Shown one piece after another: positions 1-64,000 of a stretch of DNA of 64,000 nt; the first letter of the stretch is position 1, and each line of letters starts with the position of its first letter. Source of the stretch: an uncultured Bacteroidota bacterium (lineage in GTDB: Bacteria; Bacteroidota; Bacteroidia; Flavobacteriales; Flavobacteriaceae). The notes beneath the pieces were generated by a model. It worked only from the letters and a program-made list of their open reading frames with translations, was not told the DNA's origin and searched no databases. The position numbers and the translations under genes are program-made. The stretch covers positions 1 through 64,000 of the forward strand of contig CACEKG010000001.1 of NCBI GenBank assembly GCA_902560065.1. Reading direction: 5' to 3'.

Positions 1-1
1 T

Positions 2-118
2 TTAAAATCTAATAATATTTTGTTGTCTGGAGAGTTTACTGATGTTAAAAAACCTTCCTTATTACAAGAAATAAGAAAGAAAAATAAAATAAAAAACTTA
101 AGAATTTTCATGATTTAA
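2..118 (+). CDS. C-terminal fragment of a CDS truncated by the window edge
   Basis: Open frame from base 2 (LKSNNILLSGEFTDVKKPSLLQEIRKKNKIKNLRIFMI*) ending at TAA 116-118; no start inside the window. Confidence 0.45.
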   Translation, partial: LKSNNILLSGEFTDVKKPSLLQEIRKKNKIKNLRIFMI

Positions 119-186
119 ATTTAGAATACAAATAAACAAAAAAATGACTTAAGAAATTTCTTCTATATGATTGTGAAAATATTATA

Positions 187-1323
187 TCATTTTCTAGGTC
201 CTCTTGCTAAAGGACTATTTGGTTCTTTTTTCGGAACTCTCCCAAAAATTTCTGGCAAATGAATATTTTTAAATTTTGGTAAAACGTATTTAGCAAATAA
301 TTTACATTCTTTTTCATGTGGATAACCAGATAAAATAAATGAGCTGATACCCATATCCATATATCTTTTCATTTTATTATAAACCTGATCAGGATCACCA
401 ACAATAGCAGCTCCACAACCCGAGCGAGCTAGACCTATACCCGTCCATAAATGAGGTTCAGCAAAATAATCTTTATTTGATTTATCCCTCAAATTTGACT
501 GTCTAGATACTCCAAGAGATTTAGAATCTTGAGCTCTGTTTTTTATTTCTTTTCCTAATTCTAAATCTAATTTAGATATTAATTTTTCAGCATCTTCTAT
601 AGCCTGCTTTTCAGTTTCTCGAACAATAACATGAACTCTTAATCCAAATTGAACTGTTCTTTCAAATAAAGATGCTTTTTGTTTCATATTATTTATTAAT
701 TCAATTATGTTTTCTTCAGTATCAGGCCACATTAAATAAACATCACAATACTCTGCACATAAATCTACTCCATCTGGAGAATAGCCTCCAAAATAAAGTA
801 GAGGTCCTCCGTTTTGTTGATATGGTTTAACTGGAGCAGATGGTAAATTAATATTATAAAATTTTCCTTTAAAATTAATATTGTCTTGGGTCCAAGATTG
901 TTTTAATATATGAATAACTTCTCTAGATCTTAAATATCTCTCTGAAGATTCTAATTTCATTCCTGGTAAATCTGAAGAAATAATATTTATCGTTAACCTC
1001 CCCTTTAAGATATGATCTAAAGTAGCTATAGTTCTTGCAAGCATCGGAGGATGAATTTCTCCACATCTTATAGCAGCTAAAAAGTTTATTTGTTTAGTTA
1101 AAGGAGCCATTGCCGAAACAAAAGACAATGTATCTTGACCCACCTGATAGGATGAAGGGCACAAAACATTTGAATACCCAAGTCTGTCAGCAGTCTTGAT
1201 TATAGAAGAAGTATTTTCCCAAGAACTTTTATATATAGGGTTTCTCTCACCCAAAAAAGCATCGTCTCCATCACATATAGGAGCAAACCATGAAATTTCA
1301 GCTCCTTGAATTTCTGATTTCAT
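187..1323 (-). CDS. LLM-class (luciferase-like) flavin-dependent oxidoreductase, SsuD-like
   Basis: Full-length ORF with bacterial-luciferase-family features (GRLTINIISSD, GPLLYFGGYSPDG, GDPDQVYNKMKRYMDMGISSFILSGYPH). Confidence 0.85.
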   Translation of the reverse strand: MKSEIQGAEISWFAPICDGDDAFLGERNPIYKSSWENTSSIIKTADRLGYSNVLCPSSYQVGQDTLSFVSAMAPLTKQINFLAAIRCGEIHPPMLARTIATLDHILKGRLTINIISSDLPGMKLESSERYLRSREVIHILKQSWTQDNINFKGKFYNINLPSAPVKPYQQNGGPLLYFGGYSPDGVDLCAEYCDVYLMWPDTEENIIELINNMKQKASLFERTVQFGLRVHVIVRETEKQAIEDAEKLISKLDLELGKEIKNRAQDSKSLGVSRQSNLRDKSNKDYFAEPHLWTGIGLARSGCGAAIVGDPDQVYNKMKRYMDMGISSFILSGYPHEKECKLFAKYVLPKFKNIHLPEIFGRVPKKEPNSPLARGPRK

Positions 1324-1450
1324 TATTTTTTAATCTAATAAATTAAATATATGTTAAAAATAAAAGTATTATATATATTTGACCTTATTATAACCATAAA
1401 TTAAATCATGATGAAAAAAATAATTTATTTCTGGCAAATTATATTATAAT

Positions 1451-1936
1451 ATGATATGCCAAAAGTTCTTATTTAAAAAAAGTGTTTTTTTTAAATTTTT
1501 GTTTTTAACAATTTTATTCTTTTCAAATACATTTTCAAAATCTTTTTCTCAAGGAAAGAAAATAGTTTTAAAAGAAGTTGAAGTTGAAGAAAAAGCTATT
1601 CCAGTTATAAATATATTGAACAAAGCTTATTCTTTTAAGGAGAGAGATAAGTTTATAAAGCTCCTTTTAAGTAACAAATTTTGGAAAAACAATTTTTTTA
1701 TAAAAATTAATTTAAGCAGCTTTGATAATAAATCTTTATATGAATTTGACTTAAAAGGAGAAACTATTGTTAAAATAAATAGTAAAATTTTATCTAAAAA
1801 ACATAAATATAAAACTTACAGAAAAATTAAAAATTTAATTTCAAAAATAGAAAATATAAGAATTTATTATTATAAAAAAACTGACACTTTAAATAGATTT
1901 ATTGTTGAAATTAAAACTAAAAAAATACATCAATAA
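1451..1936 (+). CDS. Hypothetical exported protein
   Basis: 161-aa ORF with N-terminal hydrophobic signal-like segment; no recognised domain. Confidence 0.6.
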   Translation: MICQKFLFKKSVFFKFLFLTILFFSNTFSKSFSQGKKIVLKEVEVEEKAIPVINILNKAYSFKERDKFIKLLLSNKFWKNNFFIKINLSSFDNKSLYEFDLKGETIVKINSKILSKKHKYKTYRKIKNLISKIENIRIYYYKKTDTLNRFIVEIKTKKIHQ

Positions 1937-1944
1937 ATCTATTT

Positions 1945-2019
1945 TTAATTCGATAATCTAAAAACGACTCTTCTATTATTAGATCTTCCTAAGGAGGTAT
2001 TATTTGAGTCAATCTGTAC
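1945..2019 (-). pseudogene. Remnant of the C-terminal tail of an OmpA/MotB-domain protein
   Basis: Minus-strand translation VQIDSNNTSLGRSNNRRVVFRLSN* resembles the OmpA C-terminal signature (GR..NRRV.F.L); only ~24 codons remain, immediately after the yhhQ stop in the same frame. Confidence 0.5.
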
Positions 2020-2619
2020 TTATTTTTGTTTCTTAATTTTCTTTAAAAGAAAATTGAGTAACAACCCATAAGCAGGTAAAAAGAATAATAAACCAATAAC
2101 AATTTTTAAAACTGTTTGATTCCCTGCAATTTCAAACCAGTTAGAAGCCATATATATATCTTCGGAACCAGAAAATGCAGTAAAAAAGAAAACATATGTG
2201 TCAATTATATTAGAAATTACTGTAGATAAAGCAGGAGCTATCCACCAAGCAGAATATCTATCTCTAATGGACTGAAACGCATATATATCTATTAATATTC
2301 CTAAAGCATAAGCTGTAGCGCTTGCAAAGCCAATTCTAAATGCTACTGATTGAGGGTTGCCCTCTAAATAAACAATTAAAATTGATGAAATAATTGCTAA
2401 AGGATAAGTATAAATTATTGTTTTCTGTGCTATTGATTTACCTAAAAGTCTAACTGTTAAATCAGTAGCTACCACAACAAGGGGAAACACAAAAGCCGCC
2501 CATGTAATTTTATAACCCAAAAGTTCAATAGGAATTGCAACTAAGGCATTTGACAAAGTTGTGATACTTATATGCAATAAAACTAAGCCTAATAGAATGT
2601 TTGATATATTTTTAAACAT
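2020..2619 (-). CDS. yhhQ: Queuosine precursor transporter, YhhQ/VUT family
   Basis: Multi-TM protein with family pattern (ATDLTVRLLGKSIAQ, SRIGFASATAYALG-like, DIYAFQSIRD). Confidence 0.8.
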   Translation of the reverse strand: MFKNISNILLGLVLLHISITTLSNALVAIPIELLGYKITWAAFVFPLVVVATDLTVRLLGKSIAQKTIIYTYPLAIISSILIVYLEGNPQSVAFRIGFASATAYALGILIDIYAFQSIRDRYSAWWIAPALSTVISNIIDTYVFFFTAFSGSEDIYMASNWFEIAGNQTVLKIVIGLLFFLPAYGLLLNFLLKKIKKQK

Positions 2620-2638
2620 TAATTATTTTAAATTATTA

Positions 2639-3091
2639 CTACCACTTTTCCCATGGAAATATATACCAAACTGGATTTTTAGATTTGTCAATTAGTTGCC
2701 CCTGATAATCTATTTTTATTTTGCTTTTAATATTATTAATTAAAGCAGCAAAACGTATTTCAGGTTCATTTTTTAAAGAATGGTCTTTAATTAATTTGAG
2801 AGTGTTTCCCGAATCATTAATATCATCAACTATTAATAACTTTTGATATTTTGTCAAACAATCATTCAAAACAGAAAAATTTGGACTAACTGAGCTATCT
2901 CTTAATTGAATATCAATTACTTTGTGAGGTATTTCAATTTTATGAGATAAATATATTCCAGGAATACAACCACCTCTGTTTATGCTTAAAATAATTTCAG
3001 GCATCCAATTTGAATCATTCATCTGCTCAATTATCCTAATAATTGCAACATGCATTTCATCAATAGAATAATTAACTTTTAGTTCAGACAT
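2639..3091 (-). CDS. Phosphoribosyltransferase (xanthine/guanine-type)
   Basis: PRPP-binding motif LLIVDDINDSGNTL; INRGGCIPG. Confidence 0.8.
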   Translation of the reverse strand: MSELKVNYSIDEMHVAIIRIIEQMNDSNWMPEIILSINRGGCIPGIYLSHKIEIPHKVIDIQLRDSSVSPNFSVLNDCLTKYQKLLIVDDINDSGNTLKLIKDHSLKNEPEIRFAALINNIKSKIKIDYQGQLIDKSKNPVWYIFPWEKW

Positions 3092-3113
3092 ATTTTAATA
3101 AATTTTATAATAT

Positions 3114-5327
3114 TTAATTTAAAGCAAAAGCTAGATAAGAGTCTCCAGATTTAGTACCCATCTTACCTCCTCCACATGCAATAACAACATATTGTTTTCC
3201 ATCTATTTGATATGTAATTGGTGTGGCATATCCGCCGGCTGGTAATTTGGCTTTCCATATTTCTTCTCCAGTTTTTTTGTCAAAAGCTCTGAAATATTCA
3301 TCATTAGTAGCTCCTATAAATATTAATCCTCCGTCTGTTAATATAGGACCTCCGTAATTTTCTGTACCTGTTTTAGAAAAGCCTTGTTTAGTTAATTCTT
3401 CATATTCTCCCAAAGGTACTTGCCAAACAATTTCACCTTTATTTAGATCTATAGCATTTAAAGTTCCCCAAGGCGGTTTAACAGCTGGATAACCATTTTC
3501 ATCCATAAATCTTCCAAAATAATTTATAGAATATGGTACGATATTAGGATCAAGTTCTCTAAAAGAATTCAGGTCCAAATCAATGTTATCATCATCTAAT
3601 AAAAATGCTGTCATAGCTTTAACTTGACTTTCTGAAACTTGTGGCATTGGCATCATACTTCCTTTTCCATTTTTTATTATTAATGACAATTCATTTTTTT
3701 TAAATTTATTCTTTAGGTTTTTTAAACCAGGAATATTGGAAATTCCATCTAAATCCGCTCCATGACATCTTGAACATTGTTGAGAATAAATTGATTTACC
3801 GTAACTTTTTACTGGATCTTTTTTTAACTGCCATTCCCATTCCTTAGGTGTATCATACTTATTTGCAATTGAAACCCAAGGCATTTCATTTGAATTCACA
3901 TACAACCATCCAGAGTTAGGATCAAATGCTGCTCCTCCCCATTCTGCTCCACCATCTAAACCAGGAAAAGTAATTGATCTTTTTTCCTCGCTATGTGGAT
4001 GAAATTGCCCTTGTGAATTTAAAGTTTCAAACACTTCTTTAATTGTTTTATCTGAAACCTTTTCCTTTTGATTTGGAGTCCATGCAAGTAGAGCTTTTGA
4101 GTTTGGAAACATATCGTTAATCATATCTTTAGTAAATTCCTGTCTTGCAAAAGGAGGGATTTTTGTTGGTAGTGGTTGAGTAGGCCAAGATTCTTCATCC
4201 TCTAGTTCAGATTTTGGAAATGGAAATTCTTTTACTGGAAAAATATGGTTTCCAGTTTTTCTATCAAAGACAAAAACATGACCCGATTTAGTTACCTGTG
4301 CAACAGCCTTAATTAATTTTCCCTCTATATTTATATTAACTAAATTTGGAGGTGCTGGCAAATCTCTATCCCAAAGATCATGATGAACAAATTGAAAATG
4401 CCATAAACGATTCCCGTTATTTGCATCTAATGCAATTAAAGAATTTGCAAATAAATTTTCGCCCTTTCTATTCCCCCCCCAAAAATCATAAGATGCAGAG
4501 CCAGTTGGAATATATACTATACCTGTTTCTTCATCTAGTGTCATTCCTGCCCATGAGTTTGCTCCTCCAACATACTTGTAAGCATCTTTAGGCCAGGTTT
4601 CATATCCATATTCACCTGGTTGAGGAATTGTGTTGAATCTCCAAACTAAGTCACCTGTATCTAAATCATAAGCTCGAATATGTCCAGGTGAAGCTCCAGG
4701 CCCTTCATGCACTCTAGTTCCCTGAATTAATATATTTTTATAAACAACCCCTGGAGTATTAGCAACAACAGATAAGGTTTCAAATGGTCTACCTAGGTTT
4801 TTTCTTAAATCAATTTTGCCTTTATCTCCGAAAGTATTTTCAATTTTACCAGTTAAAGCATCAACTGAATATATATAGCTTCCTGAGGTATAAATTATTC
4901 TTCCATCAGCTTTGTCATCCCAATAAATTATACCTCTATTAACACCCCACCATCCAGGACCTACATCTTGACCATGATCAAATTTCCAAATTTCTTTACC
5001 TGTCTTAGCATTAATAGCAAATAATTTTGTGACAGGATTCGTTCCATATAAAATAGAGTCTATTACAATTGGACTACACTGAATTTGAGTTGTATTTTTT
5101 CCATTAAGATCACCAGACTTGTATTCCCAAACTTTCTTTAAGGTTTTTACATTAGATTTATTTATTTGATTTAATGATGAATAATGAGTTCTTGCCTTAT
5201 CTCCCAAATATTCATTCCATTGCTTAAAGTTTTGATTTAAAAAATTTAATTCTTTTCTATCAAGGTCTTTAGAACAAGAAAATAAAAGAATAAATACTAA
5301 AGATAAGTTTATTTGTTTCATTAACAT
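3114..5327 (-). CDS. PQQ-dependent quinoprotein dehydrogenase (glucose dehydrogenase-like) with a cytochrome c domain
   Basis: PQQ beta-propeller motifs (KTGKEIWKF, DLVWRFNTIPQPGE, GEEIWKAKLPAGGYATPITY), heme c site CSRCH, lipoprotein-like N-terminus LLFSCS. Confidence 0.88.
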   Translation of the reverse strand: MLMKQINLSLVFILLFSCSKDLDRKELNFLNQNFKQWNEYLGDKARTHYSSLNQINKSNVKTLKKVWEYKSGDLNGKNTTQIQCSPIVIDSILYGTNPVTKLFAINAKTGKEIWKFDHGQDVGPGWWGVNRGIIYWDDKADGRIIYTSGSYIYSVDALTGKIENTFGDKGKIDLRKNLGRPFETLSVVANTPGVVYKNILIQGTRVHEGPGASPGHIRAYDLDTGDLVWRFNTIPQPGEYGYETWPKDAYKYVGGANSWAGMTLDEETGIVYIPTGSASYDFWGGNRKGENLFANSLIALDANNGNRLWHFQFVHHDLWDRDLPAPPNLVNINIEGKLIKAVAQVTKSGHVFVFDRKTGNHIFPVKEFPFPKSELEDEESWPTQPLPTKIPPFARQEFTKDMINDMFPNSKALLAWTPNQKEKVSDKTIKEVFETLNSQGQFHPHSEEKRSITFPGLDGGAEWGGAAFDPNSGWLYVNSNEMPWVSIANKYDTPKEWEWQLKKDPVKSYGKSIYSQQCSRCHGADLDGISNIPGLKNLKNKFKKNELSLIIKNGKGSMMPMPQVSESQVKAMTAFLLDDDNIDLDLNSFRELDPNIVPYSINYFGRFMDENGYPAVKPPWGTLNAIDLNKGEIVWQVPLGEYEELTKQGFSKTGTENYGGPILTDGGLIFIGATNDEYFRAFDKKTGEEIWKAKLPAGGYATPITYQIDGKQYVVIACGGGKMGTKSGDSYLAFALN

Positions 5328-5452
5328 TTTTAAGATTTTTAAATTTAGGAAAAAATTATTTTTTATAATTGAAACAAAAAGATGTAATTAAAAAAATTTT
5401 ATTTTTAATCTATATTTGAAAGTTTTATAACACTAAACCATAAACCAAAAAA

Positions 5453-5965
5453 ATGAAAAAATTATTATTATTAATATTTTCTTTACTATTAACAACATCG
5501 ATATATGCTCAATCAATAACAGTAAATGAAAATAAATTGACTAAAAAGGAGCAAAGGGAACTTAAAAATCAACTTAAAAAAGAACGTAGAGAACAAAAAA
5601 AGCAAGAAAAGTTCAAGCGAATGGGGCTTAATGAATATGGCATTGATATAAATGCTAAAGACTGGGTTCAAGCACTTAGATACCACTTAGGTGGAAAAGT
5701 AACTCAAAATGTAAATGGTATACCAATTCTAGTTCCTGTATCTACACTTGGCGCTGGTGCCAGTTCAGTTGGAGGTTCTTTCAAAAGTGTAAACGTTAAA
5801 CAACCTTTATGGGTTATTGATGGTGTACCTGTAGGAAATGCTCCTGGTGGAGTTCAATCTCTATCAAGAATGATTAAAGATGTTAAAGTATTAAAACATT
5901 CTGATGCAACTAAATATGGTACAAGGGGTGCTTTTGGAGTTATTGAAATAATAACTACTCCATGA
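5453..5965 (+). CDS. Secreted protein with TonB-dependent receptor plug-like domain
   Basis: Signal peptide; PLWVIDGVPVG...SRMIKDVKVLKHSDATKYGTRGAFGVIEIIT resembles the SusC plug domain; no beta-barrel. Confidence 0.7.
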   Translation: MKKLLLLIFSLLLTTSIYAQSITVNENKLTKKEQRELKNQLKKERREQKKQEKFKRMGLNEYGIDINAKDWVQALRYHLGGKVTQNVNGIPILVPVSTLGAGASSVGGSFKSVNVKQPLWVIDGVPVGNAPGGVQSLSRMIKDVKVLKHSDATKYGTRGAFGVIEIITTP

Positions 5966-5982
5966 AAGTTTAGTAAAAAAAA

Positions 5983-6366
5983 TTATTTTTTATCTATTGA
6001 ATATTTTCCTGGACCTATCATTGCAATTACTAAAAAACCAAACATAAATAATAACGCTTTCTCTTTTCGAGGAAATGGATCATCCCAATGAGAAACAAAA
6101 GCAGCAACTGCCATTCCAATTACTGGGAATATTGAAAACCATCGAGTTTTAAAACCAATTAATATAAAAACAGGTGCAACAAACTCTGCAAAAGTTATTA
6201 AAATTAGAGACCAAAAAGATCCCAAGCCAATTGGATCACTAAATTTAATTTCATCTGCAAATAATTTTTCAACTTTACTTATACCATGTGTTAACATTAA
6301 AACAGAGAATGAAATTCTTAAAATAAGTCTCCCTAAATCAGAAAAGAGTTTCATTTTAATTATCAA
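5983..6366 (-). CDS. DoxX family membrane protein
   Basis: Four-TM protein, LILRISFSVLMLTHGISK ... DoxX pattern. Confidence 0.8.
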   Translation of the reverse strand: MIIKMKLFSDLGRLILRISFSVLMLTHGISKVEKLFADEIKFSDPIGLGSFWSLILITFAEFVAPVFILIGFKTRWFSIFPVIGMAVAAFVSHWDDPFPRKEKALLFMFGFLVIAMIGPGKYSIDKK

Positions 6367-6482
6367 TTTAAGTTATTATTCATTTTTTAAATTTAATTGA
6401 AAGATATATTTGAATAATTAAAAATCAAAAACATTTCAAACTTTATTAGTCATTATTCTACTATATTTAAAAAAAGTTTGTA

Positions 6483-8066
6483 ATGATCCAGTCCTATAAA
6501 AAAAACCCCCAGTTAGATAAATCTTATGATGCCATTTTAATTGGTACAGGTATTGGATGTCTATGTGCAGGTGCATTGCTAGCAAAATCTGGAAACAAAG
6601 TTTTATTGCTTGAACGCCACTATACTGCTGGAGGTTTTACACATGTATTTAAAAGAAAAGGGTTTGAATGGGATGTTGGGATTCATTACATTGGAGAAGT
6701 TCAAAGACCCAATAGCATATTAAGAAAATTGTTTGATTATGTTTCAGATAACAAACTGAAATGGGATGATATGGGTGATGTTTATGATAGTATTATAATA
6801 GGAAAAGAAAGATTTGATTTCATAAAAGGGGTAGAAAATTTTAAAAGTAAAATGGGTGAATATTTTCCAAATGAAATTAAAGCAATTGAAAAATACATTA
6901 ATCTCATTTTTTCAGTTAATAAAGTTTCAGCAAAATTTTATATGGAAAAAGCTTTATCTCCAATCATGAGCTTTTTTTTTAGTAATTATTTTAGGAAAAA
7001 ATTTCTAAATTATTCAGATCGAACTACATATGATGTGCTTCGTGAAATTACAAGTAATGAAAAACTGATCAAAGTTCTTTGCGGACAATATGGAGACTAT
7101 GGTCTTCCTCCCAAACAAAGTAGTTTTGCAATGCATGCATCTTTGGCTAAGCATTATATGAATGGTGGAAGCGTACCAAATGGAGGTTCTTCAAAAATTT
7201 TAGAGACTATTGGAAAAGTTATAACAAAAAATGGAGGGACTATTCTAGTTAGAGCTGAGGTAAATGAAATTATAATAGAAAATAATAAAACTAAAGGAGT
7301 TCGATTAATGGATGATAACTGTATTTATGCTAATAAAGTTATAAGTGGTACTGGAGTCTTTAATACGTTTAAAAAATTAGTGCCCGCGTCAATTAGTATT
7401 AAACATAAATATCTCGAAAAATTAAAAAACGTTAAACCATCTGTTGGTTATATTTGTTTGTATGTTGGCCTTAAGGGATCATCAGATGATTTAAACCTTC
7501 CTAAAAATAATTTGTGGATCTATCCAGATGATCTTGACCATGATAGTTGTGTCGATCGTTTTACAAAAGATAACGATGAAGAGTTTCCTCTAGTTTACAT
7601 ATCTTTTCCATCTTCTAAATTTTCTGATTGGAATGATAGATATCCCGGTAAAAGTACTATTGATATTATTACTATGATGCCTTATGAATCTTTTTCCAAA
7701 TGGAATAAAACAACATGGAAAAAACGTGGCTTAGATTATGAATCAAAAAAAGAAAAGTTTTCTCAACGTTTATTAACTCACCTATATAATCAATTACCCC
7801 ATTTAAAAGGAGCTGTTGAACACTATGAACTTTCCACTCCTCTATCAACTGAACATTTCTCAAATTATAAAAAAGGTGCACTTTATGGAATAGATCATAA
7901 TCCTGAACGTTTTAGACAAAAATTTTTAAAACCAAAAACAAAAATAAAAGGATTGTATATAACAGGACAAGATATTGTTACAGCGGGAGTTGGTGGTGGT
8001 TTATTTTCTGGTTTAATTACTTCAGCAACAATAACTGGTGTAAATTATTTAAAAAAAATTTTTTGA
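6483..8066 (+). CDS. FAD-dependent phytoene desaturase / carotenoid isomerase / retinol saturase-family oxidoreductase
   Basis: Dinucleotide-binding GTGIGCLCAGALLAKSGNKVLLLERH.. GGFTHVFKRKGFEWDVGIHYIG; C-terminal GLYITGQDIVTAGVGGGLFSG. Confidence 0.85.
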   Translation: MIQSYKKNPQLDKSYDAILIGTGIGCLCAGALLAKSGNKVLLLERHYTAGGFTHVFKRKGFEWDVGIHYIGEVQRPNSILRKLFDYVSDNKLKWDDMGDVYDSIIIGKERFDFIKGVENFKSKMGEYFPNEIKAIEKYINLIFSVNKVSAKFYMEKALSPIMSFFFSNYFRKKFLNYSDRTTYDVLREITSNEKLIKVLCGQYGDYGLPPKQSSFAMHASLAKHYMNGGSVPNGGSSKILETIGKVITKNGGTILVRAEVNEIIIENNKTKGVRLMDDNCIYANKVISGTGVFNTFKKLVPASISIKHKYLEKLKNVKPSVGYICLYVGLKGSSDDLNLPKNNLWIYPDDLDHDSCVDRFTKDNDEEFPLVYISFPSSKFSDWNDRYPGKSTIDIITMMPYESFSKWNKTTWKKRGLDYESKKEKFSQRLLTHLYNQLPHLKGAVEHYELSTPLSTEHFSNYKKGALYGIDHNPERFRQKFLKPKTKIKGLYITGQDIVTAGVGGGLFSGLITSATITGVNYLKKIF

Positions 8067-8100
8067 TTCCTTAAATTGTAAATGTTTTTAAATTATAGTT

Positions 8101-8538
8101 ATGGATCTTTACGATATTACTTTTATTTTATCTACTTTATGGATTGGCCCTTTCTGGTTTGCTATGCTTATAAATCCTGAAAAAGAAAAAACAAAAAATC
8201 TTTTAAAGGGACCTTGGTTTTTTTTAGGTCCAATATTAATCTGGTTTATTTTAATAGGATTTGACCCACAAGGCTTGATCGATTTTGCAACAAGCACATC
8301 AAATCCAGATGGATTTATAGAAGGTTTAGCTGCAGGTTTAGGGACAAAAGCTGGTTTAACTGCAACTTGGGCTCATATGGTCGCTGGAGATATTTTTGTT
8401 ACAAGATGGATATGGTTAAAATCTCTTGAAATAAATGCTAATAAATGGGTAATGAGATTATCTATATTTTTTGGCATTATGCTTATGCCTGTTGGTTTAG
8501 CAATTCATCTATTTTTTAGTTATTTAAATAAAAAATAG
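8101..8538 (+). CDS. ABA4-like (DUF4281) membrane protein
   Basis: LWIGPFWFAMLINP...WAHMVAGDIFVTRWIWLKSLE, ABA4/DUF4281 signature. Confidence 0.75.
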   Translation: MDLYDITFILSTLWIGPFWFAMLINPEKEKTKNLLKGPWFFLGPILIWFILIGFDPQGLIDFATSTSNPDGFIEGLAAGLGTKAGLTATWAHMVAGDIFVTRWIWLKSLEINANKWVMRLSIFFGIMLMPVGLAIHLFFSYLNKK

Positions 8539-8541
8539 ATA

Positions 8542-9519
8542 TTAATTATCCCAAGACGATTTTCTAACTTTATTGATAATTATTCTATACCTAAATAAAA
8601 GTTCTGTATTATTTGCCTTTAAAGCACTTGTAAGGTTCTGAGAATTTATGCCATTTCTAGATTCATAACCAAAACCAAATTCAAAATTTTTAAAACCCTT
8701 AAATAAAACTTGATAATTTGTGTAATAATTATTTGATACACCCAGACCTATTGAAATTTTATCAATAATCTCTAGATTCGTAATCGCCGTTAACTGGTTA
8801 TCCAAATTTTTTACAAAACTATAAATCAAAGATGGTCTTAAGGTTAAACTATTATTAATTTTAATATCTATACCAGAAGAAACAAATAGCTGACCCTTAT
8901 CAATAGCTTGAGAAACTATACCATTCTCTTCTTGGTAACGGTTAGAGTTCAATAAATTATTAATAGATACACCTAGGAAATAATTATTTCCTTTTAAAAA
9001 TACTCCCATACCTAAAATTGGATTCCAATAGTTATTAACTAAATTAAGCGAAGGATTGCTTTCTTGAGTTACCCTTTCAATTGAATTAATATCAATACTA
9101 TTAAAAAAAACTCCACCCTTAAGCCCAAAGTTAATTTCTGTATTACTAGTAATTTGCAATTTATAACGATAATCAAAAGAGGCTATTCCATAAGATTCAA
9201 TATTGACTTTTTCATTTTGTAGACTAATTCCCCATGAGGCATTTCTATTTTCATTTGAATGATAAATCAATGACTGGACTTTTGGCCCATTTTCTACTCC
9301 CATCATCGAGGTTTTGTAATTAATCCCTATCATTTGTCCTTCAATTCCAGTTGAGGCAGGATTAATTAAACTCATGTTTTGTTTAAAAAATAAAAAATAT
9401 GGCTGTTGTTGAGAAAAAACTATTTGACCTATAGTAAAGAATAAAACTATAAGAATTGTTTTTAATATGTTATTTATTTTTTTCGTTTTTATTTCTTTTA
9501 ATAGGTTAAGAAAATCCAT
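8542..9519 (-). CDS. PorP/SprF family type IX secretion membrane protein
   Basis: [38 protein letters not shown]...[11 protein letters not shown] pattern of PorP/SprF. Confidence 0.85.
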
Positions 9520-12395
9520 CCTGACATAAGGTCCTCTCCAGGTTTTTTTACAATGTAATAATAGCTTCCCACTGATAATAGTTGTCCTTTTTTATTTAAT
9601 CCACTCCACTGATTATTATAATTTTCACTTGTAAAAACAATATTTCCATTTTTATCAAAAACTGTAACCATGGTTCCTGGATAACTATTAATTCCAGTAA
9701 TTATCCATTTAGACTCAATACTATTTGATTTTGGTGTGAGTAATTTCGAAACTATAAAATCATCTGAATTGGTTATTAAATCAATTGAGCTATCAATCAA
9801 ATCATCACATATTCCCCATGAAGGTTTATTCTGTGAAGTAAGTGGAGAATTAGTTGAAAAATCTGATGGTTCAGTTAATATGCCCGTAACACACCAGGAT
9901 GATAGGTCCTGATTAAAAGAAGAAGCATTTTGAAACATTGAATCCATTTTTGTTACACTAGAAATATCCCAATTACTTATATCTATATTAAAAACACTAG
10001 CTCCGTTAAACATTGAAAACATAGTTGTAACATTTGAAGTATCCCAACTTCCTATGTCCTGATTAAAAGCATTAGCCATTTCAAACATCCAAGCCATATT
10101 TATAACTTTTGAAGTATTCCAACTTCCTATATCTTGATTAAATGAAGTAGCCTTTTGAAACATACTTCTCATACCAAATACCTGAGAAGTATCCCATTGT
10201 CCAATATCCTTATTAAATATAGAAGCCCCAGTAAACATATACTCCATGCTCGTAACATTAGAAGTGTTCCAATATCCTATGTCTTGATTAAATGAATTAG
10301 CTCCATAAAACATATATTGCATATCTTCAACTTTTGAAGTGTTCCAATTTCCTATGTCTTGATTAAACAAAGAAACTTCTCCTGGAAGAGTGCCAAATAA
10401 CCCTTTCATATCAAAAACACTTGAGGTATCCCAATTCCCAATATCTTGATTAAAAGACCAAGCATCGGAAAACATAAAACTCATATCTGTTACTTTTGAA
10501 ATATCCCAATTTCCTATGTTCTGGTTAAATGAAGTGGCTGAATTAAACATTGAATCCATATTAATAACAGTTGATGTATTCCAATTTCCTATATCTTGAT
10601 TAAAAGCCTGAGCATTTTGAAACATTGCATTCATATCATTGACATTAGAGGTGTCCCAACTTCCTATATCTTGATTAAAATCAAGGTATTCTTTAAACAT
10701 TTCTGACATATTAATTACCTTGGAAGTACAAACACAAGTGACATCCTCTCTATTGTCTACCATATTCTGAAGAATTGTTTGGTCAACAACAATGTATTCT
10801 TTACCATTAACTAAACCTTTGTCTCCTATATTTGCCCCTTCACACTTAATAGTAACCCCATTACTATCTAAAAATATATTAGAAGATCCAGGGCAAGTTG
10901 CCCATTTAGGTTTGTTATCAGAAATTAAAGGAGAGTTAACTGAAAAATCTGGTGGTTCAGTTAATATATTTTTAACACACCAATTGGAGATGTCTTGATT
11001 AAAAACAATTGCATCTTTAAACATACTTGACATATTATTTACATTTGATGTATTCCAGTTTCCTATATCTTGATTAAAAGCTGAAGCTCCAGAAAACATT
11101 TCAGCCATGTCTTCAACATTAAAAGTATTCCAGTCTCCAATATCTTGATTAAAAGAAGTTGCTCCATCAAACATTTGTCTCATCTTATTTAAATTTGAAA
11201 TATTCCAATTTCCTATGTCCTGATTAAAACTAATTGCATCCCAAAAAATTCCCCACATATCTAAAACATTAGAAATATCCCAACCACCTATATATTGATT
11301 AAAATTAGATGCTCCATAAAACATAAAGCTCATATTTATAACAGATGATGTATTCCAACCTCCTATATCTTGATTAAATGAAGAAGCTCCTGAAAACATT
11401 TGTGACATATTAGACACATTTGAAGAATTCCAACTTCCTATATCTTGATTAAAGGCTGAAGCTCCCTTAAACATAGTTTGCATTTCCATTACCTTAGAAG
11501 TATCCCATCCTCCAATATCTTGATTAAATGAAGAAGCCTGAGTAAACATACCCTTCATATTAACAACTTTTGTAGTATCCCAATTTCCTATATCTTGATT
11601 AAATTTATCAGCCCCCCAAAACACAGATTCCATATTAGTAACTTTAGAAGTATTCCAACTTCCTATATCTTGATTAAATGAAGACTCACCAAACATGCCA
11701 CTAATCACAGTTACATTAGAAATATTCCAACTTGAAATATCTTGATTAAATGCAGAAGCACCCCGAAACATATCCATCATTTCAGTTACATTAGAAGTAT
11801 CCCAATTACTTATATCTTTATTAAAAACATTAGCTCTATTAAACATTCCATTCATGTCAATGACATTTGAAGTGTCCCAACTTCCTATATCTTGATTAAA
11901 TAAAATAGCTCCAGCAAACATATCTCTCATATTAGTTACATTAACAGTATTCCAACCTCCAATATCTTGATTGAATATTTGATTATTATAAAACATTTCA
12001 CTCATATCCTCAACATTAGAAGTGTCCCAACTTCCTATATCTTGGTTAAATAATTGCGCATTTTTTAATATAGATTTCATTGTTGTAACACTTGAAGTAT
12101 CCCAACTTATTATATCCTGATTAAATGAAGGCTTAGACATAAATAACTCACTCATATCTGTAATATTTGAAGTACAAACACAAGTGACATCTTCATCATT
12201 ATTAACCATATTTCGAAGAAGTGCTTCGTCGACAACAGTATAAATTTTTCCTGCAATATTCTTGGTAAATCCTGTTTCTGAATCCTTGCACTTAATAGTA
12301 ACTCCATTACTATCTAGTACTATTTCATTTGTAAAGGATTGAGAATATAAATTATATGAAAACAAAAAAACAAATAGAAGTAGCTTAATTTTCAT
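9498..12395 (-). CDS. BspA-like DUF285 repeat surface protein with gliding-motility/T9SS type-B-like C-terminal domain
   Basis: Signal peptide, ~27 repeats of FNQDIGxWDTSNVxxMxxMF, C-terminal [43 protein letters not shown]. Confidence 0.9.
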
Positions 12396-13507
12396 TAAAT
12401 ATTTGAATTAATAATTTCTGAAAAAACCTCTTCATCAGTATCTCCCTCAGAGTTTATAAATAAAATATTTGTGAAATTATTTATTCTAAGATCTTCTTTT
12501 ATTGATTTGATTTTACTCTCTTTCAAAATAGCAAGTAATCCTCCTAATCCTGCGGCACCTGATTCTCCTGATATTATTCTATTATCAGAACCCTGAGGAT
12601 AGTAAAGTTCTCGCATAGCCTTTTTTGAATAATCATCTGAAATTCTCAACACATAATTCGTTCCGTTTTTCAATAAATCCCAAGCTCCTAATGAAGGAGT
12701 TTCACAATTTAACCCAGCCATAATTGTTTTAAGACTTCCTTTTGAGCTTGAAATTTTATTTTCCTTAAATGAACATAAAATACCATCAGCTTCTTCAGGT
12801 TGTATAATAACTATTTTAGGTTTATTTCTTCCATACCTATTTAGGTAATAATAAATACCTGCTGCTGCCATGCTACCTACACCAGCTTGGAAAAAAATAA
12901 GATCTATTTTTGGTTTTAAAGGATCGTGTATAGAATCTTCCATTTCCTTAAATAACGTTAAATACCCTGAAAGTATTAAGGCAGGTATTTCTATATATTC
13001 CTCCCAAGCTTTATCTTGAATTAAACACCATTTTTTAGAAAAACTTATTTTTTTTGCTTCTTCGCATGCCTGATCATAATGTCCATTAATTTGAATTACT
13101 TTAGCTCCATATTTTTCTATTGCCTGAATGCGTTTTAAAGTGGTTTCTTTAGGGACATAAATAATAGCTTTTCTGCCATTAATTTTTGCTGCCCATGCTA
13201 CCGCTCTGCCATGATTTCCATCTGTAGCTGTACAAAATGTTTTGATTTCTGGGTTTTTTATTAAGGATTGTGAAATTGCATAAGAAGCTCCTAATCCTTT
13301 AAATGCATTTAATTTAAACCTTTTTGATTCATCTTTAACATAGATATTTTTAACTCCTAACCTTTTTGACAAGTTAGGTAACTCAATTAAAGGAGTAGGT
13401 TTATATTCAGATAATGTTTTATGAAACTCTAAAGCATTATGATTTTTTAAAATCTTAGTTGTTTCATTTAAAGGAACTTTATCTGATGGCAAATTCTTAA
13501 AAAACAT
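12395..13507 (-). CDS. dpaL: Diaminopropionate ammonia-lyase-like PLP enzyme
   Basis: PLP fold II enzyme; [20 protein letters not shown] (PLP Lys), [29 protein letters not shown]. Confidence 0.82.
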
Positions 13508-13610
13508 ACAATTAATTAGTTTATTTTCTTTTTTTGTGAATGCTTTTAATCACTCTACAAATTTATATTTATTACATTTAAATAATCAAGAAAATATTTT
13601 CATTTATTAT

Positions 13611-14867
13611 ATGAAAAGAAGAGAATTTATTGGAAATACATTTGCCATTGGAGGTTTAACTTCAGTCATTCCGATTTCTCAACTCTATTCAAACGTTCAA
13701 AAAAAACTCTCCATTCAAAACAAAAAGACTAACTATGATGTTATCGTTATTGGAGTTGGTAGTATGGGCTCCTCAGCTTGTTATCATATTGCAAAACAAG
13801 GGCTTAGTGTTTTAGGTCTTGAACAATTTGACATACCTCATGAAATGGGATCTCATACAGGACAAAGTAGAATTATACGTAAAGCATATTTTGAACACCC
13901 GAATTATGTTCCCCTTCTTGAAAGAGCTTATCAAAATTGGCGGTCTCTTGAACAAGAAATTAGTAATCAAATTTATTTCAAAACGGGACTATTATACTTC
14001 GGTCCTAGCAAACATCTTCTTATTAAAGGAACTCAAAAGTCAGCTATAAAATATGGTATTAAGGTCAATGAATTAAATCGAAAAGAACAATTAGATAAAT
14101 TTCCTCAGTTTAAAGTACCTGAAAATTATACTAACTTAATAGAAGTTGATGCTGGCTTTGTTACTCCAGAAAGAGCCATATTATCATATACTGAACAAGC
14201 TCTAAAATATAAAGCCGTAATACATACAAAAGAAAAAACTCTGGAATGGTCAAAAAAAGGTGGAATAATACAAGTAAAAACTAATAAACAAATATATAAG
14301 TGTAAAAAACTAGTATTAACAACTGGTGCTTGGACATCAAAATTTTCTGATGTTAAAAATTTAGATGTAACCAGACAAATTTTGGCTTGGGCAAAACCAA
14401 AAAAACCAGATATGTTTGAATTGAATAACTTTCCTTGTTGGACATTTGCTGACCCCTCAGTGAATGGTATTTATTATGGTTTCCCCTCCTTACCAAGGTC
14501 CTCTTTTGAAGAACCAAGTGGAATTAAGTTTGCGCATCATACAAAAGGAAAATTAACAGATCCTGATATAGTAAATAAAAATGTTTCAAAAGAAGAAGAA
14601 AACACACTTGTTGAGGCGATCAAAAAATTTATTCCAAAAGGTATTGAAACTATCACTAGTTCAAAAACTTGCTTATACACCTATAGCCCTGACGAAGATT
14701 TTATTATAGATTTTTATAACAATAATGATGATATTTTAATAGCCTCGGGGTTTAGTGGCCATGGATTTAAATTTGCAAGTGTTATTGGAGAAATTCTTTC
14801 AGAATTAGCGATTAATGGAAAAAGTATTCATCCAATTAATTTTTTAAAATCTAATCGTTTTAATTAA
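13611..14867 (+). CDS. Monomeric sarcosine oxidase / N-methyltryptophan oxidase-like FAD enzyme with predicted Tat signal
   Basis: ORF track starts at 13536; Met at 13611 starts MKRREFIGNTFAIGGL (Tat-like); YDVIVIGVGSMGSSACYHIAKQGLSVLGLEQFD..GSHTGQSRIIRKAY. Confidence 0.8.
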   Translation: MKRREFIGNTFAIGGLTSVIPISQLYSNVQKKLSIQNKKTNYDVIVIGVGSMGSSACYHIAKQGLSVLGLEQFDIPHEMGSHTGQSRIIRKAYFEHPNYVPLLERAYQNWRSLEQEISNQIYFKTGLLYFGPSKHLLIKGTQKSAIKYGIKVNELNRKEQLDKFPQFKVPENYTNLIEVDAGFVTPERAILSYTEQALKYKAVIHTKEKTLEWSKKGGIIQVKTNKQIYKCKKLVLTTGAWTSKFSDVKNLDVTRQILAWAKPKKPDMFELNNFPCWTFADPSVNGIYYGFPSLPRSSFEEPSGIKFAHHTKGKLTDPDIVNKNVSKEEENTLVEAIKKFIPKGIETITSSKTCLYTYSPDEDFIIDFYNNNDDILIASGFSGHGFKFASVIGEILSELAINGKSIHPINFLKSNRFN

Positions 14868-14884
14868 TATAAAATATTGAGAAG

Positions 14885-14956
14885 AGCCAATGCCGAGATT
14901 TGAACTCGGGACCTCTTCCTTACCAAGGAAACGCTCTACCCCTGAGCTACATCGGC
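14885..14956 (-). tRNA. tRNA-Thr (anticodon GGT)
   Basis: Cloverleaf by eye: acceptor GCCGATG/CATTGGC, T-arm GTTCAAATC, anticodon loop TTGGTAA. Confidence 0.95.
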
Positions 14957-14965
14957 AAAAAAAAG

Positions 14966-15038
14966 AGCGAGAGACCGGGTTCGAACCGGCGACATTCAGC
15001 TTGGAAGGCTGACGCTCTACCAACTGAGCTACTCTCGC
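14966..15038 (-). tRNA. tRNA-Gly (anticodon TCC)
   Basis: Acceptor GCGAGAG/CTCTCGC, T-arm GGTTCGAACC, anticodon loop CTTCCAA. Confidence 0.95.
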
Positions 15039-15092
15039 TTTTTCTTATGTTGGTAATATTTTTCAAATATATGTAATTATATATATTTTGAA

Positions 15093-15109
15093 GTGGGGAG
15101 AGCAGGATT
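15093..15109. repeat. Left copy of 17-bp direct repeat GTGGGGAGAGCAGGATT (putative att site, partial tRNA-Tyr 3' end)
   Basis: Identical to 21428-21444, which covers the 3' end (acceptor/T-arm) of tRNA-Tyr. Confidence 0.9.
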
Positions 15110-15233
15110 TTATTTAGCTTTTTGTAATATTATATAAATTAATAGAAACGCTTGTAAAGAGCTGATTTTATTAACATTTTCACAACTTATCCAAAACTTT
15201 CCCTAATTTTTCTTTTTATTCTTTACTTTTATA

Positions 15234-15253
15234 CTGACAGTAAAAGTGACAGT
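15234..15253 (+). repeat. Left end-proximal motif pair CTGACAGT / GTGACAGT
   Basis: CTGACAGT at 15234-15241 and GTGACAGT at 15246-15253; counterpart pair at 21363-21382. Confidence 0.75.
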
Positions 15254-15305
15254 ATGGGGTTTTTTTAAACGGAAAAATTTAGAAAGGAGTTAAATGAATT
15301 TTAAT

Positions 15306-15560
15306 CTATAAAAATTTTTCTGCAATCTTTCTTAACCTCATATATAAGGATTCATCGAGTAAATAATCTAAATCGTTACATGATTTAATTGAATCAATAA
15401 GTTTAATGTGATTTTTAATATAATTAGAATAGTGGGTATTAAAAACACTTTCTGGATCAGCTTGGTTTTTATATATTAATCTATTTAACTCAGATTGAAT
15501 ATCTGACAAAAGTATCTCCTTTTCAACATGACTAAAGTTATCAAATATATTTTTTTTCAT
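15306..15560 (-). CDS. Small hypothetical protein (84 aa), last gene of island operon
   Basis: ORF co-directional with upstream island genes; no recognised domain. Confidence 0.6.
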   Translation of the reverse strand: MKKNIFDNFSHVEKEILLSDIQSELNRLIYKNQADPESVFNTHYSNYIKNHIKLIDSIKSCNDLDYLLDESLYMRLRKIAEKFL

Positions 15561-15633
15561 ATTTTGAATTAAATATTAGAAATATCTATTTTTGAAGTAA
15601 CTTTTCCAATTCCTTTTTGAAAATCAAAAAATT

Positions 15634-16413
15634 CTATAACCTCGGAGTCGTTATTCTTTCCAATTTATATTGAAAATCATAATGTGAGTTCAATTCATTT
15701 CTAATTTCTTCCTTCGACAAACCTGTAAAAAAGTGATTTTTGTAGTGGTTTAACATAATTGGAGACATTAGTTTTGAAAATTCGGTGTTAATGTCTGGCT
15801 TAATTTTTAATAGATCAAATAATAAATCAATATAAGCTTGAAAAAACATTTTATTTTTTAAAAAATCAAACCTTTCCATAAGATCAAATGTTAGCTGGCT
15901 ACTTGAATATATTTTTTCAGTGTATTCATATGGGTTTTTTAAATTCGGATCGTATGTTTTTTTTGCAGTCCAATACAATCCTGAAATGTAATTCCTCGTA
16001 AAAGAAAGATGTGTAGCAGTTCCATCAATAAAAAATCTTTTTAAATATGTTAATAATTTTTTATCTCTTGAAGATGAATTAAACTTATTTATGCAGTAAT
16101 CTCTATAAAAATACAAAGACAAATAACACCATAGCCTTTCATCATGTGCTTCCTCGTAAGTCAATTGTTTTAATTCTTCGAATAAAGTTTTTGAAGCTTC
16201 AAAATCATCTGTAACAGTATTTAACTTTTTTGTAATCTCAATATTACCTTTCTCAATTTTACTATTATCAAAGAAAATCTTATCTAGTTCGCCTTTTTTT
16301 AAATGAATTAAAAAATCACTCAAATTACCCTCTCTATCATACTCTCTTAATTTATCTTTAATATCTTTTATGGTTTGATAATCTTTAATCTTAGAAATAT
16401 AATTTTTTTCCAT
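15634..16413 (-). CDS. DUF6339-like hypothetical protein
   Basis: Pattern EAHDERLWCYLSLYFYRDYC...LSFTRNYISGLYWTAKKTYDP..NPYEYTEKIYSSSQ recalls DUF6339; identified by memory only. Confidence 0.65.
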   Translation of the reverse strand: MEKNYISKIKDYQTIKDIKDKLREYDREGNLSDFLIHLKKGELDKIFFDNSKIEKGNIEITKKLNTVTDDFEASKTLFEELKQLTYEEAHDERLWCYLSLYFYRDYCINKFNSSSRDKKLLTYLKRFFIDGTATHLSFTRNYISGLYWTAKKTYDPNLKNPYEYTEKIYSSSQLTFDLMERFDFLKNKMFFQAYIDLLFDLLKIKPDINTEFSKLMSPIMLNHYKNHFFTGLSKEEIRNELNSHYDFQYKLERITTPRL

Positions 16414-16432
16414 GTAATTAATTTAATTTTCG

Positions 16433-17284
16433 TTATTTCATTATTTTTATTAAACTATCTAGGCAATTAATCTTAATATCACCAGCGCCAAAAGTTTGAT
16501 TGTAGATTTTTGTTGCATAATTATATTTATTATCCTCTTCAAAAGACTCAGAAAAATCGACACCCCTATCATTTAAATGCTCTTTTAAATCTCTATACCA
16601 TTTTCTTGAAATGTGATCGGAGGATCCTTCATCCTTCATTAGTTCTAAAATTCCTAATATGATTGCTTGTGATGTTATTACATCACCCAAAAGAATATTT
16701 ATGTTATTATCGTTCATTCTTTGAACAAAGAAATCAAAGAATTTCTTCTCTAGTGAAATCACTATTTGATCACCGCTATGTAAATCAATATCGAAATTCA
16801 TGTCAGGATTTTCTACTCTTTTAAGAGAAACAAATTCCAGTTCATTTCCTTTAATAAAATTGTCCTCTAGATTTACAATTAAAGAAAACTCCTCGCTAAT
16901 TTTTTGATTATTCTTGTAGTAGATGTTTTCATTAAACCAAAAGGGTGAGAGTAAAACTTTATTTAATCTAAAATTATCTGAAGAAATAGCGTAAGAATTT
17001 ATCTCTATCCTATCACTAAATTCATTTTTTTCTATAGCTAATGGATTAAAATTTTCAGTTATGTAGCAAAGAAAAGTAGGTTTACATATTATCTCAGTTA
17101 TTAATTTTATTTTATTTTTTGAAATTAAATTTTGTATCTCAGGGTCAATAATACTATTAGACTTATCTAATCCAAAAATGAAATACTTATCATCATTTTT
17201 ATTTATTCTACAATAAGGGTTTAATTTAAACTCATCCTTAAAGTCTTGTCTTTCGTTTACTATTCCAAGTTTAGGTATACTCAT
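16433..17284 (-). CDS. Uncharacterised 283-aa island protein
   Basis: Intact ORF between ATPase and DUF6339-like genes; no motif recognised. Confidence 0.7.
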   Translation of the reverse strand: MSIPKLGIVNERQDFKDEFKLNPYCRINKNDDKYFIFGLDKSNSIIDPEIQNLISKNKIKLITEIICKPTFLCYITENFNPLAIEKNEFSDRIEINSYAISSDNFRLNKVLLSPFWFNENIYYKNNQKISEEFSLIVNLEDNFIKGNELEFVSLKRVENPDMNFDIDLHSGDQIVISLEKKFFDFFVQRMNDNNINILLGDVITSQAIILGILELMKDEGSSDHISRKWYRDLKEHLNDRGVDFSESFEEDNKYNYATKIYNQTFGAGDIKINCLDSLIKIMK

Positions 17285-17290
17285 GATAAA

Positions 17291-19465
17291 TTAATTTTGA
17301 ATTGATATTTCAAAACTTGAAAAAGTAGAATTTAACTCCTCTATTTCAAGATTTAAATCTATGTTTGATTTATTTGATTTGTGAGTTTGATCAATTCTCA
17401 AATCATAAGCAAAAACAATCATCGGTTGCAACCTATCTTTCTTTATTGGTAATATTGTAACTATTCTATGTCCATTTAGAAAAGCTTTTTTGATTTTGAA
17501 TGAGGAAGCTTTTGTAGCTCCTAATGATTGTTGTTTTATTCGTAATGTATTAATATTACTTAAGTCCAATTCATCAAAATTTATAGTATAGTTTGAAATT
17601 TCTTTTTCTTTTTTTATCAATTTTGAACGGAAATATTTTGGATGAACAAGTCCAGTTCTTGCTATTGCAGGCTGATCAGGTTTCTTCTTATTAACCTTTC
17701 TTTTTTCAACAGGAGGATCTGGATTTGGAGGACCTGGTGGGTCGTAAATTATTTTTATTGGTTTTCTTCTAACATATTCAACATAATCCCCTTTAGGATC
17801 AAGCTTATGTGTGGTTTTGTCACCATTTTTATCTAATAAAAGAATTTCACCTTCTGTGAGAAGTGAAATCGAATTTGGGCTAATCCTTTTAAAATCATTT
17901 TCTTTAAGCTTATAATTTCTTGTGTAGGAAGGTGATTCAGTTTCATTACTTTGACCAAGATTATTTTGCCCTTGAAAAATCCATGTAGTTTTTTTACTTA
18001 GATTACTTTCTCCAAAACAGTTTTCATTTACTATTTTATGTACCCAATCTTTTATTTTATTAATAAAAGAAGCTAGCTCTCTACCTTTAGGAAGTCCCAA
18101 AGGAAGATTTTCCCCATGCCCATGAATAGTAGTAATAAATTCATCATGACTTGGTGGTTCAAATTGTGATAAAATTCCATTTAAAATCTTATTATCGCTA
18201 TAAACATATCCATAAAATTTAGAATTATTTGTATACATTAAATTTTTCATTAGCATATTTTGTTTTCTTAAAAGCATTCCATCACGGACAAAACTGAAAT
18301 AATCTTTTTTTATTCCGTCTTTAGTTTCACCAGCCTGAAAAAGTTTTAACTTAATATTATATTTTCTTTTCTCATCATCTACTTTGAGAGCGAATTCTTC
18401 TTCATAAATTTCAGGGTTATCATTTTTAACAAAGTGCTCTATCTTATGAAATTCATCTTGGACTTTATCCTTATTTTCATTTTTTGAATAGAAATTTGAT
18501 TTTTTAATTTTATTAATTGTATCTACTATTTCTTGATGATTAGAAATTTTATAGAAAAGAGGTTTAGATTGAGTTCTGTCTTCAATTTGAATATCAACCC
18601 TTTCATCTTCAATAATTGTGAAAAAAGAAGAAATTATACTATAGGCACATTCATTCATCCAATCAATATTCCTTTGATTTGTTGTAATAATTGTAGATAA
18701 ACCGTCAGCATTTATAAATCTTAAATCTTTTATGCTTTTATTATTTTCATCTAACTCAATCCAGTCACATTGATCTTCTGAGTCTATTAACTTTCCCCAA
18801 TAGAATTGTTTTCCTTTATATTTTTTTAATTTTTCTTCTCCCTCAACTTTAAACGAATAGGAGTTAATTTCTGAAGATCCAACAAAATATTTTTTATCTC
18901 CCCTTTGATTTATATAGAATACAGTCCTAATTGGAGAGTGCAAAATTGAAGTGTACTTTCCCTTTCCATAAGTTCCCAATTTAGAATTACTGTTGTTCCC
19001 TTTTACACTCATATCTTGTTGAAGTAAGGCTTTTGAGCCATGTTTCTCATCAGTATACATTGTTGTTCCTTCTAGACCACCTGAGTTATCTTCAATATTT
19101 AAATAATACATTTGGTCATCAATTATTTTTAGAAAAGTGTCATTAATTTCTTTACAGTGTTTGTCTTTATCATCATTATCTCTTTTAATTAGCATTGAAT
19201 AGTAATCGTTGCTTTGTTTTAGATAATTAGCATAGTCATTAAATGGTAACAAATCCTTATTAAACTTATTTAGGGTAATTTTGAATTTGAACTTATCAAT
19301 ATTACCTATTTTGTTATTACCAATAAATGCATCCCATGAATTTTGTAATAATTCTCTAACACAATCTATTAAACTATTAGTTGTATCAGAAGGTGTAAAA
19401 ATAAGACTCCTAGTGTCTATAAATGATTTATCTCTTTGAATATAAGGTCTAATTTTTATCTTCAT
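17291..19465 (-). CDS. GHKL (Hsp90/MutL/MORC-like) ATPase of a DNA-modification-associated system
   Basis: N-box CVRELLQNSWDAF, G1-like IEDNSGGLEGTTMY, G2-like KLGTYGKGKYTSI. Confidence 0.8.
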   Translation of the reverse strand: MKIKIRPYIQRDKSFIDTRSLIFTPSDTTNSLIDCVRELLQNSWDAFIGNNKIGNIDKFKFKITLNKFNKDLLPFNDYANYLKQSNDYYSMLIKRDNDDKDKHCKEINDTFLKIIDDQMYYLNIEDNSGGLEGTTMYTDEKHGSKALLQQDMSVKGNNSNSKLGTYGKGKYTSILHSPIRTVFYINQRGDKKYFVGSSEINSYSFKVEGEEKLKKYKGKQFYWGKLIDSEDQCDWIELDENNKSIKDLRFINADGLSTIITTNQRNIDWMNECAYSIISSFFTIIEDERVDIQIEDRTQSKPLFYKISNHQEIVDTINKIKKSNFYSKNENKDKVQDEFHKIEHFVKNDNPEIYEEEFALKVDDEKRKYNIKLKLFQAGETKDGIKKDYFSFVRDGMLLRKQNMLMKNLMYTNNSKFYGYVYSDNKILNGILSQFEPPSHDEFITTIHGHGENLPLGLPKGRELASFINKIKDWVHKIVNENCFGESNLSKKTTWIFQGQNNLGQSNETESPSYTRNYKLKENDFKRISPNSISLLTEGEILLLDKNGDKTTHKLDPKGDYVEYVRRKPIKIIYDPPGPPNPDPPVEKRKVNKKKPDQPAIARTGLVHPKYFRSKLIKKEKEISNYTINFDELDLSNINTLRIKQQSLGATKASSFKIKKAFLNGHRIVTILPIKKDRLQPMIVFAYDLRIDQTHKSNKSNIDLNLEIEELNSTFSSFEISIQN

Positions 19466-19692
19466 TATAGTTTAAATTTTGTTTTTTCTTTATTTTCAAT
19501 TTTGAATTTTGATTTACATAAATTCACTTCATCATTTATTGCTTTAAATATTTTATCGACATCCTGTTTTGTATATTCGTAGTTATATTTATTAGAACAA
19601 TTTGATAATAACGAGATGGATTTAAGTATTGATTCAACGCGCTTTGGAACAATTTTTTTAAAACGTTCTTGTTTTTCAATTTTTTTAGTCAT
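19465..19692 (-). CDS. Small conserved protein (75 aa), first gene of island operon
   Basis: RFKKIVPKRVESILKSISLLSNCSNKYNYEYTKQDVDKIFKAINDEV resembles small proteins commonly seen beside R-M/mobile loci; overlaps the ATPase start. Confidence 0.7.
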   Translation of the reverse strand: MTKKIEKQERFKKIVPKRVESILKSISLLSNCSNKYNYEYTKQDVDKIFKAINDEVNLCKSKFKIENKEKTKFKL

Positions 19693-19764
19693 GACTATAA
19701 GTTTAAATATTGGAGCCCTGTAAAGACTTTAATAAAAATTAAGTTCAAATAATATGTATAAAAC

Positions 19765-19846
19765 TACACACATAAAAAATGTATTTAACAAATATATAAT
19801 ATATTTATGAAAAAGCAAATTATATTAAATATATTTACTGTGTGTA
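19765..19846. promoter_or_regulatory. Divergent promoter region with separated inverted repeat TACACACA...TGTGTGTA
   Basis: TACACACA 19765-19772 and TGTGTGTA 19839-19846 between the divergent ATPase operon and methyltransferase. Confidence 0.4.
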
Positions 19847-19871
19847 ATATAGATAATATTTTAAATTTTAA

Positions 19872-21284
19872 ATGAAATTTATAGATTTATTTGCTGGTGC
19901 AGGCGGGATGTCATGTGGAATTAAAAATGCAGGTGGTGTTCTTGTATTTGCAAATGAGTTTGATCCAAATGCATCAAAAACTTACAAGTCAAATTTAGAT
20001 CATTGGAAAAACTCTCAAGGTCTTCTCATACAGGCCCCAATTGAAAACCTTCATAAGTCTTTAATTAAAAAAGATATTCAAAATAATTTTCAAGGTGATT
20101 TGGTTGTTGAGCATTCTACATACAAAGAAAATAAAGCCAAACATGAAAATGTTCAAATAGATAAAGACCATTTAAAATATTTGAAATCAATTAAAAAAAT
20201 TGATCTAATTGTTGGTGGTCCGCCATGTCAAGGATTTTCTAATTTAGGAAGAGGAAAAAAGAAAGAGATATTACAAAATGTCCAGAAAAAATTTATTGAG
20301 GACCCAAGAAATCAGTTATTTAAATATTTTTTAGATTTTGTAGAATTTTACTCTCCAAAGATTGTGTTGATTGAAAATGTAATGGGACTAAAATCAGCTG
20401 GTGATTATTATGAATTAATACATAAATCTCTTGAAAAGACAAAACCAGGTTATATTGTAACGGGTCTTGAACTTAACGCATCTGAATTTGGTATAGCTCA
20501 ATCAAGAAAAAGATTATTTTTTGTAGGTGTTAGAAATGATATAAAGAATGCTGGGCAATTTATTTTTAATCTTCCAACAGTTTTAAACTTCTGTAAATCT
20601 AAATCTTTTTCAGTAAGAGATGCTATTGATGATTTACCCAATATTAGATCTAATCCTCAATCACTTAATCTTAGGGTGGAAAATGAAATTCCTATTGGAA
20701 ACGTTGATTCTTTTGGAGAGCAAGAAAGTACATTAGATTATGTAGACCTTTTATCTGAGAATACTATATATGCTAATATGATAAATAAGATTGGTGAAAA
20801 TGGAGAGGACAAAAAACCAACGAAACTTTATAACCATAAAGCTAGATTTAATAATGCTTCTGATCTAGAAATATATAAACAGATTTCTGCTGGCAAATAC
20901 TTAACTAATATTGAAAATGAAGAAGTCCTTCAAAAGGTTAAATATGGTACTGGTATAGATGAAAATGGAAGAAGGTATGTTAATCAGGGTTTTGCAGACA
21001 AATATTTTAAGCTTGATCCTAATAAGCCATCCAGAACAATCGTAGCTCATCTCCAAACAGATAATAATGGTTTTATTCATTATGGAGAGACTCCTAGAGG
21101 AATTACTCCAAGGGAGGCTGCAAGGCTTCAATCTTTTCCCGACTGGTATAAGTTTGAAGGTCCTTTTACGAATCAATTCAAACAAATTGGAAATGCTGTG
21201 CCACCGTTATTAGCGAAAATATTTGGAAAAATTTTTAAATCATTTTTAACCGATCACTCAATTGAAAATCTATATGATTTATAA
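19872..21284 (+). CDS. C5-cytosine DNA methyltransferase (Dcm family)
   Basis: Motif I DLFAGAGGMSCGIKNAG, IV GGPPCQGFSNLGRG, VI ENVMGLKS, VIII QSRKRLFFVGVR, IX GITPREAARLQSFPD, X QIGNAVPPLLAK. Confidence 0.95.
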   Translation: MKFIDLFAGAGGMSCGIKNAGGVLVFANEFDPNASKTYKSNLDHWKNSQGLLIQAPIENLHKSLIKKDIQNNFQGDLVVEHSTYKENKAKHENVQIDKDHLKYLKSIKKIDLIVGGPPCQGFSNLGRGKKKEILQNVQKKFIEDPRNQLFKYFLDFVEFYSPKIVLIENVMGLKSAGDYYELIHKSLEKTKPGYIVTGLELNASEFGIAQSRKRLFFVGVRNDIKNAGQFIFNLPTVLNFCKSKSFSVRDAIDDLPNIRSNPQSLNLRVENEIPIGNVDSFGEQESTLDYVDLLSENTIYANMINKIGENGEDKKPTKLYNHKARFNNASDLEIYKQISAGKYLTNIENEEVLQKVKYGTGIDENGRRYVNQGFADKYFKLDPNKPSRTIVAHLQTDNNGFIHYGETPRGITPREAARLQSFPDWYKFEGPFTNQFKQIGNAVPPLLAKIFGKIFKSFLTDHSIENLYDL

Positions 21285-21362
21285 AAATTATGATAGAGTT
21301 ATCATAATAGGTGGTCATACTCCTATAAATTGCCTTATGGACTTGTAAAGTTTTTAACAAAA

Positions 21363-21382
21363 GTGACAGTATAACTGACAGT
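21363..21382 (+). repeat. Right end-proximal motif pair GTGACAGT / CTGACAGT
   Basis: GTGACAGT 21363-21370 and CTGACAGT 21375-21382, same 12-bp spacing as the left pair. Confidence 0.75.
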
Positions 21383-21393
21383 AAAAAAACAAA

Positions 21394-21412
21394 CCCCTAA
21401 TATTTATAGGGG
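21394..21412. other. Stem-loop CCCCTA-N7-TAGGGG near the island right end
   Basis: Six-bp perfect inverted repeat, possibly a terminator or an end structure. Confidence 0.4.
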
Positions 21413-21427
21413 CTTACAGTTGTATTT

Positions 21428-21444
21428 GTGGGGAGAGCAGGATT
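21428..21444. repeat. Right copy of 17-bp direct repeat, overlapping the 3' end of intact tRNA-Tyr
   Basis: GTGGGGAGAGCAGGATT identical to 15093-15109. Confidence 0.9.
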
Positions 21445-21510
21445 CGAACCTGCGAAGGTAAAACCAACAGATTTACAGTCTGTCCTCGTTGGCCGCTTGA
21501 GTATCTCCCC
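21429..21510 (-). tRNA. tRNA-Tyr (anticodon GTA)
   Basis: Class II tRNA with long variable arm; acceptor GGGGAGA/TCTCCCC; anticodon loop CTGTAAA. Confidence 0.95.
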
Positions 21511-21540
21511 CTCTAATAAATCATATTCTTTATTAGACTG

Positions 21541-21614
21541 AGCCGATGGAGGGACTCGAACCCACGACCTGCTGATTACAAATCAGCTGCTCTAGCCAGC
21601 TGAGCTACATCGGC
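21541..21614 (-). tRNA. tRNA-Thr (anticodon TGT)
   Basis: Acceptor GCCGATG/CATCGGC, T-arm GGTTCGAGTCC, anticodon loop TTTGTAA. Confidence 0.95.
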
Positions 21615-21679
21615 TAAAATTTGAATGCAAATTAAGTGTTAATTTTAGTGGTTTCAAAAAAAAACATAAAAAATATAAT

Positions 21680-21979
21680 TTAAAAACTATATAATTTTTC
21701 TTTTTTTTTCTTAATAATTCTTTGAGCAGAAATTACTGCAGTTTTAATTGCTTTTTCAAATGAACTAGATCTTTTTTTAACTATAATACTCTTTCCAGGA
21801 ATTCCAATTTTTATCTCAGCATATTTGTTTATTCTATTTGATGAATTTTCAATTTTAGTAGAAATAAAAACGTTAATAATCTTTTTATAAAACAAGTTCA
21901 TTTTATAAATCTTTTTTTTAGCAAAATTTTTAAGCTTTATATCTGCTTTATAATTAATTGATTGAAAGACAATATTCAT
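21680..21979 (-). CDS. hpf: Ribosome hibernation promoting factor (HPF/RaiA)
   Basis: 99-aa HPF-like protein next to xerC and the tRNA cluster. Confidence 0.8.
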   Translation of the reverse strand: MNIVFQSINYKADIKLKNFAKKKIYKMNLFYKKIINVFISTKIENSSNRINKYAEIKIGIPGKSIIVKKRSSSFEKAIKTAVISAQRIIKKKKEKLYSF

Positions 21980-21999
21980 AAATAATTTTTTAGTTTATA

Positions 22000-22908
22000 T
22001 TAATTTTTTTCTCTCGGATGTGATTTAAAATAAATATCTTTTATTTTACTCATACTAGTATGTGTATATAATTGAGTAGCTGCTATACTTGAATGACCCA
22101 ATAAATCTTTAATTGAATTTAAGTCAGCTCCTTTATCAAGTAGATGAGTTGCGAAGCTATGACGAAGCATATGAGGACTTTTTTTTGTTTTTGATGATAC
22201 TATACTAAAGTAACGGTTTACAGTTTTGTAAACAAAAGATTCTGTTAACATTTTACCTTTTTTATTTACAAAAAATGTTGATGAATTATTTTTAATTATT
22301 ATTTCATTTTTCTTCTTAAGATAAGTTTTAATTATTTGAATCAATTCATCTAAAATTGGAATTAATCTTTCTTTGTTTCTTTTTCCATGAACTTTAATAA
22401 CTCCTTCATTTATCAACACATTCCTTTCTTTCAAATTAATCAACTCAATTCTTCTTATTCCAGTAAAATAAAATACTGCAATTATAGTTTTTTCAAGAAT
22501 CCCCATATAATCATCAGAGAAATGATCCCCTTTAAATAATGATTTAATTTCGTCTTCAGAAAAAGGCACATTTATATTTTTAGGTGTTTTTAAAACTTTA
22601 TGGTTTTGTAAAGGCGAGGATTTTATAGTTCCTGTTTTTAATAAAAACTTATAATATGATCTTAAAACTGAAACTTTTCTATTAACTGTTCTATTAGAAT
22701 TTCCATTCTCAATTAAACTTATTATCCATGATCTAATTTCATTATATGATACTTTGTCTATTGAGTCAATATTAAAATTAGTTTTTACAAAATCGTTAAA
22801 ACTCAATAAATTTGAATTATATGCAATTTTAGTATGATGGGAAGATTTTTTTTCCAGGTATATATAGTCTAAAAATTTAGAAATAGACATATTTAAGTTT
22901 GTAATCAA
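22000..22908 (-). CDS. xerC: Tyrosine recombinase XerC-like (chromosomal)
   Basis: Catalytic pattern TGIRRIEL, HGKRNKERLIP, HMLRHSFATHLL, LGHSSIAATQLYTH. Confidence 0.85.
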   Translation of the reverse strand: MITNLNMSISKFLDYIYLEKKSSHHTKIAYNSNLLSFNDFVKTNFNIDSIDKVSYNEIRSWIISLIENGNSNRTVNRKVSVLRSYYKFLLKTGTIKSSPLQNHKVLKTPKNINVPFSEDEIKSLFKGDHFSDDYMGILEKTIIAVFYFTGIRRIELINLKERNVLINEGVIKVHGKRNKERLIPILDELIQIIKTYLKKKNEIIIKNNSSTFFVNKKGKMLTESFVYKTVNRYFSIVSSKTKKSPHMLRHSFATHLLDKGADLNSIKDLLGHSSIAATQLYTHTSMSKIKDIYFKSHPREKN

Positions 22909-22942
22909 ATTTACAAACTAAAAATATAAATGAAGAATTTTG

Positions 22943-23164
22943 TTATTGATTTTCAATATCTATAAGCCTCTGAACGTGCTGAGCCTTTTGAACTTTTTGA
23001 CGATGCTTAACAGATGGCTTGATAAATTCCTTTCTAGACCTTAGCTCTCTCATAGCGCCTGTTTTATCAAATTTTCTTTTAAAACGTTTTAAAGCTCTAT
23101 CAATACTTTCACCATCTTTAATAGGAATTATTAACATATATTCTTTTTTAAAAAGTTCGGGCAA
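22943..23164 (-). CDS. rpsU: 30S ribosomal protein S21
   Basis: DGESIDRALKRFKRKFDKTGAMRELRSRKEFIKPSVKHRQK; true start is likely an internal Met. Confidence 0.9.
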   Translation of the reverse strand: MPELFKKEYMLIIPIKDGESIDRALKRFKRKFDKTGAMRELRSRKEFIKPSVKHRQKVQKAQHVQRLIDIENQ

Positions 23165-23198
23165 ATATAAAAAAACTAATTTAATTAAAGATATTACT

Positions 23199-24353
23199 TT
23201 ATAAATCTCTTGAAATTACTATTTTTTGAATTTCACTTGTTCCCTCACCTATTGTACATAATTTTGAATCTCTATAAAACTTTTCAACAGGAAAGTCTTT
23301 AATATAACCATACCCTCCATGAATCTGAACTGCTTCATTTGAAACTCTAACGCACATTTCTGAAGCAAACAATTTAGCCATAGCCCCTTGAGAAGTAACA
23401 TTTTTTCCTTCATTTTTCATATCAGAGGCTTTTTTAGTTAATAATTTTGCAGCTTCAATTTCTGTAGCCATTTCAGCTAGTTTAAATGAAATCCCTTGGA
23501 AATTAATAATAGGCTTTCCAAATTGTTCTCTTTCTTTTGAATATTTTAAAGCTGCTTTAAAAGCTCCTTGAGCGATTCCAAGAGAAAGAGCAGCAATTGA
23601 TATTCTTCCTCCATCTAAAATTTTCATAGATTGAATAAACCCATCTCCAATATTTCCAAGCCTATTAGTATCTGGAACAATACAATTATCAAAAACCATT
23701 TCAGCAGTTTCAGAGGCCCTCATTCCAAGTTTATTTTCAACTTTACCAGAACTGAATCCTTCAGTTCCTTTCTCAATTACAAAAGCTGTCATTTCATGGC
23801 TTTTTCCTTTAGAACCATTTCTTGCTATAATTACAGCAATATCACATGATTTTCCATGAGTAATAAAGTTTTTAGTTCCATTAATTATCCAATTATCACC
23901 ATCTTTTTTTGCTACTGTATCCATATTTTTTGCGTCAGAACCAGTATTCTGCTCAGTTAAACCCCATGCACCTATCCATTCACCAGAACACATTTTTGGA
24001 AGCCATTTATTTCTCTGATATTCATTTCCAAACATATAGATATGATTAAGACTTAAAGAATTATGAGCAGCCAAGGACAATCCAATAGATGGATCAATTG
24101 AGGAAATGGCTTCTATCATAGCAACATATTCATGATAACCCATACCTGATCCTCCATATTCAACTGGAATTAACATCCCCATAAAACCTAAAGAACCTGC
24201 ATCTTTAAACAGTTTTTTTGGAAAAAATTGTTTTTCATCCCAATCCATGAAATAAGGTTTTATCTCTTGAATGGCAAATACCATTGCTGAATCAAAAACC
24301 ATTTTCTGAGTTTCGGTCATTTTCAAATTAGAACCTATCTCTATATCTATCAT
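23199..24353 (-). CDS. Acyl-CoA dehydrogenase
   Basis: WGLTEQNTGSDAKNM, GEGTSEIQKIVISRDL, QIHGGYGYIKDFPVEKFYRDSKL. Confidence 0.92.
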   Translation of the reverse strand: MIDIEIGSNLKMTETQKMVFDSAMVFAIQEIKPYFMDWDEKQFFPKKLFKDAGSLGFMGMLIPVEYGGSGMGYHEYVAMIEAISSIDPSIGLSLAAHNSLSLNHIYMFGNEYQRNKWLPKMCSGEWIGAWGLTEQNTGSDAKNMDTVAKKDGDNWIINGTKNFITHGKSCDIAVIIARNGSKGKSHEMTAFVIEKGTEGFSSGKVENKLGMRASETAEMVFDNCIVPDTNRLGNIGDGFIQSMKILDGGRISIAALSLGIAQGAFKAALKYSKEREQFGKPIINFQGISFKLAEMATEIEAAKLLTKKASDMKNEGKNVTSQGAMAKLFASEMCVRVSNEAVQIHGGYGYIKDFPVEKFYRDSKLCTIGEGTSEIQKIVISRDL

Positions 24354-24410
24354 AATCTATTTTGTACAAATATAATTCTAAAAAAATCTTTACAAAAAGT
24401 ATTTTCAATT

Positions 24411-26000
24411 CTAATTATTGGATTTTGTGCTATTGATTTTAATTAAATAATTATTTAACTCCTCTTTTACTTTTGGATATAATAATAACAAACCTATCAT
24501 ATTAGGAAAAACAAGAGCTAAAATCATTGCATCAGAAAAAGCCCAAACTGATGACATATCTCCAGCTGCGCCAATAACTATAAAAATCAAAAACAAACAC
24601 TTATATATTAAACCAGAAATTTTACTTTTTCCAAAAACATACATCCAAGATTGGAGCCCATAATATGACCACGAAATCATGGTTGATAAAGCAAACAGGA
24701 CAACAGCTAATGTTAAAAAAGGTCCTGAAAAAGAAATATATTCAGAAAATGCAGCGGCAGTAATTCCTGCACCTTCAGAAGGAACACCATTAATCATTAC
24801 AACACCCCCAACACCTCCATAATCAAAAACAGTATTATCACCATTAAAAATAATAATAACTAAAGCAGTCATAGTACAAATTACAACAGTGTCTATAAAT
24901 GGTTCAAGTAAAGCGACTAAACCTTCTGATGCAGCATATTTAGTTTTTACAGCTGAATGGGCAATAGACGCAGATCCTGCTCCAGCTTCATTTGAAAAGG
25001 CAGCCCTTCTAAAACCAGTAATTAAAACACCTAACAAACCACCTAGTCCGGCTTGTGGATTAAATGCTTGATTTACTATCATTCCAAATGCATCATCAAT
25101 AAAAGAAAAATTTATGCCAATTATATAGAGACAAGCGATAACGTAGATTAAAGCCATAAAAGGAACAATCTTTTCCGTTACTGAGGCTATTCTTTTTATT
25201 CCTCCTATAATTATTATTCCAACTATAACCATCATGATAATTCCAATAATTGTTCTTGCACTTCCTCCAGTCATTCCAAAAGAACCAACAAGTTGCATAG
25301 CAGCCTGATTTGATTGAGCAGCATTTCCTCCTCCAAAAGATGCACCTATACATAACAAGGCAAAAATAACGGCTAGTATTTTTCCAAATTTTTCAAAACC
25401 TCTTTCCTTTAAACCTTTCGTTAAATAATACATTGGTCCTCCATAAACTGTACCATCCTCACCTACATCTCTATATTTTACACCTAGAGTGCACTCAACA
25501 AATTTTGTGGACATCCCTAACAAGCCGCAAAGTATCATCCAAAAAGTTGCACCTGGTCCACCGACAGCAATTGCAAGTGCAACTCCAGCAATATTTCCAT
25601 TACCTACAGTACCAGAAACAGCTGTAGCTAAAGCTTGGAAATGACTAACCTCGCCATGTTGACTTTCATTAAACTTTTGGGTATTTTTCTTTGATTTTTC
25701 TTTATCAAAAGAATCATATTTACCTCTAACAGTATTAACTGCTGTAGTAAAATGTCTAAAATTTACAAAACCAAAATAAATTGTAAAAAACAATGCACCT
25801 CCTACCAAAAGAAAAATTATAGTAGGGACTTCAGTACCAGGAAAATTATGTAAAATTAAAGATTCCCACCAATTAGCAATTGGAGTAAATGCTTCATTTA
25901 TTTTATCATCCAATCCTTTTTCTTGTGCATTTAAATTAATACTATTTAATAAAAAAAAGATTGTAAAAATTAAATTGACTTTTATGGTTTTATGACTCAT
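24411..26000 (-). CDS. Alanine/glycine:cation (sodium) symporter, AGCS family
   Basis: FQALATAVSGTVGNGNIAGVALAIAVGGPGATFWMI; RRAAFSNEAGAGSASIAHSA. Confidence 0.92.
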   Translation of the reverse strand: MSHKTIKVNLIFTIFFLLNSINLNAQEKGLDDKINEAFTPIANWWESLILHNFPGTEVPTIIFLLVGGALFFTIYFGFVNFRHFTTAVNTVRGKYDSFDKEKSKKNTQKFNESQHGEVSHFQALATAVSGTVGNGNIAGVALAIAVGGPGATFWMILCGLLGMSTKFVECTLGVKYRDVGEDGTVYGGPMYYLTKGLKERGFEKFGKILAVIFALLCIGASFGGGNAAQSNQAAMQLVGSFGMTGGSARTIIGIIMMVIVGIIIIGGIKRIASVTEKIVPFMALIYVIACLYIIGINFSFIDDAFGMIVNQAFNPQAGLGGLLGVLITGFRRAAFSNEAGAGSASIAHSAVKTKYAASEGLVALLEPFIDTVVICTMTALVIIIFNGDNTVFDYGGVGGVVMINGVPSEGAGITAAAFSEYISFSGPFLTLAVVLFALSTMISWSYYGLQSWMYVFGKSKISGLIYKCLFLIFIVIGAAGDMSSVWAFSDAMILALVFPNMIGLLLLYPKVKEELNNYLIKINSTKSNN

Positions 26001-26092
26001 TATAAATTTGTATTAATAGTTGCAATATCAAAAAAAGAAAGTGAAAAAAAAATTATTAAAGACAAAGATTAAATTTATTTTAATAAATGACA

Positions 26093-26383
26093 TTAAAGAT
26101 CAAATACAGAAGTTCTTTTTCTGTAGATCATTCCTCTTAATTTAAATAAAAAACCTATAATTAAATACATAATAAAACCTCCAATTATAGTAGTAAAAGA
26201 AGCATAAATAAAAAACAATCTTACATTTTTAACATTAATTCCTAAAAAATTGGCTAAAGTAGAGCAAACTGAAAATCCATGTTTTTCAAAAAAAAATCTT
26301 ATTCTATCCAAAACTTTATACTTTTTCGATTTCACCTTTCCACTCAACAATTCCTCCAAGTAAATTATATGCAGTAAGGCCAT
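26093..26383 (-). CDS. PspC-domain membrane protein (likely TTG start near 26311)
   Basis: DRIRFFFEKHGFSVCSTLANFLGINVKNVRLFFIYASF...; the first part of the ORF overlaps the rhodanese gene. Confidence 0.7.
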   Translation of the reverse strand: MALLHIIYLEELLSGKVKSKKYKVLDRIRFFFEKHGFSVCSTLANFLGINVKNVRLFFIYASFTTIIGGFIMYLIIGFLFKLRGMIYRKRTSVFDL

Positions 26384-26624
26384 TTTGATGCATTAAATTG
26401 CATGCCATTTCACTTCTTATACCAGTTCTGCAATACACATAATAAGATTTATTCTTTTTGAGCTTTAAAATAGATTCCATAAATAAGCTAGGTTGATTTA
26501 TGTCGACAAGAATAGATTTTTTGATGTGACCTTCGTCATATTCTTCCTGGGTTCTAACATCAATTATTTTACTTTCAAGATCATTATCTTTATTTTTTAA
26601 CCAATCGTTTTGATTTAAATTCAT
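26316..26624 (-). CDS. Rhodanese-like domain protein
   Basis: IIDVRTQEEYDEGHIKKS; YYVYCRTGIRSEMA. Confidence 0.9.
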   Translation of the reverse strand: MNLNQNDWLKNKDNDLESKIIDVRTQEEYDEGHIKKSILVDINQPSLFMESILKLKKNKSYYVYCRTGIRSEMACNLMHQNGLTAYNLLGGIVEWKGEIEKV

Positions 26625-26724
26625 CTTTCAAATTTAAAAACAAGATTTAATCTTTACAAATTCAATTTTTTAATTCTTAAAAAAAAATATATTATTGTAT
26701 TTTAAATTAAAAAAAAATTAAACA

Positions 26725-27309
26725 ATGAACAAGCTATTTTATATTTCTCTTTTATTTTTATTTTCAAACTCTATTTTTTCTCAAACTTTATCTCAATCAA
26801 TTAATATTACTAAAAGTAATGTTAAATGGTATGGAGATGAAATTACTGGAAAACAACATTATGGATCTTTAAAGTTTAAAGAAGGTAATATTATTTTAAC
26901 TGGAACTGGAAAAATTTCAGATAAAATAATTTCAGGAAATTTTATTGTAGATATGACTAGCCTTAATGTAGAAGACTTGACTGGAAGGGGGAAAAACAGT
27001 TTAGAAGGTCATCTAAAATCAGATGATTTTTTTAGCGTAAATAAATTTAATTTTGCCTATCTAAAAATCTTGAAAAGTAACGATCCGGTTAATGGAGTTC
27101 AAACAATTAATGGTGATTTAACTATAAAGGGGATATCTCACCCTGTTACTTTTACAATGGAATTAAATGGAAAAAAAGCTAAATCTAATTTAATTTTTGA
27201 TAGAACAAAATATGATGTAAAATTTAGATCAGGTAATTTTTTTCAAAATCTTGGAGATAAATTAATTTATGATGATATTAAGTTGGAGGTGAACCTTGAA
27301 TTTGAATAA
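26725..27309 (+). CDS. YceI family protein
   Basis: Signal peptide; VKWYGDEITGKQHYGSLKFKEG...GHLKSDDFFSV...INGDLTIKGISHPVTF. Confidence 0.9.
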   Translation: MNKLFYISLLFLFSNSIFSQTLSQSINITKSNVKWYGDEITGKQHYGSLKFKEGNIILTGTGKISDKIISGNFIVDMTSLNVEDLTGRGKNSLEGHLKSDDFFSVNKFNFAYLKILKSNDPVNGVQTINGDLTIKGISHPVTFTMELNGKKAKSNLIFDRTKYDVKFRSGNFFQNLGDKLIYDDIKLEVNLEFE

Positions 27310-27344
27310 AATTTATCATAAATATTAAATATTAATTTTTATAT

Positions 27345-27352
27345 TATATTTG
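27345..27352 (+). promoter_or_regulatory. Bacteroidetes-type -7 promoter element TATATTTG upstream of trp leader
   Basis: Matches TAnnTTTG, 6 nt upstream of the leader ATG. Confidence 0.55.
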
Positions 27353-27358
27353 CAGACA

Positions 27359-27406
27359 ATGATCAATTTAGGTAAAAATATTAATTGGTGGAACAGGATA
27401 ATTTAA
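27359..27406 (+). CDS. trp leader peptide MINLGKNINWWNRII
   Basis: 15-codon ORF with tandem TGG TGG codons, followed by a rho-independent terminator and then trpE; not in the ORF track. Confidence 0.85.
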   Translation: MINLGKNINWWNRII

Positions 27407-27432
27407 ATTATTCGTGAACCAATTCTTTTATA

Positions 27433-27465
27433 AAAGGCCTGTCTTCACGACAAGCCTTTTTTTTT
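27433..27465 (+). terminator. trp operon attenuator terminator
   Basis: AAGGC-c-TGTC ttcac GACA-a-GCCTT followed by a T-run. Confidence 0.85.
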
Positions 27466-27472
27466 ATAAGTA

Positions 27473-28873
27473 ATGAAAAAATATAAATTAAATTCAAACC
27501 ATAAAAAAATAATAGCTGATACATTAACTCCTGTTAGTGCTTATCTAAAGCTTAGAGATATTTTTCCAAATAGCATATTACTTGAAAGTAGTGATTATGA
27601 TGGTAGAACAAATAATTATTCATACATATGTTGTAATCCAATTTCAACAATAAGCATTAAAAATAATGATTTAAAAATTACTTATCCTGATGGTAAAAAT
27701 ATAATTAAAAAAAATTTAAATAATGATCAAGTTACAAGAGAAATTGAATCTTTCTCTAATAAGTTTGATTGCAAAAAATATAACTATAAATTCATTACTA
27801 ACGGACTTTTTGGATATATAGCTCATGAAGCTGTTTCCTATTTTGAAAAAATTAAATTAAATAAAAAGAAAAAAAATCTTGAAATTCCAGATATATATTA
27901 TGCCGTTTACAAAAATATAATTGCTATCAGTCTCTTTAGCCATGAAGCCTATATATTTTCACATAATTTCAAAAATGATGATAATTTAAATCAAATTGAA
28001 AAAATTTTAAAAACAGAAAAAATAACTAAATATGATTTTAAAATAAGAGGAAGAGAATTTTCTAATCTTACAGATAAAGAATTTATAGATTTTGTTCACA
28101 AAGGCAAAAAACATTGCTATCGAGGAGATGTCTTTCAAATAGTTTTGTCAAGAAGATTTTCTCAAAGTTTTACAGGAGATGAATTTAATGTTTATAGGGC
28201 TTTGCGATCTATAAACCCCTCACCTTATTTGTTCTTTTTTGATTATGGAAATTTTAAAATTTTTGGAAGTTCTCCAGAAGCTCAATTAATAATAGAAAAC
28301 AAAAAAGCTGAGATTCATCCCATTGCTGGTACATTTAAAAGAACTGGAGATGATAAAAAAGATAAAGAAACTGCTATTAAACTTTCAAAAGATCCAAAAG
28401 AGAATAGTGAACATGTGATGTTGGTTGATTTGGCAAGAAATGATTTAAGTAGAAATGGAACCAATGTTGTAGTAGAAAAAAACAGAGAAATACAATTTTT
28501 CTCCCATGTAATTCATTTAGTTTCTAAAGTAACGGGAAAAATAAATAAAAATTCAAAAACATTTCAAGTCGTTGCGGACACATTTCCTGCAGGAACACTA
28601 AGTGGTGCTCCAAAACATAAGGCTTTAGAATTAATTGATTTATACGAAAAAACAGCCCGAAACTTCTATGGTGGAGCTGTAGGTTATATGGACTTTTATG
28701 GAAATTTTAATCATGCAATTATAATTAGATCTTTTTTAAGTAAAGACAAAAATTTATATTACCAGGCTGGAGCTGGGATTGTATCAGATTCAATTCCTGA
28801 AAAAGAATTACAAGAGGTTTATAATAAACTAGGTGCCTTAAATAAGGCTTTAACTTATGCAGAAAAATTATAA
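27473..28873 (+). CDS. trpE: Anthranilate synthase component I
   Basis: IHPIAGTFKRTGDDKKD, VFQIVLSRRFSQ, AGTLSGAPKHKALELID. Confidence 0.95.
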   Translation: MKKYKLNSNHKKIIADTLTPVSAYLKLRDIFPNSILLESSDYDGRTNNYSYICCNPISTISIKNNDLKITYPDGKNIIKKNLNNDQVTREIESFSNKFDCKKYNYKFITNGLFGYIAHEAVSYFEKIKLNKKKKNLEIPDIYYAVYKNIIAISLFSHEAYIFSHNFKNDDNLNQIEKILKTEKITKYDFKIRGREFSNLTDKEFIDFVHKGKKHCYRGDVFQIVLSRRFSQSFTGDEFNVYRALRSINPSPYLFFFDYGNFKIFGSSPEAQLIIENKKAEIHPIAGTFKRTGDDKKDKETAIKLSKDPKENSEHVMLVDLARNDLSRNGTNVVVEKNREIQFFSHVIHLVSKVTGKINKNSKTFQVVADTFPAGTLSGAPKHKALELIDLYEKTARNFYGGAVGYMDFYGNFNHAIIIRSFLSKDKNLYYQAGAGIVSDSIPEKELQEVYNKLGALNKALTYAEKL

Positions 28874-28879
28874 ATAATT

Positions 28880-29443
28880 ATGGAAAAAATTTTTATTGTA
28901 GATAATTATGATTCCTTTACATACAATCTGGCTCATTATTTTCATGAATTAAACTGCAAAACAATTGTAAAAAGAAATGATGAATTCAATATAGATGAAA
29001 TAAAAAATTATAATCATATTGTTTTATCTCCAGGTCCAGGTATTCCTGATGAAGCTGGTCTAATGAAATCTGTAATAGAAAAATACAAATCAACTCACAA
29101 AATTCTAGGGGTTTGTTTAGGACATCAAGCTATTGGAGAAGTTTTTGGTGCTAGTCTAATTAATCTTGACAAAGTTTATCATGGAGTAGATACTAAATTA
29201 AAGATTTTAAAAAATGATCTTTTATTTGAAGGTCTTCCAAAAAGTTTCCTTGTTGGAAGATATCACTCATGGATAATAGATAAATCTATACCAAATTGTT
29301 TAGAAATTACTTCTGTTGATCAAAATAATCAGATAATGTCAATTAGACACAAACAATTTAATATAAGAGGTGTTCAATTTCATCCAGAATCCATTTTAAC
29401 TCCTTTTGGAAAAAAGATTTTAAGTAATTGGATTAATAATTAA
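28880..29443 (+). CDS. trpG: Anthranilate synthase component II (glutamine amidotransferase)
   Basis: DNYDSFTYNLAHYF, ILGVCLGHQAIGE, GVQFHPESILT. Confidence 0.95.
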   Translation: MEKIFIVDNYDSFTYNLAHYFHELNCKTIVKRNDEFNIDEIKNYNHIVLSPGPGIPDEAGLMKSVIEKYKSTHKILGVCLGHQAIGEVFGASLINLDKVYHGVDTKLKILKNDLLFEGLPKSFLVGRYHSWIIDKSIPNCLEITSVDQNNQIMSIRHKQFNIRGVQFHPESILTPFGKKILSNWINN

Positions 29444-29448
29444 CTGTT

Positions 29449-30447
29449 ATGAAAAGGATTATAAACAGATTAATTCAGCACGAGCAACTTAATAAAAATG
29501 AAGCATATGAAATTCTAACCGAGATTGCTAAAGGTAAACATAATCATAGTCTTATATCTTCATTCTTAACTATATATATGATGCGTTCAATTAGTTTAAA
29601 TGAATTAGAAGGGTTTCGACAAGCTCTACTTGAATTATGTATCTCCGTAGATTTATCTGATTATCAAACAATAGATCTTTGTGGAACTGGAGGTGACGGA
29701 AAAGACACTTTTAATATATCAACACTGTCATCTTTTATAGTAGCTGGTTCTGGAATAAAAGTATCAAAGCATGGAAATTATGGTGTTTCATCTGGCTGTG
29801 GTTCTAGCAATGTTCTTGAATTTCTTGGTGTAAAATTTTCAAATAATGAAAGTTTTATAAAAAAAACAATTGAAAAATCTGGAATTTGTTTTTTACATGC
29901 TCCATTGTTCCATCCTGCGATGAAAAATGTTGCTCCAATTAGAAAAGAATTAGGTTTAAAAACTTTTTTTAATATTTTAGGTCCCCTTGTAAATCCATCA
30001 TCTCCAATGTATCAATTAACTGGAGTATTTAATTTAGAGATAGCTAGACTTTACGGTTATTTATTTCAAAAAACAAATCAAAATTACACCATACTTTACT
30101 CTTTAGATGGCTATGATGAAATTTCTCTAACTAATCAAACAAAAGTGATTCAAAAAGACAAAGAACTATTAATTAGTCCTATTGACTTTGGTGTAAATAA
30201 AGTAAACTCAAATCAAATAATTGGAGGAAATGATGTAAAATCATCAGCAAAAATATTCTTAAATATATTAAATGGGAAAGGGAGTCCTGCACAAATCAAT
30301 GTTGTTTGCGCCAATGCAGGTATGGCAATCTGTACAGTAGAAAATCTATCTCCAAAAGAAGGCTTTGAAAAAGCTAAAGAATCTTTAAATTCAGGAAAAG
30401 CAAAAGTAGCTTTTGAAAAATTAGTTGAAATATCGAAAAATGGATAA
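29449..30447 (+). CDS. trpD: Anthranilate phosphoribosyltransferase
   Basis: DLCGTGGDGKDTFNIST, KHGNYGVSSGCGSSNVLE. Confidence 0.95.
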   Translation: MKRIINRLIQHEQLNKNEAYEILTEIAKGKHNHSLISSFLTIYMMRSISLNELEGFRQALLELCISVDLSDYQTIDLCGTGGDGKDTFNISTLSSFIVAGSGIKVSKHGNYGVSSGCGSSNVLEFLGVKFSNNESFIKKTIEKSGICFLHAPLFHPAMKNVAPIRKELGLKTFFNILGPLVNPSSPMYQLTGVFNLEIARLYGYLFQKTNQNYTILYSLDGYDEISLTNQTKVIQKDKELLISPIDFGVNKVNSNQIIGGNDVKSSAKIFLNILNGKGSPAQINVVCANAGMAICTVENLSPKEGFEKAKESLNSGKAKVAFEKLVEISKNG

Positions 30448-31228
30448 TATTCTAAAAAAAATAATAAAAGACAAAAAAACTGAAGTCAAAAATAAAAAAG
30501 AATTATTTTCCTTGGATTTGATCAAGAAGTATCCTCTTTACAAAAGAAAAACTATATCACTAAAATCTAATCTAAACTCTAGTAAATCAGGAATTATAGC
30601 TGAATTTAAAAGGAGATCTCCCTCCAAAAAAAACATAAATTTAGATCTATCGATTTATGATGTTGCTAAAAGTTATGAAAAAAATGGCGCTTGTGGAATG
30701 TCTATTTTAACTGATATTAAATATTTTGGAGGTTCATTAGAAGATTTAATTCAAGCTAGAAGTAATTCAAATCTTCCTCTTCTAAGAAAAGAATTTATAA
30801 TTGATAAATATCAAATTCATGAATCAAAAGCTTTTGGAGCCGATATAATTTTGTTAATTGCGTCTATACTTAGTAAAAAGCAAATAATTGAGTTTTCATC
30901 AATTGCCAAAAATATAGATTTAGAAGTCTTAATTGAAGTTCACAACGAATTAGAGCTCGATAAATCACTTGTAAAAAATATTGATTTTATCGGCGTTAAC
31001 AATAGAGACCTAAAAACTTTTGATGTAAATATAGATGTAAGTAAAAAATTATCTAGTAAAATTCCTGACAACTATCTAAAAGTTTCTGAAAGTGGAATAA
31101 AATCAATTAAGGACATTAAGATTTTGAAAGCATATGGGTTTAAAGGATTTTTAATTGGAGAAAACTTTATGAAATCAAATTCCCCAGGCATTGAATTAAA
31201 TAATTTTGTTAAAAATATAGAAGAATGA
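30425..31228 (+). CDS. trpC: Indole-3-glycerol phosphate synthase
   Basis: IIAEFKRRSPSKKNINL, LLRKEFIIDKYQIHE, IGVNNRDLKTF. Confidence 0.95.
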   Translation: MKYRKMDNILKKIIKDKKTEVKNKKELFSLDLIKKYPLYKRKTISLKSNLNSSKSGIIAEFKRRSPSKKNINLDLSIYDVAKSYEKNGACGMSILTDIKYFGGSLEDLIQARSNSNLPLLRKEFIIDKYQIHESKAFGADIILLIASILSKKQIIEFSSIAKNIDLEVLIEVHNELELDKSLVKNIDFIGVNNRDLKTFDVNIDVSKKLSSKIPDNYLKVSESGIKSIKDIKILKAYGFKGFLIGENFMKSNSPGIELNNFVKNIEE

Positions 31229-31836
31229 AATTAAAAATTTGTGGAATGTTAATTTCTGAAAATATTATAAAAGCTTCAAAGTTAAATCCTGACTACCTGG
31301 GTTTTATTTTTTGGAAAAAATCTCCACGATATTTTAATAAAAAAATTCCCCTGATAAATAAGAAAATATACTTAACTGGAATTTTTGTTAATGAATCATT
31401 AAATGAAATAAAAAAACAAATAAACAATCATAAACTTAGTGTAATCCAACTTCACGGAACTGAAAGTCCTTCATTTTGTGAAAAAATTAAAAATCTTGGA
31501 GTTAAATGCATAAAAGCTTTTTCAATTAACAAGGATTTTAATTTTAATAAACTTAAAATTTATGAAAATGTTTGTGATTATTTTTTATTTGATACTAAAG
31601 GTAAATTACCAGGAGGAAATAATATCAAATTTGATTGGAAATTACTTAAAAGCTATACTTTTTCAAAACCTTTTATTTTAAGTGGAGGTATAGGTTTAGA
31701 GGATGTTTCTGAAATTCAAAAAATTATAAAAACTGGTCTTCCTATTCATGCCATTGATGTAAATAGTAAATTTGAAATAAGTCCTGGCAATAAAAATATT
31801 GAACTTTTAAAAGAATTTAAATTAAAATTATTTTAA
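31225..31836 (+). CDS. trpF: Phosphoribosylanthranilate isomerase
   Basis: KLKICGM, LGFIFWKKSPRYF, VIQLHGTES, AIDVNSKFEISPGNKN. Confidence 0.92.
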   Translation: MKLKICGMLISENIIKASKLNPDYLGFIFWKKSPRYFNKKIPLINKKIYLTGIFVNESLNEIKKQINNHKLSVIQLHGTESPSFCEKIKNLGVKCIKAFSINKDFNFNKLKIYENVCDYFLFDTKGKLPGGNNIKFDWKLLKSYTFSKPFILSGGIGLEDVSEIQKIIKTGLPIHAIDVNSKFEISPGNKNIELLKEFKLKLF

Positions 31837-33017
31837 TGAAATATAATGTAGATAAAAATGGATATTATGGAGATTTTGGAGGAGCATATATTCCTGAAAT
31901 GTTATATCCAAATATAAGTGAATTAAAAGAAAATTATTTAAAAATTATATCAGAACCTAAATTCAAAAAAGATTTTAATTTATTGCTTAAAAAATATGTT
32001 GGGCGACCTACACCCTTGTATTTTGCTGAAAGACTTTCTAATAAATATAACACTAAAATCTATTTAAAAAGAGAGGATTTATGTCATACAGGAGCTCATA
32101 AAATAAATAATACAATTGGGCAAATACTTTTAGCAAAAAGGTTAGGAAAAAACAGAATTATTGCTGAAACTGGAGCTGGACAACATGGAGTTGCAACCGC
32201 AACTGTCTGTGCTCTTATGGGAGTAAAATGTGTTATTTATATGGGAGAAATCGATATAAAAAGACAAGCTCCAAATGTTGCTAGAATGAAAATGTTAGGT
32301 GCAGAAGTTAAATCTGCAAAATCAGGAAGTAAAACATTAAAGGATGCAACAAATGAGGCTATAAGGGATTGGATAAATAATCCTGTAGATACTCATTACA
32401 TTATTGGTTCTGTTGTTGGTCCTCATCCATACCCTGATATGGTTGCAAGATTTCAATCAGTAATTAGTGATGAAATTAAAACACAACTTTTAAATACTGA
32501 AAATAGAGATTATCCAGATTATTTAATTGCATGTGTAGGTGGGGGAAGTAATGCTGCAGGTTTATATTATAATTATCTTGAAAATAAAAATGTAAAAATT
32601 ATTGCAGTTGAAGCAGCTGGAAAAGGAATTAGCTCTGGTGAAAGTGCAGCAACTTCAATACTTGGAAAAGAAGGTATTATACATGGCAGCAAAACCCTTC
32701 TAATGCAGAATAAGGATGGTCAAATTACTGAACCCTATTCAATTTCAGCGGGATTGGATTATCCTGGTATTGGTCCAATGCATGCTAATCTTTACCGATC
32801 AAAACGTGCAGAGTTTGTGTCTGTAACAGATGATGAAGCTATGAATTGGGGTCTTACTTTGTCTCAAATGGAAGGTATAATACCTGCAATTGAAACTGCA
32901 CATGCATTTTCAGTTTTAGATACTATGAATTTTAAACCAAGTGATATAATAGTTTTTAATTGTTCTGGAAGAGGTGATAAGGATTTAGATACCTATATTA
33001 ATTATTTTAAAATCTGA
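31836..33017 (+). CDS. trpB: Tryptophan synthase beta subunit
   Basis: KREDLCHTGAHKINNTIGQ, ETGAGQHGVATATVCAL, CVGGGSNAAGLYY. Confidence 0.97.
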   Translation: MKYNVDKNGYYGDFGGAYIPEMLYPNISELKENYLKIISEPKFKKDFNLLLKKYVGRPTPLYFAERLSNKYNTKIYLKREDLCHTGAHKINNTIGQILLAKRLGKNRIIAETGAGQHGVATATVCALMGVKCVIYMGEIDIKRQAPNVARMKMLGAEVKSAKSGSKTLKDATNEAIRDWINNPVDTHYIIGSVVGPHPYPDMVARFQSVISDEIKTQLLNTENRDYPDYLIACVGGGSNAAGLYYNYLENKNVKIIAVEAAGKGISSGESAATSILGKEGIIHGSKTLLMQNKDGQITEPYSISAGLDYPGIGPMHANLYRSKRAEFVSVTDDEAMNWGLTLSQMEGIIPAIETAHAFSVLDTMNFKPSDIIVFNCSGRGDKDLDTYINYFKI

Positions 33018-33784
33018 TGAATCGAATTGATCAAATTTTTTTAACAAAAGAAAAACTACTTTCTATTTATTTTACTGCTGGATATCCTAATCTAAATGAC
33101 ACTATACCAATTTTAAAAAAATTGCAGGAAGCGGGAGTAGATATAATTGAAATTGGACTTCCTTTTAGTGATCCGCTTGCTGATGGTCCAACCATTCAAG
33201 AAAGTTCTAAAATTGCTCTAAATAATGGAATGAATAGTGAAAAATTATTTAATCAACTAAAAAATGTTAGAAATGAAATTGATGTTCCGCTTGTTATTAT
33301 GGGATATTTTAATCCAATACTTCAGTATGGAGTAGATAGTTTCTGTTATAATGCTAATAAAGTTGGAATTGATGGTTTGATAATTCCTGACCTTCCTCTT
33401 GATGTATATACAAATAAATATGAAAAAATATTTAAAAAACATAATCTACATAACATGTTTTTAATTACACCTCAAACAAGTGAAAAAAGAATTAAATTAA
33501 TTGATGATATTTCAAAAGGATTTATATATATGGTTAGTAATTCTAGTATAACCGGAGCAAAAGGTACAATTGATCAATCTCAATTAAACTATTTTAAAAG
33601 AATATCATCATTAAATTTAAAAACCCCTCAATTAATTGGTTTTGGCATTAGTAATTTTGAGACTTACAATAATGCAATTAATTATTCAAGTGGAGCGATA
33701 ATTGGTTCTGCATTCATTGAGTTTGTAAAAAAGGAGGGGATAAATAATATTGAAAAATTTATTGAAAAAATAACAAAGAAATAA
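33017..33784 (+). CDS. trpA: Tryptophan synthase alpha subunit
   Basis: FTAGYPNLNDTIPIL, IEIGLPFSDPLADGPTIQ, VSNSSITGAKG. Confidence 0.95.
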   Translation: MNRIDQIFLTKEKLLSIYFTAGYPNLNDTIPILKKLQEAGVDIIEIGLPFSDPLADGPTIQESSKIALNNGMNSEKLFNQLKNVRNEIDVPLVIMGYFNPILQYGVDSFCYNANKVGIDGLIIPDLPLDVYTNKYEKIFKKHNLHNMFLITPQTSEKRIKLIDDISKGFIYMVSNSSITGAKGTIDQSQLNYFKRISSLNLKTPQLIGFGISNFETYNNAINYSSGAIIGSAFIEFVKKEGINNIEKFIEKITKK

Positions 33785-33791
33785 GTTAAAA

Positions 33792-34400
33792 ATGAATCAA
33801 CTACTGATGGTTTTTATCAAAGATTCAAGTAAATATCCAGTGAAAACAAGATTAAAAACTTCAATTGGTAAAAATAAAAGTATTTGGGTTTACAATCAAA
33901 TACTTAAAAAAACTGTACTTGTTTTAAAAAACATAAAAACTGATATTGCTGTATTTCATTATAATTCTATAATTTCAAAAAATCCTTTTAAAAATTTTTC
34001 AAAATGGAATAAAATTCAAATAGGGAGAACTTTAGGTGAAAAAATTTCTAATGCGTTTAATTGGGGTTTTGAAAAGGGATATAAAAAAATAATAATTATT
34101 GGTTCTGATTTATGGGATCTAAATGAAGAAATTATTAATAAAGGTTTTTTAGAATTAAATAATAATAAAGTTGTGATTGGTCCATCAATTGATGGGGGAT
34201 ACTACTTATTAGGTTTAAATCAAAAAATGCCAAAAATATTTGAAGGAATAAAATGGGGAACTCAAAGTGTTCTAGCAGAAACTTTAAAACTCTTAAAACA
34301 TGAACCTTATTTTCTTCCAGAATTAAATGATATTGATACTTTTGAGGATTTAATCACAAACCCTTCACTTTTTGAGATTTACAATAATAATTTTAAATGA
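33792..34400 (+). CDS. DUF2064/TIGR04282-like glycosyltransferase
   Basis: KDSSKYPVKTRLKTSIG, IIIGSDLWDLNEE, VIGPSIDGGYYLLGLNQ. Confidence 0.8.
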   Translation: MNQLLMVFIKDSSKYPVKTRLKTSIGKNKSIWVYNQILKKTVLVLKNIKTDIAVFHYNSIISKNPFKNFSKWNKIQIGRTLGEKISNAFNWGFEKGYKKIIIIGSDLWDLNEEIINKGFLELNNNKVVIGPSIDGGYYLLGLNQKMPKIFEGIKWGTQSVLAETLKLLKHEPYFLPELNDIDTFEDLITNPSLFEIYNNNFK

Positions 34401-35104
34401 AAGTCAAAAAAAAATATAATTTCTCTATAATTTTTTCATTAATTTTTTTATTTATTAATACAGTTAATTCTCAAAAAAACATTAATTATAGATGGGACAA
34501 GATGTTAAGTAAATATGTTTCAGAAAATGGAAATGTTAATTATAATGATTGGAAAAAAGAACAAGATCAATTAAAAAAATATATAAAAACTTTAGAGGAC
34601 AATTCTCCAAAAAACTCATGGAATAAAAATGATAAATTAGCATATTGGATAAACACATACAATGCAATAACAGTAGATCTTATACTTGATTATTTTCCAG
34701 TTAAAAGTATTAAGGAAATTAAAAATCGATGGGGTAAAAAATTATATCAAAATAAATATTCATTAGGAGATATAGAACATAAAATATTAAGAAAAATGAG
34801 TGAACCTAGGATTCATTTTGCAATAAATTGCGCATCAATATCTTGTCCAAAACTTTTAAATGAGTCTTACAATGGAAGAAAATTAGAAATACAACTCAAA
34901 GAGGTTACAAAAGCATTTTTATGTAATCCCAAAAAGAATATTATAAAAAATAATGAAATTTATTTATCAAGAATTTTCTTATGGTTCAGTAAAGACTTTG
35001 GAACAAAAAAAGAAAAAATAAGTTTTATTTCTCAATATTCTGGAATAGAATTAATTAATCCTAAGGTAAAATACCTAGAATATGATTGGTCTCTTAACAA
35101 TTAA
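34397..35104 (+). CDS. DUF547 domain exported protein
   Basis: LAYWINTYNAITVDLILDYFP, IEHKILRKMSEPRIHFAINCASISCPKL. Confidence 0.85.
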   Translation: MKVKKKYNFSIIFSLIFLFINTVNSQKNINYRWDKMLSKYVSENGNVNYNDWKKEQDQLKKYIKTLEDNSPKNSWNKNDKLAYWINTYNAITVDLILDYFPVKSIKEIKNRWGKKLYQNKYSLGDIEHKILRKMSEPRIHFAINCASISCPKLLNESYNGRKLEIQLKEVTKAFLCNPKKNIIKNNEIYLSRIFLWFSKDFGTKKEKISFISQYSGIELINPKVKYLEYDWSLNN

Positions 35105-35161
35105 CTTATCAAACAAAAATTTAAATTAAGTATTTTTAAATTTGCTAAATCAAATTAATAT

Positions 35162-35569
35162 ATGTGGAAATTAGCTCATTTTTTAAAATATAGTTTTAGC
35201 GCAGCATTTACTGGAATTTTTTGTTGTATTGCTCCTGTAATATTATTTCAATTTGGATTAATTAGTGGGATTTATGCTATTTCTTTTGCTGACTTTTTTT
35301 ACAAAGAAGATGGATCGATTGGAATTGGTGCCATAACATTAAGATTTTTTGCATTTTTGGTCATAGTTATCGGAATAATTAAATTTAATAAAAAAGAAAA
35401 TTGTTCTTTAAATTCTGCTAAAGAAAAGAAAATTAATAAGGTCTTATTTGCAATAATTTCTACAATAATTGCAATTGCTCTTTTTTGGACATTAGATGAA
35501 TTTTCAAGCTATTATTTTGATGAATATATAGTTCCTCAACAACAACTTGAATACAATACTTCATCATAA
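35162..35569 (+). CDS. Hypothetical membrane protein
   Basis: Three or more predicted TM segments, FCCIAPVILFQFG. Confidence 0.6.
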   Translation: MWKLAHFLKYSFSAAFTGIFCCIAPVILFQFGLISGIYAISFADFFYKEDGSIGIGAITLRFFAFLVIVIGIIKFNKKENCSLNSAKEKKINKVLFAIISTIIAIALFWTLDEFSSYYFDEYIVPQQQLEYNTSS

Positions 35570-35600
35570 AAACCTTTTATCAACTATATAAATAATAGTA

Positions 35601-36287
35601 TTGAATAAAATATCAGTAATAATTCCGGCTTTAAATGAAGAAAAGTCAATTTCAAAGGTAATTAGTTCGATTCCTAACTATGTAAAAGAAATAATTGTTG
35701 TTGACAATGGTTCTGCTGATAAAACTTCTGAAATAGCAAAATCGAAAGGTGCAATAGTATTGTTTGAGTCAAAAAAAGGTTATGGTTACGCATGTGTTAA
35801 AGCAATAGAATTCTTAAAATCAAACCCTCCTAACATTCTTGTTTTTTTAGATGGTGACTTCTCTGATTACCCAGAGGAAATGGATCTTTTAATCAATCCA
35901 ATAATTAAAAATAAATATGAATTTGTAATGGGTGCTAGAATAAAAAAATTAAGAGAACCTGGTTCAATGACTCTACAACAAGTCTTCGGAAATTTTTTAG
36001 CATGTTTTTTAATAAGAATTTTATATAGGGTAAACTTTAAAGATTTAGGACCGTTTAGAGCAATTAAATGGGATTCTTTACAAAAACTTAAAATGGAGGA
36101 TAAAACATTTGGATGGACAATTGAAATGCAACTTAAAGCCATCAAAAATAAAATAAAATATTTTGAAGTTCCTGTAAAGTATAGAAATCGAATAGGAAAA
36201 TCAAAAATATCAGGAACCTTTTCTGGAACTATAAAAGCTGGTTATAAAATTTTATTATGGATATTTAAATATTATTTTAAAAGATGA
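35601..36287 (+). CDS. Family 2 glycosyltransferase (TTG start)
   Basis: SVIIPALNEEKSISKVI, IIVVDNGSADKTSEIA, VFLDGDFSDYPEEM. Confidence 0.87.
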   Translation: MNKISVIIPALNEEKSISKVISSIPNYVKEIIVVDNGSADKTSEIAKSKGAIVLFESKKGYGYACVKAIEFLKSNPPNILVFLDGDFSDYPEEMDLLINPIIKNKYEFVMGARIKKLREPGSMTLQQVFGNFLACFLIRILYRVNFKDLGPFRAIKWDSLQKLKMEDKTFGWTIEMQLKAIKNKIKYFEVPVKYRNRIGKSKISGTFSGTIKAGYKILLWIFKYYFKR

Positions 36288-37786
36288 CTTTTAATCAAGA
36301 AATATTAATTAAATACTTTTCAAATTCAATTTTAATTCTCTATTTTTTTTGTCTTATTCTAATATTTTTATTTAGTATATCTCAAGCATATCTTACATAC
36401 CATTATATTAAAGCAAAAAAACAAAATAATAAAAAGCTTTTTTCTTCAAATAAAAAATTACCTAAAATTACTATTCAACTTCCTATTTATAATGAAAAAT
36501 ATGTAATTGAAAGACTTTTTAAATATATAAGTGAATTAAAATACCCTAAAAAACTTTTACAAATTCAAGTTTTAGACGATTCTGATGACGAATCTACACA
36601 AGTCATAATGAACCTGATAAAACATTACAAAACTAAAGGAATAAAATTTGATCATATTACTAGAGCTAATAGGAAGGGGTTTAAGGCAGGTGCTCTTAAA
36701 AATGGTTTAAAGTCAGCAAGTGGAGAATTTATTGCAATTTTTGATGCAGATTTTATACCTAATTCTAATTGGTTAAATAAAATCATACCCCATTTTGATG
36801 ATAAAAAAATTGGATTAATTCAGACAAGGTGGGGCCATATAAATAAAAGTTATTCTGTTTTAACAAAAGTACAAGCTTTTGCTTTAGATATTCATTTTAC
36901 ATTAGAACAAGTAGGTAGAAATTTTAAAAATCATTTTATGAATTTTAATGGAACAGCTGGGATTTGGAGAAAAAAATGTATAATTGATTCTGGAAACTGG
37001 GAAGTAGATACACTTACTGAAGATTTAGATCTAAGTTTTAGGGCACAATTAAAAGGATGGAAATTCAAATATTTAGAACATATAATTACTCCTGCTGAAT
37101 TACCTATTACAATAAATGCTGTAAAATCTCAACAATACAGGTGGAATAAAGGAGGTGCTGAAAATTTTCAAAAAAATTTTTGGAAACTTATTAGGTCAAA
37201 ATCAATTAATTTAAAAACTAAAATAATTGCATTTATTCACCTTTTAAGTAGCTCAATGTTTTTAAATGTTTTCACTGTTTCATTTCTTAGTGTACCATTA
37301 CTTTTTTTAAATAAAAACAATTTAAAAATAAATTGGTTTTTAAATTTTAGTTCAATTTTCATATTATCAACAATAATACTTTTTATATGTTATTGGATAA
37401 TTCATAAAAAAACTTATGGAAAAGAATTCAAATCTCTCATAAATTATAGTAAAAATTTTATTCTATTCTTAACCGTTATCTCCGGATTTTCTTGTCATAA
37501 TTCAATTGCTGTTATTAAAGGTCATTTGAGAGAGAAAAGTGCTTTCATTAGAACTCCTAAATTTAATGTTGAGTCTTCATATAATAATCTCAAAAAAAAT
37601 ATTTATTCAAAGAAAATTATTCCATTTAACTTTTTATTTGATTTATTTTTTACATTCTACTTTTTTTTAAGTTTATGTATAGCTTTTTATATTAATCATG
37701 GATTTTTTAAACTATTTCCTTTTCATCTTATACTCTTTGTAGGATACTTATATATGGTGATTAATACTTTGAAATCTAATAATTAA
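36284..37786 (+). CDS. Family 2 glycosyltransferase, cellulose synthase-like membrane enzyme
   Basis: ITIQLPIYNEKYVIERL, IFDADFIPNSNWL, TLTEDLDLSFRAQLKGW, QQYRWNKGG. Confidence 0.87.
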   Translation: MTFNQEILIKYFSNSILILYFFCLILIFLFSISQAYLTYHYIKAKKQNNKKLFSSNKKLPKITIQLPIYNEKYVIERLFKYISELKYPKKLLQIQVLDDSDDESTQVIMNLIKHYKTKGIKFDHITRANRKGFKAGALKNGLKSASGEFIAIFDADFIPNSNWLNKIIPHFDDKKIGLIQTRWGHINKSYSVLTKVQAFALDIHFTLEQVGRNFKNHFMNFNGTAGIWRKKCIIDSGNWEVDTLTEDLDLSFRAQLKGWKFKYLEHIITPAELPITINAVKSQQYRWNKGGAENFQKNFWKLIRSKSINLKTKIIAFIHLLSSSMFLNVFTVSFLSVPLLFLNKNNLKINWFLNFSSIFILSTIILFICYWIIHKKTYGKEFKSLINYSKNFILFLTVISGFSCHNSIAVIKGHLREKSAFIRTPKFNVESSYNNLKKNIYSKKIIPFNFLFDLFFTFYFFLSLCIAFYINHGFFKLFPFHLILFVGYLYMVINTLKSNN

Positions 37787-37788
37787 AA

Positions 37789-39153
37789 ATGTTTTTAAAT
37801 AATAAATTTTCACTTTGGCTTTTACTTTTTTTATCTGTAATAATATATTTTTTAATAGGATTTTATATTGTAAGAGAAGAGTTTTTTATTTTAATAATCT
37901 CATTTATTTTTCTTTTTATATTTCAATTATATTTTCTTAAGCAAAAAATAAATTTAAGATCTGTATTTATTTTAGGTATAGTTTTTAGATTGAGTTTAAT
38001 AATTTCTATTCCCGAGTTATCCCAAGATTTTTCCAGATTCATATGGGATGGAAGCATTCAGATTCTTGGTGTAAATCCTTATTTATATAAACCTGAGACT
38101 TTGATCAACTTAGTCCAGTTTCCATTATCAGATTTCTTGTATTCAAAAATGGGTAATCTTAGCGCCATGAATTTTTCAAACTATCCCCCAATAAGTCAAT
38201 ATGTCTATTATATTTCAGGTTATTTTAATAATGGCGAAATAATAAAACCACTAATAACAATCAGGGTTGTTTATTTAATATCTGAAATCTTTCTTTTTTT
38301 CGGGTTAAAGAATCTATTAATAAAACTAAAGAAAAACCCTTTGTTAACAGGATGGTATTTTTTAAATCCAATGATAATAATTGAAACTATTGGAAACTTA
38401 CATGGGGAAATATTAATGATTTTATTTTTAATTTTTTCATTTTACTATCTTTTTGAAAAAAAAATATTTTTATCGAGTTTTTTTATGTCTTTATCGATAG
38501 CAACTAAATTACTTCCAATATTGATAGTACCAATTTTTTTTAATTATATAGGGTTAAGAAAATTTGTTAAGTTTATTTCTTATCTATTGTTGTTCTCTTT
38601 TCTAATTTGGTTTCCTCTAATTGAAAAAGAAGTAATATTAAACTTTTTAAACACAATATATCTTTGGTTTAATTCATTCGAATTTAATGCAAGTCTATAT
38701 TATATAATTCGATTTTTAGGTTTTAAAATTTTCGGATATAATTTAATTAAAACTATTTCATTATTTACACCATTTATTATAGTAATGCTAATTTGTTTTT
38801 TTACTTTCTATAAAACAAATAATAAAAAATCAATTCTCTTAAAAAACATACTGCTAGTTTATAGTATCTATTTTTTCATATCTACGACAGTTCATCCTTG
38901 GTATATTGTAAACCTTGTTATACTGGCTATTATTACAGGTTATCTTTATCCAATAATTTGGAGTTTTACCTCACTTTTAAGTTATTCAGCATACAAAAAT
39001 TCAGGTTTTGAAGAAGAGCCTTTATTAATATTTATTGAATATTTAATAGTTTATTTAGTTTTTATCTATGAGTTTAAGAAAAAACCGTTATTAAAACATA
39101 TTCATAAGACTAATTTCAGCTTTATTAAGATTCCTCCATTTTCCTCTGGGTAA
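37789..39153 (+). CDS. Polytopic membrane protein, GT-C/GT87-like mannosyltransferase
   Basis: Many TM segments, FRLSLIISIPELSQDFSRFIWDG, NPMIIIETIGNLHGE. Confidence 0.65.
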   Translation: MFLNNKFSLWLLLFLSVIIYFLIGFYIVREEFFILIISFIFLFIFQLYFLKQKINLRSVFILGIVFRLSLIISIPELSQDFSRFIWDGSIQILGVNPYLYKPETLINLVQFPLSDFLYSKMGNLSAMNFSNYPPISQYVYYISGYFNNGEIIKPLITIRVVYLISEIFLFFGLKNLLIKLKKNPLLTGWYFLNPMIIIETIGNLHGEILMILFLIFSFYYLFEKKIFLSSFFMSLSIATKLLPILIVPIFFNYIGLRKFVKFISYLLLFSFLIWFPLIEKEVILNFLNTIYLWFNSFEFNASLYYIIRFLGFKIFGYNLIKTISLFTPFIIVMLICFFTFYKTNNKKSILLKNILLVYSIYFFISTTVHPWYIVNLVILAIITGYLYPIIWSFTSLLSYSAYKNSGFEEEPLLIFIEYLIVYLVFIYEFKKKPLLKHIHKTNFSFIKIPPFSSG

Positions 39154-39819
39154 GTTTTTTTTTGTAATTGGGCCATAAATAACTCTATCTATTTGTTTAA
39201 TATTTAAATTATGACTTGAAAAGAATTTAATTAAAGTTACGGGTGAAGTTGAATAAACTTTAACGCCTAATTCTTTTTTAAATTTATTACCGATTTGACT
39301 GATAGATTCGAATTTAAACTTATCTTTTAAAAAATTATTTTTTTTTCTTATCTGACTAATATTTAATTCTGATATAGTTTTATCAAAAATTATATGATAG
39401 ACCATTTCAATTTTTTTGGAATTCATAATTTTATTTTTAAGCCTGATGTCATTTGTAAAAAAAAGTAGACCAGAACAAATTCTACTCATATCTTCAAAAA
39501 ATAATTTACTATTAGGCCTTGATTTAATTAGCTCATCTACAGATTTATTTAATTTCTTTTTTTTTAAATCAGCAATAAATCCTTTGGGCTTATTTAAAAT
39601 TAAATATTCTTTTTTTTCTGATTGAATTATTTGACCATCATAACAAACCTTATCATTTAAATTAATCTTGTACCCCATCTCTGTAATAATCTTTCCATTT
39701 ACAGATACCATTCCCATTGAGATGTGAGTATCTGCTTCCCTTCTCGAACAAATGCCTGAATTTGATATAAACTTATTTAACCTAATTAGATCGCTATTTT
39801 CAAACTCCGATTTTTTCAT
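39091..39819 (-). CDS. RsuA/RluB-family pseudouridine synthase homologue, probably catalytically inactive
   Basis: S4 domain IRLNKFISNSGICSRREADTHI and YLILNKPKGF, but the GRLDxxTxGLL motif is replaced by EDMSRICSGLL. Confidence 0.75.
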   Translation of the reverse strand: MKKSEFENSDLIRLNKFISNSGICSRREADTHISMGMVSVNGKIITEMGYKINLNDKVCYDGQIIQSEKKEYLILNKPKGFIADLKKKKLNKSVDELIKSRPNSKLFFEDMSRICSGLLFFTNDIRLKNKIMNSKKIEMVYHIIFDKTISELNISQIRKKNNFLKDKFKFESISQIGNKFKKELGVKVYSTSPVTLIKFFSSHNLNIKQIDRVIYGPITKKNLPRGKWRNLNKAEISLMNMF

Positions 39820-40706
39820 TAATAGTTAAAATTTAATAGTGAAATACTTAAAATCCCAATTAAAATCCAAGCTTTCAATAAATTATGAATTATTAAATAA
39901 ATTTCATCTTTATTGTATAACCACAGAAGTAAAAGAACACTTAAAAAAAATGGAATACATAAAATAAAGTAATAACTCATTAACCCTAAATCTTCAATAA
40001 TTAGATAATAAACTGGGATGAAAATAATTAAAATTAGAAAAGAAAAAATAATCTTTGTAATTCTACTGTCATAGACTGCAGGTATAGTTTTATAACTATA
40101 AACAATATCTCCTTTAAGACTTCCTAAATCTTTAATTAAATCTTTTGAAAATATTAAAAAAAATAAATAACTGGCAAAACAAAAAATTATGTAATTAAAA
40201 TTTTTAAAATAAACAGAAAGAGCTAAAAAAGGCATAATCATAAGAATTGACAGAAAAAAATTACTTAACCAAAATGAGCGTTTAATAAAGTTGCTATAGA
40301 AATAAATTCCTAATATGTAAATAGAAAAAAATATTAAAGAATAAGATGAGATTTGAGTAGCTATAATTAATGCTAAAAAATTTAAAATAATATAAATTAA
40401 AAATTGATTTTTTTTTGAAATTAGATTTTCTATGAAAAATTTATTAGGCCTGTTTAATTTATCCTTAGGAGAATCAAAAAAATTATTGATTATATATCCT
40501 GCTGAAGAAGATAATGCTGTTGCTAAAACTATAAATAAAAAATTAATATCAAAAAAAAGAGTTTTCCAAGATTGAAAGGGGTCGAATATGTATTTAGCAG
40601 TCATGTATTGAGCAATAATTAAAATAAAAATATTATAACCTCTTACTATACTAAAAAGACTTAAAACTTTATAAAAATTGATGTTAATTAAACCAAACGT
40701 GCTCAT
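39819..40706 (-). CDS. UbiA-family prenyltransferase
   Basis: NNFFDSPKDKLNRPNKF (Asp-rich motif), multi-TM, LIKDLGSLKGD. Confidence 0.85.
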   Translation of the reverse strand: MSTFGLININFYKVLSLFSIVRGYNIFILIIAQYMTAKYIFDPFQSWKTLFFDINFLFIVLATALSSSAGYIINNFFDSPKDKLNRPNKFFIENLISKKNQFLIYIILNFLALIIATQISSYSLIFFSIYILGIYFYSNFIKRSFWLSNFFLSILMIMPFLALSVYFKNFNYIIFCFASYLFFLIFSKDLIKDLGSLKGDIVYSYKTIPAVYDSRITKIIFSFLILIIFIPVYYLIIEDLGLMSYYFILCIPFFLSVLLLLWLYNKDEIYLIIHNLLKAWILIGILSISLLNFNY

Positions 40707-40711
40707 TTAAA

Positions 40712-41641
40712 TCAAAAGTTATAAACCAATTCAAGATTATAATTATTCAAGACCTTTTTTGTTGCTTCATAATCTCTCGTAAATCCCAATAAATATCCAC
40801 CTCCTCCAGAGCCGCACAATTTTAAATAATATAAATTTGAATCAATACCTTGCTTCCATAAGTTTCTAAATGAATTTGGTATCATGGGTTTGAAGTTATT
40901 TAATACAATAGATGATAACATCTTTAAATTATCAAAAAGAGATTTTATATCACCTTTCAAAAAGTTTTCAATGCAAAAATCAGAGTATTTAATGAATTCA
41001 TTCCTTATCATTAAATTAAAACTTTCATTTTTCATATTTTTCATGAACAATGAGACCATTGGTCTTGTCTCACTTTGGGAACCACTGTTTAATAAAAAAA
41101 CTGCTCCTTTACCATTTAATTTTTGAGATGGAATACCAATTGTTTCAATATTGTTTGCAGAGTTGATTAAAATTGGAAGACTTAGATAACTGTTTAATGG
41201 ATCTAAACCTGAAGATCTACCATGAAAAAAAGATTCCATCTTTGAAAAAATATTTTTTAAAATAATTAACTTTTCTTTTGTCAAATTTTCCAAAACAGTA
41301 ATTTTATTAAAAGCGTATTTATCGTAAATTGATGCAACTAAAGCCCCACTACTTCCTACTCCATAGCCCTTTGGAATACTACTATCAAAATACATATTTA
41401 AAGACAAATCCTTGTCAAATTTTTTCCAGTCTAAATGAACAACCCTGGGAGAAATCTCTTTTAAATATTTTGCAAAATCAATAAGAGTTTTATTAGATTC
41501 AATTATGTAATCAGTTTTATTTTTAGGAATTTTTAAAGCACCTCTATAAAAGTTATATGGAATAGATAACCCCTTTGAGTCTTCAATTATTCCATACTCT
41601 CCAAAAAGTAAAATTTTTGCAAAAAATAAAGGTCCTTTCAT
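40712..41641 (-). CDS. mvk: Mevalonate kinase (GHMP kinase)
   Basis: KILLFGEYGII, SIPKGYGVGSSGALVA, KLCGSGGGGYLLGF; adjacent to mvaD. Confidence 0.85.
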   Translation of the reverse strand: MKGPLFFAKILLFGEYGIIEDSKGLSIPYNFYRGALKIPKNKTDYIIESNKTLIDFAKYLKEISPRVVHLDWKKFDKDLSLNMYFDSSIPKGYGVGSSGALVASIYDKYAFNKITVLENLTKEKLIILKNIFSKMESFFHGRSSGLDPLNSYLSLPILINSANNIETIGIPSQKLNGKGAVFLLNSGSQSETRPMVSLFMKNMKNESFNLMIRNEFIKYSDFCIENFLKGDIKSLFDNLKMLSSIVLNNFKPMIPNSFRNLWKQGIDSNLYYLKLCGSGGGGYLLGFTRDYEATKKVLNNYNLELVYNF

Positions 41642-41653
41642 TGTGTTGTAAAA

Positions 41654-42736
41654 TTATATTTTTTTTGCTCCCTCACCTACTTTATCTAAAATGAATTTTC
41701 CGTTTTTACAATGGTTAATTAGCTCGGAATTAATAAAATCTAAAACTTTACTTGAAAAATTTTCTGGATATAATAAATGAAGATTTGGACCTGCATCCAA
41801 AGTGAAACAAATAGGTGTTTTAGTAATTTCTCTAAAATCAATAATTTTATTGATAACATACAATGTTTCAGGCTTAATTAATATATAACTAGGGTTTGAT
41901 GTCATCATTAATGCATGAAGAGAAAGAGCTTCTAATTCAACAATTTTAATAAAACCTTCAAGGTCTCCAGTTTTTAATATATGCATCAATGAATCAAGAT
42001 TTTTATTAGATTGAATAATTCTTTGATTTGAAAAAGGGTGATTTTTCATAAGCTCATGACCCATAGAACTTGAAATTTTCTTCTTTTTATCATCTATAAT
42101 TAATATAGTATCTCTATAAGTTTTAAAAACATCGTGAATACTTCTTCCAAATTCTACAGCATAATAGTCGTTACTGTTCTTTAATAATGGAGAATATCCC
42201 CATAAACAAATTGGACCATTAATACTTCTTGAAGCACTTCCTGAGCCTAGTCTACTCAAAAAAGAGGCTTTATTATTAAAATAATCTAATTTCATTTTAG
42301 GAAAAAGACTTTTTTCTATATCCATAAGACACAATGATAAAGAGGCCATAAATGATGCTGAAGAAGCTATTCCGCTGCTATGAGGAAATGAATTCTTACT
42401 TTTAATTTGAAAATAAAAATTTCTTACCCATGGAACATATTTATAAATTCTTTTAAAAAAAAGTTCAATTTTAGAATCAAATTCTTTTTTAGGATTACCA
42501 TCAAATGAATAATCAAAATCTACAAATTCTTTTTTTCTTTTTTTTGCAAAGTAAATTACTTCTGTTTCGGTAACACAGTCCGAAAGGGTGAAACTAATGG
42601 ATGGATTTTCAGGTAGCTGAACACTTTTTTTTCCCCAATATTTTACTAAAGCAATATTACTTGGAGCTATCCACTTTACTTTTCCATCAATTAATTGATT
42701 AGATTCATAAATAAAATCATTTTCTTTCATCTGCAA
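41654..42736 (-). CDS. mvaD: Diphosphomevalonate decarboxylase
   Basis: APSNIALVKYWGKK, SFPHSSGIASSASFMA, RLGSGSASRSINGPICLWG. Confidence 0.92.
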   Translation of the reverse strand: MQMKENDFIYESNQLIDGKVKWIAPSNIALVKYWGKKSVQLPENPSISFTLSDCVTETEVIYFAKKRKKEFVDFDYSFDGNPKKEFDSKIELFFKRIYKYVPWVRNFYFQIKSKNSFPHSSGIASSASFMASLSLCLMDIEKSLFPKMKLDYFNNKASFLSRLGSGSASRSINGPICLWGYSPLLKNSNDYYAVEFGRSIHDVFKTYRDTILIIDDKKKKISSSMGHELMKNHPFSNQRIIQSNKNLDSLMHILKTGDLEGFIKIVELEALSLHALMMTSNPSYILIKPETLYVINKIIDFREITKTPICFTLDAGPNLHLLYPENFSSKVLDFINSELINHCKNGKFILDKVGEGAKKI

Positions 42737-43505
42737 GCAAAGATTTTAAATTAATTACTCTGTCTGGAAAGTCAGTAATAATTCCATCAACACCTAAATT
42801 TATTATTCTTTTAATTTGATTTATTTCATTTACAGTCCAAGCATTTATAATCAAATTCTCTGATTTAATTTTTTTTACAACTTTTTTATTTAATAATTTA
42901 AAATCAATATTTATTGCTTTTGCATTTATTTTTTTCGCTTGAATTATAGCCATTTCTAAAGGTTTAATTTCAACTAAAACAGCTGTTTGAATATCTTTAT
43001 CTAAATCATGAATTATTTCAAGTTCATTCCAATTAAAACTTGAAATTGAAATATTATCAATTAACTGCTTTTTATCTGAAAAAATAGATTTTACTAATTT
43101 ATATGTTGGTTTTGCAGTATTTAAACCTTTTAATTCAATATTTAAATGAACTCTATTGTTAATAAACTTAATTACCTCTTCAAGTGTTGGAATTTTATGA
43201 TTGTTAAAAACCTCAATTTTTTTTATCGAATCTAAAGTCAATGACTCAATAAAAGCATTAGAGTTTGTTAGGCGAGAAAGGTTTTTATCATGAAATACAA
43301 CTAATTCTCCAGATTTACACAAAAAAACGTCAACTTCCACAGCATCAACTCCAAAACTTATTGCTTTATCTATTGAAGGTATTGTGTTTTCAACTTCATG
43401 ACCTGCAGCTCCTCGGTGACCAATTACCATTAATTTTTCATTTGAAATACATGAGAAAAATAAAAATATAAAACTCCATCTACAAGTAAAAAAAATTTTT
43501 CTCAT
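42717..43505 (-). CDS. Glycerophosphodiester phosphodiesterase
   Basis: MVIGHRGAAGHEVENTIPSIDKAI, VEVDVFLCKSGELVVFHD, GVDGIITDFPD. Confidence 0.92.
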   Translation of the reverse strand: MRKIFFTCRWSFIFLFFSCISNEKLMVIGHRGAAGHEVENTIPSIDKAISFGVDAVEVDVFLCKSGELVVFHDKNLSRLTNSNAFIESLTLDSIKKIEVFNNHKIPTLEEVIKFINNRVHLNIELKGLNTAKPTYKLVKSIFSDKKQLIDNISISSFNWNELEIIHDLDKDIQTAVLVEIKPLEMAIIQAKKINAKAINIDFKLLNKKVVKKIKSENLIINAWTVNEINQIKRIINLGVDGIITDFPDRVINLKSLLADERK

Positions 43506-43511
43506 GACAAA

Positions 43512-43832
43512 TTAATTTGGAGCTATTTTAATTTCAAGCCCTTCTAATTCAGATGTAATAAATAATTGACAACCCAATCTACTATTTTTTTTTACATAAA
43601 AAGATTCAGATAACATTGCTATTTCATCTTCATTTTTATCTGGTAATTTATGATCACTAATAATATAACATTGACAAGAAGAGCACATTGCCATTCCTCC
43701 ACAAGTTCCCTCAACACCAATATTATTCATTTTACATACCTCCATTAAATTTAGATTCATATCCAGTGGAGCTTGAATAATATGAGTTTTACCTTTCCTA
43801 TCGATAATATTTAATTTAATGTCTTTATTCAT
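43512..43832 (-). CDS. 2Fe-2S ferredoxin
   Basis: Cluster ligands GTCGGMAMCSSCQCY ... LGCQL. Confidence 0.92.
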   Translation of the reverse strand: MNKDIKLNIIDRKGKTHIIQAPLDMNLNLMEVCKMNNIGVEGTCGGMAMCSSCQCYIISDHKLPDKNEDEIAMLSESFYVKKNSRLGCQLFITSELEGLEIKIAPN

Positions 43833-43835
43833 TTA

Positions 43836-44888
43836 CTATTTAATAGCCTTTATAGTAGACTTTGGTGATTCTTTTTTTGATCCATCAAAGCCATGAATTC
43901 CTGTTACTGTAGTATATTTTAAAACATTTTTTTTATTTGGATGAATTCTTTTAAAAGCACTTTGGCACATTAAAGTAGCTTCGTGAAATCCACATAATAT
44001 TAGTTTTAATTTCCCTGGATAAGTATTTATGTCTCCTATAGCATATACTCCAGGAATATTTGTTTGATAATCAAGAGAATTATTTACTTTAATAGAATTA
44101 TTTTCAATTTCTAGACCCCAATCAGATAATGGTCCTAATTTGGGTGTTAATCCAAATAGAGGTATAAAATAATCAGTTTCTACATTTTTAAAAACACCCT
44201 CTTTTTGAATTAAAACTTCTTTAAGTTTATTATCACCTTTAATAGAATTTATTTCAGCTGGTGTAATAACATCAATTACTCCTTTATTTTTTAATGTTTG
44301 AACTTTTTCGACTGAATCAAAGGCTCCTCTAAATTCATTTCTTCTGTGAACTAAAGTTAAACTTCTAGCTTTATCACTTAAAAAAATTGTCCAATCTAAT
44401 GCAGAATCACCTCCACCAGCGATTACAACTTTTTTATCATTATACTTTTCAGGATCTTTAATAATATAATCAATTCCTTTACCCTCATAATTTTCAATAT
44501 TATCAATTAATGGTTTTCTTGGTTCAAAACATCCTAAACCTCCTGCTATAGCAATAATTGAAGATTTAACTTTAGTGCCTTTATTTGTGGTTGTAATAAA
44601 TTGATTTTCAGAAATTTTATCCATTTTTAAAACTTTTTCTCCTAATGTATAAGTTGGATTAAATGGTCTGATTTGTTCAAGTAATTTATCTACAAGATCT
44701 CCTGCTAGTATTTCAGGTTGAGAAGGTATGTCGTAAATCGGTTTTTTTGGATAAATTTCAGAACATTGTCCACCAGGAACTGGCAAGGAATCAATTAAAT
44801 GACATTTTAATTTTAATAAACCTGCTTCAAAGACAGTAAAAAGACCTGTTGGGCCAGCTCCAATAATTAATATATCCGTTTTAATCAT
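43836..44888 (-). CDS. Ferredoxin-NADP reductase (thioredoxin-reductase-like)
   Basis: IIGAGPTGLFTVFEAGLL, VVIAGGGDSALDW, GVYAIGDINTYPGKLKLILCGFHEA. Confidence 0.9.
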   Translation of the reverse strand: MIKTDILIIGAGPTGLFTVFEAGLLKLKCHLIDSLPVPGGQCSEIYPKKPIYDIPSQPEILAGDLVDKLLEQIRPFNPTYTLGEKVLKMDKISENQFITTTNKGTKVKSSIIAIAGGLGCFEPRKPLIDNIENYEGKGIDYIIKDPEKYNDKKVVIAGGGDSALDWTIFLSDKARSLTLVHRRNEFRGAFDSVEKVQTLKNKGVIDVITPAEINSIKGDNKLKEVLIQKEGVFKNVETDYFIPLFGLTPKLGPLSDWGLEIENNSIKVNNSLDYQTNIPGVYAIGDINTYPGKLKLILCGFHEATLMCQSAFKRIHPNKKNVLKYTTVTGIHGFDGSKKESPKSTIKAIK

Positions 44889-44890
44889 TT

Positions 44891-45139
44891 TTAATCATGA
44901 TCTTCAACACCAACAACTCTTTCAATTTGAGGAACATATTTCTTTATTGTCATTTCCACACCAGTTTTTAAAGTCATTTGATTAACACTACAACCAACAC
45001 AGGCTCCATGAAGTTTTACATTAACAATTCTGTCATTATCAATTGATACTAGGGAAATATCTCCACCGTCAGAAGCTAAAAAGGGTCTTATTTCATCTAG
45101 TGCTTTTAATACTTTTTCTTTTATTTCTTTTGAATTCAT
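44891..45139 (-). CDS. NifU-like C-terminal domain protein
   Basis: RPFLASDGGDISLV, LHGACVGCSVNQMTLK. Confidence 0.92.
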   Translation of the reverse strand: MNSKEIKEKVLKALDEIRPFLASDGGDISLVSIDNDRIVNVKLHGACVGCSVNQMTLKTGVEMTIKKYVPQIERVVGVEDHD

Positions 45140-45143
45140 AATT

Positions 45144-46274
45144 TTATTTTATAGCATCACATCCAACCATATTAGTAATTTTTACAGCCTTAGTTGGAGG
45201 TAAGCTTTTATTTCTTTTAATTAATTGGGAAACTAAATTTCGTGAAATTAATTTAAATTTTTCAGCTAATTCAGTATTTTTCTGTAGAGCAACTGGATGA
45301 CCAAAATCTGATGCTTCTCTTATACTCTGAATAATTGGAACTCCACCTAAAAAAGGAACATTTTTGTCGTTAGCTAAATACTCAGCTCCCTTTTTTCCAA
45401 AGATATAATATTTATTATCTGGCAGTTCATCTGGAGTAAAATAACTCATGTTTTCAACTATACCTAAAACAGGCACCTTAATACTTTCTTGTTGAAACAT
45501 TGCAATTCCTTTTTTTGCATCTGATAAAGCAACATTTTGTGGTGTACTCACAACAATGGCCCCATTCAATGGTAGAGATTGAACTATACTTAAATGAATA
45601 TCACCTGTTCCAGGAGGTAAATCAATTAGGAGAAAATCTAACTCTCCCCATGCAGCATCAAAAATCATTTGATTTAAAGCTTTAGAAGCCATAGGTCCTC
45701 TCCAAATTACAGCCTGATCCGGTTTAGTAAAAAATCCAATTGACAAAACTTTTAATCCATAATTTTCAATAGGCTTCATTTTAGATTTTCCTTCCACATT
45801 TACAGATAAAGGTTTTGACCCTTCAATATCTAACATTGTTGGTATTGATGGTCCATATATATCCGCATCTAATATACCTACCTTGCAACCCATCTCTGCA
45901 AGTGTAATAGCAATATTTACAGTAATTGTTGACTTTCCAACCCCACCTTTACCTGAAGATATAGCAATTATTGAATCAATCCCTTTAATAGGTTTTCCTT
46001 TTATTAAATTATCTGGTTTTTTATCAACTAAAACCTGAAACTTAATATTAATTTTAGCTTTTTCATAAACATTTTTATGAATAGCTTTTAAAATTTCAAC
46101 CTCCACTTTTTTTCTTGCTTGTAAGCTAGGGTTTTTTACTAATAAATCAATATCAACTTGATCTCCAAAAACCATAACATTTTTAATATAACCAGAATCA
46201 AAAATATTTTGTTTTTCTCCTGAAAAACTAATTAGTTTTAAAGTTTCTAAAATTGATTTTTTATCAATTTTCAT
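45144..46274 (-). CDS. Mrp/NBP35-type Fe-S carrier P-loop ATPase
   Basis: ISSGKGGVGKSTITVN, LDADIYGPSIPTML, DLPPGTGDIHLSI. Confidence 0.93.
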   Translation of the reverse strand: MKIDKKSILETLKLISFSGEKQNIFDSGYIKNVMVFGDQVDIDLLVKNPSLQARKKVEVEILKAIHKNVYEKAKINIKFQVLVDKKPDNLIKGKPIKGIDSIIAISSGKGGVGKSTITVNIAITLAEMGCKVGILDADIYGPSIPTMLDIEGSKPLSVNVEGKSKMKPIENYGLKVLSIGFFTKPDQAVIWRGPMASKALNQMIFDAAWGELDFLLIDLPPGTGDIHLSIVQSLPLNGAIVVSTPQNVALSDAKKGIAMFQQESIKVPVLGIVENMSYFTPDELPDNKYYIFGKKGAEYLANDKNVPFLGGVPIIQSIREASDFGHPVALQKNTELAEKFKLISRNLVSQLIKRNKSLPPTKAVKITNMVGCDAIK

Positions 46275-46351
46275 TAATTAATTTTTACTTATAATTACTT
46301 TTACAAATATACTGCTAAGTAATTAAACTATAAAGTAAAAGGCTTTTACAA

Positions 46352-46684
46352 TCAAAGATTTTCAGAAGGATCCCAAAAATAATTTTCAAAATCAACTATA
46401 ACATTATTTTCTACTTTTATTCCCTCATTTTCGAGTAATTCCTGCATTAGATTTGATCCTGGAAAATGATGTTTTCCAGTAAGCATACCCTTTCTATTTA
46501 CCACTCTATGTGCAGGAATATCATTATTAGAATGGGAGTTATTCATTGCCCATCCGACAACTCTTGAACTTTGAGGAGACCCAAGATAGTTAGCTATAGC
46601 TCCATATGAGGTAACTTTTCCAAAAGGAATATTTTTAACAACAATATAAACCCTCTCAAAAAAATCAAGATTATTTAAATTCAT
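46352..46684 (-). CDS. Alkyltransferase-like (ATL) MGMT-family protein
   Basis: IPFGKVTSYGAIANYLG, IPAHRVVNRKGMLTGK; catalytic PCHR is PAHR. Confidence 0.85.
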   Translation of the reverse strand: MNLNNLDFFERVYIVVKNIPFGKVTSYGAIANYLGSPQSSRVVGWAMNNSHSNNDIPAHRVVNRKGMLTGKHHFPGSNLMQELLENEGIKVENNVIVDFENYFWDPSENL

Positions 46685-46687
46685 TTA

Positions 46688-47359
46688 TTATAATTTAAAT
46701 TTAATATACTTTATGCTTTTTCCTTCTTTTAAAAAATTTTTTTCATAGAATGTTTTTATTGCAACTGCATCAGGGGGAGTATTTGGGTTATTATATATGT
46801 CATGATGAGCGAAAATAATATTGCCAGGGTAATTTTTTAAAACGCCAAGTGTATAACCAAATAAAAATTCACTATCTGTCTTAATATGAATAAGGGCATC
46901 TTTTTTAACTATTTTTTTGTATTTATCCAAAAAATCTGGATGAACTAAAATATGTCTATTTCTTTTATATTTTAATTGAGGATCTGGAAATGTAATCCAA
47001 ATTTCGTCAATTTCATTCTTACTAAAACAATACTCAATTAGTTCAATTTGAGTTCTTAAAAAAGCTATGTTTTTAATATTCTCATCAATAGCTGTTTTAG
47101 CACCTCTCCAAAATCTAGCTCCCTTAATATCTATTCCAATGCAATTAAATTTTTCTTTTTTTGAGGCCATATATAAACTATATTCTCCTTTACCACAACC
47201 AAGTTCTAATATTAATGGATTACTATTTTTAAAATATTTTTTTTTCCAATTTCCTTTCATGTCAAATAAATCATTATTTAAAACAGATCTTTTGGGTTGA
47301 AAAACATTATTAAATGTTTCATTTTCCTTAAACCTTTTTAATTTGTTTTTACTTCCCAA
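46688..47359 (-). CDS. trmB: tRNA (guanine-N7-)-methyltransferase
   Basis: LILELGCGKGEYSLYMA, IWITFPDPQLKYKRNRHILVHPDFLDKY. Confidence 0.92.
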   Translation of the reverse strand: MGSKNKLKRFKENETFNNVFQPKRSVLNNDLFDMKGNWKKKYFKNSNPLILELGCGKGEYSLYMASKKEKFNCIGIDIKGARFWRGAKTAIDENIKNIAFLRTQIELIEYCFSKNEIDEIWITFPDPQLKYKRNRHILVHPDFLDKYKKIVKKDALIHIKTDSEFLFGYTLGVLKNYPGNIIFAHHDIYNNPNTPPDAVAIKTFYEKNFLKEGKSIKYIKFKL

Positions 47360-47391
47360 AAAAATAAAATTTAAATTAATCTTTATTGTTG

Positions 47392-48441
47392 CTATTTATT
47401 GTCTGATATAAATAATTGTAATGAAAAAGAAAAATTAGATCCTACACCATCCTCACTCTGAACAGAAATTTTTTCATCATGAGCATCTATTATATGTTTT
47501 ACAATGGATAATCCCAAACCTGATCCTCCTTCATCCCTGTTTCTAGTTTTCTCAACTCTGTAAAATCTTTCAAATATTCTTGCTAAGTCTTCTCGAGGTA
47601 TTCCTAAACCATTATCAATAATACTTACTATAACTTTACTATTATCATTTTCTTGAAGCTTTATTTCAATTGTTCCGCCATCTACTCCATATTTTATAGA
47701 ATTTGTTATTAAATTGATTAAAACCTGATGAATTTTTTTTTCGTCACCAAATACTTTTAAAACTTTTTTTTCAGTTTGATCAAAAAGTAAATTTAAAGAT
47801 CTCTCTTTAAATCTAGGTTCTAAAGAATCCACTACATTATCTATAGTTTCAATTAAATTAAAACAAGATTTTTTTATTTTTTCAACACCTGAATCAAATT
47901 TGGTAATAAAATCTAAATCTTGAATTATATATATTAATCTTTCTACACTCTTTTGTGCTCTTTTAATATATTTTAAATTTACTTTCTTGTCATCTATTCC
48001 TCCATCTAATAAAGTCTCTATGTAACCTTGAATCGAGAATAAAGGAGTTTTTAATTCATGTGATAAATTTCCAATAAAATCTTTTCTAAATGTTTCTTGG
48101 TCTTTTAAATTTTTTATTTCGTCTTTTCTTTCCTTATATATTTCTTGAAAATTTTTTGTTATAAATTGAATATCCTTAGAAGTATAATTTTTTTTAAAAG
48201 AAATAGGAGTTGATTTCACTTCCGTAAATATTTCTGAAATTTTATTTACTATAAAATAATTATGAAAAAATTTAATGCAAAAAAATGAAAAAACAAAAAA
48301 AGAAATATTATAAACAATACATAGATACCATGGAAAAGAGTCTATTGTATAATCAAAATAATAAAACCCAATTATAATTTGTACAATAAAAAAAATAGTA
48401 GAAATAATTATTGCCGGTAAAATTATTGGTTTATTTTTCAA
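47392..48441 (-). CDS. Sensor histidine kinase (PhoR-like)
   Basis: GNLSHELKTPLFSIQGYIETLL, LITNSIKYGVDGG, DNGLGIPREDLARIFERFYRVEKTRNRDEGGSGLGLSIVKHI. Confidence 0.92.
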   Translation of the reverse strand: MKNKPIILPAIIISTIFFIVQIIIGFYYFDYTIDSFPWYLCIVYNISFFVFSFFCIKFFHNYFIVNKISEIFTEVKSTPISFKKNYTSKDIQFITKNFQEIYKERKDEIKNLKDQETFRKDFIGNLSHELKTPLFSIQGYIETLLDGGIDDKKVNLKYIKRAQKSVERLIYIIQDLDFITKFDSGVEKIKKSCFNLIETIDNVVDSLEPRFKERSLNLLFDQTEKKVLKVFGDEKKIHQVLINLITNSIKYGVDGGTIEIKLQENDNSKVIVSIIDNGLGIPREDLARIFERFYRVEKTRNRDEGGSGLGLSIVKHIIDAHDEKISVQSEDGVGSNFSFSLQLFISDNK

Positions 48442-48455
48442 AAAAAGATTTTTAA

Positions 48456-49151
48456 CTAAATATCTGTAGAAATAAATTTATATCCAATTCCTTTAATTGT
48501 TTTAATAAAATTTGATCCAATCTTTTTTCTAAGTTTTCTAATATGAACATCAATAGTTCTATCACCAACAATCACATCCTCTCCCCAAATTTGATTCATT
48601 ATTTCTTCCCTTTTAATTACTTTTCCAGCATTTGATGATAACATAAATAACAATTCGAATTCTTTTCTTGGTAAAATTAATTTTTCGTCTTTGATTTTAA
48701 CAGTGTATTCCTCTTTGTCAATTATTAAACCTTTAAAATTAAGTTTCATAGATGAAACATTATTAATTTTATTTGTCCTTCGTAAAAGACTTCTAACTTT
48801 TGAAATCAACAATCTTGGTTTTAAAGGTTTATTTACAAAATCATCTGCTCCTGCATCATAGGCTGCAATGTGAGTAAAATCTTCACCTCTAGCTGATAAA
48901 AACATAATTATTGTATTATTAAATTCATTTTTTGATCTTAATTTTTCACAAACCTGAATACCATCCATACCGGGCATCATTACATCTAAAATAATTAAGT
49001 CTGGTTTTTCTTTTTCAGCAATTTTAATTGAATCAGTCCCATTGTAACAGGAAAAAACTTTGTAATTTTCTTTTTTTAAATTATAAGAAATTATCTCAAT
49101 AATATCTGGATCATCATCAACAACAAGTATTTTAATTTTTTTATTTTCCAA
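48456..49151 (-). CDS. OmpR/PhoB-family response regulator
   Basis: VVDDDPDIIEII, LIILDVMMPGMDGIQVCEKL, winged helix VGDRTIDVHIRKLRKKIG. Confidence 0.93.
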   Translation of the reverse strand: MENKKIKILVVDDDPDIIEIISYNLKKENYKVFSCYNGTDSIKIAEKEKPDLIILDVMMPGMDGIQVCEKLRSKNEFNNTIIMFLSARGEDFTHIAAYDAGADDFVNKPLKPRLLISKVRSLLRRTNKINNVSSMKLNFKGLIIDKEEYTVKIKDEKLILPRKEFELLFMLSSNAGKVIKREEIMNQIWGEDVIVGDRTIDVHIRKLRKKIGSNFIKTIKGIGYKFISTDI

Positions 49152-49226
49152 ACAATTAAATTTATTTTTACAATTTAGCTAAGATTATTTAATATTAAAT
49201 TAATCAAATATTATTTCTTTAAATAA

Positions 49227-50216
49227 ATGAATAAATTAATAAATAGAACTTCTTTTTTAAAAATAAAAAATTCCCGAGATTTTAATCATTTAGCACTAAA
49301 AGTTTTTAATTATCAATTTGAGAACTGTAAAGTTTACAGATCATATTGTGAACTGATGAATATTAATTATTCTGATGTAAAAACTTATGAAAAAATTCCT
49401 TTTTTACCTATTAGTTTATTTAAGACAACAAAAGTAAAGAGCTTTAAAGGTAAAAGCGAAAAAATTTTTTTTTCAAGTACTACCTCAAATGATATTCCCT
49501 CTAAACATTATATTAAGAGTTTAAATAGTTATTCTAAAAGTTTTAGAACGTGTTTCAACAACTTTTATGGAAAAGAATCTAATTATGTTATACTTGCCTT
49601 ACTTCCATCTTACTTAGAAAGAAAAAATTCATCATTAATTTATATGATAGATAACTTAATTAAAAAAAGTAATAAAGAAGATAGTGGTTTTTACTTATAC
49701 AATTATAACAAGTTAATCAAAACCATCAAAAAGCTTGAATCAACAAATCAAAAAACTCTTTTAATAGGTGTAAGTTTTGCTTTAATAGATCTAATTAAAC
49801 ACAAAAAAATTAAACTTAAAAACACTATTGTAATGGAAACTGGTGGAATGAAAGGAAGACAAAAAGAAATTTCAAAAAAAGAATTACACAATCAAATTTG
49901 TAGTGGATTTGGAATAGAAAGAGTACATTCTGAATATGGGATGACCGAGCTTTTAAGCCAAGCTTACTCAACTGGCAAAGGCATCTTTAATACTCCTCCA
50001 TGGATGAAAATTCGAATTAGATCTATTGATGACCCTATAGAATATTTAGGATATGAAAAAGTTGGGGGTATTAATATAATTGATTTAGCAAATATTGATT
50101 CTTGCTCATTTATAGCAACTGATGATCTAGGGAAAAAATTAAAAAAAGGTGGTTTTGAAATTTTGGGAAGGCTTGATAATTCAGATTTAAGAGGTTGTAA
50201 CCTATTAACTAGATAA
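49227..50216 (+). CDS. LuxE/acyl-protein synthetase-like acyltransferase
   Basis: IPFLPISLFKTTKVKSF, FSSTTSNDIPSKHY, VHSEYGMTELLSQAYS. Confidence 0.75.
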   Translation: MNKLINRTSFLKIKNSRDFNHLALKVFNYQFENCKVYRSYCELMNINYSDVKTYEKIPFLPISLFKTTKVKSFKGKSEKIFFSSTTSNDIPSKHYIKSLNSYSKSFRTCFNNFYGKESNYVILALLPSYLERKNSSLIYMIDNLIKKSNKEDSGFYLYNYNKLIKTIKKLESTNQKTLLIGVSFALIDLIKHKKIKLKNTIVMETGGMKGRQKEISKKELHNQICSGFGIERVHSEYGMTELLSQAYSTGKGIFNTPPWMKIRIRSIDDPIEYLGYEKVGGINIIDLANIDSCSFIATDDLGKKLKKGGFEILGRLDNSDLRGCNLLTR

Positions 50217-51507
50217 CAACTTTAATTAAAAAATAATTTTTCTTGCCTCTTTGAATCAAAATACAATTATCAGCAATTATATCCTTTTTAGATACAACAA
50301 AAGATTCATCAACTTTTAATCTATTAACTGAAATAGAATTTTCTTTTATGGCTCTTCTTACTTCACTTTTTGATTTTAAAAAATTTGTTTTTTCTGAAAG
50401 TAAAGAAACAATATCAATACCTTTATTTAAAAGTTCTAAATTAATACCTGCATGAGGTACACTTTCAAATATTTCCAAAAATGTTTGAGAATCTATTTTT
50501 TTTAAGGAGTCTTTATCAGTTTGACCAAACAAAATTTGAGAAGCAACTTTTGCGTTCTCAAGATCATCTTTGCCATGAACCATTAGGGTCACTTCTTCAG
50601 CAAGAGTTTTTTGAAGAAGTCTTTGATGAGGATTTAGCTGATGTTCTTCTGTGATTTTTAAAATAGCTTCTTTTTCTAAAAGAGTGAAAATTTTAATATA
50701 ATTAATTGCATCTTCATCACTAGTATTTAACCAATATTGATAAAACTTATATGGTGAAGTTTTCTTTTTATCTAACCAAATATTTCCTTCTTCTGTTTTG
50801 CCAAATTTTGTTCCATCTACCTTTTTTACCAAAGGACAAGTTAGAGCATAAGCTTTTTGTCCAGTTTTTCTTCTAATTAATTCTGTACCTGTAGTAATAT
50901 TTCCCCATTGATCACTGCCTCCAATCTGAATTTTACAATCATAATTATTATGTAAATAAAGAAAATCATACCCTTGAATTAATTGATAAGTAAATTCAGT
51001 GAAAGACATACCTTCATTAGACTCTTTTCCTAATCTTTTTTTAACAGAGTCTTTAGCCATCATATAATTAACAGTAATATGTTTTCCTATTTTACGAGAA
51101 AAATCAACTAAGCTAAAATCTTTCATCCAATCATAATTATTTACAATTAAAGTCGAATTTGATTTTTTCTTATCAAAATCAAGAAACTTTTCCATTTGAA
51201 GTTTTATTGATTTACAATTCTCTTCAAGAATTTTGTTATCCAATAAATTTCTTTCTTTTGATTTTCCTGATGGATCACCAATCATTCCAGTTGCCCCTCC
51301 AAGTAAAATAATAGGTCGGTGTCCAAATTTTTGAAAATGCATCAAAATGATTATCTGAACCAAACTTCCAATATGTAAAGAATCTGATGTTGGATCAAAA
51401 CCAATATAACCATTCATTGGACCTTCCAATAATACTTTTTCTGTATCAGGAATAATATCATTTATTAATCCTCTCCACCTTAGCTCAGCTACAAAATTTT
51501 TTTGCAT
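50209..51507 (-). CDS. tyrS: Tyrosyl-tRNA synthetase
   Basis: YIGFDPTSDSLHIGSLV, QIGGSDQWGNITTG, KFGKTEEGNIWLD. Confidence 0.96.
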   Translation of the reverse strand: MQKNFVAELRWRGLINDIIPDTEKVLLEGPMNGYIGFDPTSDSLHIGSLVQIIILMHFQKFGHRPIILLGGATGMIGDPSGKSKERNLLDNKILEENCKSIKLQMEKFLDFDKKKSNSTLIVNNYDWMKDFSLVDFSRKIGKHITVNYMMAKDSVKKRLGKESNEGMSFTEFTYQLIQGYDFLYLHNNYDCKIQIGGSDQWGNITTGTELIRRKTGQKAYALTCPLVKKVDGTKFGKTEEGNIWLDKKKTSPYKFYQYWLNTSDEDAINYIKIFTLLEKEAILKITEEHQLNPHQRLLQKTLAEEVTLMVHGKDDLENAKVASQILFGQTDKDSLKKIDSQTFLEIFESVPHAGINLELLNKGIDIVSLLSEKTNFLKSKSEVRRAIKENSISVNRLKVDESFVVSKKDIIADNCILIQRGKKNYFLIKVVI

Positions 51508-51578
51508 ACTATTACAATAAATATAGATTTATAACAAAGAAAACTATAATCAGTATCAAAAGTACTAATTTTGTTTCT

Positions 51579-52583
51579 ATGATTTTGATTACAGGAGGTA
51601 CAGGATTTGTCGGGACTTATTTACTTTATGAACTATCTAAAGAAGAAACATCAATAAAATCGACTTATCGAAAGGAAAAAAACAAAGAATTAACTAAAAA
51701 ATTTTTTAAATTAAAAGATCAAAATCATCCTAAACTTTTTAATAAAATTATATGGGTTAAAATTGATATATCTGAAATATCATCTTTAGATGAATTATAT
51801 TCTGGAATTAAAAAAATTTATCATTGTGCGGCTTTTGTTTCTTTAGCAAAAAGACACAAAAAGTTACTTATTAAAACTAATGTTGAAGGAACATCAAATA
51901 TTATTAATTATGCAATTAAGCATAAAATAAAAAAAATTTTATTTGTTAGTTCAATTGCATCAATTGGAGCTGAAGATAAAGATGGTATAATTAATGAGGA
52001 TCATAGTTGGGATCATAAATTAAATCATACTGATTATGCATTTTCAAAATATAATTCTGAACTCCAAGTATGGCGTGGAACTCAAGAAGGTGTTCCAGCT
52101 GTTATTGTAAATCCAGGATTCATAATTGGATCACATTTTTGGAATAGAAGTTCTAGCTCGATATTTAATAGAGTAAACAGTGGTTTAAAGTTTTATCCAA
52201 CTGGTAAAATTTCTTTAGTCTCGGTTGAAGATGTTGTAAAAGCATCTATTAACCTTATGAACTCTGAAATAAAAAATGAAAGGTTTATTCTTGTGTCTGA
52301 AAATTTATATTACAAAGAATTTTTAGATTTAATTTCAAAAAATTTAAGCAAGCCTTTGACTAAATATCCATTAACAAAATCTATTTTATACACAATTTAT
52401 TTTTTTGATACTATTTTATCCTTTTTAAGAGTTAAAAAAAGATTTATGAGTAAAGCTCTAATTTCTACTTTTAATAATAATCAAGAATTCGATGGAAGTA
52501 AAATAAAAAAATTTATTTCTTTCAAATATGAAAAAATTGATGAAAAGGTGAAAGAAATATGTAAGGATTATATAAACAAATAG
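51579..52583 (+). CDS. NAD-dependent epimerase/dehydratase (extended SDR)
   Basis: ILITGGTGFVGTYLLYEL, YHCAAFVSL, DYAFSKYNSE. Confidence 0.88.
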   Translation: MILITGGTGFVGTYLLYELSKEETSIKSTYRKEKNKELTKKFFKLKDQNHPKLFNKIIWVKIDISEISSLDELYSGIKKIYHCAAFVSLAKRHKKLLIKTNVEGTSNIINYAIKHKIKKILFVSSIASIGAEDKDGIINEDHSWDHKLNHTDYAFSKYNSELQVWRGTQEGVPAVIVNPGFIIGSHFWNRSSSSIFNRVNSGLKFYPTGKISLVSVEDVVKASINLMNSEIKNERFILVSENLYYKEFLDLISKNLSKPLTKYPLTKSILYTIYFFDTILSFLRVKKRFMSKALISTFNNNQEFDGSKIKKFISFKYEKIDEKVKEICKDYINK

Positions 52584-52584
52584 T

Positions 52585-52938
52585 TTAATTACTCAAATTG
52601 ATTTTATTCAAACTATCCTTGGTTTTCTTCAATCTTTTCTCAACATTATTATAAATCTTTAAATATATTTTTGGGATTTTTGAATAGTAACTTTCACTTT
52701 GAACCAATTGCAATGAATCAACTCCATATTTTAAAAATATGTAAGAATCAAGTAACATATCTGAGTAATTTGGATTTTTATATGATGATGGTCTTATTGA
52801 ATTAATTATTGATAAATCATATAGTATAGCTTCCATCTTTTCCTGATTAATTAAATTATCAGGTTTTTTTATTGAATTATTTGATAAACAATTGCAAAAA
52901 AAAGTAAGAAATAATAATATTATTATATTTTGTTTCAT
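52585..52938 (-). CDS. DUF4296-like lipoprotein
   Basis: Lipobox-like NCLS; KPDNLINQEKMEAILYDLSIINSI ... YGVDSLQLVQSESYYS. Confidence 0.75.
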   Translation of the reverse strand: MKQNIIILLFLTFFCNCLSNNSIKKPDNLINQEKMEAILYDLSIINSIRPSSYKNPNYSDMLLDSYIFLKYGVDSLQLVQSESYYSKIPKIYLKIYNNVEKRLKKTKDSLNKINLSN

Positions 52939-52942
52939 GCTT

Positions 52943-54280
52943 CTATTTGTTAAATTCTATTTCCATAGCTGCATCAGTATTGGCGATTTTTCCATCCAAA
53001 TATACCCACTTGCCATTTAACATTGTTTTTTTTATTGAGGATTTAAATCTAAAGCCCTCAAAAGGAGACCAACCACATTTGTATAAAATATTGTTTTTAT
53101 TGACCAAAAACTGATCATTTAAATCTACCAAAACTAAATCAGCAAAATAACCTTCCCTAATAAATCCCCTATCTTTAATTTTAAACAATATTGCTGGATT
53201 ATGACATGCCTTTTGAACAATTTTTTCAAGAGTTAATTTCTTTTGATGAAAAAGATCGATTAAAGCCAAAAGAGAATGCTGAACTAACGGTCCACCAGAT
53301 GGACAGTTTAAATATGAATTATTTTTTTCAATTAGTGTATGAGGAGCATGATCTGATGCGATTATATCAATTAAATCATTATTAATTCCATCTACAATTG
53401 AATTTCTATCACTCTGTTTTTTAATTGCTGGATTCCATTTTATAAAATTTCCTTTGGATCTATAATCTTTATCTGAAAACCAGATATGATGGATACAAGC
53501 CTCTGAAGTAATTTTCTTTTTATCTAAAGAGACTTTATTATCAAATAACGAAATTTCTTTTTCAGTTGAAATATGAAAAACATGAAGCCTTGCTCCCGAT
53601 TTTTTTGCTAGTTTAATAATATTAGAAGAAGATTTATAACAAGCTTTTTCAGATCTAATGTTTGAATGTTCAAAAGCAGGTATATTAGATCCATATTTCT
53701 TTTTTGCTATTTCTAAATTTTTATTAATAATTTCCTCGTCTTCACAATGAGCTGAAATTACAAGATCAATGTTTCTAAATATTTTATTTATAGTTTCATA
53801 ATCATCTACTAACATTTGACCAGTTGATGAACCTAAAAACATTTTTAAGCCAGGTACTTTAGATTTGTTTAATTTTAATATCTCCGAATAATTATCATTT
53901 GTCACACCAAACATAAAAGAATAATTAGCAGCTGAATTTTTGCTAGCAATTAATCTTTTTTTGTCATATTCAACTATAGTTGTAGTTTGAGGTATAGTAT
54001 TTGGCATTTCTATATATGAGGTAACTCCTCCTGCTATTGCCGCTATAGATTCAGAACTTATAGAAGCTTTATGAGTTAAGCCAGGTTCTCTAAAATGTAC
54101 TTGGTCATCAATCATTCCAGGAAATAAATACAATCCTTCAGCGTTTATTGTTTCTTTAACATTAGGTTCAGAAATATGATTTTCAATTTTTTCAATTCTT
54201 TTACCCTTTATCAATACATCCTTAACACGAACTTTTCCCTCATTAACTATAAATGCTTTGGAAATAAGAATCTTATTCAT
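52943..54280 (-). CDS. pyrC: Dihydroorotase
   Basis: GLYLFPGMIDDQVHFREPGLTHK, DIIASDHAPHTLIEK, RGFIREGYFADLVLVDL. Confidence 0.92.
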   Translation of the reverse strand: MNKILISKAFIVNEGKVRVKDVLIKGKRIEKIENHISEPNVKETINAEGLYLFPGMIDDQVHFREPGLTHKASISSESIAAIAGGVTSYIEMPNTIPQTTTIVEYDKKRLIASKNSAANYSFMFGVTNDNYSEILKLNKSKVPGLKMFLGSSTGQMLVDDYETINKIFRNIDLVISAHCEDEEIINKNLEIAKKKYGSNIPAFEHSNIRSEKACYKSSSNIIKLAKKSGARLHVFHISTEKEISLFDNKVSLDKKKITSEACIHHIWFSDKDYRSKGNFIKWNPAIKKQSDRNSIVDGINNDLIDIIASDHAPHTLIEKNNSYLNCPSGGPLVQHSLLALIDLFHQKKLTLEKIVQKACHNPAILFKIKDRGFIREGYFADLVLVDLNDQFLVNKNNILYKCGWSPFEGFRFKSSIKKTMLNGKWVYLDGKIANTDAAMEIEFNK

Positions 54281-54993
54281 AAAAAAAATCTTCTTAATCT
54301 TAATAATGGAACAGCTAAAATTGCTTCAAAAATTATTTTACTTCCCATCTTTGAAACGCCTTTTACTCTATTTTTAAAAATTATAGGGTGCTCCTTTAAT
54401 TTAAACTTTTGTCTCCAAGAAATATATTTCATCTCAATTTGAAAAGCATAGCCTATTGATCTAATTCTATCTATATTAATAGATTGTAAAACCTTTTTTC
54501 TATATCCAACAAAACCAGCTGTAGGATCATTTATTGGCATACAAGTAATTAATCTAACATAATATGCAGCTATAACTGATAATAAAATTCTATTCAAAGG
54601 CCAATTAACAACATTTATACCATCAATATACCTAGAACCAACAACTAGATCGTAATTATCTTCTAAATGATTCATCATTTTTGACAATTCTATTGGATCA
54701 TGAGAAAAATCAGCATCCATCTGAAAAATATATTCATAACTTTTGGTCAAAGCCCATTTAAATCCATGTTTATAAGCTTCTCCTAGACCGTTTTTATTAC
54801 TTCTTATTTCTACAAACAACTTATGTTTAAAATTTTTACTTAATTTTTCAACAATTTCATAAGTTTTATCTGGAGAATTATCATCAACAACTAAAATATG
54901 AATCTTCGGTATTTCTTCAAAAATTTTTAAAATTAGAGAAGAAATATTTTCACTCTCATTATAAGTGGGTATAATAACTAGTGATTGACACAT
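54277..54993 (-). CDS. Polyprenol monophosphomannose synthase-like GT2
   Basis: VIIPTYNESENISSLI, VDDNSPDKTYEIV, QMDADFSHDPIEL, DPTAGFVGYRKKVL. Confidence 0.9.
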   Translation of the reverse strand: MCQSLVIIPTYNESENISSLILKIFEEIPKIHILVVDDNSPDKTYEIVEKLSKNFKHKLFVEIRSNKNGLGEAYKHGFKWALTKSYEYIFQMDADFSHDPIELSKMMNHLEDNYDLVVGSRYIDGINVVNWPLNRILLSVIAAYYVRLITCMPINDPTAGFVGYRKKVLQSINIDRIRSIGYAFQIEMKYISWRQKFKLKEHPIIFKNRVKGVSKMGSKIIFEAILAVPLLRLRRFFL

Positions 54994-55081
54994 ATATTAA
55001 TCAAATTTACAAAATGTAGAACTATTAAATATCATATATTTCAATTAAGCAATTAAAATTTAATTCTTTTATTTTTGTTTA

Positions 55082-55750
55082 ATGGAAGAGTGGATATTTA
55101 AATTAAATACTAATAATAATTGGGAATTCTATATATATTTTTTTAACCTAGTAATTATTGCTCTACTCAATCAAGCTTTTCCAAAAAAAATAAATCATTT
55201 AATTGATCTTTTAAATATTAATAAAAATGTAAAAACCCCTTTATATAAACATTTTATAATTGAACCTTTTAATATTGGATCCTTTTTAATTATATCCAGT
55301 TCAATTAGTTTGTTTTTTTATAAATTTTTTGAAAAGTTTATCGATTTATCTTTAAACCAGTTTGATTTTTTTTACATTTATATTTTAATTTCAATTACTT
55401 TAATAATTAGATTTTTTTTAGTAAAATCAATTTTTTCAATTTTTGCCAAAACAGATGATATTGAACCATACTATATTAGAATTCAATCATATAACACATT
55501 ATTATGTTTAGTAATATTGATTATATTATTGATAAATGAATATTCTTTTTTAAATAAAAAAATTATTTTAGGTTGTTTTATAACTGTTTTTTTGGTGTGG
55601 ATTGTTTTTAATATTTTGTATGTATATAGATACATAAAAAATAAAGCAAATGAGTTTTTATATTTAATTTTTTATCTTTGCGCTGTTAAAATCACACCTT
55701 GGTTATGGATATACCATTCCATTTATGAAACTAGAATAAAGTTCTTATAA
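55082..55750 (+). CDS. DUF4271-like membrane protein
   Basis: Multi-TM; YIIFYLCAVKITPWLW-like C-terminus, immediately upstream of hemD. Confidence 0.7.
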   Translation: MEEWIFKLNTNNNWEFYIYFFNLVIIALLNQAFPKKINHLIDLLNINKNVKTPLYKHFIIEPFNIGSFLIISSSISLFFYKFFEKFIDLSLNQFDFFYIYILISITLIIRFFLVKSIFSIFAKTDDIEPYYIRIQSYNTLLCLVILIILLINEYSFLNKKIILGCFITVFLVWIVFNILYVYRYIKNKANEFLYLIFYLCAVKITPWLWIYHSIYETRIKFL

Positions 55751-55752
55751 TT

Positions 55753-56496
55753 ATGAAAATTAATTCTATTTTGGTTTCTCAACCAGAACCGTTAAACGAA
55801 AACTCTCCCTATAAGAGACTTGAAAATAAGTATAATTTAAAAATTCATTTTAGACCTTTCATTCATATTGAAGGAGTTAGTGCAAAAAAAGTTAGACTTC
55901 AAAAAATTGATTTAAATAATTTTCAAAATGTAATACTTACAAGTAGAAATGCCGTTGATCATTATTTTAGAATATCTGATGAAATGAGATTTAAAGTCCC
56001 CAGTTCAACTAAATATTTTTGCCAATCCGAAGCTGTAGCATTTTATCTTCAAAAGTATGTTGTTTACAGAAAAAGAAAAATTTATGTAGGTAAAAAAAGT
56101 ATTAATGATCTTAATGAAACATTTGAAAAATTCAAAAATGAAACTTATTTATTACCAACTTCAGATAAATTAACTTCTAATGTTCCAAATTTTCTTAGTG
56201 AAATGGAATTAAATTGGAAAAGAATACAATTGTATAATACCGTAGTTTCAGACTTAAGTGATTTAAGAGATGTTTATTATGACATTTTAGTTTTTTTTAG
56301 TCCCTCAGGTATTGATTCTTTAATGAAAAATTTCCCTGACTTTGTTCAAAATAAAACATTAATTGCCGCTTATGGCAAATCAACTATTGAAGCTGTAAAA
56401 AAGGCGAATTTAAAAGTAAATATTCAAGCACCTACAAAAGAAACTCCATCCATGACTATGGCTATTGAAAAATATATAGTAAATAATAAAAAATAA
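55753..56496 (+). CDS. hemD: Uroporphyrinogen-III synthase
   Basis: ILVSQPEPLNENSPYKRLENKYNLKIHFRPFI, VILTSRNAVDHYFRI, DILVFFSPSGIDSLMKNFP. Confidence 0.85.
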   Translation: MKINSILVSQPEPLNENSPYKRLENKYNLKIHFRPFIHIEGVSAKKVRLQKIDLNNFQNVILTSRNAVDHYFRISDEMRFKVPSSTKYFCQSEAVAFYLQKYVVYRKRKIYVGKKSINDLNETFEKFKNETYLLPTSDKLTSNVPNFLSEMELNWKRIQLYNTVVSDLSDLRDVYYDILVFFSPSGIDSLMKNFPDFVQNKTLIAAYGKSTIEAVKKANLKVNIQAPTKETPSMTMAIEKYIVNNKK

Positions 56497-56511
56497 TAAT
56501 CTTTATTTACT

Positions 56512-56982
56512 ATGAAGAAAAGTAAAAATAATTTTGAAATTGACGGAATTGATAAAATCATATTAAAAACTTTAATGAGTGACGCTAGAATACCAATTCA
56601 AATACTTTCAAAAAAAACTGGTATTTCTGGAGCAGCCGTTCATCAAAGATTAAAAAAACTTGAAAAAACTGGAATAATATCTGGTTCTCAAATAAATATA
56701 AATCCTAAATCTCTAGGTTTTAAAACACTTGCTTTTATTGGTGTTTTTTTAGATAAAGCTATCAGAAATAATGAAGCTGTAAAAAAAATTGAAGAAATAC
56801 CTGAAATTATTGAGTGCCACTATACAACAGGAAATTGGAGCGTCTTTATAAAGGTTTTGTGTAATGACAATGAACATCTCATGGAACTAATTAAAAATAA
56901 AATTCAAACTATTAATGGAATTTCAAGAACTGAAACCTTTATTTCTCTTCAACAACAAATAATTAGACAAATTCAATTGTAA
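56512..56982 (+). CDS. Lrp/AsnC-family transcriptional regulator
   Basis: IDKIILKTLMSDARIPIQILSKKTGISGAAVHQRLKKLEKTGIISG. Confidence 0.92.
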   Translation: MKKSKNNFEIDGIDKIILKTLMSDARIPIQILSKKTGISGAAVHQRLKKLEKTGIISGSQININPKSLGFKTLAFIGVFLDKAIRNNEAVKKIEEIPEIIECHYTTGNWSVFIKVLCNDNEHLMELIKNKIQTINGISRTETFISLQQQIIRQIQL

Positions 56983-56996
56983 ATTATTTAATAAAA

Positions 56997-59813
56997 TTAA
57001 AAAACAATGTTTATAATTTTATTTGGAACAATAATTACTTTCTTAACCTTTTTTGATTTTAAAAAATTAACTGTTTTATTATCACTTAAAACTATTTCTT
57101 TTATTTCATTATTAGTTAAACTTAGGGACAAATTAATATTAAATCTAAATTTACCATTAAATGAAATGGGATAATTTTTTTCATTTTCGATAAGGTACTT
57201 TTGATCAAATATTGGATAATCAACCTCAGAAATTGAGTTAGAGTTTCCAAGCCTTTCCCATATTTCCTCTGAAATATGAGGAGCAAACGGAGATAAAAGT
57301 ATAATTAATTTCTCTAAAATTTTTCTACTTCTACATTTTAAATTCTGTAATTCATTTACACAAATCATAAAGCTACTAATACAAGTATTAAAAGAAAAGG
57401 ATTCTATATCATCAGTGACTTTTTTGATAGTTGAATGAAGCGTTTTTAACATTTCTTTGGATGGGTTAGAATCATTTACAATCAAGATTTCATTATCATA
57501 AAACAATCTCCATAATTTTTTTAAAAAACCATGCACTCCTGAAATTCCTGAAGTATTCCATGGTTTAGCCTGTTCAATTGGTCCTAAAAACATTTCATAC
57601 ATTCTTAAAGTGTCTGCTCCATATTTGTCACATATCTCATCAGGGTTTACAACATTATACTTTGATTTTGACATCTTTTCAATTTCTCTTTTAGCAAAAA
57701 ACTTCCCATTTTCACAAATAAATTTTGAATTTGAAAAATCACTTGAACTAATTTTTAGGTTCTTTATATCAAGCTCATCTTCATTAATTAAATATTTGAT
57801 ATCAATTCTAATTGGATCAAAATCACTCAAATTCTTAATTAATTTTTTTGAAACAAAGACATTCTCTCCAACTTTCCTGTAAATAAAAGCTGAATTACCA
57901 AGAATCATACCTTGATTTATTAACTTTTTTGAATATTCTTTTACTGGAACTAGTTCCAAATCAAATAGAAATTTTTGCCAAAATCTTGAATAAAGCAAAT
58001 GACCCGTAGCATGTTCACTTCCTCCAACATATAAATCAACATCTTTCCAATATGAGATTATTTTAGAATCTGCAAAATTTTCTTCATTTTCAGAATCCAT
58101 ATAACGATAAAAATACCATGAGCTTCCAGCCCATCCAGGCATTGTGTTTAATTCTAAAGGAAAAATATTTTTGTCATCAATATATTTATTTTTTACAACT
58201 TTATTATTTTTTTCATCCCAAGCCCATGAATTTGCATTAGAAAGAGGGGGTGCCCCTTCTTTACCAGGCAAATAATTTTCAACTTCAGGAAGATTTAATG
58301 GTAAGCTTTCAAAATTTAAAGGTACCGGAACTTTCTCTTTATAATAAATGGGAATGGGTTCTCCCCAATATCTTTGTCTGCTGAAAACAGCATCTCTAAG
58401 TTTATAATTTACCTCCTTAAAACCTAAACCATTTTTTTCCAATTCTTTAATTACAGTTTCAAAAGCTTTTTCAAAAGAAAGATTATTTAAAAAACTAGAA
58501 TTTGTGATTATTGTTTCTGATTTATCAGTAAATGCCTCTTTTTCAATTGATACATTTTTAAAAATATTTACAATTGAGATTTTGAATTTTTTTGCAAAAT
58601 CATAATCTCGTTGGTCGCCACAAGGCACTCCCATTACTGACCCTGTACCATAATCGGCTAGAACATAATCGCCTATCCATATAGGAATTAATTTCCTTGT
58701 AAAAGGATGTATTGCATAAGCTCCTGTAAATACCCCAGTAATTTCCCTAATATCTGACATTCTATCTAATTGAGATTTTTTTAAAGTTGAATCTATATAT
58801 TTTAAAACTTCCTTTTTATTAGATTTTGAATTGATTTTTTTAACAATCTCTAATTCAGGTGCTAATGTTAAAAAAGTAGCGCCAAATATCGTGTCTGGTC
58901 TAGTTGTATAAACTTCTATTTTATCATCAAAACCTTTGATATCAAAAAAAACTCTTGCTCCTTTAGATTTTCCAATCCAATTTCTTTGCATTTCCTTTAA
59001 AGCATCAGGCCAATCTATTAAATTTAGATCCTCTAATAACCTTTCAGCATAAGCTGTAATTCTGAGACTCCATTGTTTCATTTTCTTTTTTACAACAGTA
59101 TATCCTCCTCTTTCGGAAACCCCATTAATTATTTCATCATTTGCTAGGACTGTGCCTAATTTAGGACACCAATTAACATCTTTTTCAGCTAAGTAGGCTA
59201 ATCTATAATTAATTAAAATATTTTGTTTTTTTTTAAATGAAAATGAATTCCATTCTGATGAATTAAATAATTCAACCTTTCTATCAGTAACTGCATTTAT
59301 TCTTCTATTTCCTTCAATTTCAAAAATTTTAATTAAATCTTCAATTGGTCTAGATTTATTTTTATCATTACAATAGTAATGATTGAACATTAATAAAAAG
59401 AAAGATTGAGTCCATTTATAATAATTTGAGTTTGATGTTCTAATTTCTCTTGACCAATCAAAAGAGAAACCTAATCTATCTAATTGTTCTCTATATCTTT
59501 TAATATTTTTATCAGTTGTATTTGCTGGATGTTGTCCAGTTTCAATGGCATATTGTTCAGCAGGCAAACCAAAAGAATCATAACCTTGGGGATGTAAAAC
59601 ATTAAATCCTTTATGTCTTTTATATCTTGCATATATATCACTAGCAATATATCCCAATGGATGTCCCACATGTAATCCAGCTCCTGATGGATAAGGAAAC
59701 ATATCTAAAACATAAAATTTAGGTTTAGAAGATTTATTTTGAGCTTTAAAAATTCTATTTTTAGCCCAAAATTCTTGCCATTTACTTTCAATTTTTTTAA
59801 AATCGTATGACAC
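56997..59813 (-). CDS. leuS: Leucyl-tRNA synthetase
   Basis: DMFPYPSGAGLHVGHPLGYIASDI, TRPDTIFGATFLTLAPE, KMSKSKYNVVNPDEI. Confidence 0.97.
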   Translation of the reverse strand: MSYDFKKIESKWQEFWAKNRIFKAQNKSSKPKFYVLDMFPYPSGAGLHVGHPLGYIASDIYARYKRHKGFNVLHPQGYDSFGLPAEQYAIETGQHPANTTDKNIKRYREQLDRLGFSFDWSREIRTSNSNYYKWTQSFFLLMFNHYYCNDKNKSRPIEDLIKIFEIEGNRRINAVTDRKVELFNSSEWNSFSFKKKQNILINYRLAYLAEKDVNWCPKLGTVLANDEIINGVSERGGYTVVKKKMKQWSLRITAYAERLLEDLNLIDWPDALKEMQRNWIGKSKGARVFFDIKGFDDKIEVYTTRPDTIFGATFLTLAPELEIVKKINSKSNKKEVLKYIDSTLKKSQLDRMSDIREITGVFTGAYAIHPFTRKLIPIWIGDYVLADYGTGSVMGVPCGDQRDYDFAKKFKISIVNIFKNVSIEKEAFTDKSETIITNSSFLNNLSFEKAFETVIKELEKNGLGFKEVNYKLRDAVFSRQRYWGEPIPIYYKEKVPVPLNFESLPLNLPEVENYLPGKEGAPPLSNANSWAWDEKNNKVVKNKYIDDKNIFPLELNTMPGWAGSSWYFYRYMDSENEENFADSKIISYWKDVDLYVGGSEHATGHLLYSRFWQKFLFDLELVPVKEYSKKLINQGMILGNSAFIYRKVGENVFVSKKLIKNLSDFDPIRIDIKYLINEDELDIKNLKISSSDFSNSKFICENGKFFAKREIEKMSKSKYNVVNPDEICDKYGADTLRMYEMFLGPIEQAKPWNTSGISGVHGFLKKLWRLFYDNEILIVNDSNPSKEMLKTLHSTIKKVTDDIESFSFNTCISSFMICVNELQNLKCRSRKILEKLIILLSPFAPHISEEIWERLGNSNSISEVDYPIFDQKYLIENEKNYPISFNGKFRFNINLSLSLTNNEIKEIVLSDNKTVNFLKSKKVKKVIIVPNKIINIVF

Positions 59814-59925
59814 AATGTTAATTTATAAAAAACAAAAATACATTTATTGAATTAAAAGGAAAAAAGATTGTCATATATACTACTATTAAATAATTTCAAT
59901 TTAATTTTACAACAAAATTTTAACA

Positions 59926-60804
59926 TTGTCTTCAAATTTTTATAAAGAATATCAAAAAAGAAGTTTAATTAAAAATTATATTTCTTTAACAATAATAATG
60001 ACTTTTGTTCTTTTTTTTATTGGTTTTATTGGTCTTATACTCTTAAATTCTAAGAAAGTAGCTGATTATTTTAAAGAACAAATTATAATGACAGTTTATC
60101 TGGAAGATACATCTAAAGACATAGAAATAACTCAACTTCAAAAAAAATTGTTATTAAATAATGCTACAAAAAAATTGAATTTTATTACAAAAGAAGATGC
60201 TGCTGAAAATTTTTCAAATGAAATTGGAGAAAATTTTGTTAATTTTTTAGGATATAATCCTCTGTTAAATTCTATAGACATATACTTTAATGCTTCGTTT
60301 ATAAATAATATCTTTTTAAAAAATCTAAGTAATTCCATTAAGAAAAATAAATTTGTTAATGAGGTTATTTTTGACGAACCTCTTATTAATATTTTAAATA
60401 ACAACATTAAAAAAATTTCTTACCTGTTAATGTTTACATCTATTTTATTTCTTTTTATTGCTTTTTTATTAATAAACAGTTCCATAAGATTGACCATTTA
60501 TTCTAAAAGGTTTATAATAAAAACAATGCAATTAGTTGGTGCAAAAAAATATTTTATTCAAAAACCTTTCTTGATTCAACATTTCAAGATAGGTCTTATA
60601 AGTTCATTATTTGCTATAATAGGTTTGTTTTTGTTATTTTATCAAATGAACAATTACTTTCCTGAATTAAAAATCTTAGAGGGTAAATATGAAATAATTT
60701 TAATTTCTACAAGTATTTTATTTATCGGAATTATGATTTCACTCATAAGCACTTTTTTTGCCTCTAAAAAGTACTTAAATTTAAAAACAGAAAAAATATA
60801 TTAA
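59926..60804 (+). CDS. ftsX: Cell division protein FtsX (TTG start)
   Basis: FtsX fold: IIMTVYLEDTSKDIEITQLQKKL, RLTIYSKRFIIKTMQLVGAKKYFIQKPFL. Confidence 0.88.
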   Translation: MSSNFYKEYQKRSLIKNYISLTIIMTFVLFFIGFIGLILLNSKKVADYFKEQIIMTVYLEDTSKDIEITQLQKKLLLNNATKKLNFITKEDAAENFSNEIGENFVNFLGYNPLLNSIDIYFNASFINNIFLKNLSNSIKKNKFVNEVIFDEPLINILNNNIKKISYLLMFTSILFLFIAFLLINSSIRLTIYSKRFIIKTMQLVGAKKYFIQKPFLIQHFKIGLISSLFAIIGLFLLFYQMNNYFPELKILEGKYEIILISTSILFIGIMISLISTFFASKKYLNLKTEKIY

Positions 60805-60817
60805 TTCTTTTAAAAAA

Positions 60818-61051
60818 ATGAGTCAAAAAAAAATTCTTTTTGGAAAAAAAAATTACATTTTTTTACTTATTTCACTAACAATTATTGGGTTAGGTTTTTT
60901 ATTAATGTCAGGTGGAGGCAGTAAAGATCCTAAAGTTTTTAATCCCGAAATTTTTAATTTTAGAAGAATAAAGCTAGCTCCAACTATAGTTATCCTTGGA
61001 TTTATACTTGCAATTTTTTCAATTTTAGTGAAGAATAAAAATTCCAAATGA
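60818..61051 (+). CDS. DUF3098 membrane protein
   Basis: FGKKNYIFLLISLTIIGLGFLLMSGGGSKDPKVFNPEIFNFRRIKLAPTIVILGF. Confidence 0.85.
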   Translation: MSQKKILFGKKNYIFLLISLTIIGLGFLLMSGGGSKDPKVFNPEIFNFRRIKLAPTIVILGFILAIFSILVKNKNSK

Positions 61052-61845
61052 CTATACTGGAATCGATAATACTTGGCATTATTCAAGGACTTACTGAATT
61101 TCTACCTATTTCATCTAGCGGTCACATTGAAATTGGTAAAGTCTTTTTAAATGTAGATTTAAATGATGAAAAAAGTTTATTTCTAACTTTAATTCTTCAT
61201 TTAGCAACGGCATTTAGCACTATTATAGTATATAGAAAAAAAGTATACAAAATTTTTTCTGATTTACTCAAATTTGAAAAAAATCCTGGTTTTACATTAT
61301 CAATAAAAATTATAATTTCAATGATCCCAGCAGTTATAATTGCTTTATTCTATGAAAAAGAAATTTCTAAATTATTTAATCAAAATATGATTCTAGTTGG
61401 AATAATGTTATCAATTACATCATTATTTTTGTTTTTAAGTGATAGAAATTTTAATAACAAATCTGATATTACGTTTAAAAATTCAATTTTAATTGGAATA
61501 ATTCAAGCAATAGCAATTCTTCCTGGAATATCTAGAAGTGGTTCAACAATTTCTTGTTCTGTTTTATTAGGGGTAAAAAGAATTAACGCTGCTGAATTTT
61601 CATTTTTGATGGTCCTCCCTCTAATTTTCGGAAGTATCTTAAAAAGTCTCTTTGAAATAGAAAATTATACTTCAAATGTAAAAATAACTCCATTGATTAC
61701 TGGATTTATAAGTGCTTTTATAACTGGTATTTTTGCGTGTAGGTGGATGATTATATTAGTTAGAAAAAGTAAATTAAAATATTTTGGGTTTTATTGTTTA
61801 GTATTAGGATTTTTTTCAATTTATTATGGAGTATTTATTAAATAA
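61048..61845 (+). CDS. uppP: Undecaprenyl-diphosphatase
   Basis: GIIQGLTEFLPISSSGHIEI, LPGISRSGSTISCSVLLG. Confidence 0.95.
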   Translation: MTILESIILGIIQGLTEFLPISSSGHIEIGKVFLNVDLNDEKSLFLTLILHLATAFSTIIVYRKKVYKIFSDLLKFEKNPGFTLSIKIIISMIPAVIIALFYEKEISKLFNQNMILVGIMLSITSLFLFLSDRNFNNKSDITFKNSILIGIIQAIAILPGISRSGSTISCSVLLGVKRINAAEFSFLMVLPLIFGSILKSLFEIENYTSNVKITPLITGFISAFITGIFACRWMIILVRKSKLKYFGFYCLVLGFFSIYYGVFIK

Positions 61846-62518
61846 TAAATCTAGAGAAGAAATTATCAATGGGACCATCTTATTAGTTGATAAACCATAT
61901 AGTTGGTCTTCTTTTGATGTTGTAAAAAAAATTCGAAATACTATAATGCTAAATTATAAAATTAAAAAAATTAAAGTTGGTCATGCAGGAACTTTAGACC
62001 CATTGGCAACAGGTTTGTTGATAATCTGTACTGGGAAAATGACAAAGGAAATTTCTAAGCTTCAAAATAATTTAAAAATTTATAGTGGAACTTTTATTTT
62101 AGGCTCTACTACCCCATCATTCGATCTTGAAAGTCCAATTGATAATTTTTATGAAATAGATCATATTGATAAAAATTTAATTAATGAGGTTTTGCCAAAT
62201 TTTATAGGAGAAATATATCAAACTCCTCCTATTTATTCTGCAATTAAAAAAAACGGTAAAAGATTATATGAATTAGCAAGAGAAGGAAAAAAAACAGAAA
62301 TTAAACAAAGAATAGTTTTTGTAAAAAAATTTCAGATAACTAAAATTAATTTACCTGAAATTGATTTTTTGATAGAATGTGGAAAAGGAACTTATATAAG
62401 ATCAATCGCTAATGACTTCGGAAAAGCTTTGAATTCAGGTGCTCACTTAAAGAGTTTACGAAGAATATCTTCTGGCAAATATTTAGTAAAAAATGCTATG
62501 AAATTTACTTTCAATTAA
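61826..62518 (+). CDS. truB: tRNA pseudouridine(55) synthase
   Basis: LVDKPYSWSSFDVV, VGHAGTLDPLATGLLIICTG, GTYIRSIANDFG. Confidence 0.95.
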   Translation: MEYLLNNKSREEIINGTILLVDKPYSWSSFDVVKKIRNTIMLNYKIKKIKVGHAGTLDPLATGLLIICTGKMTKEISKLQNNLKIYSGTFILGSTTPSFDLESPIDNFYEIDHIDKNLINEVLPNFIGEIYQTPPIYSAIKKNGKRLYELAREGKKTEIKQRIVFVKKFQITKINLPEIDFLIECGKGTYIRSIANDFGKALNSGAHLKSLRRISSGKYLVKNAMKFTFN

Positions 62519-62599
62519 ATTATTAAATTTTTGAATGTAAAATAAAACAAACAACAATTAACAGAGTTTTTTTAATTTTTATATTTGTAACAACTATAA

Positions 62600-63310
<711 letters not shown>

Positions 63311-63312
63311 TC

Positions 63313-63867
63313 ATGAATGAAGAATTAGACTTTATTATCCAGCTTGCAAAGGAAAAAATGGAAGAATCTCTTTCCCATCTTGATAAGTCAATGATTAATA
63401 TTAGAGCTGGTAAAGCAAACCCAAACATGTTAAACAGTATAAAAATTGATTATTATGGAACATTAACTCCATTATCTCAGGTTGCAAATATTAACATATC
63501 TGATGCTAGAACATTAACCATAAACCCTTGGGAAAAAAGTATGCTTCAAGAAATCGAAAAAGCTATTCAAATAGCCGACTTAGGTTTTAATCCTATGAAT
63601 AATGGTGAATCAATTATAATTAATGTTCCTGCTCTTACAGAGGAAAGAAGAAAAGAATTAGCCAAAATGGCTAAAATGGAATCTGAAAGAACAAAGATTA
63701 CCATTAGAAATATTAGGAAAGATGCTAATAATGATATAAAAAAAATTAATGTTTCAGAGGATATTCAAAATAATTATGAAGTGGATGTCCAAGATTTAAC
63801 GGATCTATATATATCAAAAGTAGATTCAATATATTTGAATAAAGAAAAAGAAATTCTAACTGTTTAA
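63313..63867 (+). CDS. frr: Ribosome recycling factor
   Basis: IRAGKANPNMLNSIKIDYYGTLTPLSQVANI, PALTEERRKELAKMAK. Confidence 0.97.
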   Translation: MNEELDFIIQLAKEKMEESLSHLDKSMINIRAGKANPNMLNSIKIDYYGTLTPLSQVANINISDARTLTINPWEKSMLQEIEKAIQIADLGFNPMNNGESIIINVPALTEERRKELAKMAKMESERTKITIRNIRKDANNDIKKINVSEDIQNNYEVDVQDLTDLYISKVDSIYLNKEKEILTV

Positions 63868-63902
63868 TATTACCTGGTTATTTCATCCTATCTACAAATT
63901 TC

Positions 63903-64000
63903 ATGAAGAATAAACAAAAATGGAATTTTTGGGAATTTATATCAAAACTTATCTTAAAAAATAGGATAATATTTATTTTACTAATAATTGCACTCACTAT
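63903..64000 (+). CDS. N-terminus of a membrane protein truncated by the window edge (possibly an RND/MMPL transporter)
   Basis: MKNKQKWNFWEFISKLILKNRIIFILLIIALT; transporter guess is from typical frr neighbourhoods. Confidence 0.5.
   Translation, partial: MKNKQKWNFWEFISKLILKNRIIFILLIIALT

Follow-up and report, generated by a model that had tools for sequence, protein, structure and literature searches.

MORC-like ATPases and bacterial restriction

GHKL ATPases of the MORC type have been linked to bacterial restriction through their genome context since 2008 (PMC2292703). That report describes the paraMORC2 ATPases and their association with restriction-modification, gives an ExxxH signature as their mark, and records them mainly from cyanobacteria and Gram-positive bacteria (Iyer, Abhiman, and Aravind, PMC2292703). 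It places them in restriction-modification neighborhoods with a C5 methylase and Vsr, and it stresses SF2 helicases. In the PADLOC collection, a set of three genes, A-B-C, is listed as the candidate PDC-M33; two papers refer to PDC systems as unvalidated (PMC12988326, PMC11811056). A GHKL ATPase domain is also present in the antiphage protein VcSduA, a Shedu protein that carries its own PD-(D/E)XK nuclease domain (PMC12137116). In eukaryotes, MORC2 is an ATP-driven DNA clamp that compacts DNA with ATP hydrolysis (PMC12216690). A literature search recovered no experiments on any member of the module considered here and no functional test of the paraMORC2 type.

The locus described below lies in a 64,000-nt stretch of DNA (the window) from an uncultured marine member of the Flavobacteriaceae. 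An earlier note, made from the sequence alone, regarded it as a poorly described defense or modification system. That description needs correction, because the set is already cataloged as an unvalidated candidate and the ATPase type was tied to restriction-modification in 2008 (PMC2292703). The idea in the same note of a unit tied to restriction-modification and centered on a MutL/MORC-type GHKL ATPase is supported, and its genes are inherited together. The gene set is real, mobile, and well conserved; what is new is a fourth component, a nuclease-less island form, and a remote second subtype.

Organization of the cassette

All six ORFs first proposed for the cassette were confirmed with their strands and coordinates, and they place a C5 methyltransferase gene divergent from a tight minus-strand operon (Table 1). 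Genes S and A overlap by 1 base (position 19465), and gaps of 6, 19, and 73 bp separate A from B, B from C, and C from the 84-aa ORF. The methylase looks active, given its Pfam match and the motifs FAGAGG (position 7), PPCQG (117), ENVMG (168), QSRKRLF (210), and GNAVPP (440). The initial impression that no helicase or nuclease was visible holds, since none could be recognized in the cassette by Pfam and PADLOC profile searches of the island ORFs; likewise, the DUF6339-like assignment of the 259-aa protein was confirmed. The 84-aa ORF has a homolog in none of the collected loci and may stand outside the system.

Table 1. Features of the tRNA-Tyr island and its cassette, in window coordinates
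Feature	Position	Strand	Evidence or remark
Left copy of 17-bp direct repeat, GTGGGGAGAGCAGGATT, att-like and duplicating the 3' end of tRNA-Tyr	15093..15109	.	Identical to 21428-21444; single copy in sister genome
Paired TGACAGTA-N4-TGACAGTA, candidate integrase arm sites, left	15235..15254	+	Pattern search of genome
84-aa ORF	15306..15560	-	No relatives; membership doubtful
Subunit C, 259 aa, DUF6339 / PDC-M33C	15634..16413	-	Pfam 3e-28; PADLOC 3.6e-26; all-helical model
Subunit B, 283 aa, PDC-M33B	16433..17284	-	PADLOC 3.6e-11; leave-out profile 2.2e-10; model
Subunit A, 724-aa GHKL ATPase by motifs, paraMORC2 / PDC-M33A type, divergent	17291..19465	-	Leave-out profile 1.3e-28; hhalign 98.6%; motifs
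Subunit S, 75 aa, module-conserved, no Pfam or PADLOC family	19465..19692	-	Leave-out profile 1.8e-24
Intergenic region, 179 bp, between divergent transcription units	19693..19871	.	ORF coordinates
C5-cytosine DNA methyltransferase, catalytic motifs intact	19872..21284	+	Pfam C-5 DNA methylase 5e-59; motifs
Paired TGACAGTA-N4-TGACAGTA, candidate integrase arm sites, right	21364..21383	+	Pattern search of genome
Terminator-like hairpin by right island end	21389..21417	-	Consensus match only; 3 found vs 1.9 expected
Right 17-bp direct repeat, tRNA-Tyr 3' end (tRNA 21428-21510, minus strand)	21428..21444	.	Exact repeat

Comparison with PADLOC gave a divided result. Subunits B and C match the PDC-M33B and PDC-M33C profiles and occur in the same gene order, but A is missed by the PDC-M33A profile, which matches the ATPases of relatives down to 1e-209. 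The homology of A was instead established by a profile of relatives and by hhalign, which gave 98.6% for A against 30 other ATPases over residues 34-480. Profiles built without the window (72 relatives each for A, B, and C; 33 for S) retrieved A, B, and S at the values listed in Table 1 and C at 1.4e-25, whereas the best scores in a control with 200 shuffles per protein ranged from 0.05 to 3.6. By this measure of sequence similarity, the recovery of S, A, B, and C exceeds chance. In contrast to PDC-M33 as cataloged, the module includes a conserved S, and the window copy is not accompanied by a restriction nuclease.

As in the paraMORC2 neighborhoods, a C5 methylase is present, here divergent within the same island. 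The SF2 helicases stressed in PMC2292703 are absent, and the definition of an A-B-C core with S comes from the present sequence analysis. Type II restriction-modification systems likewise use a C5 methylase as the marking enzyme, but a cognate nuclease was found in none of the island ORFs. Unlike VcSduA, A has no recognizable PD-(D/E)XK nuclease, and a Pfam search of A found no DUF4263 domain of this type. Kinship with eukaryotic MORC2 is only distant within the GHKL group, and there is no chromatin here. We know of no MORC counterpart for B, C, or S. DISARM and Druantia match only through shared methylase profiles, and their helicases and other subunits are absent.

A divergent ATPase and its partners

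Subunit A carries the N-terminal GHKL motifs RELLQNSWDA (residues 37-46), EDNSGG (125-130), and GTYGKGK (164-170), as well as the ExxxH signature of paraMORC2 ATPases (436-440), a type for which an S5 fold in the C-terminal domain is also expected. Its residues R400, M404, E436, and H440 are invariant in the aligned ATPases, and the GHKL, R/M, and ExxxH residues taken together show little or no variation. Matches of Pfam HATPase domains to the ATPase family are marginal (best 0.002), an hhalign comparison with a HATPase_c_3 protein failed, and solved structures gave no match by sequence, which leaves the identification of A as a GHKL ATPase resting on these motifs. An alignment of 11 ATPase sequences was too diverse for pattern search.

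Window A forms the longest branch of the ATPase tree, with an end branch of 4.5 changes per column. Because of this divergence, tblastn searches with A yielded no relatives: there were zero matches in plasmids, phages, and IMG/VR, and the sole match in 292 genomes of the order was to the source genome itself. Relatives were reached through B and C rather than through A. Given how divergent A is and that the PADLOC profile misses it, the function of this ATPase may have changed.

Structural models could be obtained for both partners, as the earlier note had suggested, but neither revealed a nuclease-like fold. The B model combines beta-sandwich domains with a helical C-terminus (pLDDT 79.5) and weakly resembles tandem fibronectin-III domains in a fold search (best E about 0.01). 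The C model is entirely helical (pLDDT 77) and matches nothing in the PDB or among viral models. Profiles and fold searches of the models disclosed no nuclease motif in B or C, and the conserved residues of the two proteins are mainly aromatic residues, glycine, and proline, with no catalytic set. Both proteins are thus probably adaptors, to judge from these models and residues. The view that one of the 283-, 259-, and 84-aa proteins had to be the effector was not borne out, as B and C lack conserved catalytic residues and a match to any nuclease-like fold and the 84-aa ORF is unique among the collected loci. The small protein S, which is missing from PADLOC, is a recurring fourth component on profile evidence.

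The module in relatives

We examined 73 loci with A, B, and C, including the window. The order S-A-B-C is conserved in relatives from Bacteroidota, Bacillota, Actinomycetota, Deinococcota, Pseudomonadota, Fidelibacterota, and one haloarchaeon, and S is located upstream of A in about half of the 73 loci. The predicted co-occurrence with C5 methyltransferases was found. Among the 45 loci flanked by at least 4 kb in each direction, which are not independent and derive from searches seeded mainly with Bacteroidota, a C5 methylase is present within 6 kb in 32 and absent within that distance in 13, a ratio to be read as indicative. The genome-wide density of such genes in 99 Bacteroidota predicts fewer than about 0.005 per locus by chance.

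Many relatives also have a nuclease gene nearby. These neighbors include HpaII-type and BsaWI-type nucleases (L016), a FokI-type nuclease (L019), a Sau3AI/MutH nuclease (L023), AlwI (L022 and L024), annotated type II enzymes (L025 and L029), and HNH_2 (L030 and L104). Because these nucleases are of unrelated kinds, the module appears to serve restriction generally, and as far as gene neighborhoods reveal, the nuclease in relatives is a separate, interchangeable gene. In some rumen loci the module is located 3' of an AAA gene that is McrB-like by eye only. The L030 record (MT837792, an unverified stool phage record) is a 6.2-kb contig deposited as phage that holds the module, an HNH nuclease, and a C5 methylase. 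At L064, a second GHKL protein (HATPase_c_3 plus Hypoth_Ymh; 4282-5919) is encoded between Vsr and the methylase, adjoining the module.

Three layouts of the set occur: the methylase may be divergent, may lie between S and A, or may come last. Small neighboring genes having been profiled in part, no nuclease is visible at L076, where the set follows a fumarase gene, at L084, where it follows a pseudouridine synthase gene and precedes a toxin-antitoxin-like pair and ThiC, or at L018. At L076 and L084 the set is hemmed in by housekeeping genes. Judged by these profiles, sets with no visible nuclease recur in several lineages, which is a new observation. Two nuclease-less copies are bordered by toxin-antitoxin-like genes, which look Fic/Doc-like and PIN-like by eye (L084:11580-12292; L086:5696-6124 and 11749-12165). 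Three loci form a sub-clade with a C-terminal extension of ~200 aa on the DUF6339 protein and with no methylase found nearby (L017 8917-10332, L079 7673-9055, L081 3466-4764). In the first of these, the module has a reverse transcriptase gene (RVT_1, 1e-17; L017:4923-5792) immediately upstream, next to a helix-turn-helix gene.

Downstream of more distant ATPases (L089-L108) lie genes for two different proteins, B2 (~260 aa) and C2 (~245 aa), as at L089:9728-11205. Neither belongs to a known Pfam or PADLOC family, and these loci often include S, a C5 methylase, and Vsr. Profile comparison links B with B2 (E 3e-5) and C with C2 (E 9e-5), whereas the swapped controls gave 0.29 and 0.16. These loci represent a second subtype, A-B2-C2, that is new here and whose partners are remote homologs of B and C at the level of profiles. 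On the strength of these links, the A-B-C core probably predates PDC-M33 and extends beyond it.

A mobile island in tRNA-Tyr

The cassette sits on a mobile 6,335-bp island at the 3' end of tRNA-Tyr, a point overlooked in the first reading. In a sister genome from this genus, the 17-bp repeat is present once and the island is absent, and there is an intact junction in which tRNA-Gly is directly followed by tRNA-Tyr. When the window flanks are joined at the repeat, 116 of 120 bases match the sister genome, and this defines the length of the insertion. The flanking direct repeats and the empty site in a relative are both as expected for a tRNA-integrated genomic island, but an integrase of its own is not present. 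No recombinase or integrase was found among the island ORFs, the nearest being outside the island at 22000-22908, and thus mobilization would have to come in trans. The 1.3-Mb genome contains exactly two instances of the motif TGACAGTA-N4-TGACAGTA, one by each island end, and these pairs may be integrase arm sites. A scan of viral contigs for the right end of the island found none.

Weighing the explanations

The most likely role for the module is that of a methylation-gated MutL/MORC-like DNA clamp that assists restriction. For the window itself, we give roughly even chances to the fuller reading that it holds a divergent, nuclease-less paraMORC2 (PDC-M33) copy that is paired with a C5 methyltransferase of its own, travels on a small mobile island, and acts as such a clamp. 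The cassette might instead be a decayed type II restriction-modification island that has lost its restriction enzyme, leaving a solitary methylase and module as a remnant kept by addiction or drift. The fast evolution of window A and the restriction nuclease that adjoins the methylase in many typed relatives would suit this scenario. We nevertheless regard it as rather unlikely, because all window genes are intact and open with their GHKL, ExxxH, and methylase motifs conserved, no nuclease debris is recognizable in the island, and sets lacking a visible nuclease are also found, in different gene orders, in other lineages.

MutL-type ATPases can have an intrinsic endonuclease, and the module itself might cut unmethylated DNA through a cryptic metal site, such as the invariant ExxxH of A or one located in B or C. 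The profiles of B and C, however, have no conserved acidic or basic catalytic set, B weakly resembles tandem beta-sandwiches, C matches no solved fold, and a dedicated nuclease has been added in many relatives, all of which makes this proposal very unlikely. MutL also works with Vsr and MutH in known repair, and 12 of the 45 well-flanked loci have a Vsr repair nuclease within 6 kb. The module could therefore be a MutL-like clamp on 5-methylcytosine deamination mismatches or hemimethylated DNA, shielding the host from the methylase that it carries instead of attacking invaders. Such a maintenance role seems quite improbable, since the window and most loci lack Vsr, and some copies have no nearby methylase (L017). 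Moreover, the module also accompanies adenine-methylase systems (AlwI/Dam in Lactococcus and an N6 system in Ligilactobacillus), for which the repair of cytosine deamination is irrelevant.

A proposed methylation-gated clamp

A methylation-gated clamp could operate as follows. Subunit A would dimerize on ATP to form a MutL/MORC-like clamp on DNA, with B and C as noncatalytic adaptors or sensors. The methylase would mark host DNA, where the clamp would be released or never licensed, whereas on unmarked invading DNA the clamp would persist. We infer this methylation gate from the linkage between the module and methylases. In the arrangement usual among relatives, the persisting clamp would load a nuclease; nuclease-less copies might block or compact DNA with the clamp, or recruit a nuclease encoded elsewhere in the host. 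For the window copy, the effector may be clamp silencing or a nuclease acting in trans, or function may have been lost. Because the genome is 66% complete, a nuclease in trans may be encoded in the missing part. MORC2 offers a precedent for ATP-driven DNA compaction, as an analogy and not as proof. A bolder proposal, which we consider unlikely, is that S, A, B, C, and the C5 methylase constitute complete nuclease-free restriction, in which a methylation-gated MORC-like clamp would silence or compact unmarked DNA and the genes would spread as an integrase-less island mobilized in trans.

The island copy is unusually small and self-contained: its 6.3 kb hold a methylase, an ATPase with two partners, and a single small protein. 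This compactness would allow nuclease-independent action of the module on unmethylated DNA to be probed directly. Nuclease-free action of this kind would bear on the origin of eukaryotic MORC silencing.
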